Positions 1-64,000 of a DNA stretch of 64,000 bases are shown here, piece after piece; position 1 is the stretch's first letter; each line of letters opens with the position of its first letter. Made by a program: the position numbers and the translations under genes. The stretch comes from Schaalia sp. HMT-172 (GTDB lineage Bacteria; Actinomycetota; Actinomycetes; Actinomycetales; Actinomycetaceae): contig NZ_CP130058.1 of the NCBI RefSeq assembly GCF_030644365.1, positions 2,170,001 through 2,234,000 of the forward strand. Reading direction: 5' to 3'. The notes below the pieces were generated by a model. The model was not told the origin of the DNA. It saw nothing but the letters and a program-made list of their open reading frames with translations, and searched no databases.

Positions 1-1295
1 GACTCGGTCAGGTAGGACTCCTCCATGCGCAGGCGGTCCACGCTGCGGCGCAGCTCGTCGATTTCCACCGGGGAGGAGTCGAGCTCCATACGCAGACGCG
101 AGGCGGCCTCGTCGATCAGGTCGATCGCCTTGTCCGGCAGCTGACGCCCCGTGATGTAGCGATTCGACAGGGTCGCGGCGGCCACGAGCGCACCGTCCGA
201 GATCGTCACCTTGTGGTGGGCCTCGTACTTCGGAGCGATGCCGCGCAGGATCGCGACCGTGTCCTCGACGGAGGGCTCACCGACGAAGACCTGCTGGAAG
301 CGGCGCTCGAGCGCCGGATCCTTCTCGATGTTCTCGCGGTACTCGTCGAGCGTGGTGGCACCCACCATGCGCAGCTCACCACGGGCGAGCATGGGCTTGA
401 GCATGTTGCCCGCGTCCATCGCACCCTCGGAGCCGCCGCCCGCACCGACAACCGTGTGCAGCTCGTCGATGAAGGTAATGATCTGCCCGTCCGAGCGAGC
501 GATCTCAGCGAGGACGGCCTTCAGGCGCTCTTCGAACTCGCCGCGATACTTGGCTCCCGCGACCATCGAGGAGACGTCCAGCGAGATCAGGCGCTTGTCG
601 CGCAGGGACTCGGGGACGTCACCGGCGACGATGCGCTGGGCCAGGCCTTCGACGACGGCAGTCTTGCCGACGCCGGGCTCGCCGATGAGGACCGGGTTAT
701 TCTTCGTGCGCCGGGACAGGACCTGGACGACGCGGCGGATCTCGTTGTCGCGTCCAATGACAGGGTCGAGCTTTCCTTCGCGTGCGACCTCGGTCAGGTC
801 GCGGCCGTACTTCGACAGGGCCTCGAAAGAGCCTTCGGGGTCCGCCGAGGTGATCGGCTCGGGTCGCAGTTGGGCCAGGGCGGCGCTCAGCGCGTCGGCC
901 GTGGCCCCTCCCTGAGTCAGGATGCGCCCCGCCTCAGTATCCGAGGCGGCCAGCGCGATGAGCAGGTGCTCAGTCGAGACGTACTGGTCGCCCGACTGCT
1001 CCGCGAGGCGGTCGGCCTCCTGGACGGCGGCGAGCAGTGCTCGCGAGGCCTGGGCGGAGCCGGCGGACGCACCCTGGGTGCTCGGCAGGGCCACGAGGGC
1101 GTTGCGGGTGCGCGCGCCGATCGCGCGTGCGTCCGCGCCCACGGCCTCGAGCAGGGACAGGGCGATGCCTTCGCGCTGCTCGATGAGGGCCTGCAGCAGG
1201 TGGATGGGTTCGACCTGCGGGTTTCCAGCCGCCGAGGCGGACTGGAGCGCGGAAGCGACGGCTTCCTGCGCCTTCGTTGTCATCTCACGTGCCAT
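1..1295 (-). CDS. clpB: ATP-dependent chaperone ClpB, N-terminal ~431 residues (cut by window edge)
   Basis: AAA+ disaggregase that works with DnaK/DnaJ/GrpE to rescue aggregated proteins in the cytoplasm. The reverse-strand frame is open from 1295 to base 1, so the C-terminal half lies outside the window. It starts with ATG (residues [13 protein letters not shown]), preceded by GGAGGA eight bases upstream. Visible in order: the Clp N-domain (about residues 1-150), the first nucleotide-binding domain with Walker A GEPGVGKT, a Walker B/sensor stretch (IDELHTVVG, then GATTLDEYR), the arginine-finger region (ALERRFQ), and the beginning of the coiled middle domain. A perfect HAIR operator lies upstream at 1371-1395, so HspR control together with the dnaK operon is expected. 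Confidence 0.96.
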
Positions 1296-1370
1296 GAGAT
1301 CGTTCCTCCAAATGGTTCATACGTGTCGCGCCGACCGTTCTCGGCGCCTCTGGTGAACACAACGAATCCA

Positions 1371-1395
1371 AAGTTGAGTCTATTCCACTCAACTT
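1371..1395. promoter_or_regulatory. HAIR operator of clpB (HspR-binding inverted repeat)
   Basis: AAGTTGAGT, seven bases, then ACTCAACTT: a perfect 9+9 bp inverted repeat with the N7 spacing of the actinobacterial HAIR consensus (CTTGAGT-N7-ACTCAAG). It sits 76 bases upstream of the clpB start. Three related copies precede dnaK, and hspR is encoded in this window. Confidence 0.9.
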
Positions 1396-1419
1396 AAAAT
1401 TTATGAACGAGGCCGCAGC

Positions 1420-2082
1420 TCAGTCCTCGGGAAGCCAGGCGGGACCGCCGAAGCCGCGCTGATGTCCATCCGCCGGACCAGAACTATCCGAATCCTCAAC
1501 CCCGTAGCGCTCCTCGAGCGCACGGAACAGCTGGAGCGTCGTCGCCAACGCGCACATGACCTGCTGCACCAGCTGCGCATCCGTCGCACCGTACTCGTAG
1601 TCGCCATTCACCTCGGCGACGACACGATCACCCTCAAGCTGCTCCGCCACGTAGGCCTTGGGCCACAAGAACTCCCCGTGCCACGCCTGCAGGAAGTCGC
1701 GCAGGTCATCCCCGTACTCAAGAGGAACGAGCTGCTTCATGAACGCGACGATCGAAAGCACCTCGCGAGAATCGCCGAGGAAGCGGAAGCAGAACAGATG
1801 CCCCTCCCACAGCCCGCACAGGTCTCCATCGTTATCGATACGCCAAGCCCAGCCCTCAGAATCGAAGAGGAGCCCCAGTCGCTCCTGCGTGATAGGCCGG
1901 ACCATATCGAAACGATTGGCCTCAAACTCCGAGTTACCCGTGGCGATTCCTTCCGCCGACGTTGCGCTACTACCTTTCCATTGTCCCATATCAGAGCGGA
2001 TATCGTCCGCCGATTCGGCGCGGCGCGACGCTTCCTCGCCGTCGGTTCCGCCGTCGGCATCCGCCCGCCATAGCCAGCTCAT
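1420..2082 (-). CDS. YbjN domain-containing protein
   Basis: A 220-residue cytoplasmic protein of the YbjN family (a fold related to type III secretion chaperones). Its molecular role is not established. The N-terminal ~60 residues are polar and low in complexity. The YbjN-like domain follows, with a recognisable core (LLFDSEGWAWRIDNDGD, GLWEGHLFCF, then a helical half with LRDFLQAWH and YGATDAQLVQQVM). The ATG at 2082 is chosen because AGGGGA lies seven bases before it. In-frame ATGs at 2100 and 2106 have no ribosome binding site. No signal peptide or membrane segment is visible. It stands alone between clpB and the DUF418 gene. Confidence 0.75.
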   Translation of the reverse strand: MSWLWRADADGGTDGEEASRRAESADDIRSDMGQWKGSSATSAEGIATGNSEFEANRFDMVRPITQERLGLLFDSEGWAWRIDNDGDLCGLWEGHLFCFRFLGDSREVLSIVAFMKQLVPLEYGDDLRDFLQAWHGEFLWPKAYVAEQLEGDRVVAEVNGDYEYGATDAQLVQQVMCALATTLQLFRALEERYGVEDSDSSGPADGHQRGFGGPAWLPED

Positions 2083-2431
2083 GATGCTTCCCCTACTCAT
2101 ATCCATCGTTCATGACGCGCCACTGCGTCGATACTTCGGGGGCGTGAGCGCGTCGGCCGCTCCCGTGTCTGCTGGATCTGCACACACCCATCGGCCTCCT
2201 TCCTCGCTCACCACGTCGTGTCATCAGCGTGTGTATCACTACACCCTCACAGTAGCGCAGAATCCGCGAAATACCAATGGCCACGGGGCCTCGCAGGCCC
2301 CGCGGCCACGGCGCGCACACGCTCCGAGCAACCATCGTCGCAGCTCACCCGGGGGGGAGATTGACGCAACAGAAATATCTGTCTACTGCATCACATTTGC
2401 GCACTGCTCTTGCACGACGTGTCACTTTGGG
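2083..2431. other. Intergenic stretch with a terminator-like hairpin
   Basis: No convincing gene is visible. A stem at 2279-2307 (GGCCACGGGGCCT / AGGCCCCGCGGCC, one A-C mismatch, 3-base loop) is followed on the minus strand by a T-rich stretch (ATTGGTATTT). It could terminate the DUF418 transcript. Confidence 0.5.
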
Positions 2432-4135
2432 CTAAATAGCACCTCCTTGGGCGTCGCCCAAGCTCGCCTGCGGCGCCGCTTCGTCCGCCGACGCATCCGG
2501 CTGAGCGGAGGCAGGCGGCATCCACTTCGCCCCGGGATCGCAGGGAGCCGAGGGCGCCCCCATGGCGTTCGGGGCACCGGGCGCAAACGGGGCACCGGGC
2601 GCAAACGGGGCGCCGGGAGCGCTCAGCGCGACCCCAACGGTCGGAGCAAACGGCGCACCGGGCGCGCCCATGGCATTCGGGGCGCCGGGCGCAAACGGGG
2701 CACCGGGCATCCCCGGACCCGCGGGAGGCATCGGCCCCCACGGGCCCATGGGCGCCACGGGCAGCGCCGGAAGCGGCAGCGCCGACGCGGTGCGCGCCAC
2801 CAGCCAGCGCAGCACGCGCTCTGCGGGACCACGCGTGGCACCCATGACATCCGAGACGACGCATCCGATCCCGATGACCGCCCACACGCCGAGCGCGATC
2901 AGCCCGGCAACGGCGACACCCACCGACCTCACACCGACCAAGCCAAGCGTCAGGAAGACGGCCGCGAAGACCAGCGTCTGCGAGAGGTAGGCGGTCATGG
3001 AGCGTCGGCCAATCGCACTCAGGAACGAGCGAACGGCCCCCAGTTCCTGTCTCGGGGCCTCGCCCACCTGCGCCGTGGCCTCGCCCACCTGCGCCGGGGC
3101 CTCGCCCACCTGTGCCGGGGCCTCGCCCACCTGTGCCACGGCCTCGCGCGGACCTCCCCCCACGAGGGCCAGCAGCGCCAGCCATCCGCAGGCGCCCGCG
3201 ACGCCCGTCGCATGGTAGAGAACGAAGGTCCCCCCGACGGACCACACCTGCGCCCAGTCCAGCTGTCCCATCGCGTAGGGCAGAGCACCGAGCGCCCCGA
3301 CGAGGAGCCCCACACCGGCGATCACGCACAGGGCGCCCCGGTGCCCCCTCGGATCCTGCAGCGCCCCCCAGCGCGCGACGCCCACGCCGATCATGACGCA
3401 GGGAACAACGAGGGACGTCAGTGGCGTCAGGAGGGTGGAGACGATCCACGAGCCGAACGACGTGAGAGGGTAGGTGGCCCTCAAGACTGACGGGCCGTGA
3501 TACTCGAGGTTCATCAGGCCTGCACCCGCGGCCTCCGCCATCGCGCCGAGGGACAGGAGGCTGAGCGCCGCGACGCACACGCCAACCACGACTCGTGGCC
3601 ACGAGCGCCGCATGACGATCAGCTCCGCGCACATCACCGCGACCAGGCCGTAAGCACCAATAATGTCGCCCGAAAAAACGAGGCTATGGACGGCACCGAT
3701 CACGATCATCCACCAGCCGCGGCGGCGGATCAGGCGCGAGGCCGCGCGGCGAGCGCGAGCTTCCACGGCCTCGTTGAAGATGTGCCACTGCATGGGAGTC
3801 CACCCGGCGCTCAGCTCGCGGGGCAGGGGATCGAGCGCGGCGCGGCGCTCACGCTCGATCGTGCGCCGGGCCATGATCACCATGCCGAAGCCGAAGAGGA
3901 TCGAAAAGAGGGGGTATGCGCGGCGATCGACGAGCATGGCGCGCACGAGGAACCACCACTGGTCGGCGCTCGTCATCGCGTCGAGCGCCGCAAAACCGGC
4001 CCTGGGGTGCTCCGGGAAATAGCTCACCCAGAAGGGCACGTTCGCGAGGGCGATGAGGGCGAGCATGAAGCCTCGCGCGACGTCGGGCGCCGGGAAGCGC
4101 ACCTGGCGCTCTCCGGTGAAGGACAGGGTGGACAC
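2432..4135 (-). CDS. DUF418 family membrane protein with repeat-rich C-terminal tail
   Basis: Multi-pass membrane protein of the DUF418 family (related to YeiB); function unknown, and transport of a small molecule is only a guess. The GTG at 4135 is used because AAAGG lies seven bases upstream. The first ~420 residues carry about ten hydrophobic helices and family stretches such as PDVARGFMLALIALANVP and PLFSILFGFGMV. Two low-complexity insertions follow. One is a four-copy QVGEAPA repeat (DNA 3056-3139) between helices. The other is a long tail made of APGAPFAP / APNAMGAP repeats (about 2550-2750). At 567 residues it is longer than typical ~400-residue members, and the excess is mostly these repeats. 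It stands alone between two intergenic gaps. Confidence 0.8.
   Translation of the reverse strand: MSTLSFTGERQVRFPAPDVARGFMLALIALANVPFWVSYFPEHPRAGFAALDAMTSADQWWFLVRAMLVDRRAYPLFSILFGFGMVIMARRTIERERRAALDPLPRELSAGWTPMQWHIFNEAVEARARRAASRLIRRRGWWMIVIGAVHSLVFSGDIIGAYGLVAVMCAELIVMRRSWPRVVVGVCVAALSLLSLGAMAEAAGAGLMNLEYHGPSVLRATYPLTSFGSWIVSTLLTPLTSLVVPCVMIGVGVARWGALQDPRGHRGALCVIAGVGLLVGALGALPYAMGQLDWAQVWSVGGTFVLYHATGVAGACGWLALLALVGGGPREAVAQVGEAPAQVGEAPAQVGEATAQVGEAPRQELGAVRSFLSAIGRRSMTAYLSQTLVFAAVFLTLGLVGVRSVGVAVAGLIALGVWAVIGIGCVVSDVMGATRGPAERVLRWLVARTASALPLPALPVAPMGPWGPMPPAGPGMPGAPFAPGAPNAMGAPGAPFAPTVGVALSAPGAPFAPGAPFAPGAPNAMGAPSAPCDPGAKWMPPASAQPDASADEAAPQASLGDAQGGAI
3056..3139. repeat. 21-bp tandem repeat, four copies, inside the DUF418 gene
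   Basis: Unit GGCCTCGCCCACCTGYGCCG plus one base repeats four times in frame. It encodes a seven-residue repeat (QVGEAPA) in a loop of the DUF418 protein. The length is a multiple of three, so copy number could vary without breaking the frame. Confidence 0.9.
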
Positions 4136-4159
4136 TCGGTTTCCTTTCACTGCGCACAC

Positions 4160-4217
4160 GTGCCCTCTCGGGCACACGGAGGGGGCGAGGCCGGGGAACC
4201 TCCCAGGACTCGCCCCC
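4160..4217 (-). terminator. Two stacked hairpins after the 4232-4957 gene
   Basis: GGGGGCGAG (4181-4189) pairs with CTCGCCCCC (4209-4217), and GTGCCC/GGGCAC (4160-4175) forms a second small stem. They lie just downstream of the stop codon on the minus strand. There is no T run, so termination is inferred only. Confidence 0.45.
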
Positions 4218-4231
4218 TGTCGATGCGTCGG

Positions 4232-4957
4232 TCAGCGGATCGCCGCCATCATGGCCTGCTGGGTTATGAGGCGCTGCTTCTTGCCGGCACGCACGATGAG
4301 GACGATGCCGACAATCACCGCGACGAGGCCTAGGACGCCGACGATAGTGGCCCACACGAATGACATGATGAAGGCCATCATCATGTCGTCGACTTTCATG
4401 GGGAAGGCCATCAGTTCCGCGTGCGCCGGCATGCCCTCGCACGACAGCTCATAGCGCCCCGCGGGCACCATATCCGTGCTGAACATGCTTCGGTCCGTCG
4501 CGCTGTAAGCCCTCAGCTGGTACTCGGCGCCGGTCGAGTCCTTGAAGGAACAGGACGAAGCCTCACCGCCGCTGATCATCACCGAGTACGGACCGGTTTT
4601 CTCCACCGTGACGGAACCTCCATTGTGCAGGTTTGTACCCTCGGAGAACTTCTCAAACGAGCCCCCCACCCCGTTGGCCAGCGTCACGAACATAACGGCC
4701 GGGGCGACGAAAGACATGACAATGATGCCGACGACGAGCGTGATCACGCCGGGGACTCGGCTCGGCATCTTCGGGAGCTGGACGGCGACGGGGCCGCCCC
4801 CATACCCGGCGCCCTGGTAGCCCGGCGAGGCGGCACCCGGATAGCCCGCAGGTGCGGCACCCGGGTAGTCCGTGGTGGGGTCAGAAGCGTTTTCACCGTA
4901 CTGCGGCCAGGGCGTGTTCTGATCGCCCGAGGCTCCATAGGGATTCGGATTCGACAT
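4232..4957 (-). CDS. Membrane protein of unknown function, paralogue of the next gene
   Basis: 241 residues, not assignable to a named family. Layout: a Pro/Gly/Tyr/Ala-rich cytoplasmic N-terminus (~60 residues with PGAAPAGYPGAASPGYQGA), a first membrane helix (~residues 72-97, VITLVVGIIVMSFVAPAVMF), an extracytoplasmic domain of ~100 residues, a second helix (~200-225), and a short basic tail ending RLITQQAMMAAIR. The outer domain has two cysteines (SSCSF and YELSCEG) that could form a disulphide. The neighbouring gene at 5158-5811 has the same plan, the same Cys pair and a similar tail, so the two are tandem paralogues. GAGGAAGG lies about 12 bases before the ATG. Confidence 0.75.
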   Translation of the reverse strand: MSNPNPYGASGDQNTPWPQYGENASDPTTDYPGAAPAGYPGAASPGYQGAGYGGGPVAVQLPKMPSRVPGVITLVVGIIVMSFVAPAVMFVTLANGVGGSFEKFSEGTNLHNGGSVTVEKTGPYSVMISGGEASSCSFKDSTGAEYQLRAYSATDRSMFSTDMVPAGRYELSCEGMPAHAELMAFPMKVDDMMMAFIMSFVWATIVGVLGLVAVIVGIVLIVRAGKKQRLITQQAMMAAIR

Positions 4958-5101
4958 GGACGTATGCCTTCCTCGTGGAATGTTGTTCCAGCATAGCAAC
5001 GCAGCACGCGTCGTGAACAGCGCGCCCGCGTCAGCGACACGCATTGATGACTCTCGCCGGTCCCCATGTCCTCCTTCGGGCCGCAGCGCGGGCGGACGCC
5101 A

Positions 5102-5144
5102 AAGGGGACGAGGCCCGGCAGACTTTCCCCGGCCTCGTCCCCTT
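5102..5144. terminator. 14-bp perfect stem built from the dispersed GGCCTCGTC motif
   Basis: 5102-5115 (AAGGGGACGAGGCC) pairs exactly with 5131-5144 across a 15-base loop. It lies directly downstream of the gene ending at 5158 (minus strand). Its right arm contains an exact copy (5127-5139) of the 13-mer seen elsewhere in the window. Confidence 0.65.
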
Positions 5145-5157
5145 CTCGACAGGCGGC

Positions 5158-5811
5158 TCAGCGCGCTGCTCTCATCGTGGCTTCGCGCATAATGAGGCGA
5201 CGCTTGCCGTTCACCTTGACCAGGAGGACGATGCCGACGATCAGGACGATCACGCCGACAACACCGACGATGCTTCCCCACAGGAACGGCATCGTAAAGG
5301 TATCCCTCACGACCTCGGGAGTCGTGTTGTATGCGGTGATGTTATCGGTGCTGGGGATAGCCGTGCAGTACAGCCGGTAGGACCCCTCGGGAACGTCAGA
5401 CGCCATGTACACGCCCTCATCGCGTTCATAGGGCACGAGCTCGTAGCTCACGTTGGCACCGATGAGCGAGCAGGAAGGATTCTTGTCCGCGTCGCCCCTC
5501 ACCATGAAGTGGCCGTCAGCGGTCACGGTGACGACGCTGTCATTGGCGGTGGTGCCACCCTTGATCGACCCGCCTTCAGTACCGGCAAGAGCGGCGAACA
5601 TCATGGCAAACGTAACGATCGGCGCAATGACGACCATCAGTACGACGCCGAGGACGAGCGTGGTGACGGCGCGGCCGCGACCGGGCAGCGTCGGCGCGGC
5701 CACCGGCGCGGGAGCACCGTAGCCCTGCGGGGCTGGACCACCCGCGTAGGGAGCGCCGTTCGGGGGCACCGCATGGGGCTCGCCCGAGGGACCGTGGGAG
5801 GGAGTTGACAT
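5158..5811 (-). CDS. Membrane protein of unknown function, paralogue of the 4232-4957 gene
   Basis: 217 residues with the same architecture as its downstream paralogue: Pro/Gly/Ala-rich N-terminus (~50 residues), helix 1 (~55-85, AVTTLVLGVVLMVVIAPIV), an outer domain of ~95 residues with two cysteines (NPSCSL and YRLYCTA), helix 2 (~180-202, GSIVGVVGVIVLIVGIVLLV) and a basic tail ending RRLIMREATMRAAR. The start at 5811 follows AAGGAATAGGC; the in-frame ATGs further upstream have no ribosome site. A hairpin terminator separates the paralogues, so each is probably transcribed on its own. Function unknown. Confidence 0.75.
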   Translation of the reverse strand: MSTPSHGPSGEPHAVPPNGAPYAGGPAPQGYGAPAPVAAPTLPGRGRAVTTLVLGVVLMVVIAPIVTFAMMFAALAGTEGGSIKGGTTANDSVVTVTADGHFMVRGDADKNPSCSLIGANVSYELVPYERDEGVYMASDVPEGSYRLYCTAIPSTDNITAYNTTPEVVRDTFTMPFLWGSIVGVVGVIVLIVGIVLLVKVNGKRRLIMREATMRAAR

Positions 5812-5886
5812 GCCTATTCCTTTCCGTTGAGATAAGCGGCTCAACACACTATACATGTGCAATCAAACACCGTGCGCTCAAGCAGC

Positions 5887-5917
5887 TCGTCGCCGCCCCC
5901 ACGGGGATCGGCGACGA
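5887..5917 (-). terminator. Hairpin downstream of gatD
   Basis: TCGTCGCCG (5887-5895) pairs with CGGCGACGA (5909-5917), with an inner CCCC/GGGG stem. It lies 46 bases after the gatD stop on the minus strand. No T tail is visible. Confidence 0.4.
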
Positions 5918-5962
5918 ACCAAAGGGCCGGGGCAGTGTTTCGGCCGCCGGCTCAGGGAAGGG

Positions 5963-6703
5963 TTAGGACAGCTGGACGCCCGCCAGTCGCTCGGCGCGCA
6001 GCTCGGCGACGCCGGGCACCTCGAGGGGTTCCAGCGCGGCGCCGGTGGCGCGCTCCAGCAGCAGGTCCGCCAGTTCGGGATTGCGGGCCAGAGCGGGCCC
6101 GTGCATATAGGTGGCGATGATAGAACCCTGGACCGCGCCGTCGTAGGCAACACGATCCGGCTCACGGCCCTGCGGCGTGCCGTTGCCGACGCCCGCGACG
6201 ACGCGGCCGAGGGGGGCCGCATCGGGCCCCAAGACGGTGCCGCCGCCGTGATTCTCGAAGCCAGTGAGGGGCTGGGTGAGGCCGTCAAGGAGAGGAACGG
6301 TCACGAGCTCGCCGATGGCGCGGTGCCCCTGCGGCTCGGTCGTAATGTCGAGGACGCCCATGCCGGGAACGCGCAAGCCGCGCGCATCCTCGTACCAGTG
6401 GCCCAGGACCTGCAGGGAGGCGCAGATCGCCAGGAGGGGGCGGCCCGCATCGAGGGCCCGAGACAGGCCCGAGGTGCCGCGGAACTTGTCGGCCGCCAGC
6501 GCCTGCGCGGTGTCCTCTCCCCCACCCAGCGTGTAGATGTCGAGGCTGTCGGGGATGTCCTCGGTCAGCCCGACGTGGACGACCTCGGCCTCGATGCCGC
6601 GCCTGCGGGCTCGCTCAGCCAGAATCAGGGCGTTGCCCGTGTCGCCGTAGGTGCCGAGCACCTCGGGCATGAGGACACCAATTCGCAGGGTGGAAGCGCT
6701 CAC
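5963..6703 (-). CDS. gatD: Lipid II isoglutaminyl synthase, glutamine amidotransferase subunit GatD
   Basis: Class I glutaminase that releases ammonia for amidation of D-Glu in the lipid II stem peptide by its partner MurT, at the cytoplasmic face of the membrane. CobB/CobQ-type glutaminase fold: N-terminal GTYGDTGNA, LGGGEDTAQ, the nucleophile Cys94 in AICASLQVLG, ENHGGGT, and the histidine in the C-terminal YMHGPAL. The GTG start at 6703 overlaps the murT stop by 4 bp (GTGA), and GAAGG lies eight bases upstream. Length (246 residues) fits the family. Translational coupling to murT is expected, as in other Gram-positive bacteria. Confidence 0.92.
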   Translation of the reverse strand: MSASTLRIGVLMPEVLGTYGDTGNALILAERARRRGIEAEVVHVGLTEDIPDSLDIYTLGGGEDTAQALAADKFRGTSGLSRALDAGRPLLAICASLQVLGHWYEDARGLRVPGMGVLDITTEPQGHRAIGELVTVPLLDGLTQPLTGFENHGGGTVLGPDAAPLGRVVAGVGNGTPQGREPDRVAYDGAVQGSIIATYMHGPALARNPELADLLLERATGAALEPLEVPGVAELRAERLAGVQLS

Positions 6704-8010
6704 CGCTTGCCTTCCTTTCGGTCGAGCACGATCTTGAAGTCGCGCATTGCCGTGTAGTTGAGGAGTACCTCGACGCGGCCGGGCTCGCACAGGGCCAGGG
6801 CGTCCATGGGCAGAGCGACGAGGTCGCAGTGGACCCCCTCGTATTCGAGGCGCACGGCCAGGTCGGCGCCGCGCTCACCGCAGGCGATGACGCGCCTGCC
6901 GGGCCGGTTGACGCCGGAGAAGTCCACGTCCCACAGCCACGAGAGATCCTGTCCGTCGGGGATCTGGCCGTTGACACCGATGACGACCTGGTCGACGCGG
7001 GGGTCGACCATCGTCATGGCTTCCTGCCAGCCTGCGGGGTTCTTCGCGAGCATGAGGCGCGCCTTGCGCCCATTCACGTCGTGGACGGAGTAGCGGCCCG
7101 CGACTTCGGTGACGGAGCTGACGGCTGCCGCGGCTGCTGCCGGGTCGATTCCCATGGCGACCGCGGCGGCGACGGCCTGGGCGGCGTTGCCGAGGTTGGC
7201 GCGTCCGGGGAGCTTCAAGTCAAGGGGGACCGCCACGTCGCCGGGCCCATGCAGGAGGGCGCGCGGCCCCTCGGGGGCCAGTTCGACGTCGCTCAGCCAC
7301 CAGTGGGGGGTGGGGCGGCTGACGAGGTCGGGAAGCTCCTCCCCGTCGAAGGCAGGGATCAGGTGCCAGTCCTCGCCGCTACGAACGACGCGGCCGCCGC
7401 GGGGGTAGGCGGCGGAGTCGCCGCCCCATCCGGCGCCGGCGGCGACCCACACGACGCGGGGGTTGTCCGCGGCAGCGGAGACGATGAGGGGGTCGTCGCA
7501 GTTGGCGACCACGACAGCGTTCGGGTGCGCGGCGGCGCCCGCGCGCAGGCGCTTTTCGACCGTGCCGATCTCGCCGACGCGGTCGAGCTGGTCGCGCGAG
7601 AGGTTGAGGTAGACGAAGACGTCGGGGGCGACGTCCGCAGCGACCGCTGGCACGTGCATTTCGTCGACTTCGAGGGCGGCGCGCGAGGCCCCCTTGCCCT
7701 GCATGAGGGCGGCGATGACGCCGGAGGTCATGTTGTCGCCGTTGATGTTGGAGGCGACGGGTCCGGCGCTCTCGAGGGCGGCGCGGACCATGCGCGTCGT
7801 CGTGGACTTGCCATTCGTTCCGGTGACGATGACGGAGGAGTAGGGGGCAGCCAGCTCGGCGAGGAACTTCGGGGAGATGCGCAGGGCGACCTCCCCGCCA
7901 ATCATGCCTCCGGATCCACGCCCGAGGGCCCGGGAGGCGAAGCGGGCGGCGGCGCCGGCCGCGTTGGCCACGCGCGAGCGGACCGAGAGGTGATGCGATG
8001 ATGTCGTCAT
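6700..8010 (-). CDS. murT: Lipid II isoglutaminyl synthase, Mur ligase-like subunit MurT
   Basis: ATP-dependent Mur-ligase-type subunit that, with GatD, converts the D-glutamate of lipid II to D-isoglutamine. P-loop TGTNGKSTTTR at about residues 63-73, then Mur-ligase stretches (INGDNMTSG, EVDEMH, LNLSRDQLDRVGE) and the C-terminal DUF1727 domain (LAKNPAGW, GVNGQIPDGQDLSWLWDVDF). In the zinc-ribbon insertion of the family, the usual CPxCG is replaced by YPRGG (about residue 207) and no second Cys pair is seen, so the zinc site appears lost. The start ATG has no clear ribosome site. A TAACCT box about ten bases upstream suggests a leaderless message. Confidence 0.92.
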   Translation of the reverse strand: MTTSSHHLSVRSRVANAAGAAARFASRALGRGSGGMIGGEVALRISPKFLAELAAPYSSVIVTGTNGKSTTTRMVRAALESAGPVASNINGDNMTSGVIAALMQGKGASRAALEVDEMHVPAVAADVAPDVFVYLNLSRDQLDRVGEIGTVEKRLRAGAAAHPNAVVVANCDDPLIVSAAADNPRVVWVAAGAGWGGDSAAYPRGGRVVRSGEDWHLIPAFDGEELPDLVSRPTPHWWLSDVELAPEGPRALLHGPGDVAVPLDLKLPGRANLGNAAQAVAAAVAMGIDPAAAAAAVSSVTEVAGRYSVHDVNGRKARLMLAKNPAGWQEAMTMVDPRVDQVVIGVNGQIPDGQDLSWLWDVDFSGVNRPGRRVIACGERGADLAVRLEYEGVHCDLVALPMDALALCEPGRVEVLLNYTAMRDFKIVLDRKEGKR

Positions 8011-8075
8011 GCATCCAGGTTAGCGCCTGCGGGGGCACGCTCGCGCCGTCGGGGCCCGTGCTACACGCCCCGTGG

Positions 8076-8088
8076 GACGAGGCCGGGG
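8076..8088 (+). repeat. Dispersed 13-mer GACGAGGCCGGGG
   Basis: Exact copy of a motif found nine times in the window. This one is solitary, with no pairing partner nearby. Confidence 0.7.
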
Positions 8089-8448
8089 CACGGCTGGGCG
8101 GAGCTGGCGAGTGCGCGACACGCCGAATGGCACCTGGCCTGCACAAATAGTGCCGCATTGCATATCGACGTTATCCACGCCATGTCACTGTGAGCGCATC
8201 GATATGTCCCACCGGTTAATACACGCCCTGCCCGAGACGACCCATGGGGCGGGCAGAGTCGAAATTCTGCACATTTCCAAGGAAAAAATCTCCCCGACAA
8301 CAAACGCGCAGGTCAGAGACTATTTGGGGAAAAATGTTGCGGATGAGACGCACGCAGTTTTCGGACTGCGTGCACATTTGTGCGAAGTGGCGGCGACACC
8401 GATTATCGACTACCGAAACCCGCCGTGACCTGGTAAAACTGTTCTCAG

Positions 8449-8557
8449 CAGGCGAGAGCCTGTCGCCTGTTCCAGGCTTCGATCGCGGATCCTGTGTGCC
8501 CCCGGATCCACGATCGAATTACGCTGCGGGACTCATCCCTCGGGTGGGTCCCGCAGC
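8449..8557. repeat. Cluster of three successive hairpins
   Basis: Stem 1: CAGGCGA/TCGCCTG (8449-8469). Stem 2: 8478-8492 with 8504-8518, 14 of 15 bp paired. Stem 3: GCTGCGGGAC/GTCCCGCAGC (8523-8532 with 8548-8557) with an inner ATCCC/GGGT stem, followed by TCCTTGTT. Either a structured RNA ending in a terminator or a remnant of palindromic elements. No known RNA family was recognised. Confidence 0.6.
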
Positions 8558-8780
8558 TCCTTGTTACCTCACTGTTGAGGCGCCACCACAGTAGCCACTA
8601 TCACCGTCGCTGCCGCTGCGCGACGTTGTCCTTGCCTACGGAACCGCTGCCACTGCCAGCGTATCCGGGTAACTCCCTCCCACGTCCGTCTCCCACGCCA
8701 CCTCCATCTCTGCGCGTCATCCTCCCTTGCCCGCCTCCGTCTGCGTTCGTCCCGCGGCCGCGCCAGTGTCCGTGCGCGGG

Positions 8781-8980
8781 CCCGCGAATTCGAACCTGGG
8801 CCCCCTAATTCGCACGTGGGCCCGCTCATCCGCGCCTGGGCCCGCTAATGCGAGCGTGGGTCCGCTAACTCGCACGTAGGCCCGCTAATACGAGCGTGGG
8901 CAGCCCCGCCCAGACACGGAATAGCGGGTTGACGTGCGAAATAGCCGGTTAGCGCACGCAATAGCGGGTTCGCGTGCGAG
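8781..8980. repeat. Inverted tandem array A (20-bp units: six forward, three reversed)
   Basis: Six contiguous 20-bp units of the form CCCGCTAATNCGAGCGTGGG run from 8781 to 8900. After a ~20-bp centre, three 20-bp units of the opposite orientation (AATAGCGGGTT-N2-CGTGCGA type) follow from about 8920 to 8980. No spacers separate the units, unlike a CRISPR. Confidence 0.85.
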
Positions 8981-9107
8981 CGACACACCAGGCCGGGCAC
9001 CGTTTTGCCCAAAACGTAGACCACCTCGCCCACGACACCCCATTGTCGGCGTTTGTCGCCGAGGTGGTCTGCGGTTTGGGCGCCACGCCGCCCCGAACCG
9101 CGACCTC

Positions 9108-9212
9108 ACCGCCACCAAACGGGGGGAATTGCACCAATAGAGGCGCGACACGCCGGCGACACGCCGACGGGATGCTTCTAATGCTGCAAAACCCCCATCG
9201 CCAAAGATGCGA
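9108..9212. repeat. ~100-bp direct repeat R, copy 1
   Basis: Matches 9273-9369 over nearly its whole length (ACCGCCACCAAACGGGGG through CATCGCCAAAGATGCGA), with a small internal length difference. Each copy has inverted ends around TTGCACCAATAGA / TCTAATGGTGCAA. Confidence 0.85.
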
Positions 9213-9272
9213 CGCTCTCCGAAAGGGTCAGAGAGCGCGGACGGGCCCGGGCGCGACCTGCTTTCCAATGAC

Positions 9273-9369
9273 ACCGCCACCAAACGGGGGGGGGAATTGC
9301 ACCAATAGAGCCACGACACGCCGGCGGGAGGCTTCTAATGGTGCAAAACCCCCATCGCCAAAGATGCGA
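9273..9369. repeat. ~100-bp direct repeat R, copy 2
   Basis: Second copy of the 9108-9212 repeat. Its internal inverted repeat is better preserved: TTGCACCAATAGA pairs with TCTAATGGTGCAA with one mismatch. On the minus strand this copy replaces the interior of an IS3-type orfA reading frame, so it may mark a deletion or insertion event. Confidence 0.8.
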
Positions 9370-9445
9370 TCGAAGACCCTGTATCCAACGCCAGACTCGC
9401 CACATCACGACGATACTCCGGTGTCAAACGACGACGAGTTCCCAT
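9350..9445 (-). pseudogene. Remnant of an IS3-family transposase orfA (N-terminal ~32 residues)
   Basis: The frame from the ATG at 9445 reads MGTRRRLTPEYRRDVASLAL and continues through SSIASLA. This matches the usual helix-turn-helix start of IS3-family OrfA proteins (R-TPEYRRDV-S-, then IA-VA). The frame then breaks into the repeat R sequence and stops, so no complete transposase is made. No terminal repeats belonging to it were found. It is unrelated in sequence to the intact IS at 23118-24590. Confidence 0.45.
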
Positions 9446-9520
9446 TAACAGGCACCTCACTTTCCGCAGGCACTCACACCCGCTTAACGAAGTGTCAACA
9501 ACACAAGCCAAACCCCAGCT

Positions 9521-9631
9521 CGCATGTGGATAGGTAACGCGCATGTGGATAGCTTAATAACCTATCCGGATGCTCATAACCTATCCGGATGTTCATAACC
9601 TATCCGGATGTCGATAATCTATCCGCGTGCG
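9521..9631. repeat. Inverted tandem array B (19-bp units)
   Basis: Two units CGCATGTGGATAGG(T) face four units ATAACCTATCCGGATG, with 19-bp spacing (right units start at 9557, 9576, 9595, 9614). The centre is TTAATAA flanked by GGATAG and CTATCC. Closely related to the array at 20011-20116. Confidence 0.85.
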
Positions 9632-9800
9632 GTGTGGGCGCCTGTTGGCAGGTGCAAGCGAGCGCCGGTCGGGCGTCGCCGACGGGGCCTTGCTGCACGG
9701 GCGCGGGTAGGGCAGCGCCGATAAACGTCGGTGGAGACGTCGTCGGCAATGGCGGGGGCATCACGGTCGGACAGCTCCGCGACAGCACATGTTGCCGATG

Positions 9801-9927
9801 GGGCAATCCGCCCAATCAGGAAGATTCAACGCCTTGTGATCGCGTGAAATCCTCCCTAACGGGTTGAAAGCTTCCAATCAGTTGCAATTTTCTCGACCGG
9901 GCTGAATCTTCTCAACCAGGTTGCCCC
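9801..9927. repeat. Degenerate inverted tandem array E
   Basis: Left arm words GGGGCAATC and GAAGATTCAA face right arm words GGTTGAAAGCTTCC, GTTGCAATTTTC, CTGAATCTTC and TTGCCCC at roughly 19-20 bp steps. The outer GGGGCAA (9801) and TTGCCCC (9921-9927) pair. It is less regular than the other arrays. Confidence 0.5.
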
Positions 9928-10156
9928 AGTCAACAACGCCGCAGGCCACCAACCGGAACGACCGCAACAACGCCGAAAAGTCACCCTCTCAGCAACACGA
10001 TTTATCCATCCTCATAGTTGGTCCCATCCACCTAAAACGGCTCTTCACATTGTGGGGTGTGGGGGTGGTGGTCGAAGCGTGCCGGGGGTCGTGGACAGTG
10101 TCGTGGGACGACGACCGAACACAGGAGTTCACCTTGGGCGCCTCATCAACCAAAAC

Positions 10157-10261
10157 TCGCATGCAATTCGGGTACCCGAACTTTCTGCAGCGCCCGAAAA
10201 CGTTGCAATTCCAACGGTGCGATTTCAATGTTTGAAATACGTGTGGGGGAATTGCATGCGA
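10157..10261. repeat. 105-bp inverted-repeat element, copy 1 (MITE-like)
   Basis: Ends in a perfect 13-bp inverted repeat (TCGCATGCAATTC / GAATTGCATGCGA). Its right half contains AACGTTGCAATTCCAACG and TTTGAAATAC, shared with the element at 20424-20530. There is no coding capacity. No clear target duplication is visible. Confidence 0.75.
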
Positions 10262-10383
10262 CATTTCTGAGGAACCACAACATGAGACGCCACAAAGGCA
10301 CCACGAAGTGCCCCAAGCAGAAGACAACGCAAGCCCAGAAGACCCCCACAACCCCGACAGCCGCCACAACCGCCACAAGCACG

Positions 10384-10478
10384 GGGGCACTGCACCCGTT
10401 ATGTGGCGGTGCACCCGTTATGTGGCGCTGCACCCGAACAGAAGAGGTGCATTGCCTACGGATCGGGTGCAGTGCCCC
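10384..10478. repeat. Inverted tandem array C
   Basis: Three units of TGCACCCGTTATGTGGCG type (starts 10391, 10410, 10429; 19-bp steps) face two reversed units (20-bp step). The outer ends form a perfect 15-bp inverted repeat: GGGGCACTGCACCCG (10384-10398) and CGGGTGCAGTGCCCC (10464-10478). Confidence 0.8.
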
Positions 10479-10719
10479 AACATACAAGAACAAACGCGGA
10501 ACTGGCACACCGAACCACTCACCGCCGCACCCCTCCATGCGCAGCTGGGCCCTACTGGTGGCAGGACGGGCACGCCGCCCACGCCACCACCTGCACCCCG
10601 GCCCACTCCGACACCTCCCACACCCTTACATGCGAAGAGCCCCTAAAACACTGACTTTCCCGCACCAACACGCCGAAAAGTCACCGCTCCAGCAACACGT
10701 AGTGTCCTATAACCAACAG

Positions 10720-10751
10720 CGCCGCCCCGACGCGGGCGCGTCGGGGCGGCG
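10720..10751 (-). terminator. Terminator of the dnaK-grpE-dnaJ-hspR operon
   Basis: CGCCGCCCCGACGC (10720-10733) pairs perfectly with 10738-10751 around a GGGC loop, 38 bases after the hspR stop. The minus-strand flank (CTGTTGGTTAT) is only mildly T-rich. Confidence 0.75.
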
Positions 10752-10788
10752 GTGCAGCACTCAGGACAGCGACAGAGCGCCGAGACTC

Positions 10789-11397
10789 TCACCGGGAGAT
10801 GATCGTCCCCTCGATAACGGCGCGAGCGCTCGCGCGCCCAGCAGGCCCGGGCAGCGCGGAGTGCCCAGCAGGCCCGGGCAACGCGGAGCGCCCAGCAGGT
10901 CCAGGCAGCGCGGAGCGCACGGGCGGCTCGGCGGTGGACATCGCCGCGATGGCGGCCATGGGGTCCCACACGGTGAGGGAGCCACCGGAGCGGGCGGCGG
11001 GCTGGGAGGAGCGGTCCCACGGGCGCTGGCCACGCCTCATCGGCATGACCTGACCGTCCGCGGACGCCGCGAACACGCGGTTGCGGCGAGCCTCTGCGGC
11101 TGCGACCGCCCCACGCAGGGCGTCACGCTCCTCTTCCAGGGCCTCGACGCGGCGCTCGAGCTCGAGAATACGTCGGATGCCCGCCAGGTTGATGCCCTCC
11201 TCCTGGCTCATCCGCTGCACGTCGCGCAGGCGCTGCACGTCACGCTTCGTGTAGCGGCGCCCCCGCCCTTTGGTGCGGGCGGGGATCACCAGGCCGAGGC
11301 GGTCGTACTGGCGCAGCGTCTGCGGGTGCATGCCCGCCAGCTCGGCCGCGACCGAAATGACGAACGTCACCGCATCGTCTGTTTCAGTCGGTGCCAC
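10789..11397 (-). CDS. hspR: Heat-shock transcriptional repressor HspR (MerR family)
   Basis: Represses the dnaK operon and clpB by binding HAIR sites; DnaK acts as its co-repressor in related actinobacteria. 202 residues. The MerR-type winged helix-turn-helix is at about residues 12-80 (AGMHPQTLRQYDRLGLVIP, RRYTKRDVQRL, EEGINLAGIRRIL), followed by a coiled coil (ELERRVEALEEERDALR). The C-terminus carries three copies of a nine-residue RSALPGPAG-like repeat encoded by a 27-bp tandem DNA repeat, which is not part of the core family. The GTG start at 11397 follows the dnaJ stop by three bases, and GAGGAG from the end of dnaJ serves as the ribosome site. Confidence 0.93.
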   Translation of the reverse strand: MAPTETDDAVTFVISVAAELAGMHPQTLRQYDRLGLVIPARTKGRGRRYTKRDVQRLRDVQRMSQEEGINLAGIRRILELERRVEALEEERDALRGAVAAAEARRNRVFAASADGQVMPMRRGQRPWDRSSQPAARSGGSLTVWDPMAAIAAMSTAEPPVRSALPGPAGRSALPGPAGHSALPGPAGRASARAVIEGTIISR

Positions 11398-11400
11398 GGC

Positions 11401-12450
11401 TTACTCCTCCGCAGCCTCGGCCAGCCAGGCGCGCACGTCGAGGTCACCCTCGGCCTTCGCCATCTCCTCCGCGAGCTTCTTGAGGTCGCGGCTCGGCTTC
11501 TCAGGCACCTGGATGGAAACGCGGGCAATCAGGTCACCCGTCGCCTTGGAGGTCTTCACGCCCCCGCCGCGCACGCGGATTTCCGCGCCCGAGGAGGAGC
11601 CCGCGGGCACCTTCACGGTGGCCGTGTTGCCGTCGATCGTCGGGATGTCGACGACGGCACCGAGGATGGCCTCGGACACGGTCACGGGCAGATCCATGAC
11701 CAGGTCGTTACCCTCCCGCGAGTACACGGGGTGCGGCTTGACGGTCACGGCGACCTCGAGGTCGCCGGTGGGACCGCCGTGCGTACCGGGCTTGCCGTGC
11801 CCCTTGACGCGGACCTTCTGGCCGTCCTTGATGCCCGCGGGGATGCGGACCTTGATCGGAGAACCACCGACCTTGATGGTCAGGGTCGCGCCGTTGAGGG
11901 CCTGGCGGAAAGAAATTGACAGCTTCGCGCGCACGGTGCCGCCCTTTTCGGGCGTCGGCGCGCTACGCGGGGCGTGACCGCCACCGAAGGACGAGCCGTA
12001 GGGGTCGCCACCGAATCGCGCGCTCGCGCCACCGCCACCGCCGAAGAGGCCGGAGAGGATGTCCTCGAAGCCAGCCCCGCCGCCGGGCATGCCGGAAGTC
12101 TGGAAGCGCACGTTTGGACCGCCGCCACCGAAGCCGCCGCCGCCACCGAAGGCCCCGAAGAGATCCTCGAAGCCGCCTGTGCCGCCCGAACCGGCGGAGA
12201 ATCGAGCCCCGCCGCCGGCCATCGCGCGGATCGCGTCGTAGCGCTTGCGATCCTCGTCGTTGGACAGGACCGCGTATGCCTCACCGATTTCCTTGAAGTT
12301 GGCTTCGGCTGCCTTGTCGCCCGGGTTCTGATCCGGGTGCCACTTGCGAGCCAGCTTACGGTAGGCCTTCGTGATGGCCTTCTTGTCCGCCGTCTTGTCG
12401 ACTCCGAGGACCTTGTAGAAGTCCTTGGAGAACCAGTCCTGTTCACTCAC
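11401..12450 (-). CDS. dnaJ: Co-chaperone DnaJ/CbpA type, without zinc finger
   Basis: J-protein that delivers substrates to DnaK and stimulates its ATPase. J domain at about residues 8-75 with HPD at 38-40 ([12 protein letters not shown]), a long Gly/Phe-rich linker (about 78-165), then the two C-terminal substrate-binding beta domains ([29 protein letters not shown]). The four CxxCxGxG zinc-finger repeats of classical DnaJ are absent, so this is a class B (CbpA-like) J-protein even though it sits in the dnaK operon. 349 residues. The GTG start has AGAGGTG upstream. Confidence 0.9.
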
Positions 12451-12489
12451 GCGCGTGTCACCTCTCTTTCAGTTGCGAGCGTGTCGATG

Positions 12490-13146
12490 TTATTCAGGGT
12501 TGTTCACCAGCACCTTCGCGGCGCGCACGACGCGGTCTGCGCGGCGGTAGCCGCTCGCGAGGACCTGCCCGATGACGGGGTGGTCGACGTCGGCGCTGGT
12601 TGTCGCCATGAGGGCGTCGTGCAGGGTGGGGTCGAAGTCGTCGCCCTCGGCGCCGTAGCGCTCCAGCTCGAAACGCGTCTTGAGCGTCTCCTCAAGCTTG
12701 GTGGCGATCGACGCGAAGGGCCCGTCCTCCAGGTCGCCGTGCGCGCGGGCGGCGGCGATGTCGTCGAGGACGCTGATGAGCGACTCGATGACCTCGTCCT
12801 GACCGGCGGTCTTGTGGCCGGGGATGGCCTCCTTGGAGCGGCGCACGTAGTTGGCGTACTCCTGGCCCTGGTTGTACAGCTCCGCGTTGGCGCGGGCCAG
12901 CTGGTCTTCGACGGCCGCGATGCGCTCGAGGGCGTTGGCGAGGTCGGAGTCCTCGATCTGCTCTTCGAAGGCGCTCATGTCGTCGGTCGCGTCCTCGGAC
13001 GAGGCCTGGGCTGCGTCATCCGCGCCGGGCGCGGTCTCGTTATTCTCGGCCGCCTGGCCGGCCGGGGCCGACTCGGTGGAGTCGGCCCCGGCGACGTTGG
13101 CGTCTTCGTTGGGCGCCGAGAAACCGTTGGTTTCTTCGGTGCTCAC
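12490..13146 (-). CDS. grpE: Nucleotide exchange factor GrpE
   Basis: Homodimeric exchange factor that releases ADP from DnaK. 218 residues: an acidic, disordered N-terminus (~55 residues), a long helix ([22 protein letters not shown] to NYVRRSKE), and the C-terminal beta domain with [20 protein letters not shown] and [16 protein letters not shown]. The GTG start overlaps the dnaK stop by 4 bp (GTGA), so translation is coupled to dnaK. The gap of 39 bp to dnaJ keeps the operon together. Confidence 0.95.
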
Positions 13147-14978
13147 TTGTTGTCCTCGTCAACGATCTCGGCGTCCACGACGTCGTCCTGCGCGGGCGCG
13201 GACTGGGCTGCGGCCTCGTCGGCCTGCTGCTTGGCGTAGATCTCCTGGCCGATCTTCATGCCGGACTCGGACAGGGCGGCCATCGTGGTCTTCACGGCCT
13301 CGATGTCGTCACCCTTGAGGGCTTCCTTGACGGCGTCGACGTCCTTCTGGACGGCCGCGCGGGTCTCCTCGGAGATCTTGTCGGCCTCGTCCTTGAGCAG
13401 CTTTTCCGTCGAGTAGACGGCCTGCTCAGCCTGGTTGCGGGTGTCGGCGTCCTCGCGGCGCTTCTTGTCCTCGGCGGCGTGCTCTTCGGCCTCGCGCACC
13501 ATGCGGTCGATATCCTCCTTGGGCAGGGAGGAACCGCCGGTGATCGTCACGGACTGCTCCTTGCCGGTGCCGCGGTCCTTCGCGGAGACGTGGACGATGC
13601 CGTTCGCGTCGATGTCGAAGGTGACCTCGATCTGCGGCACGCCGCGCGGGGCGGGGGCGATGCCGGACAGCTCGAAGGTGCCGAGCAGCTTGTTGTCGCG
13701 GGCGAACTCGCGCTCGCCCTGGTAGACCTGGATGAGCACGGAGGGCTGGCCGTCCTCGGCGGTGGAGAAGATCTCCGAGGCCTTGGTCGGGATGGCCGTG
13801 TTGCGGTCGATGAGCTTGGTCATGACGCCACCCTTGGTCTCGATGCCGAGCGATAGGGGGGTCACGTCGATGAGCAGGACGTCCTTGCGGTCACCCTGGA
13901 TGACGCCGGCCTGCAGGGCGGCGCCCACGGCGACGACCTCATCGGGGTTGACGCCCTTGTTGGGCTCGCGGCCGCCGGTCAGCTCCTTGACGACCTCGGT
14001 GACGGCGGGCATACGGGTGGAGCCGCCGACGAGCACGACGTGGTCGATCTCGGAGACGGTCACGCCGGCCTCGGCCATGACATCGCGGAAGGGCTTCTTG
14101 GTGCGCTCGAGCAGGTCGGAGGTGAGCTCCTCGAACTTGGCGCGCGTCAGGGTCTCATCCAGGTGGATGGGGCCGTCAGCGGTCATGGACAGGTACTGCA
14201 GCGAGATGTTCGTGGAGGTCGCGGAGGACAGCTCCTTCTTCGCCTGCTCAGCAGCTTCCTTCAGGCGCTGGAGAGCGACCGCGTCCTTGGACAGGTCGGC
14301 GCCGGTCTTGGCCTTGACCTGGTCGATCAGCCAGTTGACGATGCGCTGATCCCAGTCGTCGCCGCCCAGGTGGTTGTCGCCGGAGGTGGCGCGCACCTGG
14401 ATGGTAGAGAAGCCATCGTCGTCCTTGCCCACCTCGAGGAGGGACACGTCGAAGGTGCCACCACCGAGGTCGAAGACCAGGATGAGCTCGTCTTCCTTGC
14501 CCTTTTCGAGGCCGTAGGCCAGGGCAGCGGCCGTGGGCTCGTTGACGATGCGCTCGACCTTGAGGCCGGCGATCTGTCCGGCGTCCTTCGTGGCCTGGCG
14601 CTGAGCGTCGTTGAAGTAGGCGGGGACGGTGATGACGGCCTCGGTGACGGGCTCACCCAGGTAGGCCTCGGCGTCAGCCTTCAGCTTCATGAGGATGCGC
14701 GCGGAGATTTCCTGCGCGGTGTACTTCTTGCCGTCGATCTCCGTGGTCCAGTCGGTGCCCATGTGGCGCTTGACGGAGGAGATGGTGCGGTCAACGTTGG
14801 TGACGGCCTGGCGCTTGGCGATCTCGCCAACCAGGACCTCACCGGTCTTGGAGAAGGCGACGACCGAGGGGGTCGTACGGGCGCCTTCAGCGTTGGGGAT
14901 GATGGTGGGCTCGCCGCCTTCGAGGACGGCGATAGCGGAGTTGGTGGTGCCGAGGTCGATGCCGACTGCACGTGCCAT
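13143..14978 (-). CDS. dnaK: Chaperone protein DnaK (Hsp70)
   Basis: ATP-dependent Hsp70. 611 residues from ATG 14978 ([15 protein letters not shown]), with an AAGGA ribosome site. ATPase domain motifs: phosphate 1 [40 protein letters not shown]; then the linker [16 protein letters not shown], the substrate-binding beta domain, and a helical lid ending in an acidic tail ([10 protein letters not shown]). An in-frame ORF extends 79 codons further upstream but only translates the HAIR repeat region, so it is not the real start. First gene of the operon with grpE, dnaJ and hspR. Confidence 0.97.
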
Positions 14979-15074
14979 GGTTGTTGTCCTTTCGTTCGCT
15001 AGGCCGTCTCCGCGTTCGGGGCGGCTCGCGTTGGTCTGTGTGGTTTCTGTGGTGCCGGGTGTTCCCGACACATC

Positions 15075-15238
15075 CTTGAGTCTGATGTACTCAACTTTAG
15101 GAGCCGGGGTTTTATTCCGCAACCCGTAGCCCTCAAACTTGAGTCTGATGTACTCAACTTTAGAGGCTTGGGTTTTATTCCCCGACGAAGCCCCTCGAGA
15201 GGTTGAGCCGCTCAAAACCTGAGTCTGATGTACTCAAC
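15075..15238 (-). promoter_or_regulatory. Threefold HAIR operator/promoter region of the dnaK operon
   Basis: Three HAIR sites, each (C/T)TGAGT-CTGATGT-ACTCAAC with an identical 7-base spacer: 15075-15095, 15138-15158 and 15218-15238. Each is followed at a similar distance by a repeated TTTTATTCC, which reads GGAATAAAA on the dnaK strand and may be part of a -10 region. The units look like tandem duplications of one operator-promoter block. The rest of the 14979-15448 gap (about 200 bp to the fucosidase) shows nothing else clear. Confidence 0.88.
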
Positions 15239-15448
15239 CTTCTCGTCACGCTTTTATTCCATCCACGACCACGACGACGTTCAACCCGCCCCAGCATGAC
15301 TAAAACCGACACATGAAATCGCTTAGTAAGTAACGCGAAAGCCTGGCGTAAGGAAACACAAAGGTCACTGGTGGCGTAGCACACCGCGACTCTGGCACAC
15401 TAAAGGCACTCTCACCGTTCGAGAGCCACGTCAATCAATGGAGACTTG

Positions 15449-17815
15449 ATGCGCATCACAAACCGACTGGCTGGCAGCCTCCTCGCCGGCCTCCTCACAC
15501 TAGGAATGGCAGGTCCCGCCTTGGCAGACACGCCCGAAGCCGACGGCGCCCAGCCCGCCGCCCCCGCCCCCCAGGTAACCTACGACGCACGCTACGCGAT
15601 CCCCGCGGCCGTACCCGCCTCCAGCGAGGCGAAGGTCGCGCAGTGGCAGGACATGAAGTACGCGATGTTCATCCACTGGGGCGTCTACTCCTCCTACGCC
15701 GGCTGGTACAAGGGCCAGAAGCAGGAAGTGGGCTACCCCGAACAGATCAAGGCGTGGGGCCACCAGCAGACCTGGGACTCCCGCATCCCGCTGCAAGGCA
15801 TCCCCCGCGACGAATACCTGGCCACCGCCCAGACCTTCGAAGCCCCCAACTTCGACGCGACCGCGTGGTGCCAGCAGGCCAAGGACAGCGGCATGAAGAT
15901 GCTGCTCATCACCTCCAAGCACCACGACGGCTTCGCCATGTGGGACACGGCAACGACCGACTACAACTTCACGAAGCAGTCACCCTCCCACCGCGACCCA
16001 ATCCTCGAGCTGTCGCAGGCCTGCCAGAAGGTCGGCATCAAGTTCGGCCTCTACTTCTCCAACATCGACTGGGAGAAACAGCCCGAAAACCCGTGGACAA
16101 ACGCCAACACCCTCGACGAAGAGGGCTACATGGAGTACATCCATGAGCAGCTCAAGGAACTCCTCGGCGGCAAGTACGGCGAGATCGCCGAGCTCTGGTA
16201 CGACATGGGCAAGCCGAACCCCGCCCAGTCCGACCAGCTGCGCGCATGGGCCCACGAGCTCCAGCCCAACATCATGATCAACTCCCGCGTGGGCAACGAC
16301 CGCGCAGACTTCGAGGTCGGCTGGGACAACGAGATGCAGTCCGAGCAGACCCAGGGCCCCTGGGAGTCGGCCGTCTCGATCTTCCACAAGACCTGGGGCT
16401 ACGCGAACTGGGACGACGCCGCCCCCACCTTCAAGGACACCGGCTACCCGGACTACACCGAGGAAGAATGGGACCACATCCAGCCGGTCGACAACACGAC
16501 GACGCTTCGTAAGGCCCCGGACGGCGCGAAGACGAAGACCACCGAGATCGTCGGCAACATGTTCTCGACCGTGGCCCTGGGCGGCCAGTTCCTCTTCAAC
16601 GTCGGCCCCAAGTTCGACGGCTCCTACGACCCATGGGACGCCTCGGTCCTGGCGGGCATCGGCGACTGGAACCGCGCGCACCCCGGCATCCTGAACAACT
16701 CGCGCCCGACCCACTACCCCATCGAGACCTGGGGCAAGACCATGGTCGACGACTCCCACATCTACCTGGGCATCGAGAAGTGGCCGGCCGACGGCACGGT
16801 CACGCTGCGCGGCGCCGGCGCCAACGACATCTCCTCGGTGAAGCTCGACGGCTCCGACGCGCCCCTGACCTACAAGGTCACGGGCAACGACCTCGTCATC
16901 ACGCTGCCCGCCCAGCCCGACGAGATCCTCCCCGTCGTCACGGTCACCACGAACGGCGCGCCCACCTACGTGCCCACCGGCCTGACCACCATCGGCACCG
17001 AGGCGACCACGATCCCCGCCACCAGCCTCGAAAAGTTCAAGGCCCCCACCCCCAAGACCGGTGAGACGAGCTTCATCGCCTCCATCACCTCCGGCGACCA
17101 GGTCGCCTCGGGCGTGACCGTCTCCTTCGAGACGCAGGGCTTCACCGACGCCTACGCGAAGTACAAGGTCACCGTCGCCGGCCAGGTCAAGGGCGGCCTA
17201 ACCGTCGCGGACCTCAACGCCGGCGTCGGCCCCTTCGCGATCGGCCCGAACCAGACCGCGCGCGTGACCCTCGAGTACGACAACCCGGATTACGTCCTCA
17301 AGGGCTTCGGCAAGGACGCGACCGTCACCTCGGTCACCGTCAAGGCCGCGACCCTCTCGACGCCCGCCGTCACCGTCGAGCCCTCGACCGTCGAGGCAGG
17401 CAAGACCGTCACCGTGACGGGCACGGGCTTCGCCCCCGAGTCCGCAGTGACGCTCACGCTGCACTCCGAACCCGTCGAGGTCGGCACCGCGACCACGGAC
17501 CCGAGCGGTGCTTTCACCGCCACCGTGACGGTTCCGGCCACCACCGACGCCGGGGCGCACACGCTCGTCGCCTCCACCGCCACTCCCCTCGCCGAGGCCT
17601 CGGCCGCCCTGACGGTCACCGCGCCCCCCGCGCCGGCCCCGTCCGACGACTCGGGCGCCCAGCCCTCCGCGGCCCCCTCCCCCGCCCCCGAGCAGGGCGG
17701 CAAGGGCGGCCTGGCCCGCACGGGTTCTCACGGGCTGCTCGCCGGGGCGTTCGCCCTGGTCGCAGCCGGCGCAGGCACCGCCTTCATTCGCCGCTCTCGC
17801 CGAGCCAAGGCATAG
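15449..17815 (+). CDS. Secreted, sortase-anchored alpha-L-fucosidase (GH29)
   Basis: Extracellular glycosidase that removes alpha-L-fucose from glycans, for example host mucin or blood-group sugars. 788 residues: signal peptide (LAGSLLAGLLTLGMAGPALA, cut near residue 27); GH29 barrel at about 60-430 with MKYAMFIHWGVYSSY, LITSKHHDGFAMWDT and ELWYDMG (the family nucleophile Asp); a beta domain; two Ig-like modules (the second TVEPSTVEAGKTVTVTGTGF); a Pro/Ala linker; and a wall-sorting signal LARTG plus hydrophobic helix and RRSRR. LAxTG is the motif of class E sortases. The ATG at 15449 has GGAG five bases upstream; the TTG just before it is less likely. No fucose uptake genes adjoin it. Confidence 0.92.
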   Translation: MRITNRLAGSLLAGLLTLGMAGPALADTPEADGAQPAAPAPQVTYDARYAIPAAVPASSEAKVAQWQDMKYAMFIHWGVYSSYAGWYKGQKQEVGYPEQIKAWGHQQTWDSRIPLQGIPRDEYLATAQTFEAPNFDATAWCQQAKDSGMKMLLITSKHHDGFAMWDTATTDYNFTKQSPSHRDPILELSQACQKVGIKFGLYFSNIDWEKQPENPWTNANTLDEEGYMEYIHEQLKELLGGKYGEIAELWYDMGKPNPAQSDQLRAWAHELQPNIMINSRVGNDRADFEVGWDNEMQSEQTQGPWESAVSIFHKTWGYANWDDAAPTFKDTGYPDYTEEEWDHIQPVDNTTTLRKAPDGAKTKTTEIVGNMFSTVALGGQFLFNVGPKFDGSYDPWDASVLAGIGDWNRAHPGILNNSRPTHYPIETWGKTMVDDSHIYLGIEKWPADGTVTLRGAGANDISSVKLDGSDAPLTYKVTGNDLVITLPAQPDEILPVVTVTTNGAPTYVPTGLTTIGTEATTIPATSLEKFKAPTPKTGETSFIASITSGDQVASGVTVSFETQGFTDAYAKYKVTVAGQVKGGLTVADLNAGVGPFAIGPNQTARVTLEYDNPDYVLKGFGKDATVTSVTVKAATLSTPAVTVEPSTVEAGKTVTVTGTGFAPESAVTLTLHSEPVEVGTATTDPSGAFTATVTVPATTDAGAHTLVASTATPLAEASAALTVTAPPAPAPSDDSGAQPSAAPSPAPEQGGKGGLARTGSHGLLAGAFALVAAGAGTAFIRRSRRAKA

Positions 17816-17843
17816 CCGCCGCGTGTGCTGAACCACCGCAGAC

Positions 17844-17879
17844 GGGGGCGGGGCGTAGCTGACGCTACGCCCCGCCCCC
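17844..17879. terminator. Strong 16-bp stem-loop after the fucosidase gene
   Basis: GGGGGCGGGGCGTAGC pairs perfectly with GCTACGCCCCGCCCCC around a TGAC loop, 28 bases after the stop codon. Confidence 0.85.
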
Positions 17880-17894
17880 ACTTACACTTAAAAG

Positions 17895-19058
17895 ATGCGC
17901 TGCGACCACTATGACGCCGGAACCTGCCGGTCCTGCTCCCTCCTCCCCCAGCCCTACGAGCGCCAGCTCGCGGGCAAGGAAGAGGCCGTCGCGGCCGCCC
18001 TGGCCACCGTCCCAGGAGCCGGTGATATCACCTGGCTGGCCCCAGCCTCGTCCCCCGACAGGGGCTTCCGCACGAGCGCGAAGCTCGTCGTCGGAGGCAC
18101 CCGGCGCCGCCCCACACTCGGAATCCTCGGGCCCGACCGGCGCGGCGTCGACCTGCCCGGCTGCCCCATCCAGCACCCGGCGATCAACCGCGCAACGCCC
18201 GGCCTCAAGCGCTTCATCCGCTCCCTGAGCCTCACCCCCTACGACGTTCCCACCAAGCGCGGGGAGCTCAAGAACATCCTCATCACCGTGGGCGAGGGCG
18301 AGCAGCTCATGATCCGCTTCGTGCTGCGCACCCGCGAGCGCGTCTCCGACATCCGCGCCGCGCTGCCGCTGCTGGGCGACCTCGTGCCGGCCGCCCACGT
18401 CGTCACCGCGAACATTCACCCCACGCACGAGGCCATCGTGGAGGGGCCCGACGAGATCATCCTGACGCGCGCCCGCACGCTGCCGCTGTCCGTCGAGGGG
18501 CTCGAGCTGGGGCCGCGTTCCTTCGCGCAGACCAACGCGCACGTCGCCTCCGCCCTGTACGAGCAGGCCGCGCTATGGGCCTCACGCCCCTTCGCCGATG
18601 GGCGCCTTCCGAGCAGCCTGTGGGACCTGTACTGCGGCGTCGGAGGCTTCGCGCTCGCCTGCGCGCGCGCCGGATTCCCGCGCGTCACCGGCGTCGAGGT
18701 GTCCTCCGGTGCGATCTCCTCGGCGATCAGCGCCGCACGCCACGCGGGCCTGTCGCGGTCGGCTGCGTCCTTTATCGCGGACGACGCGACCTCGTGGGCG
18801 CGCGCCCAGTCCGCAGCGGACGTGCCCGACGTGATCGTCGTGAACCCGCCGCGCCGAGGCATCGGAGGCGACCTGGCCGCCTACCTGAACGAGTGCGGCG
18901 CGCCGCGCGTCATCTACTCCTCGTGCAACCCCGCGTCGCTCGCCAAGGACCTGGCGGCCATGCCCACGCTGCGCCCCGTCGAGGGGCGCCTCTTCGACAT
19001 GTTCCCGCACACGACCCACGCCGAGGTCGCCCTCCTCCTGGAGCGCGCGTCAGCGTAG
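17895..19058 (+). CDS. rlmC: 23S rRNA (uracil-5-)-methyltransferase, RlmC-like
   Basis: SAM-dependent RNA m5U methyltransferase with an Fe-S cluster; closest in layout to RlmC (U747 of 23S rRNA). 387 residues. N-terminal cluster cysteines C3, C11 and C14 (MRCDHYDAGTCRSCSLL), with a probable fourth in LPGCPIQHP; no TRAM domain. Rossmann part with DLYCGVGGFAL, DVIVVNPPRRG, and the catalytic Cys in YSSCNPASLAKDL. The ATG follows the upstream terminator by 15 bases and has only a weak AAAAG site, so initiation may be close to the 5' end of the mRNA. Other RumA/RlmC-type specificity is possible. Confidence 0.88.
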   Translation: MRCDHYDAGTCRSCSLLPQPYERQLAGKEEAVAAALATVPGAGDITWLAPASSPDRGFRTSAKLVVGGTRRRPTLGILGPDRRGVDLPGCPIQHPAINRATPGLKRFIRSLSLTPYDVPTKRGELKNILITVGEGEQLMIRFVLRTRERVSDIRAALPLLGDLVPAAHVVTANIHPTHEAIVEGPDEIILTRARTLPLSVEGLELGPRSFAQTNAHVASALYEQAALWASRPFADGRLPSSLWDLYCGVGGFALACARAGFPRVTGVEVSSGAISSAISAARHAGLSRSAASFIADDATSWARAQSAADVPDVIVVNPPRRGIGGDLAAYLNECGAPRVIYSSCNPASLAKDLAAMPTLRPVEGRLFDMFPHTTHAEVALLLERASA

Positions 19059-19083
19059 GTAGCTCCGATCGGAAGGCCCGCCC

Positions 19084-19207
19084 CGGCCTCGTTCCTCGTC
19101 AAGTGCCGCCTCACGACAGGCGAGCGGATCGACTCGCGCCCAGCGCGGCCTCGTTCCTCGTCAAGTGCCGCCTCACGACAGGCGAGCGGATCGACTCGCG
19201 CCCGGCG
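19084..19207. repeat. 62-bp tandem duplication
   Basis: 19084-19145 and 19146-19207 are identical except for one base, and each begins with CGGCCTCGTTCCTCGTCAAG. It lies between rlmC and the acetyltransferase gene and encodes nothing recognisable. The first copy starts at a near-copy (one mismatch) of the dispersed GGCCTCGTC motif. Confidence 0.9.
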
Positions 19208-19344
19208 CGGTTACTCCACGCGCCTCCTGTCTGATCCATCTTTACTCCTCGACGGGGAGCACCGTCCACCCGTTCCACGAGCCGCCCGAGCGCCCGGGCT
19301 CACCGCCCCGTACAGTTACAATTGGACCTCACGTTAGGAGAATT

Positions 19345-19800
19345 ATGACCATCGAACTGATCACCGCCCCCACCCCCGAGCTCCACGAGGCCATGGCGCG
19401 CCTCCTCCCCCAGCTGTCCCGCTCCGCCAAGCCCATGAGCGAGGCGGACGTTGAGCGCTTCCTCGCCCAGGGCAGCGTCCACCTCTTCGTGTTCCGCCCC
19501 GACGCGGCCGATGATGAGGGCAATCACCCGATCCTCGGCATGCTGTCGCTGGCCACCTTCGAGATTCCGACGGGCGTGCGCGCGTGGGTCGAGGACGTCG
19601 TCATCGACGAGGCCGCCCGCGGCCAGGGCGCCGGCCAATCCCTCGTGGTCGCCGCGATCGAGCACGCGAAGAAGGTCGGCGCGCGCACCGTCGACCTGAC
19701 GTCGCGCCCCTCACGCGAGGCCGCGAACCGCCTCTACCAGCGCGCTGGCTTCCAGCTGCGCGAGACCAACGTGTACCGAGTGACCCTCGAGCAGAAGTAA
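19345..19800 (+). CDS. GNAT family N-acetyltransferase
   Basis: Acetyl-CoA-dependent acetyltransferase of unknown substrate, 151 residues. GNAT motifs: a beta-strand region (AWVEDVVIDEAARGQGAGQS) containing the acetyl-CoA pyrophosphate loop RGQGAG, and the C-terminal AANRLYQRAGFQLRETNVYR. The ATG at 19345 has AGGAG six bases upstream, and TACAAT about 30 bases upstream could be the -10. Monocistronic. Confidence 0.88.
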   Translation: MTIELITAPTPELHEAMARLLPQLSRSAKPMSEADVERFLAQGSVHLFVFRPDAADDEGNHPILGMLSLATFEIPTGVRAWVEDVVIDEAARGQGAGQSLVVAAIEHAKKVGARTVDLTSRPSREAANRLYQRAGFQLRETNVYRVTLEQK

Positions 19801-20010
19801 GCACGCGCTGCTTGCGACCCTAGTGTCATGTGCACCGCATTCGGCGCGTGCGCTGCTTGGGTTGCGTGCACTGCACGGACTCCACGCGTTCTTCGTGTTG
19901 CCGCCCGCCCCCGCATGATGCGGGGGCGGGCGCTTCGCGTGATGCGTGGGGTGAGGCCCCCTCACGTGCGCGACCGGGCTGACCCGGCGGCACTGACCGG
20001 GCTGCTCACG

Positions 20011-20116
20011 TTCCGGATAGGTTACGCCGATCCGGATAGGTTATCGCCACGTGGATAGGTTAATAAGCTATCCGGATGCTCATAACCTATCCGGATCGCA
20101 ACAACCTATCCGCGTA
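20011..20116. repeat. Inverted tandem array D (19-bp units)
   Basis: Three units (C)CGGATAGGTTA at exact 19-bp steps (20013, 20032, 20051) face three CTATCCGGAT-type units at 19-bp steps (20068, 20087, 20106). The centre is TTAATAA. Its centre and right arm are nearly identical to array B at 9521-9631. Confidence 0.85.
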
Positions 20117-20423
20117 CACAGCAGCTCGTAACACCACTACTAGTTCAGGAAGCAATGCACTAGTAAGCGCAGCATTGCACGAGCAGCTATACAGCGTCAT
20201 TCCTCCCCAAGCGGCGCACGATCCCCGAGCAACAAGCTCAATCACGAATTCCAACCACGCCGCCGCCGTGGAGGCTGCCGGAGGGCCGGAGCATTCAACC
20301 TCATCGGTAACGTTCAACCTCATCGGGTACACGCCACACCGCAACGAGTATTTTCATGAATTCAGGGGCCAAGGAGCCGCTCCCAACGCCTGCAGGCATC
20401 GGCAGGGCCCGAGCCAAACATAA

Positions 20424-20530
20424 GTCGCACGTAATTTAACGCGGTCAGTTTTAAAGAATGCCCCAAAACGTTGCAATTCCAACGATGCGAATTCAACGTT
20501 TGAAATACTCGAAGGGGAATTACGTGCGAC
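20424..20530. repeat. 107-bp inverted-repeat element, copy 2 (MITE-like)
   Basis: Bounded by a perfect 13-bp inverted repeat GTCGCACGTAATT / AATTACGTGCGAC. The interior shares AACGTTGCAATTCCAACG and TTTGAAATAC with the copy at 10157-10261. The terminal repeats of the two copies differ but keep self-complementarity. Confidence 0.78.
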
Positions 20531-20879
20531 ATTGATGCGGAGAGACGGGTCCTGGCCGGGCTTCAAGCCGACGTGTCGAGCAGAGTTCGCGGCATAGACA
20601 GCAAGCGGGCGGGCAGGCCGCGGTGCCGGTGGGCGGCGGCAGGGCCAGGGCGAGCTCCGAGACGACGCACCGAGCCACACGTCAGCGACCCTGCACCACT
20701 GGTTTGGAGGGCGCCGGAGGGTCCGAAGGGCCAGGGCGGGCTTCGAGATCGACCACTCCGAGCGATAGCAAAGCGTGTGGCGATCTCGCGGGCGGCCGGA
20801 CCCGAAGGCGCCGGGAAAACCCGTGGCGCCGCAAGCACCGCCGGAGATCAGGCGGCGCTGCAAGCACCGGCCCAACCAG

Positions 20880-21719
20880 TCAGAACTCCTCGTAGTACTC
20901 CGGGTTCTGGTCGGCCTGGCGGCCGCCCGGACGCCCGAGCGCGCCGATCGCCGCCATTTGCTCAGGAGACAGCGAGAAGGAGAAGATATCGAGGTTCTCG
21001 CGCTGACGCTCAGGGTGACCGGACTTGGGCAGGGGCAGGGCGCCGAGCTGGTAGTGCCAGCGCAGAATGAGGCGTGACGGGGACACGCCCGCCTCGGCGG
21101 CCAGGGCGACGATTGCGGGGTCTTCGACGATGCGCCACTTGCGGCCCAGCGGGCTCCACGACTCGGTGCGCACGCCGATCTGCTCGTGGTAGGCCAGCGC
21201 CGAGGCCTGCGGGAAGTAGGGGTGCAGCTCGATCTGGTTGACGCTCGGGTACTCGCCGGTCTCAGCGTGCACGCGGTCGAGGTGTTCGGGCAGGAAGTTA
21301 CACACGCCGACGGAGCGGATCAGGCCGCGGTCGCGCGCGTCCAGCAGGGCTTGGTAGGCCTCGACGTAGAGGCCGCGCTTGGGGTTGGGCCAGTGGATCA
21401 GGTACATGTCCCAGTAGTCCAGGCCGGCGCGCATGAGGGATTCTTCGACGGTGTAGACGGCCTCGTCGTAGCGCTGGTGACGCCCGGGGAGCTTGGAGAC
21501 GAGGCGCAGCTCCTCGCGGGGAACACCGCAGCGGCGCACGGCCGCGCCGAGGGCGCCCTCGTTCTCGTAGTTAAAGGCGCTGTCCAGCATCCGATACCCG
21601 GCGTCGACGCCGGACACCATGGAGGCCACGCCCGAGGCGCCGCGCAGGTTGTAGGTCCCCAGCGCGATCGCGGGAACGTCCAGGCCGTCATTCAGGGTGT
21701 ATGAGGGAATCTCGCTCAT
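20880..21719 (-). CDS. Aldo/keto reductase
   Basis: NADPH-dependent oxidoreductase with a TIM barrel; substrate unknown (2,5-diketo-D-gluconate reductase-like subgroup). 279 residues. Catalytic tetrad residues in DSAFNYENE (Asp, Tyr), LVSKLPG (Lys) and YLIHWPNP (His); cofactor region GALPLPKSG. The start at 21719 is chosen because homologues begin close to IPSYTLNDG. There is no ribosome site, but TATGCT lies about nine bases upstream, which fits a leaderless message. Divergent from the aminopeptidase, with 41 bp between starts. Confidence 0.88.
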   Translation of the reverse strand: MSEIPSYTLNDGLDVPAIALGTYNLRGASGVASMVSGVDAGYRMLDSAFNYENEGALGAAVRRCGVPREELRLVSKLPGRHQRYDEAVYTVEESLMRAGLDYWDMYLIHWPNPKRGLYVEAYQALLDARDRGLIRSVGVCNFLPEHLDRVHAETGEYPSVNQIELHPYFPQASALAYHEQIGVRTESWSPLGRKWRIVEDPAIVALAAEAGVSPSRLILRWHYQLGALPLPKSGHPERQRENLDIFSFSLSPEQMAAIGALGRPGGRQADQNPEYYEEF

Positions 21720-21760
21720 GGCACAAGCATAGCTGCCCGGGAGCGTCCTACCATGGGGGT

Positions 21761-23065
21761 ATGGCACAGCTTGAACTGGATGAGGTCCACGCGAACGCAG
21801 TGGACTATCAGCATTTCCTTCTTGATTCTCCCACCCCCTATCACGCGGCCGAGGTCGTGGCTCAGCGCCTGGTGGACGCCGGCTTTACGCGCGTCGACGA
21901 GAAGGGCGCGTGGGACGCGTCCCCGGGCGGTCACGTGATGGTGCGCGGTGGCGCGGTGGCCGCGTGGTTCGTGCCCGAGACGGTCGCCGAGGACGCGGGT
22001 TTCCGCATCGTGGGCGCGCACACGGATTCGCCGGCGCTGTCGGTGAAGCCGTCGGTGCAGTCGACGACGCCGGATGGCTGGGGCCAGATCGACGTCGAGG
22101 TGTACGGCGGGATGATGTGGAACTCGTGGCTGGATCGCGAGCTGACGTTGGCGGGCCGCCTGGTCCTGACCAGCGGCGAGGTGGTGTTGGCGCGCACGGG
22201 CCCGATCGCGCGTATCCCGCAGCTGGCGATTCACCTGGATCGCGACGTGAACCCGGTCGGCCTGAAGCTGGATCCGCAGAAGCACCTGCATCCGGTGTGG
22301 ACGGTGGACAACCCGACCGGCAGCGTGTTGGAGCATGTCGCTCAGTCGGCGGGCCTGGAGGACGCGTCGCAGGTCGCGGCCTTCGACCTGATCCTGACCC
22401 CCAGCCAGGGCCCCGGTTTCTTCGGCGACAAGGGCCAGTTCGTGGCGGCCTCGCGTCAGGACAATCTGTCGAGCGTGCACCCGGGCCTGGTGGCCCTGGA
22501 GCGCCTGGCGGCGGAGGGCACGCCCGCGGGCGGGGATGTCGTGGTGTTCATGTGCTTCGATCACGAGGAGGTGGGCTCGGGCTCGCGCACGGGCGCGGCC
22601 GGCCCGATTCTGGAGACGGTGTTGCGCCGCACGGCTGCCGCGCTGGGCCGGGACGAGGATGGCTTCGAACGCATGCTCGCGGCCTCCTCGTGCGTGAGCG
22701 CGGATGCCGCGCATTCGGTGCATCCGAATTACGCGGGCCATCACGATCCGGATAACCGCCCGGTGATGGGGCGCGGCCCGGTCATCAAGATCAATTCGAA
22801 GCAGCGTTACGCGACGGACGGCGAGGGCGTTGCACTGTGGAATCGGGCGTGCGCGGCGGCGGGCGTGGCCTCGCAGAGTTTCGTGGGCAACAACGCGATG
22901 CCGTGCGGCACGACGATCGGCCCGATCACGGCGACCCGGCTGGGGATCCTGACGGTGGACGTGGGTATCGGCCTGCTGTCAATGCATTCGGCGCGCGAGA
23001 TGAGCCACGTCGATGACCTGCTGACGCTGTCGAAGGCCCTCGCGGCGTACTGGCGCGGCGCCTGA
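21761..23065 (+). CDS. M18 family aminopeptidase
   Basis: Cytoplasmic di-zinc aminopeptidase (aspartyl aminopeptidase family) that removes N-terminal residues from peptides. 434 residues. Metal and catalytic residues appear in GAHTDSPAL (His, Asp), ASRQDNLSS (bridging Asp), FDHEEVGSGS (Glu-Glu), VSADAAHSVHPNY and the C-terminal LLSMHSAREM (His). The ATG at 21761 begins MAQLELDEV, and GGGGGT lies just before it. It was originally followed by a hairpin terminator that is now split by an insertion sequence at 23118. Confidence 0.92.
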   Translation: MAQLELDEVHANAVDYQHFLLDSPTPYHAAEVVAQRLVDAGFTRVDEKGAWDASPGGHVMVRGGAVAAWFVPETVAEDAGFRIVGAHTDSPALSVKPSVQSTTPDGWGQIDVEVYGGMMWNSWLDRELTLAGRLVLTSGEVVLARTGPIARIPQLAIHLDRDVNPVGLKLDPQKHLHPVWTVDNPTGSVLEHVAQSAGLEDASQVAAFDLILTPSQGPGFFGDKGQFVAASRQDNLSSVHPGLVALERLAAEGTPAGGDVVVFMCFDHEEVGSGSRTGAAGPILETVLRRTAAALGRDEDGFERMLAASSCVSADAAHSVHPNYAGHHDPDNRPVMGRGPVIKINSKQRYATDGEGVALWNRACAAAGVASQSFVGNNAMPCGTTIGPITATRLGILTVDVGIGLLSMHSAREMSHVDDLLTLSKALAAYWRGA

Positions 23066-23158
23066 GCGCCTGACGCACGGGCACGCCTGAGCGCATGAAG
23101 ATACCCCGACCTCGTCCTGAACTGCGCCCCGAAACTTGGACGCTTTAAATGGTAGCCG

Positions 23159-23986
23159 TTATGCGGCTTCCCGTAGGGCCTGATCCCGGTATTCTGCCGG
23201 GGTCAGGCCCTTGAGCTTTACTTGGCGTCTTGTTGTGTTCCAGTGCGTGATGTAGGCGTCGAGGTCGGCTTTGAAGCTCTCGAAGGTCTGCCAGTCTTGG
23301 CCGCGAAAGAACTCGTCCTTGATGTGCCCAAAAACCTGCTCGGTGGCACCGTTGTCGATGCAGTTGCCTTTGCGTGACATGCTCTGGATGAAACCGTTCT
23401 CGGCAAGCGCACTGATGTAGGTTCCGTGCTGGTACTGCCATCCCATGTCCGAGTGCAAGATCGGCTCGACCCCTGCTGGTTTGGCGTCCATGAGCATCTG
23501 GAGCATCTCTTGTTGCTGGGCGAGGTTGGGGCACATAGAGATGGAGTGGGCCACGATCTCTTTGCTGGCAAAATCGTAGACCGGAGCGAGGTAGGCCTTA
23601 CCGAAGGAGAGCTTGAACTCGGTGACATCGGTACCCATTTTCTGCCAGGGCCCATCGGCTGTGAAGTCGCGGCCGATGATGTTGTCGAAGCTTTGCCCCA
23701 CGTCCCCCTTGTAGGAGTTGTACCTGTGGTAGTTCGTCTCGCGGCGTATGCCGCAGCGCAGCCCCATCTCACGCATCATCTTCAAGACCGTCTTGTCGGC
23801 GATGCGCTCTCCTGCCTCAGCGCGCAGGCACATGGCTACCTGCCTGTGACCGCACCCGTTGGGGGTTCGCGAAAAGATCTGGGCGACCTTGGGCCGCAGA
23901 TACGCCCTGGTTGGCTGCTGGGGGTGAGCCAGCGCGTAGTAGTAGCTCGACCTGGCAAGACCGGCGGCCTCGAGGAGATCACCCAC
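23159..23986 (-). CDS. IS3-family transposase OrfB (DDE catalytic domain)
   Basis: Catalytic part of the transposase. 275 residues from the GTG at 23986. The HTH_21-like segment (RPKVAQIFSRTPNGCGHRQV) precedes the rve integrase core. DDE residues are visible in MGTDVTEFK (first Asp), ILHSDMGWQYQH (second Asp) and NGATEQVFGHIKDEF (Glu), followed by the usual C-terminal ITHWNTTRRQ and GLTPAEYR. The same frame is open upstream to the A7 stretch at 24070-24076, so the active product is probably an OrfAB fusion made by a -1 shift. Confidence 0.93.
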   Translation of the reverse strand: MGDLLEAAGLARSSYYYALAHPQQPTRAYLRPKVAQIFSRTPNGCGHRQVAMCLRAEAGERIADKTVLKMMREMGLRCGIRRETNYHRYNSYKGDVGQSFDNIIGRDFTADGPWQKMGTDVTEFKLSFGKAYLAPVYDFASKEIVAHSISMCPNLAQQQEMLQMLMDAKPAGVEPILHSDMGWQYQHGTYISALAENGFIQSMSRKGNCIDNGATEQVFGHIKDEFFRGQDWQTFESFKADLDAYITHWNTTRRQVKLKGLTPAEYRDQALREAA

Positions 23987-24018
23987 CGCGTGTCCACGCC
24001 CTGAAAGCTCGGCGACCG

Positions 24019-24531
24019 CTAGGGCTTTGTCCCGGTTTGGGAGCGCCTCTGCGCCTTCAGGGCAATCGATTTTTTTAGGTACGCCACCTGTGCCTCGAGC
24101 TTACGCACGCGCTCGGCGAGTTCCTCCTCACGCGTTGGTGGCACTGCCCGTACTGATCCCTTTGGCCTGCCCTTAGGCTTAGGCATGAGGGCCTGCGCGC
24201 CGCCCTCACGGTACAGCCTGCACCAATTCTTCAGCGGTGTCGCGCTCGCAATACCGAAGCGCACCATCGCCTCAGGTTTACTCATCCCGTCATCAACCAC
24301 GGCCCTGGCTGCGGCGACCTTGGTCTCATAGTCGTATTTGGTCCGCTTTACTTCCATGGCAAGAAGCCCATCCTTCCCAATTGCGCGGTACGTCTTCTGC
24401 CAGTGTCGCACGGCCTCAGCAGGCACACCCAGCCTCTTGGCGGTCAAACGATAGCCAAATCCCCTCTCAAACATCTCCACCGCCTGCTCCCGAAGCAAAC
24501 GATCATGCCTCAACCGCAGATCCACAGACAT
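24019..24531 (-). CDS. IS3-family transposase OrfA (DNA-binding part)
   Basis: 170 residues with two helix-turn-helix segments (EMFERGFGYRLTAKRLGV and AVVDDGMSKPEAMVRFGI), the arrangement of the IS150 subgroup, and a C-terminal leucine-zipper-like helix (EEELAERVRKLEAQVAYLKK). On its own it binds the ends and regulates transposition. Its last codons overlap the slippery run that gives the fusion with OrfB. Confidence 0.92.
   Translation of the reverse strand: MSVDLRLRHDRLLREQAVEMFERGFGYRLTAKRLGVPAEAVRHWQKTYRAIGKDGLLAMEVKRTKYDYETKVAAARAVVDDGMSKPEAMVRFGIASATPLKNWCRLYREGGAQALMPKPKGRPKGSVRAVPPTREEELAERVRKLEAQVAYLKKSIALKAQRRSQTGTKP
24070..24076 (-). promoter_or_regulatory. Programmed -1 frameshift site (A7) between orfA and orfB
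   Basis: Seven A residues on the coding strand (codons CTA AAA AAA). A -1 shift here continues in the orfB frame as IDCPEGAEALPNRDKAL without a stop until the orfB end, which gives an OrfAB transposase as in other IS3 elements. Confidence 0.8.
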
Positions 24532-24631
24532 GAAAAGCCTCCCATTCCCTGGACTTCAATTTCGATGTCCAAGAAACGGGAGGCAGTTCATCCACGACGA
24601 GGCCGGGGTTCTTGTCGTCTGTCGGGCGTCC

Positions 24632-25063
24632 TCAGAAGGATGCAACGGCGGTGACGGTGACGGGCACGTTGCCGCGCGTGGCTTTGGAGTAGGGGCACAG
24701 CTGGTGGGCGCGGTCGACGAGGGCCTGGGCGCGGTCGAGGTCGACGCCGGGGATGAACACCTCGATGTCGGCGGTCAGGGCGAAGGAGTCGCCCTCGGGG
24801 CCGAGCCCGATCGTGGTGCGCACAAGGGAGTCGGTGGTGTCGATGCCCATTTCCTTGGCGGCCAGTCCCATGGCGCCCTGGAAGCAGGCGCCGTAGCCCA
24901 TGGCGAAGAGGGCTTCGGGGTTGGCGCCGTCGCCGGGGCCGCCCAGTTCCTTGGGCATGCGCATGACGTGGGTGATGCCGAGCGCGGGGACGGAGGAGGT
25001 GCCGGCGCGGCCGCCGGTGGAGTCGGCGGTGACGGTGTATGCGATCTTGCTAGGTGTATCCAT
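24632..25063 (-). CDS. Organic hydroperoxide resistance protein (Ohr/OsmC family)
   Basis: Thiol peroxidase that reduces organic hydroperoxides. 143 residues. The two redox cysteines are in GYGACFQGAM (about residue 60) and HQLCPYSKAT (about 123), as in Ohr rather than OsmC. The GGRAG and PEALFAMGYGACF stretches are characteristic. A GGGG run abuts the ATG, so ribosome binding is not ideal. No OhrR regulator gene is adjacent. Confidence 0.92.
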   Translation of the reverse strand: MDTPSKIAYTVTADSTGGRAGTSSVPALGITHVMRMPKELGGPGDGANPEALFAMGYGACFQGAMGLAAKEMGIDTTDSLVRTTIGLGPEGDSFALTADIEVFIPGVDLDRAQALVDRAHQLCPYSKATRGNVPVTVTAVASF

Positions 25064-25133
25064 ACCCCTATTCCATCACTAGGACTTCAGTCCCGCAAGG
25101 GGTTTGACAGAAACACAAGCGCTTTCGCGCGGG

Positions 25134-25146
25134 GACGAGGCCGGGG
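25134..25146 (+). repeat. Dispersed 13-mer GACGAGGCCGGGG
   Basis: Exact solitary copy in the 105-bp gap between the Nudix and ohr genes, 23 bases beyond the Nudix stop codon. Confidence 0.7.
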
Positions 25147-25168
25147 CCTACCCGCGGATCACGCGCCG

Positions 25169-25690
25169 TCAGGCGGTGAGGAAGTCGGCGGAGGCCTCGG
25201 CGCTCAGCGCCTTGGCGACGGCGCGGCGGAAGCGGTCGTTCATGGGCGGAAGCTGGTCGCCGCGGAAGAACGCGGTCTCGCTGTTTTCGCCGTCGGCGGG
25301 ACTCGGCTCGCCACTCACCCACTGCGCGGCGAAGGCGACGTCCAGATAGGTGGTGACATCCCCGTTGTCGTAGGTGACGGGGCCCACGACCTCGACGGAC
25401 AGGAGGCGGCGCACGTCGATGCGCACGTCGGCTTCCTCCCAGGCCTCGCGGGCGGCCGCGACGGCGGGTTCCTCGCCGGGGTCGACGATGCCGGTCACGG
25501 GGGTCCAGGCCCCATTATCGCAGCGGCGCACGCACAGGACCTCGACGGCCTCGGGCGCGATGGGGCGCTCCCAGTCGATCGCCGCACAGCCCGGGGCGGG
25601 ACGCGCGATAACGACGGTCGTGCCGGGCATCCACAGGGGCGCGTGGCCGACGTGACGGCGCAGCTCGAGGACAAAGTCGGGGGTAGCCAT
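25169..25690 (-). CDS. Nudix hydrolase
   Basis: 173 residues; cleaves a nucleoside diphosphate linked to some other moiety, substrate unknown. The Nudix box at about residues 67-89 reads GIVDPGEEPAVAAAREAWEE followed by ADV, matching GX5EX7REUXEEXGU except Ala for the last Gly. The N-terminal strand (TTVVIARPAPG) and the FFRGDQLPPM segment are typical. It may share a transcript with the transporter upstream (18 bp apart). Confidence 0.87.
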   Translation of the reverse strand: MATPDFVLELRRHVGHAPLWMPGTTVVIARPAPGCAAIDWERPIAPEAVEVLCVRRCDNGAWTPVTGIVDPGEEPAVAAAREAWEEADVRIDVRRLLSVEVVGPVTYDNGDVTTYLDVAFAAQWVSGEPSPADGENSETAFFRGDQLPPMNDRFRRAVAKALSAEASADFLTA

Positions 25691-25708
25691 GGCCCTAGTC
25701 TACGGCGC

Positions 25709-27283
25709 TCACAGGAAGGACGTAATGATCGGCAGGAGCAGGATCTTGATGATGATCGCGAAGGCGAAGAGGGTCGCGTAGGCCGCCTCGATGCGCTCGT
25801 CGGTGACGCGGGCGTCGGCGGCCTGCAGGACAGCGGGCTGGCCGAGGAACCCCGCGATGCCGCCGGCGGCGCGCGCGGAGGACAGGCCGATAAACTTCGC
25901 GCCGAGGGCCTGAACAGCACAGCACACGCCGACCATGACGGCTGCCAGGACGGCGGCGCGCCAGCCGTCGTGGCTAGTGAGAAGGCTCGCGAATTGGGGG
26001 CCGGCGTTCAGGCCGAGGGCGGCGAGGAAGAGCATGAGGCCGATCTGTCGGATCGTCAGGTTCGCGGCGGCGGGCAGGGTCCACACGAGGGGGCCGGTGC
26101 GACGCAGGGCACCGAGGAGCATGCCGACGATCAGGGGGCCCGCGGCGGCTCCCAGCTGGAATCCCTGGCCGCCCGGCAGCGGGAAGGAGACGATACCGAG
26201 CAGCAGGCCCAGGACGAGGCCGATGCCGAAGGCCATGCCGTCCACCTCGGCAACGCGGCGCTCGGAGTCACCCAGCCACTCGGCGATATCCTCGAGTTCG
26301 TCCGTGGGGACGACGACGGCGACGTGGTCGCCGAGCTGGAGGTCGAGGTCGTCGCGGGCCAGGAGGTCCAGGTCCCCTCGGCGCACGCGCGTGATGACGG
26401 CGCCGAAGCGCTTGGTGACGTTGAGCTCGGAGACGCTGCGGCCGGCGACGTCGGGGTTGGACACGACGATGCGCTCGAAGGCGAGGTCGGAGCGGTCATC
26501 CTCGAGGTTGTGGTCGAGGATCTCGCCGACGAGGGACGCAGCCTCCTTGATGGACGCGGGGTCGCCGACCATGACGACATGGTCGCCGGGCAGCAGGTCC
26601 TCGCCTGGAGCTGTGACGCGGGTACGGCCGTCGCGACGCAGGTAGGACAGGCGCACGCGCTGATCGCGCCACGCGCCGATGTCGCGCGTGTTGATGCGCT
26701 TGGACACGTGCACGCTGACAGCTTCGAGAGAGGCACCCGCGAGGGAGGGCGTGTCCTTGGGACCCAACCACTTCCTCGTCACCGTGATGGTCACGATGAG
26801 GATGCCCCCGATGACGCCGATCGGATACCCGAAGGCGTAGCCGACCGCCGCGTTCGGATCCCCCGTCAGGCGGGTGGCCGTATCGAGGGCGGGGGCGGCC
26901 GTCAAGGCGCCCGTGAAGAGACCCGACGCAAGGCCGGACGACAGGCCGAGGAGGCGGCCTCCCACGAGCGCGATGACCGCGCCGACGATGCACACGACCG
27001 TGGTGAGGGCCAGGAGGTTCGTCTGCTTGCGAAGGTCCTGGAAGAATGTGGCACCCGCCGAGATGCCGACGCAGTACACGAAGAAGGCCAGGCCCATCGG
27101 CTGGACGATCGACATGTGGGTGCTGACGACCTCGGGGTGAATGGCCGACACCGCGAGGCCGACAAACAGCGCACCGGCTGCTCCGAAACGCAGCGGCCCA
27201 ATCCTGATCGCCCCGATCGCCGCCCCCAACGCGACAACGACAAACAGCGCGAGTAGGGGCGACGACGAGAAGAGAGCAGCCAT
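25709..27283 (-). CDS. AspT/YidE-type transporter with two RCK_C domains
   Basis: Integral membrane exchanger of the aspartate:alanine antiporter family; substrate unknown. 524 residues. Five N-terminal helices with the duplicated Asp-Al_Ex segment (GLAFFVYCVGISAG, TGALTAAPALDTATR), two cytoplasmic TrkA-C (RCK_C) domains in the middle (about residues 195-350, with EDLLPGDHVVMVGDP and DLQLGDHVAVVVP), then the second set of helices (LMLFLAALGLNAGPQF, GIAGFLGQPAVL). The start at 27283 is taken at MAALFSSSPLL. AAAGGT abuts it, so a leaderless start is possible. Confidence 0.88.
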   Translation of the reverse strand: MAALFSSSPLLALFVVVALGAAIGAIRIGPLRFGAAGALFVGLAVSAIHPEVVSTHMSIVQPMGLAFFVYCVGISAGATFFQDLRKQTNLLALTTVVCIVGAVIALVGGRLLGLSSGLASGLFTGALTAAPALDTATRLTGDPNAAVGYAFGYPIGVIGGILIVTITVTRKWLGPKDTPSLAGASLEAVSVHVSKRINTRDIGAWRDQRVRLSYLRRDGRTRVTAPGEDLLPGDHVVMVGDPASIKEAASLVGEILDHNLEDDRSDLAFERIVVSNPDVAGRSVSELNVTKRFGAVITRVRRGDLDLLARDDLDLQLGDHVAVVVPTDELEDIAEWLGDSERRVAEVDGMAFGIGLVLGLLLGIVSFPLPGGQGFQLGAAAGPLIVGMLLGALRRTGPLVWTLPAAANLTIRQIGLMLFLAALGLNAGPQFASLLTSHDGWRAAVLAAVMVGVCCAVQALGAKFIGLSSARAAGGIAGFLGQPAVLQAADARVTDERIEAAYATLFAFAIIIKILLLPIITSFL

Positions 27284-27396
27284 ACCTTTCAGGGTACCTG
27301 TCACCCACATCTGCGAGCGTGAGGACCGGAGTAATCAACACGTTATAAGTCTCACGGGATAGGTATAGACTGCAACCAGAAACTGAAAGGATGGTC

Positions 27397-27975
27397 ATGT
27401 CTCAACCAGCACCCGGATGGTATCCAGATCCCGCAGGTACCCAGCGTTTGCGCTGGTGGAACGGCGGCATGTGGCTCGACCAGTACCAGCCCATGCCCGG
27501 CGCCGCGCCGCAGCAGGGCTTCCCCACCCAGCACAATGCGCCGGCTCAGCCGGGCCTGCCCGCCCAGCACAATGCGCCGGCTCAGCAGGGCCTGCCCGCC
27601 CAGCAGGCGGCCCCCGCTCCCGGCCCGCACATGCCCTCCGCCCAGCAAGCACCGACCGTGTCCGCCGACCCATACCACGCGTCGGGGACGACCCCGAGCT
27701 TCGGACAGTCGGACACCGGCATGTCCGGCGCGACGGCGCCCGCGGCTTCCACGAGCTCGAGCTCCGGGAAGGGGTGGCGCATCGGGACGGCCGTCGCGTG
27801 GGCGCTCACCGTCGTCTTCGCCGTGACCGCCGTGTACACCGGAATGCTCTTCGCGAAGGCGGGTCACGAGCTCTCCGATGCCGAATCCGAGCAGACGAGC
27901 GCGCAGCAAGAACTCGATCAGGCCAAGTCCGACCTTGATCAGGCAAAGAAGGAACTCGAGGAGGCACAGAAGTGA
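27397..27975 (+). CDS. Module 1 A protein: DUF2510, Pro/Gln linker, TM helix, coiled coil
   Basis: 192 residues. DUF2510 at about 5-30 (APGWYPDPAGTQRLRWWNG), a cytoplasmic Trp-rich domain of unknown role. Next is a ~90-residue Pro/Ala/Gln linker with a repeated PAQHNAPAQ-GLPAQ unit (36-bp DNA repeat near 27530-27607), one membrane helix (~127-150, AVAWALTVVFAVTAVYTGML), and an outward coiled coil to the C-terminus (QQELDQAKSDLDQAKKELEE). The ATG at 27397 has AAAGGA five bases upstream; an ATG two codons earlier overlaps that site. TATAGA at 27364 fits a -10. The last four bases overlap the start of its B partner. Confidence 0.82.
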   Translation: MSQPAPGWYPDPAGTQRLRWWNGGMWLDQYQPMPGAAPQQGFPTQHNAPAQPGLPAQHNAPAQQGLPAQQAAPAPGPHMPSAQQAPTVSADPYHASGTTPSFGQSDTGMSGATAPAASTSSSSGKGWRIGTAVAWALTVVFAVTAVYTGMLFAKAGHELSDAESEQTSAQQELDQAKSDLDQAKKELEEAQK

Positions 27976-28688
27976 GCTACGTTCCGATGCCGGCAGCCAA
28001 GACCGGCTCATCCTCCATGGCATTCAAGATCATGACGTTCGTCGGCGCGGCCCTGGCCGTGTGTCTCCTGCTCGCCAGCGTCCTCATGGGCTTCGGCGCG
28101 CATTCGCGTTCCGCCCAGGCTGAGGAAGCCCGGTCCAACGCCGAGTCGCTGCGTAACGAGAAGAAGGACACCGACACCGAAACGGCGAGCGTGCGCACGC
28201 AGATCACGGCCGCGAAGAGCAACAAGGCAGCCAACAAGTGGTGCGACGGCTTCACTGAGGCCGACTCCGGGTTCGTGGACCTGCTCAACAATGCCACTGC
28301 CCTGAACTTCAAGCCCGCCGACGAGCTCGCGGCGATCGCGAAGGCATGCCCGAAGAAGAAGGAGTTCGCGGAGGCGTTCCGCGACGCGCCAAGCCCCGCA
28401 TTCAAAGGCCAGGTGACGGATTGCACCCTATCGGGCAGCAACGTGACGATGACGGGAGAGCTGACCATCACCGACACGACGCTGAGCAACCTCGGGCCGA
28501 TGAACGTCACGGTCAACATCTTCCTCACACCGGGCGAGCCTTCCGACTCCGACACCCCCGCCGGCACCGCGTCCTTCACCATTCCGGCCGGAGGCAAGGG
28601 GACATTCACGCAGACCCTACCCTCCGGCGGACTGACAACAGGTTCGTGCGCATTCCGAGCCACCAGCCTCTGGCCCAAGGGCCTCTGA
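27972..28688 (+). CDS. Module 1 B protein: TM helix, coiled coil, four-Cys extracytoplasmic domain
   Basis: 238 residues, no named family recognised. TM helix at about 17-42 (MTFVGAALAVCLLLASVLMG), a helical segment (EEARSNAESLRNEKKDTDTE), then an extracytoplasmic domain with four cysteines (NKWCDGF, AKACPKK, VTDCTLSG, GSCAFRA) and a beta-rich C-terminus ending in SLWPKGL. The GTG start overlaps the A1 stop by 4 bp (GTGA), so the pair is translationally coupled. The Trp-Cys at the domain start and the aromatic-Pro ending recur in all four B proteins. Confidence 0.8.
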   Translation: MSYVPMPAAKTGSSSMAFKIMTFVGAALAVCLLLASVLMGFGAHSRSAQAEEARSNAESLRNEKKDTDTETASVRTQITAAKSNKAANKWCDGFTEADSGFVDLLNNATALNFKPADELAAIAKACPKKKEFAEAFRDAPSPAFKGQVTDCTLSGSNVTMTGELTITDTTLSNLGPMNVTVNIFLTPGEPSDSDTPAGTASFTIPAGGKGTFTQTLPSGGLTTGSCAFRATSLWPKGL

Positions 28689-28772
28689 CCCGATAGTTGC
28701 CCACCATCCGTCGGGCGACTAGAATTCCTGACCGAGCAAACGATTTTATTCGACCAGGGAAAGAGAGCCGCG

Positions 28773-29273
28773 ATGAGTGAGCCCGCGGAAGGCTGGTACC
28801 CGGACCCGAACGGTGCCCCGCACCTGCGCTGGTGGGACGGACAGGCCTGGACCGACTACGTCGAACCCTACATGGAGCCGACTTCCTCGGCCCACGCTGC
28901 CCCGGATCCCTCTCCCGGCGAGGCCCTAACCTCGCCGGGAGAGACCGACCAGCTGGAACACACCCCCGCACCGACGCCCGCGGCAGGCGACGGGGCCACC
29001 CACGCCTCGTCCCCCGCCCGTGTGGAACCTCAGCCCACGCGGGACGAACCCGCGCGCTCGGGTACCCTCACGTGGACCCTCGGCGCGGTCGCCTCGTGGT
29101 CGCTCGTCGTCATCTTCATCGTTGTCCTCGTCGTCGCATGGTCCCACCTGGGGGCCAGCGGCCGCGTCCACGACGAGGCGAAGGAACGCGCCCGCATCGC
29201 ACAGCAGGAGCTCGACACCGCCCAGTCCACGCTCGACGACATCAACCGACAGATCGAGGAGGCCCAGAAGTGA
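28773..29273 (+). CDS. Module 2 A protein: DUF2510, linker, TM helix, coiled coil
   Basis: 166 residues with the plan of A1: DUF2510 at about 5-30 (AEGWYPDPNGAPHLRWWDGQ), a Pro/Ala/Thr-rich linker (~31-98), TM helix (~105-127, SWSLVVIFIVVLVVAWSHLG) and coiled coil (ERARIAQQELDTAQSTLDDI) ending QIEEAQK, nearly the same end as A1. AAAGAGAG precedes the ATG, and 84 bp separate it from B1, with a possible TAGAAT -10 in that gap. Confidence 0.82.
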   Translation: MSEPAEGWYPDPNGAPHLRWWDGQAWTDYVEPYMEPTSSAHAAPDPSPGEALTSPGETDQLEHTPAPTPAAGDGATHASSPARVEPQPTRDEPARSGTLTWTLGAVASWSLVVIFIVVLVVAWSHLGASGRVHDEAKERARIAQQELDTAQSTLDDINRQIEEAQK

Positions 29274-29965
29274 GCGCCGCCCCCGCCCCCCTGCGCGCAG
29301 CGACCGTCGCCGGCGCCATCCTCGCCGTCATCTTCATCGTCCTCTCCGCGGTGGTGGGCGGTATCAACGTCTGGCGCACCCACTCGGCGGCAGGCTACGA
29401 CGAGCAGGCCGCCCAGGCTCAGTCCGACAAGGCCGCGCTCGACAAGCAGATCACCGAGGCCAAGACGCGACTCGACGCAGCCAACGTCCAGCGTGAGGCC
29501 AAAGAATGGTGCAATTCCGTGACGCGCGAGTCCTCCTCATCGATCCGCGACGCGATCAAGTCCTACGACTCCGCGACGCAGGCCGTCAAGGACACCATCC
29601 ACACCGAGTGCGCCGAGAAGGAGACGCTCGCCAACGCCCAGCGCACCCTCTCGGACGCTGACTTCGCCATCGCGATCGGCGAGTGCACGACCGACAAGGT
29701 CACGACCACGGTCACCGGCACGCTGACCGTCAAGTCCTCCAGCGCCGTCAACTCCCTGGGCCCCCTGGACGTCACCATCGTCGGATACACCCTCGAGAAG
29801 AACACCGCTTTCAACTCCTCCACCCCCTACCAGGCAACCACCAACACGACGCTGACCCCCGGCACGCCCGCCACCTTCACGATCTCGGTTCCCTACGATC
29901 CGAACATGTCGGATAAGACCGAATGCGGCGCCTCCATGGTCTCCTGGTGGCCCTCCAACATGTGA
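29270..29965 (+). CDS. Module 2 B protein: TM helix, coiled coil, four-Cys extracytoplasmic domain
   Basis: 231 residues. The GTG start overlaps the A2 stop by 4 bp. TM helix at about 9-33 (VAGAILAVIFIVLSAVVGGI), coil (QAQSDKAALDKQITEAKTRL), then the Cys domain: KEWCNSV, HTECAEK, IGECTTD, KTECGAS, ending SWWPSNM. Cysteine order matches B1. Sequence identity to the other B proteins looks low outside these landmarks, so the copies are old or fast-evolving. Confidence 0.8.
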   Translation: MSAAPAPLRAATVAGAILAVIFIVLSAVVGGINVWRTHSAAGYDEQAAQAQSDKAALDKQITEAKTRLDAANVQREAKEWCNSVTRESSSSIRDAIKSYDSATQAVKDTIHTECAEKETLANAQRTLSDADFAIAIGECTTDKVTTTVTGTLTVKSSSAVNSLGPLDVTIVGYTLEKNTAFNSSTPYQATTNTTLTPGTPATFTISVPYDPNMSDKTECGASMVSWWPSNM

Positions 29966-30044
29966 CCCCCAAACAATCACCCCACCCCTCCCGTCCGCAC
30001 GCAAATTCCCCTAAAATAGCGGGATAGCGCGAAAGGAGTCCACC

Positions 30045-30467
30045 GTGAGTAACCCCGTCGAAGGATGGTACCCAGACCCCGCCGGAACCGCCCAGCTGCG
30101 CTGGTGGGACGGATACTCCTGGACCGACGACTACCTCCCAGACGACACCGTGCAGGACTACGGCGCCGACTCCTACAGCGAGGCGGACCAGGCGTACACG
30201 GGGTTCCAGGACGCGGCGCCCACCTACGACGCGGGGTACCGGGACGCGGCGCCCACCGACGGCTCGGTTCCCCATGCGCGGCCCAAGGCCCCGGCCAAGC
30301 AGCTCGCGACCACCGTCATCCTGTCGCTGCTCATCGCGGCCTTCACCGTCGGCGCGATTGCGACAACCAGCCTGTTCCTCTCCGCCAACAAGGAGTACAA
30401 GCAGGCTGAACAGACGCTGAACCAGGCGAATGAGGACCTGCAATCGGTACAGGGAGACTCGAAGTGA
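30045..30467 (+). CDS. Module 3 A protein: DUF2510, short linker, TM helix, coiled coil
   Basis: 140 residues from a GTG with AAAGGAG seven bases upstream. DUF2510 at about 6-31 (VEGWYPDPAGTAQLRWWDGY), an acidic Tyr/Asp/Ala linker with a doubled GFQDAAPTYDAG / GYRDAAPTDG unit, TM helix (~84-107, TTVILSLLIAAFTVGAIATT) and coil (NKEYKQAEQTLNQANEDLQS). TAAAAT about 33 bases before the start could be a -10. Confidence 0.82.
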   Translation: MSNPVEGWYPDPAGTAQLRWWDGYSWTDDYLPDDTVQDYGADSYSEADQAYTGFQDAAPTYDAGYRDAAPTDGSVPHARPKAPAKQLATTVILSLLIAAFTVGAIATTSLFLSANKEYKQAEQTLNQANEDLQSVQGDSK

Positions 30468-31129
30468 GCACAGTGAATGCCGCCAACGCGGCCGCCAAGA
30501 AGGGCATGACGCCCCTGAACAAGGTCCTCGCCATCATTGCCGTCGCCATGGCAGCCATCACGGCCGTATTCGGCGCTCTGGCGGGGCTGCGCTTCTACCA
30601 GGCCCGGCAGATGAACGCGGAAGCCGAGCGCGTCACCGCCCAGGCCCAGTCGATTCGCGTCTCCTCGTGGTGCGCCAAGGTCACGCCGGACAACGTCCCC
30701 CGCATCGATCAGATCTACGGGGAGTACCGCGCGTTCGAGCAAGAGATGCGCGACGCCGTCGACGCCGAATGCCCCGGGCGCGTCAACGCCGCCTACATGG
30801 TGAGCACCTACCGGGCCGCGGACATGTTCACCGCCTCAATCGAGTGCAAGACCATCAAGGACAACACCGCGGTCTCCTGCACGGGAACGGTGACCACGAA
30901 GACCGAGAAGGTCCCCTCCCTGGCCAACTACTCGAATACGACGGTGAAGCTCTCCCTCGAGGTTGGCACCTCACAGGGCTTCATAATCCCCGCGCATTCG
31001 ACCCCCGACGTCGTCACGGTGACGGTTCCCCCATCGGGCAGCACCACCGTCGAGTTCGAGACGAGTTACGACAGCGCGTGGGGCGATTTCTACAAGGTTC
31101 CGGTAACCTCCTTCTTCCCCAACGACTAG
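30464..31129 (+). CDS. Module 3 B protein: TM helix, coiled coil, four-Cys extracytoplasmic domain
   Basis: 221 residues. The GTG overlaps the A3 stop by 4 bp. TM helix at about 21-45 (VLAIIAVAMAAITAVFGALA), short coil (ARQMNAEAERVTAQAQSI), outer domain with SSWCAKV, DAECPGR, IECKTIK and AVSCTGT, ending SFFPND. The fourth cysteine of B1/B2 near the C-terminus is missing and an extra one follows the third, so the disulphide pattern probably differs between subgroups (B1/B2 versus B3/B4). Confidence 0.8.
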   Translation: MSTVNAANAAAKKGMTPLNKVLAIIAVAMAAITAVFGALAGLRFYQARQMNAEAERVTAQAQSIRVSSWCAKVTPDNVPRIDQIYGEYRAFEQEMRDAVDAECPGRVNAAYMVSTYRAADMFTASIECKTIKDNTAVSCTGTVTTKTEKVPSLANYSNTTVKLSLEVGTSQGFIIPAHSTPDVVTVTVPPSGSTTVEFETSYDSAWGDFYKVPVTSFFPND

Positions 31130-31147
31130 ACCCCTCAAGGAACTCCC

Positions 31148-31594
31148 GTGACGACACCCGTGCCCGGCTGGTACCCCGACCCTCAGGGTCACCCCCGCCA
31201 GCGCTGGTGGGACGGCGCCCGGTGGACCGAGCAGTATCGGCACACGAGCGGCGTCGGCGCCCCGATTTCCGGCCCGCCCGCGGCCATCGCCACGAGTCGG
31301 AGGGCGGCCCACGAGGCTGCCGCCCCCATCCCGGCACCTCCCATCGCGGCCACGGCCTCGTCCCCCCGGCCCCGGACTGAGGGCGCCGCTCAACCCCCTA
31401 TCCCGCAGCCGCCCGCCCCCAGGAGGCTCACGCGCCTGCCGGTCGTCCTGATGGTTCTGTCCCTGTTCTTCGCCGTCAGCGCGATCATCGCCGCGCAGAC
31501 GTACTCGACGCTCGGCACGCAGCACCAGCGCGCCGAGCAGGAGGTCACAGACGCACAGACCTACCTCCAGAAAGTCAAGGAGCTCTTCCGATGA
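31148..31594 (+). CDS. Module 4 A protein: DUF2510, Pro-rich linker, TM helix, coiled coil
   Basis: 148 residues from a GTG 18 bp after B3. DUF2510 at about 5-29 (VPGWYPDPQGHPRQRWWDGA), a Pro/Ala-rich linker (which includes a partial copy of the dispersed GGCCTCGTC motif at 31351-31365), TM helix (~97-118, PVVLMVLSLFFAVSAIIAAQ) and a coil ending YLQKVKELFR. AAGGAA precedes the start. The short gap suggests modules 3 and 4 share a transcript. Confidence 0.82.
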   Translation: MTTPVPGWYPDPQGHPRQRWWDGARWTEQYRHTSGVGAPISGPPAAIATSRRAAHEAAAPIPAPPIAATASSPRPRTEGAAQPPIPQPPAPRRLTRLPVVLMVLSLFFAVSAIIAAQTYSTLGTQHQRAEQEVTDAQTYLQKVKELFR

Positions 31595-32277
31595 ACGCCC
31601 GGAAGAAAGCGGCGACGCCGCGCGCCGCCGCGAAGAAGCGCCTCGGGCCCGCCCACGTGATCCTTCTCGTCATCACCATCGTCCTGGGGCTCGTGGCCGC
31701 TACGATGACGACACTCGCCGTCATGCGGGCCAGGGAGGTGCACGCCGTGCGCTCCGAGGCCGCGCAGACGCGCCAGGAGGCCAACGACTTCTACGCGACG
31801 CACTGGTGCAATCTGATCGCACCGACGATGAGGGAGCGCATCGCCCGCCACTACAAGGAATACCTGCGGGCCACACCCGAGCAGCGCTCCGCCGTCGACG
31901 CGACGTGCCCGGGCAACGTCGCGACCGCCTCCGTCATCGCACAGTACAAAATCTTCAAGAACATCGAATTCAGCGACTACTCCTGCAGCCCTACCGCGGA
32001 CAGCACCGCGTTCGCGTGCACCATCGACGTGGCCATCGTGAACGAAGACCTCATCAAGAGGCTCCCCGAGTTCAGCTCGTTCGATATGACCATCACCACA
32101 TACTTCAAGACTGACGAGGGCAACCCCCACTTCTCGCCGGATTTCAAAACGACCGAGACCGTCACCATGACGTTCGACGCACAGGGCCACGGCACCGCCC
32201 AGTTCGAGACGAAGTACCAGAAGAACTGGGGCGCAAACTACGCCCTGTCGATCAGCGATTACTACCCGAACGTGTAG
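31591..32277 (+). CDS. Module 4 B protein: TM helix, coiled coil, four-Cys extracytoplasmic domain
   Basis: 228 residues. The ATG overlaps the A4 stop by 4 bp (ATGA). A basic N-terminus (NARKKAATPRAAAKKR), TM helix (~20-43, HVILLVITIVLGLVAATMTT), coil (EVHAVRSEAAQTRQEANDF), outer domain with THWCNLI, ATCPGNV, YSCSPTA and FACTIDV, ending DYYPNV. Its cysteine spacing matches B3. Last gene of the array; the S4-protein gene converges on it with only 21 bp between. Confidence 0.8.
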   Translation: MNARKKAATPRAAAKKRLGPAHVILLVITIVLGLVAATMTTLAVMRAREVHAVRSEAAQTRQEANDFYATHWCNLIAPTMRERIARHYKEYLRATPEQRSAVDATCPGNVATASVIAQYKIFKNIEFSDYSCSPTADSTAFACTIDVAIVNEDLIKRLPEFSSFDMTITTYFKTDEGNPHFSPDFKTTETVTMTFDAQGHGTAQFETKYQKNWGANYALSISDYYPNV

Positions 32278-32298
32278 GCCGAGACAGGCCGGAGGGCA

Positions 32299-32721
32299 TC
32301 AGTAGTGCTCGTGCGAGTCGTAGCCGCGCAGCCGATCCAGCTCCCGGCGCTCCTTCTTCGTGGGGCGCCCGCTCCCCCTCTCGCGCATCGCGATGGGGAT
32401 GTGCACGCGGGGCCGCTCGGGCGTGCGGTCGTCGTAGGCGGTGCGCGCCTGGGGGTAGGACACGCGCTTGGCCAGCAGCAGGACGACGCCAAGGACTCGA
32501 TCAAAACCCTCGATGCGCAGGCGCACCTCGTCGCCCACGCGCACTTTGTAGGCGGCCTTCACGGGCTCACCGTTAACACGCACGTGCCCGGCGCGCACGG
32601 CGGCGGTGGCCTGTGAGCGGGACTTGAGCTGGCGGGTCGCCCACAGCCACGTGTCGACGCGCACGCTGGCCGAGGCCAGGGCGCCGGGCGGGATGACGAC
32701 CGTGTCGGGTGCTTCACTCAT
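32299..32721 (-). CDS. S4 domain RNA-binding protein (Hsp15/HslR-like)
   Basis: 140 residues. S4 domain at about 18-80 (VRVDTWLWATRQLKSRSQAT, HVRVNGEPVKAAYKVRVGDEV), followed by a basic C-terminus (RPTKKERRELDRLRGY) as in HslR, which binds stalled 50S subunits with nascent tRNA. Nine bases separate it from the FtsX permease gene upstream, so it may be the last gene of that operon. Role inferred from family only. Confidence 0.88.
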   Translation of the reverse strand: MSEAPDTVVIPPGALASASVRVDTWLWATRQLKSRSQATAAVRAGHVRVNGEPVKAAYKVRVGDEVRLRIEGFDRVLGVVLLLAKRVSYPQARTAYDDRTPERPRVHIPIAMRERGSGRPTKKERRELDRLRGYDSHEHY

Positions 32722-32730
32722 CGGCGCTGC

Positions 32731-35451
32731 CTAGTTGATGCGCCGGATACGATTCTGGTGGCGGGGGGTCAGGACGATCGCGACGAGCGCGCACAGGAGC
32801 GGCATCCCGATCAGCATGCCGAGGAGGGCACCCCACGGAATGACCGGCGTGAGGGTCACCAGGGTCCCAAAAATGCCCGAACGGGCGAGGGTGATCACGG
32901 CGAGAACGCCGACGATCAGACCGGAGAGGACCGCTGTGGGGATCGCGTTGAGGGCCAAGACGACGCCCTGCCACGTCGTGACGTGGCGGCGCATGGCGGG
33001 GGCCGCACCGATCGCGTCCAGGGTGTCGAGGTCGGGGCGCATGTCGGAGGCCGAGAGCGCCACGACGAGGGCGACCGTGGCCGCCGCAGCGACGATCGCG
33101 ATCAGGGCCGCGACGTAGGGCAACACGATGGAGCGCATGGTCGGCGTGATGACCTGGGCCGAGGCCCCCGGGACCTGACGGGCGATGGTCGCCTGGAAGG
33201 CCGGCGCATCCACCGTGTTCACGGGCTTGTTGACCGTGAGGAGCTGGCCCAGGGGCACCGAGTTGAGCCTGAGAGCCGTGGCCGCGGCCGGGGACAGGAC
33301 CATGACGTTGACGCGGGTGAGCGGGGAGGCCGCAAAAGTCTGGGAACGCAGGACGCGCGCGTCGGGCAGGGCGCTGTCACTGACGCCCTGAGCCCTGGCC
33401 GCCGCAATGTCCGCCATGTCGAGGCTTCGCAGCTGCACCTGCCCCGCGCCGTTGATCAGATCGGGGTCGGGGACGAGCACGCCGCCGGCGTTGAGGGTGG
33501 CCAGCGCACGCACCATGTCGGCCTCCTTGAGGTAGCCGGCCTGACGCAGGTAGGTGCCGTCGTCGACGATGTAGGCGACGTCCAGCTCCGCCATCGGGGC
33601 CATATCTGGCCGCTGCGTGAACGTCTTGCCGGTGATCGGGGACACTGCCTCGACCATCGTCTCAGGGCCGCCTGGGCCGCTATTCCACGCCATGCCGCGC
33701 AGGGTCGCCTCCGAGGTGACGGTCCGTTCGGCGTCGACGGCCTGGGTCGCGGAGCGCATGAGGGTGTTCGAGCGGGTCACCGAGTCCGTCTTGTCCAGCG
33801 TCGAGACGAAGATCTGTCCGCGCTGGCCCACGTGGGGGCGCGAGTTCCAGCCGGCCTCGTTCGAGGAGGAGAGCGTAATCAGCAGGGCGCAGGCGACGAA
33901 GACGGTCGTCAGGATCGAGGCCATGGCGGGGAACGTGCGGTGCCCGTTGCGGACCGCGTCGCGCAGCGCCAGGCGCATGCTCATTGAGGCCCGACGGTTG
34001 GGGGCGCGCCAGCGGGTGAAGATGTAGGGAATCGAGCCGATGAGGCCGATTTCTAGGAGGGCGACGCCGAGCACGAGCGCGAGCACCGAGCCGCGCCACG
34101 CGGCCACGCCCAGCAGTGGGAGACCCGCCAGGAGCGAGATCGGGTAGATCATGCGGCGGCGAACCAGGCGGGAGGGCTCCCACACGCGCCCGCCGATCAC
34201 GGCGGAGGTGTCGATGTGGGAGGAGGTGTGCGCCGGGGAGACGGAAGCCATGAGGGACAGGAGGATCGGCAGCAGCACCGACAGTCCGAGGGGCCACCAG
34301 GGGACGATACCGATGCCGAGGCCGGACCACAGGCCGACGCCGACCATGGCGGCGGCGGACAGGACGACCGAGAACACGGCGGAATACCCGCCGATGACGA
34401 GGCCGTGGGCGATCGTCAGGCGACGCCCATCCGAGCGGTCGCCACCGTTGGCGACGATCATCGCGGCGGTACGCATGACGGAGCGCTGGGCGACCGTGTA
34501 CAGGGGCGAGATGAGCAGGATCATCTCTGTGAGGATGAGGAGGATCCCGGCGACCAGGAGCAGGTATTGCCACGGGTTCGAGGTCAGCGGGGGCTGAGGT
34601 AGCTCGTATTGGGCGATCTGTGCGGGCAGGGCAGAGGCGTCCGGCGGGCTGGCCAAGACATGGCGCGAGACGACCGAGAAACCGGAGGCGTTGATCTCGC
34701 GGACCTTGTCCCACGAGACGGGGACGGGACCCGTCACGTACCAGGCCGTCTGGGTGCGCCCGGCCACCGCGAGGCGATCGATGTCGAGCGTGCCGTCGCC
34801 TATGATCGCCCGGCTGCTGCCACCGATGATGGCGTCGATGACGGCGGAGCCTTCGAGGTCCTGGGTTGTTCGTTCCTTGGCGACCGTGAGCGTCAGGCTG
34901 ACGGTGTCCCCGACCTGCACGCCGAGGGCGCGCGCGACGTCGTCAGAGAGGACGGCATGGTTGGCGGCGAGGCCGCCGTGTCGTCCGCCCGCCGCGACTC
35001 GGGGGGCGTCCAGAGATGCTGTCTGAGTGCCCGAGTCAACCGTGAAGCCTGTCCCATCGGGGGCTGTGACGTGCAGCTGGTACAGGGTATCGACGGCGAT
35101 AAGATGGTCGCCGTCGGGGACCCAGTTCGTGAGGGTCTCCATGGTGACGTCGATTTCGTCGTCCGAGGCCGTCTTCGAGAGTACGTCGGCGGTGATGTCT
35201 TGATCGAGGGCGGTCGATGAGCGACGGAGGGTCACCGCCTGAACGTCGGAGGTGTGGCCCAGCCAGGACGAGGCCTGGTACCGCTGGGAAGTCGTGACAT
35301 CCCAGAAGGTGATCGAGCCGATCGCGACGATGATCGGCAGGGAGATCAGGATGACAGCGGTGAGAGTCCGCCCGAAACTCTGGCGCGCATCACGAGAGGC
35401 GATGCGGAGTACCACTCCCCATCGCCTCATCCGTGTGCTGAGTCGACTCAT
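32731..35451 (-). CDS. FtsX-family ABC transporter permease
   Basis: 906-residue membrane component of a MacB/LolCDE-like ABC exporter. N-terminal TM helix (~28-50, LTAVILISLPIIVAIGSITF), a large extracytoplasmic region (~55-290), a helix group (~290-480) matching the first FtsX domain, a second outer region (~520-760), and a final group of three helices (AALIAIVAAAATVALVVALS, VLALNAIPTAVLSGLIVGVL, LLGMLIGMPLLCALVAIVLT). Its ATG shares one base with the stop of the ATPase gene (TAATG). The substrate is unknown; families with this layout export lipids, peptides or antibiotics. Confidence 0.9.
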   Translation of the reverse strand: MSRLSTRMRRWGVVLRIASRDARQSFGRTLTAVILISLPIIVAIGSITFWDVTTSQRYQASSWLGHTSDVQAVTLRRSSTALDQDITADVLSKTASDDEIDVTMETLTNWVPDGDHLIAVDTLYQLHVTAPDGTGFTVDSGTQTASLDAPRVAAGGRHGGLAANHAVLSDDVARALGVQVGDTVSLTLTVAKERTTQDLEGSAVIDAIIGGSSRAIIGDGTLDIDRLAVAGRTQTAWYVTGPVPVSWDKVREINASGFSVVSRHVLASPPDASALPAQIAQYELPQPPLTSNPWQYLLLVAGILLILTEMILLISPLYTVAQRSVMRTAAMIVANGGDRSDGRRLTIAHGLVIGGYSAVFSVVLSAAAMVGVGLWSGLGIGIVPWWPLGLSVLLPILLSLMASVSPAHTSSHIDTSAVIGGRVWEPSRLVRRRMIYPISLLAGLPLLGVAAWRGSVLALVLGVALLEIGLIGSIPYIFTRWRAPNRRASMSMRLALRDAVRNGHRTFPAMASILTTVFVACALLITLSSSNEAGWNSRPHVGQRGQIFVSTLDKTDSVTRSNTLMRSATQAVDAERTVTSEATLRGMAWNSGPGGPETMVEAVSPITGKTFTQRPDMAPMAELDVAYIVDDGTYLRQAGYLKEADMVRALATLNAGGVLVPDPDLINGAGQVQLRSLDMADIAAARAQGVSDSALPDARVLRSQTFAASPLTRVNVMVLSPAAATALRLNSVPLGQLLTVNKPVNTVDAPAFQATIARQVPGASAQVITPTMRSIVLPYVAALIAIVAAAATVALVVALSASDMRPDLDTLDAIGAAPAMRRHVTTWQGVVLALNAIPTAVLSGLIVGVLAVITLARSGIFGTLVTLTPVIPWGALLGMLIGMPLLCALVAIVLTPRHQNRIRRIN

Positions 35452-36188
35452 TAAATCCCTGGTGCTGTGTCTGCCAGCAGGTCCCTCAGTGAGTCCCCGC
35501 GCGAGCGGTCGACGATGCGACCGTCACGCAGGAAGACTGTCCGGTCTGCCCATGCGGCCATTCTGGCCTCATGAGTCACGAGGATACCGGCTGCACCCGC
35601 ATCAATGTGGTCACGCAACACCAACATGATCTGTTCGCCAGTGTGAGAATCCAACGCGCCGGTAGGCTCGTCGGCAAGAATGACCGAGCGGTTACCGACC
35701 AGTCCGCGCGCGATAGCGACGCGCTGACGCTGGCCTCCCGAGAGTCTTTCTGGGAAGCGGTCAGCAAGTTCGGCGACGCCGACCTCTTCGAGGGCGGCCA
35801 TGGCGGCCTCGCGCACCTTCGAGGGGCTCACTCCGTCGAGCTGGAGCGGCATTTCAACGTTTTCGAGCGCCGACAGCGAGGGAATCAGGTTGTAGTCCTG
35901 GAAGACGTACCCGATCGAGCGGCGGCGCACCTCTGCACGGTGCACGCTATCGAGCGTCGCCAGGTCGACGCCGTTGACGTAGACGCTCCCGTGCGTGGGG
36001 CGCTCGAGTCCGCCGGCGATCGACAGCAGCGTCGACTTACCGGATCCGGACGGTCCCATAACAGCGAGAAGCTCGCCGGGCGCGACCTCAAGGTCGATCC
36101 CGTCGAGCGCTCTCACTCGGACGCCGTTTGCGCCGAACTCATGTCCGACGCCGGTCATCCTGATCGGTAGCGGCGCAGGCTGGCTCAT
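35451..36188 (-). CDS. ABC transporter ATP-binding protein (MacB/LolD-like)
   Basis: 245 residues. Walker A GPSGSGKST, Q-loop YVFQDYNLIP, signature LSGGQRQRVAIARGL, Walker B VILADEPTGALD and H-loop ILVTHEARMA are all intact, so it should hydrolyse ATP. Coupled at both ends: its ATG overlaps the padR-type stop by 4 bp (ATGA) and its stop overlaps the permease start. It powers the FtsX permease. Confidence 0.94.
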   Translation of the reverse strand: MSQPAPLPIRMTGVGHEFGANGVRVRALDGIDLEVAPGELLAVMGPSGSGKSTLLSIAGGLERPTHGSVYVNGVDLATLDSVHRAEVRRRSIGYVFQDYNLIPSLSALENVEMPLQLDGVSPSKVREAAMAALEEVGVAELADRFPERLSGGQRQRVAIARGLVGNRSVILADEPTGALDSHTGEQIMLVLRDHIDAGAAGILVTHEARMAAWADRTVFLRDGRIVDRSRGDSLRDLLADTAPGI

Positions 36189-36793
36189 CGCACCCCGGCG
36201 CGCTCCGAAATGCCAGCCTCAGCCTGGGCCCAGTTCATCAAGCGACCCTTCGCCGCGGCGAAGGCCGCACGGCGAGCGGCCTCGGAGACCGCGCCGGACT
36301 CGATGTGGTCAAGCCAGTTGAGCTCGGCCTCGAGGTCGAAGATGTGACGCTCAAGGATGAGCTTCCACGCTAGCTCGCCCTCGTCGGCAGAGGCCTTCAG
36401 GCGGGTGACGTCGCGCAGGGAGCCCAGGGTGGAGCGACGCTGGGTCTGGATCATGGCCTCAACGTCGACCGTCGGATCGGCGGCGGCCACAGCGAGCTTC
36501 ATGACGAGCTCATCGCGCTCGGGATGCTCACGCGGGACCGGAGTGGACCACCAGGCGGTGAGAACATCGCGACCGGCATCGGTCAGCTCAAAGACTTCAG
36601 AATCGCGGCCCGCGTTGGTCTCGGCGTGAGACACGACCTGGCCGTCGCGCTCGAGGCGCTGCATCGTCTGGTAGACCTGGCCGATGTTGAGCGGCCAGGC
36701 TCCACACGTCTGCTCCTCGAACATCTGCTTCAGACGGTAGACACCCGCGGGCTGCTGCGCGACGAGTGCCAGCAGTGCATTGCGAACCGACAT
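36185..36793 (-). CDS. PadR family transcriptional regulator
   Basis: 202 residues. N-terminal winged helix of the PadR type at about 1-80 (SVRNALLALVAQQPAGVYRL, LNIGQVYQTMQRLERDGQV, FELTDAGRDVL), followed by a helical dimerisation domain (Vir_C-like). The ATG at 36793 has GGAGAG immediately upstream. First gene of the operon with the ABC ATPase and FtsX permease, so it most likely represses this exporter and responds to its substrate. The upstream region holds an ACCTAAC/GTTAGGT inverted repeat, about 100 bp from the start. Confidence 0.9.
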   Translation of the reverse strand: MSVRNALLALVAQQPAGVYRLKQMFEEQTCGAWPLNIGQVYQTMQRLERDGQVVSHAETNAGRDSEVFELTDAGRDVLTAWWSTPVPREHPERDELVMKLAVAAADPTVDVEAMIQTQRRSTLGSLRDVTRLKASADEGELAWKLILERHIFDLEAELNWLDHIESGAVSEAARRAAFAAAKGRLMNWAQAEAGISERAGVR

Positions 36794-37316
36794 AACTCTC
36801 CGTTCGTTGTCGTGACGTGGTGGCGATCGTGGTTGAACAGTATCTATCCTACGCCAAAGTGCCACGTGGAGCGAACAAATCACGGTGGGTTACCTAACAA
36901 AAACCCTACCGGATGGTTAGGTCAGACCCCTTGTCATTCCGGGAAATATCGACACTATCGACCGACGGTCCAATAAAAGTGCCAACCATGTTGCAGACGA
37001 CGGTGAGCAGTTTTCCAGTCATATTGCAATGTTTTATAAGTCAAGCGGTCAGAGTCCTCACACTCGCCGCCACGACACACTCAAAACCGCTAAATTCGAC
37101 CCCTCCCCACAATTTCAACAATCGAGACTGCGATATTTGACAGCACAAAATCTCACTAGCTGAGACTTTGCTCTCACGCGTCGGACAACCCGCGTGCCCC
37201 ACCATACATGTCGGCACTGACGCGCCTTCATCCCCACCGCCCTGCGGCCAGCCCGAACGAGAAAACGCGCCGACCTCCCGGGACGCTACACTGGAGACGA
37301 TCAGGAGGATTCACCG
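36794..37316. other. Intergenic region between divergent padR-type and reductase genes
   Basis: No gene seen. An inverted repeat ACCTAAC ... GTTAGGT spans about 36893-36923 and could be a regulator site. The GC content is clearly lower than the surroundings from 36830 to 37150. On the plus strand TACACT (near 37287) may be the -10 of the reductase gene. Confidence 0.5.
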
Positions 37317-38195
37317 ATGAACGTTCCTTTCCCCGCCGACCCAGCCCCGGCCTCGTCCCCCATCCCCACCCTCACTCTCCCCACGGGTTCCCCGATCCCA
37401 GTACTCGGCTTCGGCACCTACAAGGTCGCGCCCGAGGACGCCTACGATGCCGTCAGCCGCGCGCTCGAGATCGGATACCGCCACATCGACACCGCGCAGA
37501 TGTACGGCAACGAGGCCGAGGTCGGGGCCGCGCTCGAAGCATCCGGCATCCCTCGCGAACAGATTTTCCTCACCACCAAGATCGACAACTCCAACCACGA
37601 ACCCGAACGCGCTGCGGCATCCATCGCCCACTCGCTGGAGGAGCTACGCACCGACCACGTCGACCTGCTCCTCGTCCACTGGCCCCTGCCCACCCTCTAC
37701 GGGGGCGACGTCACCCTGCCCTGGCCAGCCCTCGAAGACGCCTTCAACGCCGGCGGCGCACGCGCGATCGGCCTGTCGAACTACGAGCGCGAGCACGTGG
37801 ACGCCGTCCGCGCCATCGCCACCGTCACCCCCCACGTCCTCCAGGTCGAAGCCCACCCCTTCCTCCCCAACGCCGAGCTGCGCGCCTACGCGCACGAGCT
37901 CGGCATGGTCTTCGAAGCCTGGTCCCCCCTGGCACGCGGGCGCGCCATCACCGACCCAACCCTGCGCGCCATCGGCGCAGAGCTGGGAGTGAGCGCCGCC
38001 CAGGTAGCCATACGATGGGCCATCGACCGCGGCCACGTCGTCTTCCCCAAGACCCTGAGCCGCCAGCGCATGGCCACCAACATCGACGCCTTCTCCTTCA
38101 CCCTGAGCCCCGACCAACAAGCCCGCATCGACGCGCTCGACCAGGGAGAAGCCGGGCGCACCGGATCGCACCCCGCAACCATGAACAGACTCTGA
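37317..38195 (+). CDS. Aldo/keto reductase
   Basis: 292 residues; NADPH-dependent reductase with substrate unknown. Catalytic residues in HIDTAQMYGNE (Asp, Tyr), FLTTKIDN (Lys) and LLVHWPLP (His); EAWSPLARGR and HVVFPKTLSRQRM cover the cofactor loop. AGGAGGA eight bases before the ATG. The first ~18 residues (Pro/Ala/Ser-rich) extend beyond the usual family start and are encoded partly by an exact copy of the dispersed 13-mer at 37345-37357. The DUF4921 gene follows by 19 bp, so the two may be co-transcribed. Confidence 0.9.
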   Translation: MNVPFPADPAPASSPIPTLTLPTGSPIPVLGFGTYKVAPEDAYDAVSRALEIGYRHIDTAQMYGNEAEVGAALEASGIPREQIFLTTKIDNSNHEPERAAASIAHSLEELRTDHVDLLLVHWPLPTLYGGDVTLPWPALEDAFNAGGARAIGLSNYEREHVDAVRAIATVTPHVLQVEAHPFLPNAELRAYAHELGMVFEAWSPLARGRAITDPTLRAIGAELGVSAAQVAIRWAIDRGHVVFPKTLSRQRMATNIDAFSFTLSPDQQARIDALDQGEAGRTGSHPATMNRL

Positions 38196-38214
38196 CGACA
38201 GGTACGATGAAGAC

Positions 38215-39534
38215 ATGGCATCGAAGCTCACCCGCGCCGACCGCGCCATCGTGCGACTCGCCGACGGCACCGTCAAACAGCAGAACCTGCTCACCGGCAC
38301 GGAAGTCTGGACCGTCCCGGGGCGCGGAAACCGCCCGCTCGCCGCACCCCGCGCCGACCACGACCCCATCGACCACGAGGCGCACGGGCGCCACTGCGCA
38401 TTCTGCTCCAAACGCTACCTGGAGACACCGCCCGAAAAGTCCCGCCTCGTGCGCCACGACGACGGGACGTGGGAGCAGCTGGACGCCCTTGGCGCCGACA
38501 AGCTGAGCGACACGGTCGCCGAGTTTCGGCGCATCCCCAACCTCTTCGAGATCGTCTCCTACAACTACTGGCACCTCAACCACGGGCACGTCCCCTCCGA
38601 GAACGACCGCCACCGCATGGCCCGCTACCTGGCCTCGGACGCCGGCTACGAGCACGTCATGAACGTCGTGCGAGCCCGCATGCTGGCCTCGGGCATGAGC
38701 GAAGGCGAGTTCGCCGCCACCAGCGAAACCGCGCGCCTCCAGGCCGCCAACGGCTTCTTCTCCGGAGGGCACGACCTGATCGTCGCGAAGCGCCACTTCG
38801 TCGACGGCGCCACCGAGGCACACCAGCTCGCCGGGTCGGGCACCCTCACGCCCGAGGAACACGCGCAGTACACCGCCTACACGGCGCGTTCCATGCGCGA
38901 CCTGTACGACCTCAACCCCGCCGTGCGCTACGTGGCGACGTTCCAGAACTGGCTGCGCCCCGCCGGCGCCTCCTTCGATCACCTCCACAAGCAGCTGGTC
39001 GCCATCGACGACCTGGCAGTCCAGACCGAGGCCGAGCTCGAGCGCCTGCGCGCCCAGCCCGACATCTACGACCAGATTTTCACGGTCGCTGCCACCCGCA
39101 AGCTCCTGATCGCCCAGAACGAGCACGCCGTCGCCCTGGCCGGATTCGGCCACCGCTTCCCGGGAATCGCGATCTGGCCGCTGCATTCGCCGCGCAACCC
39201 GTGGGAGGTCAGCGACGAGGCCATGGCCGGCATCTCGGACATCCTGCACGCCGCGCACGCCGCGACCGGGGCGGAGGTGCCCGCCAACGAGGAGTGGTAC
39301 CACCGCCCGCCGACCGTGTCCACGCCCATGCGCTGGAGGATCCTCCTCAAGTGGCGCATCTCCACCCTGGCAGGCTTCGAGGGCGGCACCCGCATCTACC
39401 TCAACACGATCGACCCGTGGAAGGTCGTCGAACGCACGGTCCCGCGCCTGCGCGAGCTGCGCGACAGGGGCCTCATCGCGCCCATGCGCCTCGGCGACGA
39501 GTGCCGGGTCAGCCCCTCGATGCTGCGCGACTAG
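38215..39534 (+). CDS. DUF4921 family protein (HIT/GalT-like fold)
   Basis: 439 residues, probably a nucleotidyl-transferase-like protein of the HIT superfamily; activity unknown. Landmarks: a CAFC zinc-type pair near residue 62 with an earlier His-Cys context (GRHCAFCSKRY), FEIVSYNYWHLNHGHVPSEN, the GGHDLIVAKRHFV stretch, and FDHLHKQLVAI, which resembles the HxHxx catalytic motif. The C-terminal third contains RILLKWRISTLAGFEGGTRIYLNT in pieces typical of this family. Start ATG at 38215 after GACAGGTACGATGAAGAC; no strong ribosome site. Confidence 0.75.
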   Translation: MASKLTRADRAIVRLADGTVKQQNLLTGTEVWTVPGRGNRPLAAPRADHDPIDHEAHGRHCAFCSKRYLETPPEKSRLVRHDDGTWEQLDALGADKLSDTVAEFRRIPNLFEIVSYNYWHLNHGHVPSENDRHRMARYLASDAGYEHVMNVVRARMLASGMSEGEFAATSETARLQAANGFFSGGHDLIVAKRHFVDGATEAHQLAGSGTLTPEEHAQYTAYTARSMRDLYDLNPAVRYVATFQNWLRPAGASFDHLHKQLVAIDDLAVQTEAELERLRAQPDIYDQIFTVAATRKLLIAQNEHAVALAGFGHRFPGIAIWPLHSPRNPWEVSDEAMAGISDILHAAHAATGAEVPANEEWYHRPPTVSTPMRWRILLKWRISTLAGFEGGTRIYLNTIDPWKVVERTVPRLRELRDRGLIAPMRLGDECRVSPSMLRD

Positions 39535-39599
39535 GCGCGCGCCGCACGCCCGCGAACGGATGGGCCGACACGCAGGGCGTTGCCTCGTCAGCGCGGTGC

Positions 39600-40895
39600 C
39601 TACTCGTCGTCGTCGGAGTCCGCGGCATCGTCGCCTGTCGCCCCGGCCTCGTCCTGCGCGGGGTCGGCGGCGGGGCTCGCCTGCGGTTCGGTCGTGGGTT
39701 CCGGCGTCGGGTCGGTCGTGGGCGCCGGAGCGGGGGCGGCGAGGGCCGAGCTCCACGTCGCCAGCCACGCGTTCATCGCGTCCAGGGAGCCCATCGTCTC
39801 GTCCGCGACAACGGCGTCGCCGGTGATTCCCATGAGCCACGAGGCCTTCGTATCCGCCGCGAGGACCCCGTCGATCGGGTACGCGGCGCCCGTGGTCGCC
39901 AGGGAACGTTGCGCGGTCTCGCCCTGGAGCCACGCGATGAGGGACTCGGCGCCGTCGCTGGCGGGCGCCTTCGTCGCGGCCGCATACATGATGCGGGCGA
40001 TGCAGGTAGAGGACACCGGCGCCCCGAACGAATCGGCGCCCGTATTCGTCGCGGCCGCCGCGGCCAGGGACCTGGGCGCGACCACGAGCGGGTAGGCGCC
40101 CGACGCGCCCGACGCGCTACCCACGACCTCGGACAGGTAGGCGTCGGAGACGCGGTCGCCTGCCGTCCACGCGCCGATCGCCGCCCCCAGGGTGGCGTCC
40201 ACGCGCGGGCTCATGGACTGCACGAAGGTTCCAAGGCCCTCGCCGGTCTGCGAGGCCGCCTCCTGCACGAAGGCGCGGCCCACCGACGACGAGGCCGGGT
40301 CGGGCACCGCGAGGAGGGCGCGCACGCGCGGGGACGACAGATCCGCGAAGGACGTCGGCAGCGGGCGGTTGTTGGCGCTCATCCACGACTTGTCCGCGAT
40401 GACGCACACGTCGTCGCGGCCGTAAGCCACCGCCGCGGGGGCCCCGTCGACCGCCGTCCCCGCCAGCGTCGTCGTGTCCTGGGGCGCGGCGTCCGCGACC
40501 GTGCCCGCCGCGCTCGCCTGCAGCGCGTCCGCGCCGTCCAGGCCCAGCACGACATCTGCCTCGGCCTTCGCCACCGCGTTCACGCCGTCGACGGGGACGA
40601 CGGCGACCGTGAAGCCCGTGGCCTTCGTGAACTCCTGCGCCGTCTCGGTGGGCAACTGGGCGCCGCCCACGAGCGCCACCGTCACCGTGCCGGACCCGCT
40701 GCGCGGGGTTGGGGCGTCAATCGTTCCGTGCCCCCCGCCGGAGGCCGCCGAGGCGCGCGCGCTCTGGCCGGGCACGATCGGGGCCGCGAAAGGATCCTGC
40801 GGGGCGCTCGACGACACCGACGGCGAGCAGGCCGCGACGGTCGTGGAGGCAGCCACGAGGGCCGAGAGCGCGAAAAGTAGGCGGGCGCGAGCCAT
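39600..40895 (-). CDS. ThiB-like ABC substrate-binding lipoprotein
   Basis: 431 residues. Lipoprotein signal with lipobox VAAC (Cys ~ residue 23) after a short basic N-terminus. The periplasmic-binding fold resembles thiamine-binding proteins: TVTVALVGG, an F-K-TGFTV stretch, YGRDDVCVIADKSWM, PDPASSSVGRAF and SGAYPLVVAPRS. The C-terminal ~45 residues are Pro/Thr/Asp/Glu-rich. No permease or ATPase gene adjoins it, so it is an orphan binding protein, and its ligand is inferred from resemblance only. Start at 40895 (MARARLLF), with AAGGA six bases upstream. An exact copy of the 13-mer repeat (39641-39653) encodes part of the tail. Confidence 0.75.
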   Translation of the reverse strand: MARARLLFALSALVAASTTVAACSPSVSSSAPQDPFAAPIVPGQSARASAASGGGHGTIDAPTPRSGSGTVTVALVGGAQLPTETAQEFTKATGFTVAVVPVDGVNAVAKAEADVVLGLDGADALQASAAGTVADAAPQDTTTLAGTAVDGAPAAVAYGRDDVCVIADKSWMSANNRPLPTSFADLSSPRVRALLAVPDPASSSVGRAFVQEAASQTGEGLGTFVQSMSPRVDATLGAAIGAWTAGDRVSDAYLSEVVGSASGASGAYPLVVAPRSLAAAAATNTGADSFGAPVSSTCIARIMYAAATKAPASDGAESLIAWLQGETAQRSLATTGAAYPIDGVLAADTKASWLMGITGDAVVADETMGSLDAMNAWLATWSSALAAPAPAPTTDPTPEPTTEPQASPAADPAQDEAGATGDDAADSDDDE

Positions 40896-41035
40896 GAGGA
40901 ATCCTTCGGACGGGGACACTACCTCTCAAGCATAGGGCAGCGGACCCGTGGGCCTCGCACAAGAGGGCCGTGTGGGGCATCATGGAAGCACGCGCGCACG
41001 CGCGGGGACAATCAGACTGACGCCAGGAGACATCC

Positions 41036-41314
41036 ATGGATTCCGCCATCATCGAAAAGGTCGCCACGACCGCCGTCATCGCCGGAGCAGCCTTCTTGGC
41101 CTCCAAGATCTTTGAAACCGGCTGGAAGATCACCACCAAGCGCCCCGTTCCCGCCGAAGATGCTGACGACGTCACCCTGACCTCGCTGGTCATCTTCGCG
41201 GCCACCTCCGCCGCCCTCGCCGCCGTCGCCCAGCGCTACGCCTACAAGGGCTCCCAGAAGTACCTGGCTCCCAAGATCGCCGCGCGCTTCGGCGCACCCC
41301 AGCTGGAGGCCTGA
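41036..41314 (+). CDS. DUF4235 family small membrane protein
   Basis: 92 residues with two hydrophobic helices (~8-25, AVIAGAAFLASKIFETGWK; ~45-65, LVIFAATSAALAAVAQRYA), the layout of DUF4235. Function unknown. AGGAGA lies six bases before the ATG. Monocistronic. Confidence 0.85.
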   Translation: MDSAIIEKVATTAVIAGAAFLASKIFETGWKITTKRPVPAEDADDVTLTSLVIFAATSAALAAVAQRYAYKGSQKYLAPKIAARFGAPQLEA

Positions 41315-41337
41315 GACCCCGGCCCCCTCCCCTGCCC

Positions 41338-41706
41338 TCACACGAGCGGCAGGAGGGGTCCCAGGTCCGTGCGCTCACCCGAGGCGCTCACCAGCGAGCC
41401 CGCCACGGCCTCGTCCCACGTGAGAAGCCCGCACGCCAGCGACAGCCACGTGCGCGCGTCCGTCTCCACGACGGCGGGCGGCGTCCCACGACGATGCGTC
41501 GTCCCGGGCAGGATCTGCACCGCGCCCGCGGGCGGCACGCGCACCTCCACCGACCGGCCCGGGTGCAGCGCCCCCAGCTCCTCGAGCGTGAAGCGCACGG
41601 CCGTCAGGACCACGGGGCGCGGCGCCTCCCCGCCCCGCTCAACCGCCTCGCGCCACGCGCGCAGCGCCTCCATCCCACGGGCCGTGTCAATCCGTCGTTT
41701 CGCCAT
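41338..41706 (-). CDS. Sterol carrier (SCP2-like) family protein
   Basis: 122 residues. Shows the actinobacterial SCP2-like core: VRFTLEELGALHPGRSVEVR, VPPAGAVQILPG, RGTPPAVVETDARTWLSLA, TWDEAV. In this family it probably binds a hydrophobic ligand, but none has been established. Convergent with the DUF4235 gene (23 bp between stops). A variant of the dispersed motif (CACGGCCTCGTCC, near 41404) lies inside the gene. Confidence 0.82.
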   Translation of the reverse strand: MAKRRIDTARGMEALRAWREAVERGGEAPRPVVLTAVRFTLEELGALHPGRSVEVRVPPAGAVQILPGTTHRRGTPPAVVETDARTWLSLACGLLTWDEAVAGSLVSASGERTDLGPLLPLV

Positions 41707-41805
41707 GCGTCGATTCTACGGCTGCAACGATTCCCGCGTGGGCGCGCATTCCGACCGCTCAGTCAGGCACAATTGAGTGGACAACCCCCAACCGAGAGGC
41801 TAACC

Positions 41806-42714
41806 GTGAGCGAGACAGCATCCCTCATCACGCTGCGCTCGATCCTCGACATCGAGATCGCGCGCACCTACCAGTGGGATGTCGCCACCATCATCTCCAT
41901 CTCCGGCGTCGACCGCGCCGGCGACCTAACGACGCGCATCGTCGAGCAGCCCGGCGCCCTCACCGACATCGCCGCCGAAGGATTCTCCCCTCACTCCGCC
42001 GCCGGCCACGCGCTCTCCCACGAGCTCCACGACGCCATCCAACGCCGCGTGCGCCTGTGGATTGCGGAGATCCCCACCGACCAGCTGCCGCGCCTGCGCG
42101 AGGCCCTCGGCTCCGACGTCATTCACGAGGCCGGCGTCCCCTCCGGCGGTTACACGCCCATCGCGCTGTCCCCCCTCACGCTGCTCGAGGCGTGGGCGGA
42201 CGGCACCGACGAGCAACGCGCCTTCATGCGGGTTGCCATGGCCGGCCTCGATACGCTCTCCACCGCCTCGCACGCCACCCGCGCCTCGCGCGCCGTCGGC
42301 GCCTCCATCATCGAACGCTCCGCTTTCCTCAAGCTGTGCCGCAACCCCAAGTTCATCGCCTACGTCGTCGTCCTCGTGTACTCGATGGCGCGGGCCGTGC
42401 CCGTCATGTACGTCCCGCACTTCCGGGGCGACTGGCGCATCCTGTGGGCCATCGACATGATCACCGCCATCCCCTACACGTGGGGCCTCATCGAAATGGT
42501 CGCCGGACAAAAACTCTGGCACCGCATCGTCGGCGCCGTTACCGCCGCCGTCACCTTCCTGGCCCCCTACGTGTACTTCCTCATGTACGGGCGCCACGCT
42601 CCCCCGGGCGTGTGGACCGCCATCGCCCTGATTTTCTTCGGCGGCATCTTCCTGGAGGTCTTCCGCTACCAGCGCGACCGGGCCGTCAAGAAAGGCCTCG
42701 CGGAGCTCTCGTAA
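41806..42714 (+). CDS. Hypothetical membrane protein
   Basis: 302 residues from a GTG with GAGAGG eight bases upstream. The N-terminal half (~170 residues) is soluble and mostly helical (LRSILDIEIARTYQWDVATI, HALSHELHDAIQRRVRLWIA). The C-terminal half has four or five membrane helices (FIAYVVVLVYSMARAVPVMY, AVTAAVTFLAPYVYFLMYG, WTAIALIFFGGIFLEVF). No named family was recognised. Convergent with the phosphatidyltransferase gene. Confidence 0.75.
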   Translation: MSETASLITLRSILDIEIARTYQWDVATIISISGVDRAGDLTTRIVEQPGALTDIAAEGFSPHSAAGHALSHELHDAIQRRVRLWIAEIPTDQLPRLREALGSDVIHEAGVPSGGYTPIALSPLTLLEAWADGTDEQRAFMRVAMAGLDTLSTASHATRASRAVGASIIERSAFLKLCRNPKFIAYVVVLVYSMARAVPVMYVPHFRGDWRILWAIDMITAIPYTWGLIEMVAGQKLWHRIVGAVTAAVTFLAPYVYFLMYGRHAPPGVWTAIALIFFGGIFLEVFRYQRDRAVKKGLAELS

Positions 42715-42744
42715 CGCCGATTCCCGTGACCTCGGTTGCTCCGC

Positions 42745-42777
42745 ACGGGCGGAGCACGGGCGGAGCACGGGCGGAGC
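42745..42777. repeat. 11-bp tandem repeat, three perfect copies
   Basis: ACGGGCGGAGC repeated three times directly after the 42714 stop codon, followed within 25 bp by the first of two copies of the dispersed 13-mer. Confidence 0.85.
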
Positions 42778-42797
42778 GCCGCCTCGCCGCACGCCCG

Positions 42798-42845
42798 CCC
42801 CGGCCTCGTCGCCGGCCGCGGGCACCACCCCGCCCCGGCCTCGTC
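42798..42845 (-). repeat. Two direct copies of the dispersed 13-mer
   Basis: CCCCGGCCTCGTC occurs exactly at 42798-42810 and 42833-42845 (35 bp apart), in the convergent intergenic region. The extended shared word is CGCCCCGGCCTCGTCGCCG. Confidence 0.8.
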
Positions 42846-42871
42846 GCCGCCCGAACGAGGCTCGCATAACA

Positions 42872-42903
42872 AACATCCCCCGAGCGCCAGGCCCGGGGGT
42901 GTT
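42872..42903 (-). terminator. Terminator of the phosphatidyltransferase gene
   Basis: AACATCCCCCG pairs with CGGGGGTGTT (one bulged T) about 24 bases beyond the stop at 42927. On the minus strand it is followed by TTTGTTATG. Confidence 0.7.
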
Positions 42904-42926
42904 CGTCGGTGATCGTGGGGCGGGAG

Positions 42927-43697
42927 CTACTTGTCCTCGCCGGTGGCCGTGCGGATAAAGCCCGCGACCATGAACCAGCCGCCGCCGACCCAGAAAAGGA
43001 TGAGCGTCCACAGGGGCTGGACCGGGTAGATGACGACCAGGTACGCGCAGGCGACGATCCACGCGGCGGCGCCGACGATGTTGGGGATCTGGAAGCGCTT
43101 GACGCGCGCGGGATGCGTGTAGTGCAGCGGGACGAGCGTCATGATCGCGAGGAAGATCGTCGCCGCGATGTTCACCCACGCGGGGGTCTGCAGGACGTAC
43201 ATGACGATCGCGACGCAGTTCCACGCGGCGGGGAAGCCCACGAAGTAGTTGTCGTTGGATTTTTCGCCGTCGTTCGCGTAGCAGAACAGGGAGGAGACGA
43301 TGATGACGATCATCATGACGACCGGCACGGGCTGCGGGCCGAAGGGCAGGTGCAGCGCCATGAACAGTGCGGGCAGGAAGGTCCACGTCAGGTAGTCGAC
43401 GAGGTTGTCGACGACGCCGCCGTCGAACCATGGGATGGCGTCGCGCACGCCGACCTTGCGGGCGAGGGTGCCGTCGACGCCGTCCACGACCAGGGCGATG
43501 ACGAGCCACAGCCACATCATGGGGATGTTGTTGTTGAGGATCGCGAACAGGGCGAGCGTCGCCCACACGAGACCCGAGATGGTGAACGCGTGGACCCCCC
43601 ACGCGGCGATGACGCGGCCCAGGCTGGGTTTGTGTGTCGCGGACGAGGCCTGGGCGTCGTTTTGCGATTGGGTATCGATGGCGGTTTCTTCGGGCAC
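42927..43697 (-). CDS. CDP-alcohol phosphatidyltransferase, phosphatidylcholine-synthase-like
   Basis: 256 residues with about seven membrane helices. The CDP-alcohol phosphotransferase signature is present: VVDGVDGTLARKVGVRD, then WFDGGVVDNLVDYLTW, i.e. DGxDGxxAR...D...D with all acidic residues. The overall layout and the IPNIVGAAAWIVACAYL region resemble phosphatidylcholine/phosphatidylserine synthases. The exact alcohol acceptor (choline, serine, inositol) cannot be fixed from sequence alone. The GTG at 43697 has AGGAG six bases upstream; the frame is open further upstream but without start signals. Confidence 0.82.
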   Translation of the reverse strand: MPEETAIDTQSQNDAQASSATHKPSLGRVIAAWGVHAFTISGLVWATLALFAILNNNIPMMWLWLVIALVVDGVDGTLARKVGVRDAIPWFDGGVVDNLVDYLTWTFLPALFMALHLPFGPQPVPVVMMIVIIVSSLFCYANDGEKSNDNYFVGFPAAWNCVAIVMYVLQTPAWVNIAATIFLAIMTLVPLHYTHPARVKRFQIPNIVGAAAWIVACAYLVVIYPVQPLWTLILFWVGGGWFMVAGFIRTATGEDK

Positions 43698-44218
43698 GGC
43701 GGCTCCTGTAGGACGGTTATTTTCCGTTCCACAGTATGCCAAAGATTGGTGATCAATCGGTAGGACTTTGGGAAAACTCTCAAGAGTTGTATTGTCGCGG
43801 GCGACTTGTTCGTTGCCATCCACGACGAAACAGCATGAAACGCATTCAAGCACAGGCACGATAAGGCCACTCCAGAGCGTGTACTGGCAAGCTTTCAGAA
43901 ACATAACAATGTGCGGAGCGCGGGCTCCGACGGGGGCGTCGGCGCATCGCCGCGTCGGTTGTCTGTACACGTCGTTGACGCGGACAATGAGCGGACAGCG
44001 TCGGGGCCCGTGAGAGGACCCTCGAAGGCCTCTGGCGCCACGGCGTTCTCGTCGAAGGCTCCTTCGGACAGTTCGCCCCACCGGCGCGAGACGCCCGGGC
44101 TACCGCGCGAAACGAGCATGATCGGTATGCCTGTATTACTACTAATACCTTAGTTGACAGACCCTTCCCGGGAATCTATTCTCAGAGCAATTCCTCTCCA
44201 GTGAAAGAGAACACAACG
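43698..44218. other. Intergenic region between divergent genes
   Basis: No gene supported. The right end contains the NPCBM lipoprotein promoter. The remainder has short hairpins and no recognised element. Confidence 0.5.
44154..44182 (+). promoter_or_regulatory. Sigma-70-type promoter of the NPCBM lipoprotein gene
   Basis: TTGACA (44154-44159), a 17-base spacer, TATTCT (44177-44182). It ends 36 bases before the ATG. The best consensus promoter noticed in the window. Confidence 0.8.
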
Positions 44219-44914
44219 ATGTTTCACTCTCAATGTACCGGGTCCAAGCGCCGCGCAGCCATCATCGCCGCTGGCTTGTCGCTCTTGCTGGCGGCATGCT
44301 CGCACGCCCCCAAGCCAGACGCCACGCCCACTCCTACCGCCACCCCGGAGCCCACCACGGCCTCGCCGAGCCCGACGGCCACGACACCCTCTCCTACCCC
44401 GTCCGCCTCGATCGCGTCGCCGACGCCGAGCGCAATGGCCAGCAAGTCCCCCGAGTGGAACCCGACGCTGGACCAGGCGGTCACGAAGCAAGAATGCGGA
44501 CAAGGAGACTACCGGCAAAACTTCTGGGAGTCTCTCGATAGTTCGAGAGACACCTCCGCCATCTCGCGCAAGGTTTACAACAACGGCTTCAAATGCGAAC
44601 TCGAGAAGAAACTGGACGACGGCTCCGTTGAGCTCCTTGTGCCGCAAGGCGCCAAGACCTTTGCCATCACAGCGGGCCAGTCGGACTACTCGCGCGACAC
44701 AAACATCACGGTGACCTTCGAGATCAGCGACCCTATCTCGGACAAGGTCCTCGACACGGCGTCCCTACGCCTCAACGAGGCGAAGGAGTTCAGCATCGAC
44801 GTCTCGTCGGTTCCGCGCCTCAAGCTAAAGGTAGTCGCGGAGGCGGCGCAGGGAGAGAGCCGCAAGAGCGACATTAGCGTCATCCCCATCTGGGCAGACC
44901 CCAAGTTCTCGTAG
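44219..44914 (+). CDS. Lipoprotein with C-terminal NPCBM-like carbohydrate-binding domain
   Basis: 231 residues. Basic N-terminus, hydrophobic segment and lipobox LLAAC (Cys ~ residue 27), then a Pro/Thr/Ser linker with many TPTPTATPEPT-type repeats (~32-75). The folded domain (~90-231) has QSDYSRDTNITVTFEIS, LRLNEAKEFSIDVSSVPRL and IWADPKF, which match the NPCBM/NEW2 pattern. Probably a surface-anchored glycan-binding protein. The ATG at 44219 is preferred over an upstream GTG (44201), which lacks a ribosome site. Transcribed alone from a clear promoter. Confidence 0.75.
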   Translation: MFHSQCTGSKRRAAIIAAGLSLLLAACSHAPKPDATPTPTATPEPTTASPSPTATTPSPTPSASIASPTPSAMASKSPEWNPTLDQAVTKQECGQGDYRQNFWESLDSSRDTSAISRKVYNNGFKCELEKKLDDGSVELLVPQGAKTFAITAGQSDYSRDTNITVTFEISDPISDKVLDTASLRLNEAKEFSIDVSSVPRLKLKVVAEAAQGESRKSDISVIPIWADPKFS

Positions 44915-44955
44915 GAGGACGCTTCCACGGGGACGACACTGCCGCCTCATCGACT

Positions 44956-45104
44956 CGGCCCGCGAATCGTGCGATTCGCGGGCCGGCGTCCGTTAATTTA
45001 AGCCGCTGGTCCGACGCCTCAGACCAGCGGCCCAGCTGGCATGAACAACGCCGACAAGCAGGCACCGCACAGCGAAGGGGCGCGGGCCGACAGGCCCGCG
45101 CCCC
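44956..45104. terminator. Three consecutive terminator hairpins between convergent genes
   Basis: Stem 1: 44956-44969 with 44972-44985 (14 bp perfect, 2-base gap). Stem 2: GCCGCTGGTC (45002-45011) with 45022-45031 (10 bp perfect). Stem 3: GGGGCGCGGGCC (45077-45088) with 45093-45104 (12 bp perfect, GACA loop). Stem 1 probably ends the lipoprotein transcript and stem 3 the pur operon. Confidence 0.82.
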
Positions 45105-45126
45105 CAGGCGCTCGATCAGACGCAAC

Positions 45127-47484
45127 TCAGAAGTGCTTGCGTCCGGTCTCGCTCAGCTCACGCAGCTCGTCGATCGAGGCGATCCAGCCGCAGCCCTCGC
45201 CCTCGGCGGCGAGCAGATCCACGCCGCTGATCGCGAGCATGTCACCACCCGTCGTGCCGATGCGCACGGCGTCCACGCCCTCCGCCTCGGCGGCCGCGAA
45301 CACGGCCTTGAGCGCCGCCTCGGGCACCGCGACGAAGGCGCGGGCCTGAGACTCGGACAGGAGCATCTCGTGGTCGCCAACGCAGTCGCGGCGCGCGGCG
45401 CTGGCGACGTCGAAGGTCCCACCGATGCCGAAGCGCAGCGCCGAGTCCACGAGGGACTGCACGAGGCCGCCGTTCGACAGGTCGTGTGCGGCGCGCACGA
45501 GGGGCCGACCGTCCGGGCCGTCGGCGGCGCTCAGCGCGCGCACGACGTTACCGAGGGCCACCTCGGCCTTCAGGTCTACCTCGGGCGGCAGGCCGCCCAG
45601 GTGCGAGCGGGCGATGCGCGCCCACGCGGACCCGTCGAACTCCTCGCGGGTAGTGCCCAGGAGGATGACGGCGAGGCCCTCTTCGGTGAAGCCGGAGGGG
45701 TTGGCGCGCGTCACGTCGGGGAGGATGCCGAGCATGCCGATGACGGGCGTCGGGTTGATCGACGAGTTCGGCAGGCCCTTCTCGGTGCCCGACGAGTTGT
45801 ACAGCGACACGTTGCCGCCGGTCACGGGGATCTCCAGCTCGATGCAGCCGTCCGCGAGCGCGGTCATGGCGGTCACCAGCTGCCACATGGCGTCCGTGTC
45901 TTCGGGGTTGCCGAAGTTCAGGCAGTCCGTGATGGCGACGGGCTCGGCGCCGACGACGGCGACGTTACGGTAGGACTCGGCGAGGGCCTGGCGGGCTCCC
46001 GCGGCCGGGTCGAGCTTCGTGTACCAGCCGTTCGCGTCGGTCGACAGAGCGACACCGAGGCCGCTTTCCTCGTCGATGCGGATGACGCCCGCGTCGTCGG
46101 GCTGGGCCAGGGCGGTGTTGCCCTGCACGTAGCGGTCGTACTGGTCGGTGACCCACGCTTTGGAGGCCTGGTTGACGTCGGAGAGGACGGCGCGCACGTC
46201 GGCGATGAGCTCCTCGCGCGTGGCGGGGCGCGCAAGCTCCTCGGAGGTGGCGGCCTGCAGCTCGTCCTGCCACGCGGGGCGCGCGTAGGGGCGGTCGTAG
46301 ACGGGGCCCTCGTGGGCGACGGTCTTCGGGTCGACGTCGACGATGCGGTGGCCGTAGTGGTCGATCGTGAGGCGCCCGTCGCCGGTCAGGTGACCGATGA
46401 CAGCGGCCTCGACGTCCCACTTGTCGATGATCTCGAAGAAGCGCTCGCGATCCTGCGGGGTCACGATCGCCATCATGCGTTCCTGGGACTCGCTCATGAG
46501 GATCTCGCCTGCGGTGAGCGTGGGGTCGCGCAGGAGCACGTTCTCGAGGTCGACGTGCATGCCGGAGTCGCCGTTGGAGGCCAGCTCGGAGGTCGCGCAC
46601 GAGATGCCCGCGGCACCGAGGTCCTGGATGCCCTGGACGACGTCGGCTTCGAACAGGTCGAGGCAGCACTCGATGAGAACCTTCTCCATGAAGGGGTCGC
46701 CCACCTGGACGGAGGGGCGCTTGGCGGGCATGCCGTCTTCGAAGGTCTCGGAGGCGAGGATGGAGGCGCCGCCGATGCCGTCGCCGCCGGTGCGCGCGCC
46801 GAAGAGGACGACGAGGTTTCCTTCGCCGGTTGCGTTGGCCAGGTGGATGTCGTCGTGGCGCAACTTGCCGATGCACAGCGCGTTGACGAGGGGGTTGCCC
46901 TGGTAGGAGGGGTCGAACTCGGTTTCGCCGCCGATGTTGGGCAGGCCCAGGCAGTTGCCGTAGCCGCCGACGCCGGAGACGACGCCGTGGACGACGCGCG
47001 CTGTGTCGGGGTGGTCGACGGCGCCGAAGCGCAGCTGGTCCATGACGGCGATCGGACGGGCGCCCATGGAGATGATGTCGCGGACGATGCCGCCGACGCC
47101 GGTGGCCGCGCCCTGGTAGGGTTCGACGAAGGACGGGTGGTTGTGGGACTCCACCTTGAAAGTAACGGCCCAGCCGCCGCCGATGTCGACGACGCCGGCG
47201 TTCTGGCCCATGCCGACGAGGAGGTTCTTCCTCATGGCGTCGGTCGTGCGCGCGCCGAACTGCTCGGCGAGGTGCTTCTTGGAGGACTTGTAGGAGCAGT
47301 GCTCGGACCACATGACGGAGTACATGGCGAGCTCAGCGTTCGTGGGTCGGCGCCCGAGGATGTCGCAGATGCGCTGGTATTCGTCCTCTTTGAGGCCGAG
47401 TTCCTTCCAGGGCATGTCCTGGCCGGGGGTCGCGGCGGCGTTCTCGACGGTGTCGGGCAGCTCGCGGGTATTTTCGGAGGTCAT
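45127..47484 (-). CDS. purL: Phosphoribosylformylglycinamidine synthase subunit PurL
   Basis: ATP-dependent synthetase subunit that converts FGAR to FGAM in de novo purine synthesis, using ammonia from PurQ with PurS as bridge. 785 residues, the small-PurL type without a glutaminase domain. Motifs: [73 protein letters not shown] and AHDLSNGGL. The ATG at 47484 has GGAAA about eight bases upstream; two in-frame ATGs before it lack a site. Last gene of purD-C-S-Q-L, ended by the hairpin at 45077-45104. Confidence 0.96.
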
Positions 47485-47509
47485 TCGTGTTTCCATTCGA
47501 AAGATCATG

Positions 47510-47522
47510 GACGAGGCCGGGG
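47510..47522 (+). repeat. Dispersed 13-mer GACGAGGCCGGGG inside the pur operon
   Basis: Exact copy in the 69-bp purQ-purL gap, next to a hairpin (GCGCCCTC/GAGGGCGC, about 47523-47542). The hairpin could modulate read-through into purL. Confidence 0.65.
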
Positions 47523-47553
47523 CGCCCTCACGGGAGAGGGCGCGGTGGCGTCG

Positions 47554-48261
47554 TCAGCCGACGAGGGATGCGAGGACGGAGTGGAAGATGCCCAGGCCGT
47601 CGATGCCGCCGTGGTGGCTGGCGCCGTCGGGTCCGAGGGAGAGCGGGCCGAAGCCGACCTCGGTCGCGTGCTCGGGGTGGGGCATGAGGCCGACGACGTT
47701 GCCCGCTGCGTTGGTGACGCCCGCGATGTCGTTGGCGCTTCCGTTGGGGTTAACGTCGACGTAGCGGAACACGACACGGCCCTCGCCCTCAAGGCGTTCG
47801 AGCTCGGCGGGGGAGGCCTGGAAGTTGCCTTCGCCGTTCTTGAGGGGGACGGTGATGGTGTCGCCGGCGCTGTAGGCGCGCGTCCACGCGGTGTCCGCGT
47901 TTTCGATGCGCAGCACCTGGTCGCGGCACAGGAACTTCTGGTGGTCGTTGCGGATGAGGGCGCCGGGCAGCAGGTGCGACTCGCACAGGACCTGGAAGCC
48001 GTTGCAGATGCCCAGGACGGGCAGGCCTCGTCCGGCCTTGCGCACGATCTCACCCATGACGGGGGCGGTCGCGGCGATCGCGCCGCAGCGCAGGTAGTCG
48101 CCGTAGGAGAAGCCTCCGGGGATGACGACCGCGTCGACGCCGTGCAGGTCGGCGTCCTTATGCCACAGGGACACGGCCTCAGCACCGGCGGTCTCAACCG
48201 CGCGGGCGGCGTCACGGTCGTCAAGGGTGCCGGGGAAGGTGACGACTCCGACGCGGGTCAC
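47554..48261 (-). CDS. purQ: Phosphoribosylformylglycinamidine synthase subunit PurQ
   Basis: Class I glutaminase subunit of FGAM synthase. 235 residues. Triad: nucleophile Cys in [10 protein letters not shown], with His and Glu in MPHPEHATE; also [16 protein letters not shown] and LLPGALIRN. The GTG start overlaps the purS stop by 4 bp (GTGA), so it is translationally coupled to its complex partner. Confidence 0.96.
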
Positions 48262-48539
48262 TGCGCGCCTCCCGCGTAACGGGCGTCGGCCTCGTCGATG
48301 GCCTCGACGCGCACGACGTCCTCGATGATCGGGTTGGACAGGACCTCTTCGGCGGCCTTGCGGGCCTGCTCCAGGAGCTCGTCGGTGACGGGGCCGTCCA
48401 CGGTCAGGTGGAAGCACTTCCCCTGACGCACGGCCGTAAAGCTCGTGATTCCGAGCCTGGGCAGCGCCGAGCCGACGGCCTTACCCTGGGGATCCAGGAT
48501 CTCAGGCTTCGGCATCACTTCCACGATGATTCGCCCCAC
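48258..48539 (-). CDS. purS: Phosphoribosylformylglycinamidine synthase subunit PurS
   Basis: 93-residue bridging subunit of the PurSQL complex. Typical: [40 protein letters not shown], and [15 protein letters not shown]. The GTG at 48539 has AGGAGG eight bases upstream, and the upstream in-frame ATG lies before that site. Ends in a 4-bp overlap with purQ. Confidence 0.94.
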
Positions 48540-48602
48540 GGCGTTCCTCCTTGTGTTGTTGGTGAGGATCCCGCCGTGCACCTTGCCCGGCGGGCACGTT
48601 GG

Positions 48603-49604
48603 TTACAGGACCGGGTCGACCCCGGTAAGTCGGCGATACGCCTCGACGTAGCGGGCAGCGGTCGCGGCGGCGACGGCGTCGGGCAGCGCGGGCGGATTCT
48701 GCCCGGAGGCGCGGTCCCACCCCGACTCCTCCGAGGTCAGCCAGTCGCGCACGTACTGCTTGTCGAAGCTCGGCGTCACCTGGCCTTCAACCCAGCGGTC
48801 CGCGGGCCAGAAGCGCGAGGAATCGGGGGTAAGGATCTCGTCCGCGAGCACGATCGCGCCCGTGGACACGTCGATACCGAACTCGAACTTCGTGTCCGCG
48901 ATGATGATGCCCCTCTCGGCGGCGATATCGCGGGCGGCCCGGTACAGGGCGATCGACAGGTCACGGATCGCGCTCGCGTACTCCTCGCCGATCCGCTCGA
49001 CGGTCTGCTCGAAGGTAATGTTCTCGTCGTGCTCGCCCAGCTCAGCCTTCGCCGCGGGCGTGAAGATCGGCTCTTCCAGGCGCGAGGCCTCGGTCAGCCC
49101 CTCGGGCAGTATGATGCCGCACACGGACCCCGACTGGCGGTACTCCGCCAGGCCGGAGCCCGTCAGGTAGCCGCGCACGACGCACTCGATGGGGATCATG
49201 TACAGGCTGCGGCACACGACCGCGCGCGCGTCAACCTCGGCGGGCACCGCGAAGCGAGTGGCCGGCGCACCCTCGAGGGCGCGCGAGGCCTCCGCCGGGA
49301 CCTTGCTGCCCACGGCCAGCAGGTGGTTTTCGACGAGGTGACGCAGCTTGCCCATCCACCAGATGGCCAGCTGGTTGAGCACCGCACCCTTGCCGCGGAT
49401 CTCGGTCGGCAGCACGTAGTCGTAGGCGCTGATGCGATCCGACGTCACCATGAGAAGCGCCTCCGGGCCCACCTTCGCGTGACGCGGGCGGCCCTGGGCG
49501 GCGGGCGTGTCCGGAGCGGAGCCCACCACGGCCTCGTCGGGAGCGTAGATGTCGCGAACCTTCCCCGAGCTCAGGGGGGTCCAACCGTGCAGGGAGGCGG
49601 GCAT
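48603..49604 (-). CDS. purC: Phosphoribosylaminoimidazole-succinocarboxamide synthase
   Basis: SAICAR synthetase, which condenses CAIR with aspartate. 333 residues. Motifs: SSGKVRDIYAPDE, LMVTSDRISAYDYVLPTEIRGKG in pieces, IECVVRGYLTGSGLAEY, IIIADTKFEFGID, ILTPDSSRFWP and PSFDKQYVRDWL. A ~17-residue insertion after VRDIYAPDE (SAPDTPAAQGRPRHAKV) lengthens it slightly. 22 bp downstream of purD. Confidence 0.95.
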   Translation of the reverse strand: MPASLHGWTPLSSGKVRDIYAPDEAVVGSAPDTPAAQGRPRHAKVGPEALLMVTSDRISAYDYVLPTEIRGKGAVLNQLAIWWMGKLRHLVENHLLAVGSKVPAEASRALEGAPATRFAVPAEVDARAVVCRSLYMIPIECVVRGYLTGSGLAEYRQSGSVCGIILPEGLTEASRLEEPIFTPAAKAELGEHDENITFEQTVERIGEEYASAIRDLSIALYRAARDIAAERGIIIADTKFEFGIDVSTGAIVLADEILTPDSSRFWPADRWVEGQVTPSFDKQYVRDWLTSEESGWDRASGQNPPALPDAVAAATAARYVEAYRRLTGVDPVL

Positions 49605-49626
49605 AATGCTCCTCAGTATCGTGTCG

Positions 49627-50961
49627 TTAGTCGAGTGTGACGGCCAGGTCGGCGGGCCACGTTGCGATGTCGCTACGGTGGTGCTCGCCCTCGAAGTGGA
49701 TGAGGTCCACGCCCCGGTAGGCGAGCGCCCGGGCCTCGTCGAGGGTGGCCGCGCGGGCGACGACGTCGAGAACGCGTCCGCCCGAGTTCACGAGCGCGTA
49801 GGTCGGCTCGAAGCCGCAGCATCCGGCCGCAACGTCGGCCGGGTCGTCGGTGATCTCCTCGGAGGTGCCGGCGTGGATGACATGGACGCCCTCCAAGGCC
49901 TCGGCCGCCTCGATGCCGGTGATGGGGTGCCCGGTGTCCGTGGCGCCCGGGTAGCCGCCCGAGGCCATGACGACCGTGACGGCGGCATCCTCGCTCCACA
50001 CGGGGGCGGGGACCTTCGCGAGAGTGCCGGTGGCGGCCGCGTACAGGATGGGCGCCAGCGGGGAGTCGAGGCGTTCGAGAACCACCTGGGTCTCCGGGTC
50101 GCCGAAACGCACGTTGAATTCGACGACGCGGATGCCCTTCGAGGTCATCGCGAGGCCGCAGTACAGGAGGCCGCGGAAGGGAGTGCCACGCCGGGCCATC
50201 TCGGTGACGACGGGCTGGGCGACCTCCTCGACGATGCGCTGCGTGGCTTCCTCGGGCAGCCACGGGAGGGGGCTGTAGGCGCCCATGCCGCCCGTGTTCG
50301 GGCCTTCGTTGCCATCGCCCACGCGCTTGAAGTCCTGGGCGGGCTGGAGCGGGACGACGGTCGCGCCGTCGGCGAAGCAGAAGAGGGAGACCTCGGGGCC
50401 GTCGAGGTAGTCCTCGATGACGACCGCTCCCCCGTCGCGCGCCAGGCAGGCGCGCGCGTGGTCCGAGGCCTGGGCGCGGTCGGTGGTCACGACGACACCC
50501 TTGCCGGCGGCCAGGGCGTCGTCCTTCACGACGTAGGGGGCACCAAGGTCGTCGAAGGCGGCCTCCACCTGATCCATGGTCGTGCAGGTGAAGGAGCGGG
50601 CGGTGGCCACGCCGGCGTCCGCCATCACCTGCTTGGCGAAAGACTTGGAGGCCTCCAGGCGGGCCGCATCTTTCGTCGGTCCGAAGACCGGAATCCCGTA
50701 GTCGAGGACCGCGTCGGCGACGCCCGCGACGAGCGGGGCCTCGGGACCGACGACCACGAGGTCGACCTTCTCGGATGTCGCGCGTCGCACGACATCCTTC
50801 GGGTCCAGCGGATCCATCGTGAGCGAGCGGCCCAGCTGTTCCAGCGCGGGGTTACCGGCCTGGACGACAAGCGACACGGGATGCTCGGGGGTGGACGTTC
50901 GTACAAGCGCACGGGCGATCGCGTGTTCGCGACCTCCGTTACCAACGAGAAGAACCTTCAC
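49627..50961 (-). CDS. purD: Phosphoribosylamine-glycine ligase
   Basis: GAR synthetase, second step of purine synthesis, an ATP-grasp enzyme. 444 residues. N-terminal MKVLLVGNGGREHAIARAL, VVGPEAPLVAGVAD, ATP-grasp loop YVVKDDALAAGKGVVV, SLFCFADG, GGMGAYSPLPWLPE, EFNVRFGDPETQVVLERLDS. First gene of the purD-C-S-Q-L unit. The 92-bp upstream gap would have to hold the promoter, but no consensus was identified. Confidence 0.96.
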   Translation of the reverse strand: MKVLLVGNGGREHAIARALVRTSTPEHPVSLVVQAGNPALEQLGRSLTMDPLDPKDVVRRATSEKVDLVVVGPEAPLVAGVADAVLDYGIPVFGPTKDAARLEASKSFAKQVMADAGVATARSFTCTTMDQVEAAFDDLGAPYVVKDDALAAGKGVVVTTDRAQASDHARACLARDGGAVVIEDYLDGPEVSLFCFADGATVVPLQPAQDFKRVGDGNEGPNTGGMGAYSPLPWLPEEATQRIVEEVAQPVVTEMARRGTPFRGLLYCGLAMTSKGIRVVEFNVRFGDPETQVVLERLDSPLAPILYAAATGTLAKVPAPVWSEDAAVTVVMASGGYPGATDTGHPITGIEAAEALEGVHVIHAGTSEEITDDPADVAAGCCGFEPTYALVNSGGRVLDVVARAATLDEARALAYRGVDLIHFEGEHHRSDIATWPADLAVTLD

Positions 50962-50982
50962 GTTTCAAGCCTATCGGTGTTT

Positions 50983-51001
50983 GGTGGCCTTCCGGGCCAC
51001 C
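50983..51001 (-). terminator. Hairpin between the vWA/TPR operon and purD
   Basis: GGTGGCC (50983-50989) pairs with GGCCACC (50995-51001), loop TTCCG. It lies 53 bases after the TPR gene stop on the minus strand, followed by AAACACC. A weak candidate. Confidence 0.45.
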
Positions 51002-51053
51002 GCGGGGTTTTATGGGTGCACGTCACAGCGAAGTTGAGACGCGCGATCACGAC

Positions 51054-52076
51054 TCACCAGGCACCGTTAGGGTTGCCGCTGCGCTTGTCGTCGGTCTGGT
51101 CGCGGCGTTCCTTCGCGCGGCCGCTGTTCTGGTCCTCCAGCTTCTGACGCTGTTGCTTTTCGTCGCTGTTCTCGCCCTCGTAGGGGTCGGACGTCGGGCT
51201 GTTGGAGGGGGTCGGGCTCGAACTCGGGTTGGGCTTGGGATCCTGGTTATTCTGGGGATCCTGCTTGTTCTGGTTCGGGTCTTCGCCCTGCTGTTCCTTT
51301 TCGGTGTCTTCCTTCTTCTTCTGGACGCGGCTCTTGTTCTCATCCGCGGGGTTCTCCGAGGAGCCGCCCGACTGCTGATCGTCGCCGGATTGGCCCTGGC
51401 CTCCGGATTGGCTCTGGTTGCCGGATTGGCCCTGGCCTCCGGACTGGCCGGACTGGCCGGACTGGCCGCCGCCTCCGCCGGCGGTCTGGCACGGCGAGAT
51501 CAGGTCGACGGCCTCCTGGTAGGCGGCGATGGCGTCATCGAGAGATTTGGCCGAGCGCAGGGCGTCCGCCTGGATTTCGATGCCGATGCCGAGGTTGACG
51601 CGCACCCGGCACTCGTAGGAGAAGGGTTCCAGTCGCCCGGGCTGCACCTCGGTGGCCTTGGGCACCAGGTCGTAGGCGGTGCGCAGCTCGGCCACGCCCT
51701 CGTCGATGGCATCCTGGCGCACCAGCGTGGTGCCGAGGTTGTAGTGGGACACCCAGCGTTCGATGCCGATGGAGGTCCACGTCATCTGCCCCTCGTACCC
51801 TGCCTGCGCTGCCGGGTACTCTCCCTTCGTCCAGTGGCCCAGCGACGAGCGCGACCACAGGGTCATGCCGATCAGGTACGCCGAGATCACAAGGGCGATC
51901 ACGAGGATCGGGATGGAGTACCACAGGGGGCGCAGGGCTCGCGGGGAACGCTGAATCTTCTGCTTGCCCGACGAGGCCTGGGTGAGCTTGGCGCGCACCG
52001 CGGGGTCGACGGAGTCAGCCTGGGGGGCGCCGAAGGGCAGGAGGTCATCGTCGCGGGCGGAGTTCTCAGATTGCAT
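51054..52076 (-). CDS. TPR membrane protein, BatC-like position
   Basis: 340 residues. One membrane helix (~52-72, IPILVIALVISAYLIGMTLW), then an extracytoplasmic helical region with TPR-like repeats (~85-180, YNLGTTLVRQDAIDEGVAEL; SLDDAIAAYQEAVDLI). A ~150-residue hydrophilic tail is rich in Gly, Gln, Ser, Lys and Asp (QSGQSGQSGGQGQSGNQ type). Its ATG overlaps the stop of the vWA gene by 11 bp. In bat/MoxR operons a TPR protein usually closes the set; function here is inferred from position. Confidence 0.78.
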   Translation of the reverse strand: MQSENSARDDDLLPFGAPQADSVDPAVRAKLTQASSGKQKIQRSPRALRPLWYSIPILVIALVISAYLIGMTLWSRSSLGHWTKGEYPAAQAGYEGQMTWTSIGIERWVSHYNLGTTLVRQDAIDEGVAELRTAYDLVPKATEVQPGRLEPFSYECRVRVNLGIGIEIQADALRSAKSLDDAIAAYQEAVDLISPCQTAGGGGGQSGQSGQSGGQGQSGNQSQSGGQGQSGDDQQSGGSSENPADENKSRVQKKKEDTEKEQQGEDPNQNKQDPQNNQDPKPNPSSSPTPSNSPTSDPYEGENSDEKQQRQKLEDQNSGRAKERRDQTDDKRSGNPNGAW

Positions 52077-53100
52077 GGGAATTCCTCAGCTGTTGGGCGC
52101 GCAGCGCCAGGGTTGCACCCTCCCACGCGAGGAGGCCGCCCAGGATGAGGGCGAAGGGCCAGATGATGTAGCGGTAGGTGGACTGCATATTGCGCGACTC
52201 GGAGATCGTCGAGGCGTTTTCCAGGAGCGAGCGCGCGTGGGACTCGATGGCCGACTTGTCGGGCGAGTGCACGTAGTCCACGCCGATGCGCGACGCGACG
52301 GAGCGCAGGGCGGCCTCGTCGATCTTGGAGATCGCGATGGGGTCGCCGGGCTGGGACTTGTCGTGAATGTACTCGTCCCCGCCGCCACTCTGCGCGCCCG
52401 AGTCTCCCAGGCGCAGGACCTTCATCTTGCCGCCCTCCTCGGTGCCGTAGCCGATGACCAGGCCGCCGTCGACGTACTGCTTGACCTCGTCCCAGTCACT
52501 CTCGGAGCCGGTGGGAGCGGTCGACCAGTGATCCTGGTTCGAGGTCTCACCGTCGGAGAAGACGAAGACGGCGCGAATATTCTGGGGGTGACGCTCCTTG
52601 TTCTTCTTCAGGAGCTTGGCGAGTTCCGCCGCGGGGCGGTTGGGTGAGGAACCCTGCGAGGAGGAGGACAGCTCGCGATCGAAGCTGCCCATGTAGGCGT
52701 CGACCGCGGAGGAGTCGGTCGTCAGCGGCATGTCGATGTGCACCTTCGAATCCCACGACAGGATCGAGAAGCGCGAGCCGGTGAGGGATCCCATGAGGAG
52801 CGCGACGTCGTTGCGCACGCCGTCGATGCGGGGCTTGGCGCCGTCCCAGTCCTCCGCTGCCATCGAGCCGGTGCGGTCAATGACGAAGTAGACCTCGAGG
52901 GTGGAGGTGACCTCGACGGCCTCGCCGGGGATGGAGGGGCCAGCACCCATGACCAGCACCGTGACAACGATGAGCGAACGCCGGATGACGTCCTTCACGT
53001 TCTTGCGCACCGCTCGGTGCCACGTGAGGAACACGAAGACGCCCGCGACGACCGTGATGAGGATCAGCAGGAACAGGTTAATGACGGGGTGAAATACCAT
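52066..53100 (-). CDS. vWA domain membrane protein (BatB-like)
   Basis: 344 residues. N-terminal TM helices (~6-28, INLFLLILITVVAGVFVFL; ~42-58), vWA domain (~70-290) and a C-terminal TM helix (~310-330, YIIWPFALILGGLLAWEGAT). MIDAS-type residues: DRTGSM (the usual DxSxS with Thr in place of the first Ser), then VFVFSDGETSNQD. Probably displayed outside the membrane and binds a partner through a metal ion. The start at 53100 is one base after the preceding stop. Confidence 0.85.
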   Translation of the reverse strand: MVFHPVINLFLLILITVVAGVFVFLTWHRAVRKNVKDVIRRSLIVVTVLVMGAGPSIPGEAVEVTSTLEVYFVIDRTGSMAAEDWDGAKPRIDGVRNDVALLMGSLTGSRFSILSWDSKVHIDMPLTTDSSAVDAYMGSFDRELSSSSQGSSPNRPAAELAKLLKKNKERHPQNIRAVFVFSDGETSNQDHWSTAPTGSESDWDEVKQYVDGGLVIGYGTEEGGKMKVLRLGDSGAQSGGGDEYIHDKSQPGDPIAISKIDEAALRSVASRIGVDYVHSPDKSAIESHARSLLENASTISESRNMQSTYRYIIWPFALILGGLLAWEGATLALRAQQLRNSHAI

Positions 53101-53101
53101 G

Positions 53102-54121
53102 TCAGAGCCTCCCGAAGGCGAGCAGACCAAGCAGTGACACGACGCCCACGAGGGTCCATCCCAGGGCCGCCGTCGGACGGTCGGTTTCGAGCATCTTGCC
53201 GTTTGAGTCCAGGTCTTCCTTCTGCTCGGCCTCGATCTGCTGGACCACGCTATCGACGGACGCCGGGGAGGAGGCGTCATAGAAGTCGCCGCCCGTGGAC
53301 TGGACCTGATCGCGCAGGTCGATGGCCTCGGAGGAGAGCATATCCATCGACCCGGGGTACAGGGCGGTCACGGTCACGTTCTGACGCTTGGCGAAGGCGA
53401 TCGCCTCACTGAGGTTGTAGATGCCCTCGCCCCACACCTCGTTGTCGGTCGCCAGCAGGATCGTACGCGAGCGGGTCTTGTCCTTGTGGTCGAAGCCCAT
53501 GACGCACGAGGCCAAGCCGTCACCCACGAGGGAGGCACGCTCCTCGTCGTCGTCAGGCAGCGTCGGCTGGAGGTATTCGATGAGCTCCCGCGTCGCCGTG
53601 TAGCGCCCGCCGTAGGAGGAGAAGCCCCGATCAATGACGTCCGACATCTCCGTGAGCGTGTCGTCGGCCATCTCGTAGTCGTCGGTGAGCGGGAACATCG
53701 TGGTCGAGTAAACGTTCCACAGCTGCAGGGAGATTCGCTCGCCCTCGAAGTGGGAGATGATCTGCTTGAAAGCGTCGCCGATCTTCGAGTCGTAGGGCAG
53801 CATCGAGGCCGAGGCGTCCAGGCAGAGCACGATGTCACGGCTCGCGGACTTGTCGTGCTTGACGTAGCGGTCCACGGGAGCCGCCGCGGACACCGACGCC
53901 GCGATAACCGCGATGATGAAGCACACGAGGGCCATCGCCAGGGAAGAACGGGTCCTGCGCACCAGCGCCTGGTACTTGGGCAGGCCACGCAGGTAACCGG
54001 AGTTCGCCACCCAGCCCTTCTTGCCCGAACGCTGCCCGGCGCGACGAGCGAACCACCAACCGACGCCTGTCGCGGCGGCGACCGCCACCAGGACGAGGGG
54101 AATAAGCCACCAAAACCTCAT
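53102..54121 (-). CDS. vWA domain membrane protein (BatA-like)
   Basis: 339 residues. TM helices at about 4-25 and 62-82, vWA domain (~95-290) and a final TM helix (ALGWTLVGVVSLLGLLAFG). MIDAS motif DASASM is intact, with TILLATDNEVWGE supplying the last metal ligand region. The ATG overlaps the previous stop by 4 bp (ATGA), so it is coupled to the small membrane protein upstream. Confidence 0.87.
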   Translation of the reverse strand: MRFWWLIPLVLVAVAAATGVGWWFARRAGQRSGKKGWVANSGYLRGLPKYQALVRRTRSSLAMALVCFIIAVIAASVSAAAPVDRYVKHDKSASRDIVLCLDASASMLPYDSKIGDAFKQIISHFEGERISLQLWNVYSTTMFPLTDDYEMADDTLTEMSDVIDRGFSSYGGRYTATRELIEYLQPTLPDDDEERASLVGDGLASCVMGFDHKDKTRSRTILLATDNEVWGEGIYNLSEAIAFAKRQNVTVTALYPGSMDMLSSEAIDLRDQVQSTGGDFYDASSPASVDSVVQQIEAEQKEDLDSNGKMLETDRPTAALGWTLVGVVSLLGLLAFGRL

Positions 54122-54606
54122 ACGTTTACCGCCTCCACGGCCTTGCTCAACACGTTCGTCACAGCCTCGTGCGAGGGCTGGCCGACGGGGATGTTCTCAC
54201 CCGTGAAGCTGGGGACCTCGCATGCCTCCAGGACGTCTGCCAGTCCCGGCCACACGGGCACGAGCTCGCGGACCTCACGCACGGTCGCGACCTCAAGGTC
54301 ACGACCGGTACGCTCCGTGCCGAGTGCGCGCATGAGGCCGGCGATCGCCAGGTGCACGCCGCGGGCGTCCAGGTCCGCGTCGGCGTAACGATCCGCGATC
54401 TGATCGATGTAGCGCAGGTACTTCTTGCGGCGCGCATCCGTGATCGTCTGGAGCTCCATGACCTCGCCGATGCGCGAGGTCCACCACCGCCACAGGCAGT
54501 AGACGATCCACCCGATGACGGCCGCCAGCAGGGTGACCCCCAGGACCCACATCCAGTTCGGATAGATCACCGGATCCTGCAAGTATTCCTTCGTGTCACC
54601 GGACAT
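54118..54606 (-). CDS. Small membrane protein of the MoxR/vWA operon
   Basis: 162 residues. One TM helix (~21-42, WMWVLGVTLLAAVIGWIVYC) followed by a cytoplasmic helical domain (KKYLRYIDQIADRYADADLD, VATVREVRELVPVWPGLADV). No family was named with certainty; genes of this size and position (DUF4381-like) are usual in such operons. The ATG at 54606 lies inside the DUF58 gene (11-bp overlap) with AAAGGGG upstream. Confidence 0.75.
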   Translation of the reverse strand: MSGDTKEYLQDPVIYPNWMWVLGVTLLAAVIGWIVYCLWRWWTSRIGEVMELQTITDARRKKYLRYIDQIADRYADADLDARGVHLAIAGLMRALGTERTGRDLEVATVREVRELVPVWPGLADVLEACEVPSFTGENIPVGQPSHEAVTNVLSKAVEAVNV

Positions 54607-55489
54607 GTGATCCCCTTTCAAGAGCGCGCATGAGCGCGCGAGGGACTTCCTCGCTGGACGACACGTCCACGTGGATGACTCCCCTCCTGTCGAGCATCTG
54701 GGTCACGGCGGCGCAGCGCGCGGCCATGACGTTGGCGGCCTCGCCCGCCAGCTGCGAGTCTCGCAGCAGGAAGTCGGGCAGCGGCCCCTCGTTGACGTCG
54801 ACGACGTCCGTGCCCTTCTCGAGGCTGGTGGGGTCGACGTCGGCGACACACACCTGGATGACCTGGTGGCGCACGGTGAGGGACTTGATAAGGTCATCGG
54901 ACTCGCGCGAGGGGGTGGGCTGCGTGGAATCGGTGACGATCACGATGAGGCTGCGCCGCCGGGTGACGGTCCTGGCCCGCGCCAGCAGCTTGGGGACGTC
55001 CGAGTGGGGCGACCCCAGGGTGATGTCCTCCTCGATGCGGCGCAGCACCGTTTCCGCGTGCGCGTTACCCGAGCGGGCGGGCATGAAACGCACGCGCTCG
55101 GAGTCACCCGCGACGAGGCCGATCTGATCTCCTCGGGCGACGGACAGCCAGGCGATCGCCTCGCACGCCGCCAGGGCGATCTCTTCCTTCGTCTCACCCG
55201 AGGGGGCGAGGGCGCCCATCTCGCGGCCCGTGTCCACGACGAGCATGACCTGCAGGTTCGCCGTGGCCTCGTGGCGCTTGATGACCGGCGAACCGGTGCG
55301 CGCCGTGGCCGCCCAGTCGATTTCACGCACGTCGTCGCCCGGCTGATAGGGAGCCAAGTCCATGAACTCCCATCCGCGACCCTGCCTCAGCGCAGAGTGC
55401 TGGCCGTCCATGACGGACAGCAGCTTGCGCATGACGGGCAGCTGGATGCGCGTGGAGAGCGCGTGGATTTCGCGCGAGCGTACAGGCAT
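54596..55489 (-). CDS. DUF58 domain protein
   Basis: 297 residues. DUF58 signature at about 37-65: GRGWEFMDLAPYQPGDDVRE then IDWAATARTG. The C-terminal part is a vWA-like fold (LQVMLVVDTGREMG, RRSLIVIVTDSTQP). It pairs with MoxR ATPases; exact role unknown, probably assembly or activation of the vWA proteins encoded downstream. 42 bp separate it from the moxR-type gene. Confidence 0.9.
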   Translation of the reverse strand: MPVRSREIHALSTRIQLPVMRKLLSVMDGQHSALRQGRGWEFMDLAPYQPGDDVREIDWAATARTGSPVIKRHEATANLQVMLVVDTGREMGALAPSGETKEEIALAACEAIAWLSVARGDQIGLVAGDSERVRFMPARSGNAHAETVLRRIEEDITLGSPHSDVPKLLARARTVTRRRSLIVIVTDSTQPTPSRESDDLIKSLTVRHQVIQVCVADVDPTSLEKGTDVVDVNEGPLPDFLLRDSQLAGEAANVMAARCAAVTQMLDRRGVIHVDVSSSEEVPRALMRALERGSHVR

Positions 55490-55531
55490 GACGTTCCTCT
55501 AGACAGTCGACGGGCGTGGAAGCGGTATTCG

Positions 55532-56521
55532 TTACGGAACGGGGACCGCGTTGAAGACGGCGTCGATGAGGCCCTCAATGGACACGTTGTCGGCCAGTGC
55601 GTCAAAGGTACGGATGATGCGGTGGCGCAGGATGCCGTAGCGCATCTCCTTGATATCGTCGGGCATGACGTGGTTGCGTCCCGCCATGAGGGCGAGCGAC
55701 TGGGCGATCTGCATGAGCGCGATGCCACCACGCGGGGAGGCGCCCACGCGCACGTGCTTGCTCCAGCCGGGCAGCGGGTTGGGGCCCGCGCCTCGGGTCG
55801 TGTTGATGATGTCCACGATGTAGGCCTTGAGGGTCTCGTGGATGAAGACGCGGCGGCGCGCCTCCTGCAGGGTGCGCACGTCGTCGAGGGTGATCGGGAC
55901 GGCCGGGGACGGGATCGTCATCTGGCCGGAGTCGATGCGGGACAGAACCTCGAGCTCCTCGACGGGCGTGGGGTAGGTGATGACCTCCTTGAGGAGGAAG
56001 CGGTCCATCTGGGCCTCAGGCAGAATGTAGGTGCCTTCTTCCTCGATGGGGTTCTGCGTGGCCATGACCATGAAGGGGCTCGGCAGCTTGTGATTGACAC
56101 CACCAATGGTGGTCTGGCGTTCCTGCATGGCCTCCAGCATCGCGGACTGGGTCTTCGCGGAGGAACGGTTGATCTCATCCAGGAGGACCATGTTGGCGTG
56201 AACCGGGCCCAGCTGGGTGACCATCTCGCCGCGCTCCTGGTTCCAGATCTGAGAGCCAACGATGTCGTTGGGCATCAGGTCGGGGGTGCACTGGATGCGA
56301 TGGAAGGTGCCGGACACGGCGGAGGCGAGGGTCTGCGCGGCCGTCGTCTTGGCCAGGCCGGGAACAGATTCGACCAGCACGTGGCCGCCCGCGAGCAGCG
56401 AGGCGGTCAGCGCGCGGCGCAGGCCTTCCTGGCCGACGACGGTGTGCTGGTAGATGTCGGTCATGCGATCGAGCAGGCCCTTGGCGTGGGCCAGCTCATC
56501 ATTCGTCAAGTAGTTGGGCAC
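55532..56521 (-). CDS. MoxR family AAA+ ATPase
   Basis: 329 residues. Walker A-type loop VESVPGLAKTTAAQ, RIQCTPDLMPNDIVGSQIW, Walker B ANMVLLDEINRSSAKTQSAM, sensor MVMATQNPIEEEGTYILPEA and QMDRFLLK. The GTG at 56521 has GGAGAG immediately upstream; the longer frame upstream has no start signals. First gene of a six-gene operon (MoxR, DUF58, small TM protein, vWA, vWA, TPR), all within 0-45 bp or overlapping. Such operons act as envelope-linked chaperone systems; the client is unknown. Confidence 0.92.
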   Translation of the reverse strand: MPNYLTNDELAHAKGLLDRMTDIYQHTVVGQEGLRRALTASLLAGGHVLVESVPGLAKTTAAQTLASAVSGTFHRIQCTPDLMPNDIVGSQIWNQERGEMVTQLGPVHANMVLLDEINRSSAKTQSAMLEAMQERQTTIGGVNHKLPSPFMVMATQNPIEEEGTYILPEAQMDRFLLKEVITYPTPVEELEVLSRIDSGQMTIPSPAVPITLDDVRTLQEARRRVFIHETLKAYIVDIINTTRGAGPNPLPGWSKHVRVGASPRGGIALMQIAQSLALMAGRNHVMPDDIKEMRYGILRHRIIRTFDALADNVSIEGLIDAVFNAVPVP

Positions 56522-56638
56522 GGGCTCTCCTTGCGTGCGCGGTCGTATGCCCTCCCAGTGTAGCCCGCCGAGACTCACATGACGCAACCCGGTCAGTTTT
56601 CGCACACCTCGTGGCGAAGCCTACACGTCGTCAAAAAG

Positions 56639-56672
56639 GGGCGAGCCCCGGAGTTTCCTCCGGGGCTCGCCC
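56639..56672 (-). terminator. Rho-independent terminator of pckG
   Basis: GGGCGAGCCCCGGA pairs perfectly with TCCGGGGCTCGCCC (14 bp, 6-base loop), followed on the minus strand by TTTTTGACG. It lies 16 bases after the pckG stop. Confidence 0.92.
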
Positions 56673-56687
56673 TCAGGTCCGCGTCAA

Positions 56688-58526
56688 TCAGGCCTGCTTC
56701 GCGGCGGCAATGCGCGCGCGGAACTTGGCCAGCTGCTCGGTGATGGCGGCGGGGAGCTTGTCGCCGAACTGCGAGAAGTACTCCTCGGTGTCGTCCATCT
56801 CGGCGGCCCAGGCGTCGGGATCGATCGCGAAGAGCTTCGCCCACACGGCCTCGTCAATGTCCAGGCCGTCGAGGTTGAAGTCCTCGAACTTCGGGTAGCG
56901 GCCGGTCACGCCGTCGATGGCCTCAACCTCGCCGGCGGCGCGGCGAACGATCCAGTCCAGGACGCGGGAGTTGTCGCCGTAGCCGGGCCACATGAAGTTA
57001 CCGTCTTCATCCTTACGGAACCAGTTGACCTGGTAGACCTTCGGGAAGCCCTCGCCGAGCTTGTCCTGCATCTCCAGCCAGTGGCCCCAGTAGTCGGCCA
57101 TGTTGTAGCCGCAGAAGGGCAGCATGGCGAAGGGGTCATGACGCAGCGAGCCGGCCTTGACGTCGGTCGCGGCAGCGGTGACCTCGGAGGCCACGGAGGC
57201 GCCGATGAACACGCCGTGAGCGGGCTCGTACTGCTCGGCGACCAGCGGGACGTTGGTGGCGCGGCGGCCACCGAAGAGGACGGCGTCAACCGCGACGCCC
57301 TCGGGGGCTTCCCAGTCGGGGCAGATGATCGGGCACTGCGAGGCGGGAACGGTGAAGCGGCTGTTCGGGTGAGCAGCCTTCTCGCCGGACTCGGGGGTCC
57401 AGTCGTTGCCGTGCCAGTCGATCAGGTGCGCCGGAACGTCACCGTCGATGCCTTCCCACCACACGTCACCGTCGTCGGTCAGGGCGACGTTCGTGAAGAT
57501 GGAGTTGGCCTTGCCGGTCTCCATGGCCATGGGGTTGGTCTTGTAGGAGGTGCCGGGGGCGACGCCGAAGAAGCCGGCCTCGGGGTTGATGGCGCGCAGG
57601 CGGCCATCCGGGCCCGGGCGCATCCACGCGATGTCGTCGCCGACGGTCTCGACCTTGTAGCCGGGGATCGTGGGCTGGAGCATGGCGAGGTTGGTCTTGC
57701 CACAGGCGCTCGGGAAGGCGGCGGTGACGTGGAACTGCTGGCCGGTGGACTCGCGGGTCAGGCGCAGGACGAGCATGTGCTCGGCCATCCAGCCGTCGCG
57801 GCGGGCCATCGTCGAGGCGATACGCAGGGCGAAGCACTTCTTGCCGAGCAGGGCGTTGCCGCCGTAACCCGAACCGAAGGACCAGATCTCGTTGGTCTCA
57901 GGGAAGTGAGTGATGTACTTCTCATCATTGCAGGGCCAGCTCGAGTCTTCCTGACCGGGCTCAAGAGGAACGCCGACGGAGTGAACGGCGGGAACCCACA
58001 CGCGGCCCTCATTGATGAGGTCCATGGCAGCAGCACCCATGCGGGTCATGATGCGCATGTTGACAACGACGTAGGGAGAGTCGGTGATCTCAACACCGAG
58101 CTGGGAGATGGGGCCACCAAGGGGACCCATGGAGAAGGGAACCACGTACATGGTGCGACCCTTCATGGCACCCGTGAACTTCTCGTGCAGGGTGGCCTTC
58201 ATTTCCTTGGGGTCGGCCCAGTGGTTGGTCGGGCCCGCATCCTCTTCCTTCTCACAGCAGATGAAGGTACGGGACTCAACACGCGCAACGTCGGACGGCT
58301 TGGAGCGAGCAAGGAAGGAGTTGGGGCGCTTCTCCTCGTTGAGCTTGGTGAACATGCCACTCTCGACCATCTGAGAGGTCAGGCGATCCCACTCTTCCTG
58401 GGAGCCGTCGCAGAACTCGATGGCGTCAGGGGTGGTCAGCGCAGCGATTTCAGCAACCCACTTGATGACATCTTCGGGAGCGTTGGCCGGAGCCGCCGCA
58501 CGAACGTCCTGTTCGGTCACGGACAT
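56688..58526 (-). CDS. pckG: Phosphoenolpyruvate carboxykinase (GTP)
   Basis: Interconverts oxaloacetate + GTP and PEP + CO2 + GDP. 612 residues, as usual for the GTP-dependent enzyme. Motifs: the P-loop with reactive Cys, [24 protein letters not shown]; the metal and substrate sites in [27 protein letters not shown]; and the C-terminal [14 protein letters not shown] and [20 protein letters not shown] in pieces. The ATG at 58526 has AGGAGG six bases upstream. Monocistronic, with a strong terminator. In fermenting Actinomycetaceae it may run in the CO2-fixing direction (inference). Confidence 0.96.
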
Positions 58527-58897
58527 TTTGCCTCCTGAGGCATTTTGAATTGTCGAGGCCGCGTCTGCGTCCCCGATTGACAGAATCAATCATGCCGGAA
58601 CCGATGCCCACGCTTGCGGGCGCTTGGTCCCGGTCACACCACAATCGTAGTCGAACCAGTCACAGGCCGCCCGACCGACAGGGACTTTCTGCCCACCCAC
58701 AAGGCGTTTCGTGTCCGCGCGAGCACGCCCAGGCCTCGTCCATAGGACCGAAGATCAAACCCCGGCCGACCCCGTGAGATAGAACACGATCATTGGTGTA
58801 ACAAAAGCGCATCTGAACTTGAAGTCTGCCCACCCCATGACGGACGATTACAGATAGCACAACAGTGCCGTTCACCATTGGAAGGACCGAATACACC
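58527..58897. other. Intergenic region between divergent pckG and the DUF47 gene
   Basis: No gene. An inverted repeat GATTGA-N5-TCAATC (58575-58591) lies about 50 bp upstream of pckG and could be an operator. A variant of the dispersed motif (AGGCCTCGTCC, near 58734) is also present. Confidence 0.5.
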
Positions 58898-59530
58898 ATG
58901 GGATTCCGAAACAAGACCCAAGGCCCTGACTTTTTTGAAGACTTCACCTCCCAGGCCCGCCAGCTCGTGCAGGCCGTCGAGTTCCTGACGCACATCTACG
59001 CCGCCTCCCCCGAAGAGCGCATCGCCCTGCGCGACCAGCTCCACGAGGTCGAGCACCGCGGCGACGAACTCAACCACGACATCGTCCAGCGCATCAACTC
59101 CTCGTTCATCACCCCCTTCGACCGCGAGGACCTGCAGTCGCTGGCCTCCCACCTGGACGACTGCCTCGACTTCATCGACGAGGCCGGCGACCTCCTCGTC
59201 GTCTACGGCATCGCCGACATCCCCTCCTCCCTGGTCTCCCTGCTGAACACGCAGATCGAGGTCATCAAGAACTGCGCGGACCTGACCGCGGAGAACATGC
59301 CCAAGCTCAAGTCGCCCATCGACATGCGCGACTACTGGATCGAAATCAACCGCCTCGAGAACGAGGGCGACCTGGCCTACCGCCGCACCCTGACGGCCCT
59401 GTTCGACTCGGGCCTCGACCCGGTCACGATCATCAAGCTGAAGGACATCGTCCAGGGCCTCGAATCCTGCGCAGACGCCTTCGAGGAGCTGGCCAACGTC
59501 ATCGAGTCCCTCGCACTGAAGGAATCCTGA
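58898..59530 (+). CDS. DUF47 (PhoU-like) phosphate transport regulator
   Basis: 210-residue, all-helical PhoU-like protein (TSQARQLVQAVEFLTHIYAA, LHEVEHRGDELNHDIVQRIN, FITPFDREDLQSLASHLDDC) that accompanies PiT transporters and probably controls their activity. The ATG at 58898 is chosen over an upstream GTG because homologues start at a MGF-(R/K) sequence; AAGGA lies 12-13 bases before it. Four bases separate its stop from the transporter start. Confidence 0.92.
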   Translation: MGFRNKTQGPDFFEDFTSQARQLVQAVEFLTHIYAASPEERIALRDQLHEVEHRGDELNHDIVQRINSSFITPFDREDLQSLASHLDDCLDFIDEAGDLLVVYGIADIPSSLVSLLNTQIEVIKNCADLTAENMPKLKSPIDMRDYWIEINRLENEGDLAYRRTLTALFDSGLDPVTIIKLKDIVQGLESCADAFEELANVIESLALKES

Positions 59531-59533
59531 GCC

Positions 59534-60598
59534 GTGGATCTGAATCTGATCCTCGTCTGCGTCGTCATCGTCGTCGCGCTGTTCTTCAGTTACACGAACG
59601 GCTTCCACGACGCGGCGAACGCGATTGCGACCTCCGTGTCGACGCGCGCGTGGACTCCCCGCGCGGCGCTCCTCATGGCGGCGACGATGAACGTCATCGG
59701 CGCCATGATGGGCACGGCCGTCGCCAAGACGGTCGGTAAGGGCATCATCTCGATCAGCGACTACGCCGAGTCTCCACTGCCGGAGATGCAGCAAAAGGGC
59801 CTGGTCATCATCCTGGCCGCCCTGCTGGGCGCCTGCATCTGGAACCTGATCACCTGGTGGTTCGGACTCCCGTCGTCCTCCTCGCACGCCCTCATCGGTG
59901 GCATGGCGGGCGCCGGCCTCATGAGCGGCACGGTCGTTCACTGGTGGGGCATCATGAGCCACGTTGTGATCCCGATGTTCGCCTCCCCCATCATCGGTTT
60001 CATCGTCGGCTACATCGTCATGAAGTTCGTTCTATGGCTGCTGCGCAAGGCCCAGTATCACCGCACGATGCGTCGTTTCCGTGCCGCCCAGCGCATCTCC
60101 TCGGCTGCGATGGCCCTGGGCCACGGCATCCAGGACGCGCAGAAGACGATGGGCATCATCGTCATGGCGCTCATGGCGGGCGGTTACGGCCAGCACCACA
60201 ACATCCTCGATCCGATCACGGGCGAGATGAACGTGCCCCTGTGGGTGAAGATTTCGAGCGCTCTGGCAATTTCGCTGGGTACCATGGCCGGTGGTGGGCG
60301 CATCATGCGCACCATTGGCCGCAAGATCATCGACCTGGATCCGGCTCGCGGCTTCACCGCCGAGGCCGTGTCCGCCTCGATCCTGTACCTGTGCTCCTAC
60401 GTCATCCACGCCCCCATCTCGACGACACAGGTCGTGTCGACGGCGATCATGGGCGTGGGTTGCACGAAGCGTTTCTCCGCGGTTCGCTGGGGCGTCGCGG
60501 GCAGCATCGTCACCGCGTGGTTCCTCACGCTGCCGGCCGCGGCCGTCGTGTCTGGCATCGTGTACCTCCTCGTGGCGCTGCCTCTGGGGGTCCACTAG
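59534..60598 (+). CDS. PiT family inorganic phosphate transporter
   Basis: 354-residue membrane carrier, low-affinity phosphate symporter. Family repeats: SYTNGFHDAANAIATSVSTR near the N-terminus and ISTTQVVSTAIMGVGCTKRF near the C-terminus, plus FGLPSSSSHALIGGMAGAG. About ten TM helices. The GTG start is directly after the DUF47 gene. Its TAG stop shares a base with the GTG of the next lipoprotein gene, so all three are probably one transcript. Confidence 0.94.
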   Translation: MDLNLILVCVVIVVALFFSYTNGFHDAANAIATSVSTRAWTPRAALLMAATMNVIGAMMGTAVAKTVGKGIISISDYAESPLPEMQQKGLVIILAALLGACIWNLITWWFGLPSSSSHALIGGMAGAGLMSGTVVHWWGIMSHVVIPMFASPIIGFIVGYIVMKFVLWLLRKAQYHRTMRRFRAAQRISSAAMALGHGIQDAQKTMGIIVMALMAGGYGQHHNILDPITGEMNVPLWVKISSALAISLGTMAGGGRIMRTIGRKIIDLDPARGFTAEAVSASILYLCSYVIHAPISTTQVVSTAIMGVGCTKRFSAVRWGVAGSIVTAWFLTLPAAAVVSGIVYLLVALPLGVH

Positions 60599-61026
60599 TG
60601 GCTTCCCGTCGTCTCGTCGGCCTGGTCGCGGCCCTCGCGCTTCTCATTCCGCTCGCCGCGTGCTCGGATTCGTCCGTCATGCACATGCGGGTCGGCCAGT
60701 GCATCCTCATGCCCGAGGACAAGACCGCGACCACGGTTGAGACGACCGGCTGCACCCGAGAGCATGACGCCGAGGTCTTCTACGTGACCTCCGCCGACGA
60801 CGGGGATTTCCCCGGCGAGGAGGAGCTCAACAAGCAGGCCGGCGCCCAGTGCCTCGAGCATTTCAAGGAGTACATCGGATCGAGCTACCTGACGTCCACT
60901 CTCGACATGACGTGGATGATTCCGACGAAGGATTCGTGGGCGCACAACGATCGGGCGATTGTGTGCCTAGCGCGTCCCATGGATCGCTCCACACTCACCT
61001 CGTCGGTGAAGGATTCGGGCCTGTAG
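60598..61026 (+). CDS. Septum-formation-type (Septum_form) lipoprotein 1
   Basis: 142 residues. Lipobox LAAC (Cys22), then the domain with VGQC, TTGCTREHDAEVF, a middle AGAQCLEHFKEYIG and RAIVCLARPM, ending SSVKDSGL. The four Cys, the EHDAEV-type motif and the (N/D)SG(L/M) end recur in three further genes downstream. The domain resembles the septum formation family found in actinobacterial surface proteins; its role is not established. The start overlaps the transporter stop by one base, and unlike its paralogues it lacks its own TATAGT promoter. Confidence 0.8.
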   Translation: MASRRLVGLVAALALLIPLAACSDSSVMHMRVGQCILMPEDKTATTVETTGCTREHDAEVFYVTSADDGDFPGEEELNKQAGAQCLEHFKEYIGSSYLTSTLDMTWMIPTKDSWAHNDRAIVCLARPMDRSTLTSSVKDSGL

Positions 61027-61047
61027 GCCTTCCCTCGTCGGCGCCGT

Positions 61048-61083
61048 CGGGTGGCACGCGGCCTTTGGGCCGGGTGCCACCCG
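61048..61083 (+). terminator. Terminator after the DUF47-PiT-lipoprotein unit
   Basis: CGGGTGGCAC (61048-61057) pairs with GTGCCACCCG (61074-61083), with an inner GGCC/GGCC stem; 22 bases after the stop codon. No T run. Confidence 0.7.
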
Positions 61084-61112
61084 TTGCATGTACCACCCCT
61101 CATCGCTGCTGC

Positions 61113-61118
61113 TATAGT
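61113..61118 (+). promoter_or_regulatory. TATAGT -10 element of lipoprotein 2
   Basis: TATAGT followed by GTG, 79 bases before the ATG at 61198. The same hexamer precedes lipoproteins 3 and 4 at similar distances, which supports a shared promoter that was duplicated with the genes. Confidence 0.6.
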
Positions 61119-61197
61119 GTGCGAACGCGACGCCATCCCCGTCGCATGAGCGGCGCGGCTTCCCCGAGGCCATCGCCCCCTCAACACAAGGAAGATC

Positions 61198-61707
61198 ATG
61201 TCTCACCTCTCCCGTTCCTGCATGCTTCTCGGCATCGGCGCGGCCCTCATGAGCCTGGGCCTGTCCGCTTGCTTCCCCGTCTCACTGAGTCCCCGCAGCT
61301 CCTCCGGGGGCTCGTCCGGCGGTTCTTCCGGGGGCTCTTCCGGGCCCACCAGCTCCGTCCTTGACCTATACGTTGGCCAGTGCATCCAGGACCCGGGCGA
61401 GGGCACTGTTTACGACGTCGAGAACGCGGTGTGTACGACGGAGCATTGGGGGGAGGTTTTCCACGTCATGACAATCACCTCCTCGCAGATGCCCTCCGAG
61501 GACGATATGAATGCCATGGCCTCGGACACCTGCGTTGACGCCTTCGACGCCTACGTGGGCAGGCCCTACGACGAGTCCGAGCTGGATTTCACATGGTACG
61601 TGCCGTCCCAGGAGAGCTGGGCGGAGGGGGATCGCACCATCCAGTGCATCGCGATCCGCACGGACGGCGACCCCCTGTATCAGCCGGTGCGCAATTCGGG
61701 CCTTTGA
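61198..61707 (+). CDS. Septum-formation-type lipoprotein 2
   Basis: 169 residues. Signal with lipobox LSAC (Cys25), Ser/Gly-rich spacer (SSGGSSGGSSGGSSG), then VGQCIQDPG, VCTTEHWGEVFHV, SDTCVDAFDAYVG, a WYVPSQESWAEGDR stretch and IQCIAI, ending VRNSGL. GGAAGA five bases before the ATG. It follows a terminator and has its own -10, so it is a separate unit. Confidence 0.8.
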   Translation: MSHLSRSCMLLGIGAALMSLGLSACFPVSLSPRSSSGGSSGGSSGGSSGPTSSVLDLYVGQCIQDPGEGTVYDVENAVCTTEHWGEVFHVMTITSSQMPSEDDMNAMASDTCVDAFDAYVGRPYDESELDFTWYVPSQESWAEGDRTIQCIAIRTDGDPLYQPVRNSGL

Positions 61708-61780
61708 GCAGCCTCCGGCCGTGGCGTGATGTTGCTGTGGCTCGTGAGGCGGCCCGGCATGACCCGGACCACCTCCCCTT

Positions 61781-61808
61781 TACCGTACGGTATTTGAATT
61801 GTTATAGT
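61781..61808 (+). promoter_or_regulatory. Promoter of lipoprotein 3 with a palindromic operator
   Basis: A perfect 12-bp palindrome TACCGTACGGTA (61781-61792) precedes TATAGT (61803-61808). TTTACC overlapping the palindrome could be the -35, in which case a repressor bound there would block the promoter. 99 bases before the ATG. Confidence 0.6.
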
Positions 61809-61907
61809 GACAACAGCATGGCGACGGGCACCACCCTGGGCCCGCGTCGTCGCAGCTGAGCGGTTTCGCCTCCCGCGGTCCGCGATCCCATCTCATCAAG
61901 GAGCACT

Positions 61908-62438
61908 ATGTCCCACGCAATGCGTCCCGCCCTGGCTCTCGGCGCCTCCGCCGCGATCCTGGCCCTCGGCCTGTCCGCTTGCTCTGGCCTGCCCTTCGGC
62001 GGCCGCACCCCGTCCGATCGTTCCTCCGAGACCTCCTCGTCGCGCTCCTCGGAGAGCCCCTCCCCCGAGGCCACCGGCTCCGACACCTCCGCGTTTGCGA
62101 TGTACGTCGGCCAGTGCATCAACACCCCCGACGGCGCCGCCGCGACCGTCGAGGAGTTCAACTGCAACCAGCCGCACAACGGCGAGGTCTTTTACATCCA
62201 CAAGCTGACGGATGCCTCGCGCCCGTCCGAGGACGACATGGAGAAGAAGGCAACGGACGCCTGCCTGGCAGCCTTCTCCCCCTACGTCGGCAAGGACTAC
62301 GAGGACTCCAACCTGAGCATCGTGTGGATGTACCCCACGGTTCAGACCTGGGCGACGGGCGACCGCGAGATCGTCTGCATCGCGACCACCGATGACGATT
62401 CGACGCTGAACCAGTCCATCAAGGGCTCCGGCATGTGA
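61908..62438 (+). CDS. Septum-formation-type lipoprotein 3
   Basis: 176 residues. Lipobox LSAC (Cys25), Ser/Glu/Pro-rich spacer, then VGQCINTPD, FNCNQPHNGEVFYI (the classic C-x-PH-x-EV pattern), TDACLAAFSPYVG, WMYPTVQTWATGDREIVCIA, ending IKGSGM. AAGGAG six bases before the ATG. Closest in sequence to lipoprotein 4. Confidence 0.82.
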   Translation: MSHAMRPALALGASAAILALGLSACSGLPFGGRTPSDRSSETSSSRSSESPSPEATGSDTSAFAMYVGQCINTPDGAAATVEEFNCNQPHNGEVFYIHKLTDASRPSEDDMEKKATDACLAAFSPYVGKDYEDSNLSIVWMYPTVQTWATGDREIVCIATTDDDSTLNQSIKGSGM

Positions 62439-62559
62439 TTCGCATCCTGTGCGGCGGCGGTTCGGCTTCGGCCGGGCCGCCGTCGGCGTTTCTGGGCGCT
62501 CCCGGGCAGTTCCGATCGTGGGCACCAAGAACCCGGATCGTGCGGTCGCCGCGGCGTTG

Positions 62560-62565
62560 TATAGT
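62560..62565 (+). promoter_or_regulatory. TATAGT -10 element of lipoprotein 4
   Basis: TATAGT followed by GG, 87 bases before the ATG at 62653. Third occurrence of this hexamer in front of a paralogous gene. Confidence 0.6.
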
Positions 62566-62652
62566 GGAAATAGCACTACGATCAGCAATCAGGCTCGCCG
62601 CGCCGCGCTCTTCCATCACGTGTGCGAAGGCGTCGTTGCTCCAAGGAGAATC

Positions 62653-63168
62653 ATGTCTCAACGTTCCTTCGCATCCCGCACCGCGCGCCCCGCGCTGATC
62701 CTCGGGGTCTCGGCCACCATCCTGAGTTTGGGCCTGTCCGCCTGTTCCGTGTCAATGTCTGGAACTCGCAAGCCTTCGAATGGCTCCCGCACGCCGGCGG
62801 CCTCCGCGACGGTCGATACGCAGACGCAGCAACACATCGGGGAGTGTTTCCAGTTCGGGCCCGATGAGGACAGTGAAGTCACCAGCGTCGACTGCAACCA
62901 GCCTCACGATGGGGAATACTTTCATATTTTTGACTTCGCAGGCACGAACCGTCCGTCCGACGACGAGTTTAACGAGGAGAGCGACGAGGTCTGCGGCCTG
63001 ATCTTCGAGCACTACGTCGGCAAGCCCGTCGCGGACTCCACGTTGGACTACGACTGGATGCTTCCCGTTTCACAAACCTGGGAAAAAGGTGACCACACGG
63101 TGCAATGCTACCTCTTCGCCAAGGACGACAGTAAGCTCACCGGTTCCGCGAGGAACTCCAACATGTGA
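62653..63168 (+). CDS. Septum-formation-type lipoprotein 4
   Basis: 171 residues from ATG 62653 with AAGGAGA six bases upstream. Lipobox LSAC (Cys31), Ser/Thr-rich spacer, then IGECFQFGPD, VDCNQPHDGEYFHIF, DEVCGLIFEHYVG, WMLPVSQTWEKGDHTVQCY, ending ARNSNM. The frame is open upstream, but no start signal is seen there. Last member of the tandem family, convergent with the gene at 63217. Confidence 0.82.
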   Translation: MSQRSFASRTARPALILGVSATILSLGLSACSVSMSGTRKPSNGSRTPAASATVDTQTQQHIGECFQFGPDEDSEVTSVDCNQPHDGEYFHIFDFAGTNRPSDDEFNEESDEVCGLIFEHYVGKPVADSTLDYDWMLPVSQTWEKGDHTVQCYLFAKDDSKLTGSARNSNM

Positions 63169-63216
63169 CCCTGTTCCTTCGCGCGATCGTGGCGGCTCGG
63201 CTAATGCCGGGTCGCC

Positions 63217-64000
63217 TCAGTGCTTCTTGGAGGCCTTGCGCGGCTGGATTGCGGGGTTCTTCGTGGTCACGCCGTGCGTCTCCAGGGCGACGACGAGGGG
63301 CCCGTCGGCCCCCAGCTCGACGTGGGCGACCAGGATCTGGCTGTGCTTGAGGGTGGGGAGGTCGCCGCCCGCGACCGTGTTTGCCCCGTAGGCCCGGAGT
63401 TCCTCGACGATGAGGTCTCGTGCGGCTCCGGTCACAGACACGAGCGTCGTACCGCCCGGCTCGCGTAGGCGCTGCGCGGCGAAGGCACGCACCCGGCCCG
63501 CTCGAGCGTCCGCATCGATCTGTTCGGCGGCCTCGGGCTGGGTACCGAGGGCATCCACGAGCGTCACGGATCCGCCGCCGAGCGCTGCCCACGGCGCGAG
63601 AGCCTGGCGCGCCCGGGCGCTCGGGGACGCGAAGGCGCGATCGACGCCGAACGCGCTCAAGAGGTCGACGAGGTCAAAGGCCTGTCGCACGCCGAATCGG
63701 CCGAGGGGCGGATCGTCGGGCCGTTGGGCGTTCCGCGTCGTCAGGGCCGAGGCCCGCTCCACCTGCGCTGCCCGGCGTGCCGCCGCAGAGGCGACGATCG
63801 CGGGGCTGGGCACCGGGCGCGGCTTGGGGGCTGCGGCGGGCACGGTCGCGGTCGCGGCGGGCGTGGGGGTCGCTGGCGTGGGGGTCGCTGGCGCGGCGGG
63901 CGCGGGCGCATCCGCTGACGCGGAGGCGCTCTCAGGCGCGGTGTCTGCGGGCCCGGGGCGCAGAATCAGGATCGTGGAGGTGACGAGGCGTCCTTCGCTG
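63217..64000 (-). CDS. C-terminal part of a probable MutT1-like protein with degenerate histidine-phosphatase domain (cut by window edge)
   Basis: The minus-strand frame is open from 63217 to the window end (about 260 residues). Residues LVTSTILILRPGPAD, then an Ala/Pro/Thr-rich ~50-residue insertion, then DPPLGRFGVRQAFDLVDLLS, FGVDRAFASPSARARQALAP and TTLVSVTGAARDLIVEEL follow the order of a histidine phosphatase domain. The catalytic RHG/RHA is replaced by RPG and the second His is not seen, so it is probably inactive. In actinobacteria such domains follow a Nudix domain (MutT1) and sit near ppk and PiT genes, which fits the neighbourhood. The N-terminal domain lies outside the window, so the call is tentative. 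Confidence 0.5.
   Translation of the reverse strand, partial: SEGRLVTSTILILRPGPADTAPESASASADAPAPAAPATPTPATPTPAATATVPAAAPKPRPVPSPAIVASAAARRAAQVERASALTTRNAQRPDDPPLGRFGVRQAFDLVDLLSAFGVDRAFASPSARARQALAPWAALGGGSVTLVDALGTQPEAAEQIDADARAGRVRAFAAQRLREPGGTTLVSVTGAARDLIVEELRAYGANTVAGGDLPTLKHSQILVAHVELGADGPLVVALETHGVTTKNPAIQPRKASKKH

Follow-up and report, generated by a model that had tools for sequence, protein, structure and literature searches.

A tandem array of paired single-pass membrane proteins in Schaalia, with an ectodomain exchanged between relatives

FtsL and FtsB (DivIC) are two single-pass proteins whose outward helices pair. Rz-type spanins are encoded by an overlapping gene pair. The DUF2510 (PF10708) proteins of actinobacteria combine an N-terminal DUF2510, a low-complexity linker, and a transmembrane (TM) segment. 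A search of the open-access literature for DUF2510, PF10708, and WYPDP returned no paper, and the available portion of the main text of a transposon study (PMC12369343) contains neither “DUF” nor “hypothetical”. In myxobacteria, one polymorphic locus, encoding TraA, decides between-strain recognition, according to PMC6372800.

The locus compared with these systems lies in a 64,000-nucleotide window of the genome of the oral actinobacterium Schaalia sp. HMT-172, where eight consecutive genes on the + strand form four A/B pairs (Table 1). The A proteins share the N-terminal architecture of the other DUF2510 proteins. The array resembles FtsL/FtsB in being made of bitopic pairs with outward helices, but FtsL/FtsB has no large exchanged head, and the divisome scores remained under the cut-offs (A1, 17.6 bits vs 42.45 for TIGR02209; B4, 13 vs 50 for NF049847). 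Nor does the array stand in for a missing DivIC, the genome having its own at C1:1910088 (78.4 bits). The likeness to TraA, a polymorphic recognition-type locus, is one of behavior: the B1 head is exchanged on a constant anchor, whereas the two-gene bitopic pair, the tandem copies, and the Gram-positive envelope set the array apart. Weak matches to Rz-type spanins covered the TM segment and helix only (A2, E = 1.5e-4; B1, E = 0.0022). In contrast to spanins, this is a chromosomal locus shared within the genus, with a predicted Ig-like head and no phage lysis context. Its six flanking genes encode a permease, NUDIX, OsmC, S4, and ABC ATPase proteins and one protein without a Pfam match, and a viral scan with B2 as the query found no relative; a spanin identity was discarded. 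The same holds for a known anti-phage defense family, since none of the eight proteins matched a PADLOC model at E 0.01.

Table 1. Features of the array and its immediate flanks (positions within the window)
Feature	Coordinates	Strand	Description
Asp-Al_Ex/TrkA_C permease	25709..27310	-	flank, divergent; marks the locus in relatives
A1	27397..27975	+	DUF2510 (39.1 bits), long Pro/Gln/Ala-rich linker, TM, outward coil (heptad p 0.0005)
B1	27972..28688	+	TM, helical stalk, WC...C...C...C ectodomain, fourth Cys C-terminal
Promoter-like site TTGCCC-17-TAGAAT (weak)	28697..28725	+	between B1 and A2, ahead of A2; sigma-70-like
A2	28773..29273	+	DUF2510, linker, TM, outward coil
B2	29270..29965	+	the B with the highest conservation among the compared genomes; AlphaFold2 model: stalk, helical hairpin, Ig-like sandwich
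A3	30045..30467	+	DUF2510, linker, TM, shorter coil
B3	30464..31129	+	short stalk, fourth Cys mid-domain
A4	31148..31594	+	DUF2510, linker, TM, shorter coil; start 18 nt past B3
B4	31591..32277	+	short stalk, fourth Cys mid-domain
S4-domain protein	32299..32721	-	flank

Our analysis confirmed the four-pair array reported in a preliminary description of this DNA, including the exact 4-bp overlap within each pair (GTGA, GTGA, GTGA, and ATGA) and a DUF2510 in every A protein (34.6–45.3 bits; Pfam gathering cut-off, 24). The whole 2.53 Mb genome contains exactly four DUF2510 and four B matches, all of them in the array. Because these are the genome's only such matches and other genomes of the genus have the same arrangement, the array is more than a chance assembly.

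Inspection of the B proteins showed a single N-terminal TM segment and an ectodomain starting with Trp-Cys and ending with an aromatic residue and Pro in all four, as previously noted. Each source ectodomain does contain the four cysteines claimed, but in two patterns instead of one: the fourth lies near the C-terminus in B1 and B2 and soon after the third in B3 and B4. Genus-wide, the C-terminal-fourth type accounts for 37 of 49 B proteins and the mid-domain type for 12; in five of the 49, the region past residue 45 contains more than four cysteines. The coiled coils proposed for both partners held for A, where heptad periodicity is clear in all four source proteins (p ≤ 0.003), but the four B stalks gave no heptad signal (p > 0.4). 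In the genus, 39 of 47 A coils vs 10 of 47 B stalks reached p < 0.05. AlphaFold2 models nevertheless show long helices for the stalks of B1 and B2. In the predicted structure, B is a helical stalk followed by a helical hairpin and an Ig-like sandwich; mapping the variability by structure element revealed no clear hot face. A check for a confident match of B to a characterized family yielded nothing above the family cut-offs of Pfam and NCBIfam, a PDB sequence search with B2 as the sole query gave a best E of 0.19, and a PHROG search returned weak matches only. B would represent a protein family without prior description. Two proteins of the collection discussed below carry the precomputed Pfam accessions PF28006 and PF28028; a scan of one of them did not return PF28006.

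The search of 35 Schaalia genomes yielded 50 B genes above 60 bits, in 25 genomes. Every one of them follows or is fused to an A gene: 47 overlap it by 4 bp, one starts 3 nt after it, and two are fused to it. The 49-gene set (47 overlapping genes and two one-ORF fusions) used for pair counts was drawn from matches above 100 bits only; the iterated B profile had strayed to A coils and to TM proteins of other kinds. A single B-like gene, in G173 (31.5 bits), had no A that could be recognized. No B match at E 1e-6 was found in 9 of the 35 genomes; of six B-less genomes read, four have other genes beside the permease, and two were unclear (one partly masked). In a phylum scan, which scored 6 candidates per genome, 52 of 396 genomes had a match, the source genome included; in the other 51, no match exceeded 32.3 bits or extended beyond position 119 of the 240 in the profile, a part made up mostly of TM segment and stalk. 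An order scan at E 1e-6, scoring 10 candidates per genome, matched 2 of 248 genomes, both Schaalia. The first family scan had matched 37 of 200 genomes, 12 of them from other genera. Seven of these 12 were read: two gave no match on re-search, and in four the proteins (DsbA-like, histidine-kinase-like, coil) looked unrelated. The seventh, G020, encodes a TM protein (L063) whose outer part bears cysteines, a possible relative. At this search sensitivity, the B family does not extend beyond the genus Schaalia.

All 43 DUF2510 matches in the genus scan belong to the A/B system, judged by per-genome counts. A DUF2510 match was also present in 35 genomes of other genera; the partner check covered 13 of 17 fetched loci, and none of the 15 DUF2510 proteins read there has a B partner beside it. 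These proteins of other genera of the family also have other C-termini. The A/B system provides DUF2510 with a partner within a single genus. Within Schaalia, six A proteins lack DUF2510 but keep the TM segment, the coil, and the B partner. This count takes the longest reading frames as uncurated A starts and was reduced from eight by setting aside two doubtful cases (L059, a shorter second copy whose B is identical, and L061, where a separate upstream reading frame carries DUF2510). DUF2510 is dispensable on this evidence, and the earlier suggestion that it acts inside the cell cannot describe the core function.

The A and B proteins diverged together. Their distance matrices correlate at r = 0.93 (A/B stalk) and 0.91 (A/B head), values reached in 0 of 2000 permutations, and the nearest copies of A and B agree in 305 of 340 cases vs 116 expected. 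The outer-helix lengths also match (r = 0.88 for 47 pairs; 0.87 for 24 head clusters), although more weakly among long-coil pairs alone (r = 0.53, n = 35). The length match is hardly replicated, since long and short coils separate only once on the tree, which leaves one independent contrast and gives the tree test no power. Together with the constant pairing, these data bear out the view that A and B belong together, and the co-divergence and matched helix lengths support a predicted heteromeric bitopic complex.

The B1 head differs sharply between close relatives. G085 and G153, separate genomes recorded as different species, share a median identity of 98.3% over 200 kb. Across the pairs, 300-base windows gave 97–100%, except for the B1 head at 64–67%; the lowest window in the whole 200 kb, at 58%, also falls in this head. 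The dS value rises from 0.017 in the stalk to 1.46 in the head, with sharp edges. G042, at about 90% elsewhere, matches the B1 head of G085 at 84–90%. The B1 of the source genome is the orthologue of this protein. Outside a repeat stretch, the same 200 kb contains six other patches below 80% and about ten below 85%, and 18.5 kb is unaligned.

A protein collection, which possibly includes assembly chimeras and for which 120 of 191 and 120 of 212 matches were listed, gave a similar picture. Among the proteins listed, 103 of 127 belong to a single stalk class, which combines with four head classes (84, 11, 5, and 3 proteins), and two head classes occur on more than one stalk class. P0151 has a head 99–100% like that of three other listed proteins, with an N-terminal part only 58–64% like theirs; further listed pairs combine heads at 89–93% with N-terminal parts at 58–63%. 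As judged from these alignments, the B1 ectodomain of the relatives is an exchanged allelic cassette on a kept TM segment and stalk. The exchange also lends support to the proposal that the copies differ in specificity.

Substitution ratios were lower in the B2 head (omega 0.04–0.16) than in those of B1 and B3 (0.30–0.55; one B3 ratio undefined). No head exceeded a dN/dS of 1 (highest 0.55), so diversification rests on the exchange of old alleles. Ratios above 1 occurred only in A1 and the B1 stalk of G085–G153, where they come from 11 and 5 changes. Among the five genomes under comparison, B2 is conserved. Among the collection proteins listed, B2 heads fell below 80% in 17 of 98 pairs with N-terminal parts of at least 90%, the extreme pair having 100% in the N-terminal part vs 66% in the head. 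There seems to be a division of labor between the copies, with B2 conserved and B1 and the B3/B4 type diversifying.

With these results in hand, we propose that each A/B pair forms a heteromeric receptor of single-pass membrane proteins for polymorphic recognition, with a putative ligand-binding B head, a reading that we consider evenly balanced. It is based on the gene overlap, joint inheritance, natural fusion, matched helix lengths, and B1 ectodomain exchange. A and B would assemble through their TM segments and side-by-side outer helices, A ending about where the B domain starts. The B head, with its predicted helical hairpin and Ig-like sandwich and probably two disulfides, would bind something strain-variable. 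A would carry the cytosolic side, a long flexible linker and usually DUF2510, and anchor or cluster the complex. A helix rises 0.15 nm per residue; an outer helix of 27–49 residues (4–7 nm) and a head of 4–5 nm would keep the domain close to the outer face of the membrane. Given this short predicted reach, a wall glycopolymer or a membrane-reaching agent, for which a phage injection apparatus and a bacteriocin are candidates, is a more likely ligand than another cell's outer surface. The receptor would probably act membrane-proximally, and the data suggest a recognition system not previously described, facing something variable between strains.

The Ig-like fold predicted for the B head is common to many carbohydrate-active proteins, and the pairs could instead be wall tethers or scaffolds that hold a strain-variable wall polymer and pass no signal, head exchange following the polymer type. 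Bitopic pairing with outward helices in the FtsL–FtsB style and the weak FtsL-like matches agree with such a role, and a dispensable DUF2510 fits an anchor better than a signaling domain. However, all FtsL-like scores lie far under the curated cut-offs in a genome with its own DivIC, and the system is optional, as the nine genomes without a match attest; we find this reading rather doubtful. An unlikely alternative is that B heads are contacted by an invader and exchanged to escape it, the invader being a phage injection apparatus, a bacteriocin, or the Saccharibacteria epibiont TM7x of S. odontolytica. The cassette exchange is sharp, and TM7x has its host in this genus; the available part of PMC12206443 proposes a host receptor, given no name there. 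Against this stand the short predicted stalk reach for a thick wall and the attachment of phage LC001 to wall polysaccharide and teichoic acid, as stated in a 2026 review (PMC13414283). The empty viral scan with B2 also counts against escape, although it informs on viral copies only.

Fast drift of weakly constrained heads, with the cassette pattern arising from ordinary homologous recombination in a recombining species, would agree with the omega values below 1 in all heads, the six to ten further low-identity patches over those 200 kb, and the variation of B2 heads among the collection proteins listed. We regard it as very improbable, since B2 of the five genomes is under strong constraint, divergent heads keep their cysteines, predicted fold, and pairing, and, among the proteins listed, the same head class recurs on different stalks.

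The receptor reading has a more far-reaching form, quite unlikely in our estimation, in which the array gives the Schaalia envelope a strain identity, with B2 as the conserved core receptor and the adjacent copies bearing membrane-proximal Ig-like heads shuffled among lineages, as allelic cassettes, on fixed A/B anchors. Each strain would then display its own head set and respond to, or be typed by, a wall polymer or an agent delivered on contact that matches it. The allelic envelope locus lies in a genus hosting the epibiont TM7x, and it raises the question of which outside factor differs between near-identical oral strains so strongly that a single domain is exchanged, the remainder of the gene staying the same.

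Two minor observations concern the start of the genes and their expression. A1 may have an alternative in-frame start 6 bases upstream. A search for sigma-70-like sites found one, vs 0.4 expected, and only between B1 and A2; given this site ahead of A2, the four pairs may not form a single operon.

The eight genes of four A/B pairs reported in the preliminary description were found in place, with 4-bp overlaps of GTGA, GTGA, GTGA and ATGA, and every A protein scored above the DUF2510 cut-off. None of the B proteins exceeded any cut-off among the family models. DUF2510 and B each match exactly four times in the genome (one contig, 2.53 Mb), every time inside the array. Identity to the first copy is 37, 31 and 35% for A2, A3 and A4, and 28, 22 and 17% for B2, B3 and B4. 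The proposed four-cysteine architecture of B is kept, but in two patterns, with the fourth cysteine C-terminal in B1/B2 and mid-domain in B3/B4. The helical stalk, located between the TM segment and the cysteine-bearing ectodomain (head), is long in B1/B2 and short in B3/B4.

A B match at E 1e-6 occurred in 26 of 35 Schaalia genomes. Fifty B genes exceeded 60 bits, spread over 25 genomes; one further genome, G173, reached 31.5 bits only. Of these, 49 were inspected, across 26 loci: 47 had A upstream with a 4-bp overlap, and two were natural fusions to A, a single ORF running from DUF2510 through the linker, TM segment and helix to the B head. By per-genome count, the 43 DUF2510 matches in the genus correspond to 39 motif-bearing A proteins, the two fusions, the second G161 pair and an upstream fragment at locus L061. 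The scanned genus was Schaalia; locus L116 is from S. odontolytica FDAARGOS_732 and L120 from Actinomyces bouchesdurhonensis. Schaalia-type arrays were also seen in records titled Xylanimonas cellulosilytica 352_XCEL (L117) and Sanguibacter keddieii 250_SKED (L119), whose titles seem wrong.

Coordinates of individual features (G, compared genome; L, fetched locus)
Feature	Location	Strand	Remarks
A-B fusion ORF	L052:9056-10039		reading of locus
A-B fusion ORF	L053:9486-10439		reading of locus
Second pair of G161 (with the fiftieth B gene)	L104:3109-4302		separate locus; 3-nt gap after A; F-C replaces W-C
Distant B-like protein of G173	L168:3798-4421	-	TM, helix, four cysteines; no A gene visible; clpX-like gene nearby
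Tandem repeats	G085:C1:504201-509600		~61-bp steps; G085/G153 alignment not clean there
Tandem DUF2510-TM proteins of G035 (another genus)	L098:3863-8645		large outer parts in one chain
TM protein of G020 (another genus)	L063:7861-8589	-	cysteine-bearing outer part; weak match of drifted B profile

Distances between A proteins (TM plus coil) correlated with those between B proteins at 0.93 for the stalk and 0.91 for the head, and none of 2000 permutations was as high. In 305 of 340 cases, versus 116 expected, the pair that supplied the nearest A in another multi-pair locus also supplied the nearest B stalk. The outer helices of A and B also correlated in length (r = 0.88 for 47 pairs, 0.87 for 24 clusters and 0.53 for the 35 long-coil pairs), long versus short being one change on the tree. 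Heptad periodicity was detected in 39/47 A coils versus 10/47 B stalks, which argues against a simple two-stranded coil. The DUF2510 motif is missing from eight A proteins, two of them doubtful; the remaining six are five third-pair copies, which keep residues resembling the stretch ahead of DUF2510, and the A protein of L054. A proteins can lose DUF2510.

The B1 head is exchanged between genomes. G085 and G153 are 97–100% alike per 300-base window along the pairs, but 64–67% over the B1 head; their flanks are mostly at 94–100%, apart from a window at 90%, an insertion and ends that align poorly. For this comparison, dN and dS were 0.020 and 0.017 in the B1 stalk, 0.546 and 1.456 in the B1 head, and 0.003 and 0.018 in the B2 head; omega was 1.37 for A1 (11 changes) and 1.21 for the B1 stalk (5 changes). 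Over 200 kb around the array (1777 windows, median 98.3%; 18.5 kb unaligned), 61 windows fell below 75%, mostly within one tandem-repeat stretch, and the lowest was the B1 head, at 58%. Outside the repeats, six other patches fell below 80% and about ten below 85%. G139 and G153 have a common B1 head (dS 0.13), and that of G009 is related yet distinct (dS 0.80 versus 0.12 in the stalk). G042, ~90% alike elsewhere, has a B1 head 84–90% alike to that of G085.

The protein collection was searched three times, one search being directed at B1 and one listing holding the best 120 of 191 matches. Among the matches listed, 127 B1-type proteins sorted into eight classes by stalk (at 85%) and nine by head (at 75%). 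The 103 proteins of stalk class 0 divide by head class into groups of 84, 11, 5 and 3; head classes 1 and 2 were also found on other stalks. Some listed pairs were 91–97% alike in the N-terminal part and 35–42% in the head. The reverse mosaic, a head at 99–100% on an N-terminal part at 58–64%, was seen in one listed protein (P0151), with further listed pairs at 89–93% and 58–63%. Among the listed pairs, which are not independent of each other, an N-terminal part of at least 90% accompanied a head below 60% in 125/2063 B1, 0/735 B3/B4 and 0/98 B2 pairs, and a head below 80% in 207/2063, 120/735 and 17/98; thus B2 heads vary too, though less. The full-length matches closest to the window showed a milder spread (B1 heads 83–95%, N-terminal part 90–98%), apart from one outlier at 58 and 60%. 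B4 variants looked mosaic: P0013 and P0008 are 77% alike in the N-terminal part and 99% in the head, and P0016, P0018 and P0019 have common blocks of changes around residues 170–189.

Our favored reading, at about even odds, is that the A/B pair works as a heteromeric receptor whose putative recognition head is membrane-proximal and exchangeable. The reach of the head was predicted arithmetically from the helix rise; being short, it favors as the ligand either a polymer of the wall or an agent that gets as far as the membrane. A connection to TM7x or to phage is a lead only: PMC12206443 calls host identification largely unknown, and a review (PMC13414283) describes attachment of phage LC001 to wall polymers. 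Polymorphic receptors are already known as a kind from TraA (PMC6372800). The open-access literature yielded no paper on DUF2510; the A/B architecture and the B family are not described in the literature searched.

DUF2510 matches were found in 35 genomes of other genera of the family, where 15 DUF2510 proteins (13 of 17 fetched loci) had no B partner and differed in architecture. Order genomes outside the genus gave no B match at E 1e-6, and B-profile matches beyond the genus cover the TM and stalk half only. The DUF2510-TM run of G035 is possibly a parallel design without B partners.

Most arrays share one site, bordered by a divergent permease at one end and by S4-domain and ABC genes at the opposite end. 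The cluster of this permease (identity checked at G165; window flanks checked by Pfam) was directly upstream at 15/26 loci, the longest-frame rule having picked an antisense frame at some others, window included; a large ABC-side protein was within the first four downstream genes at 16/26. L058 (the second G182 locus) and the second G161 pair have different neighbors. The third pair that its relatives carry is missing from G042. We infer one ancestral pair, which often stayed single and which in the odontolytica group multiplied to two to four pairs. Other genes adjoin the permease in four of six B-less genomes read; at L134, from a B-less genome, the genes beside it encode a TetR-like protein and an MMPL-like transporter.
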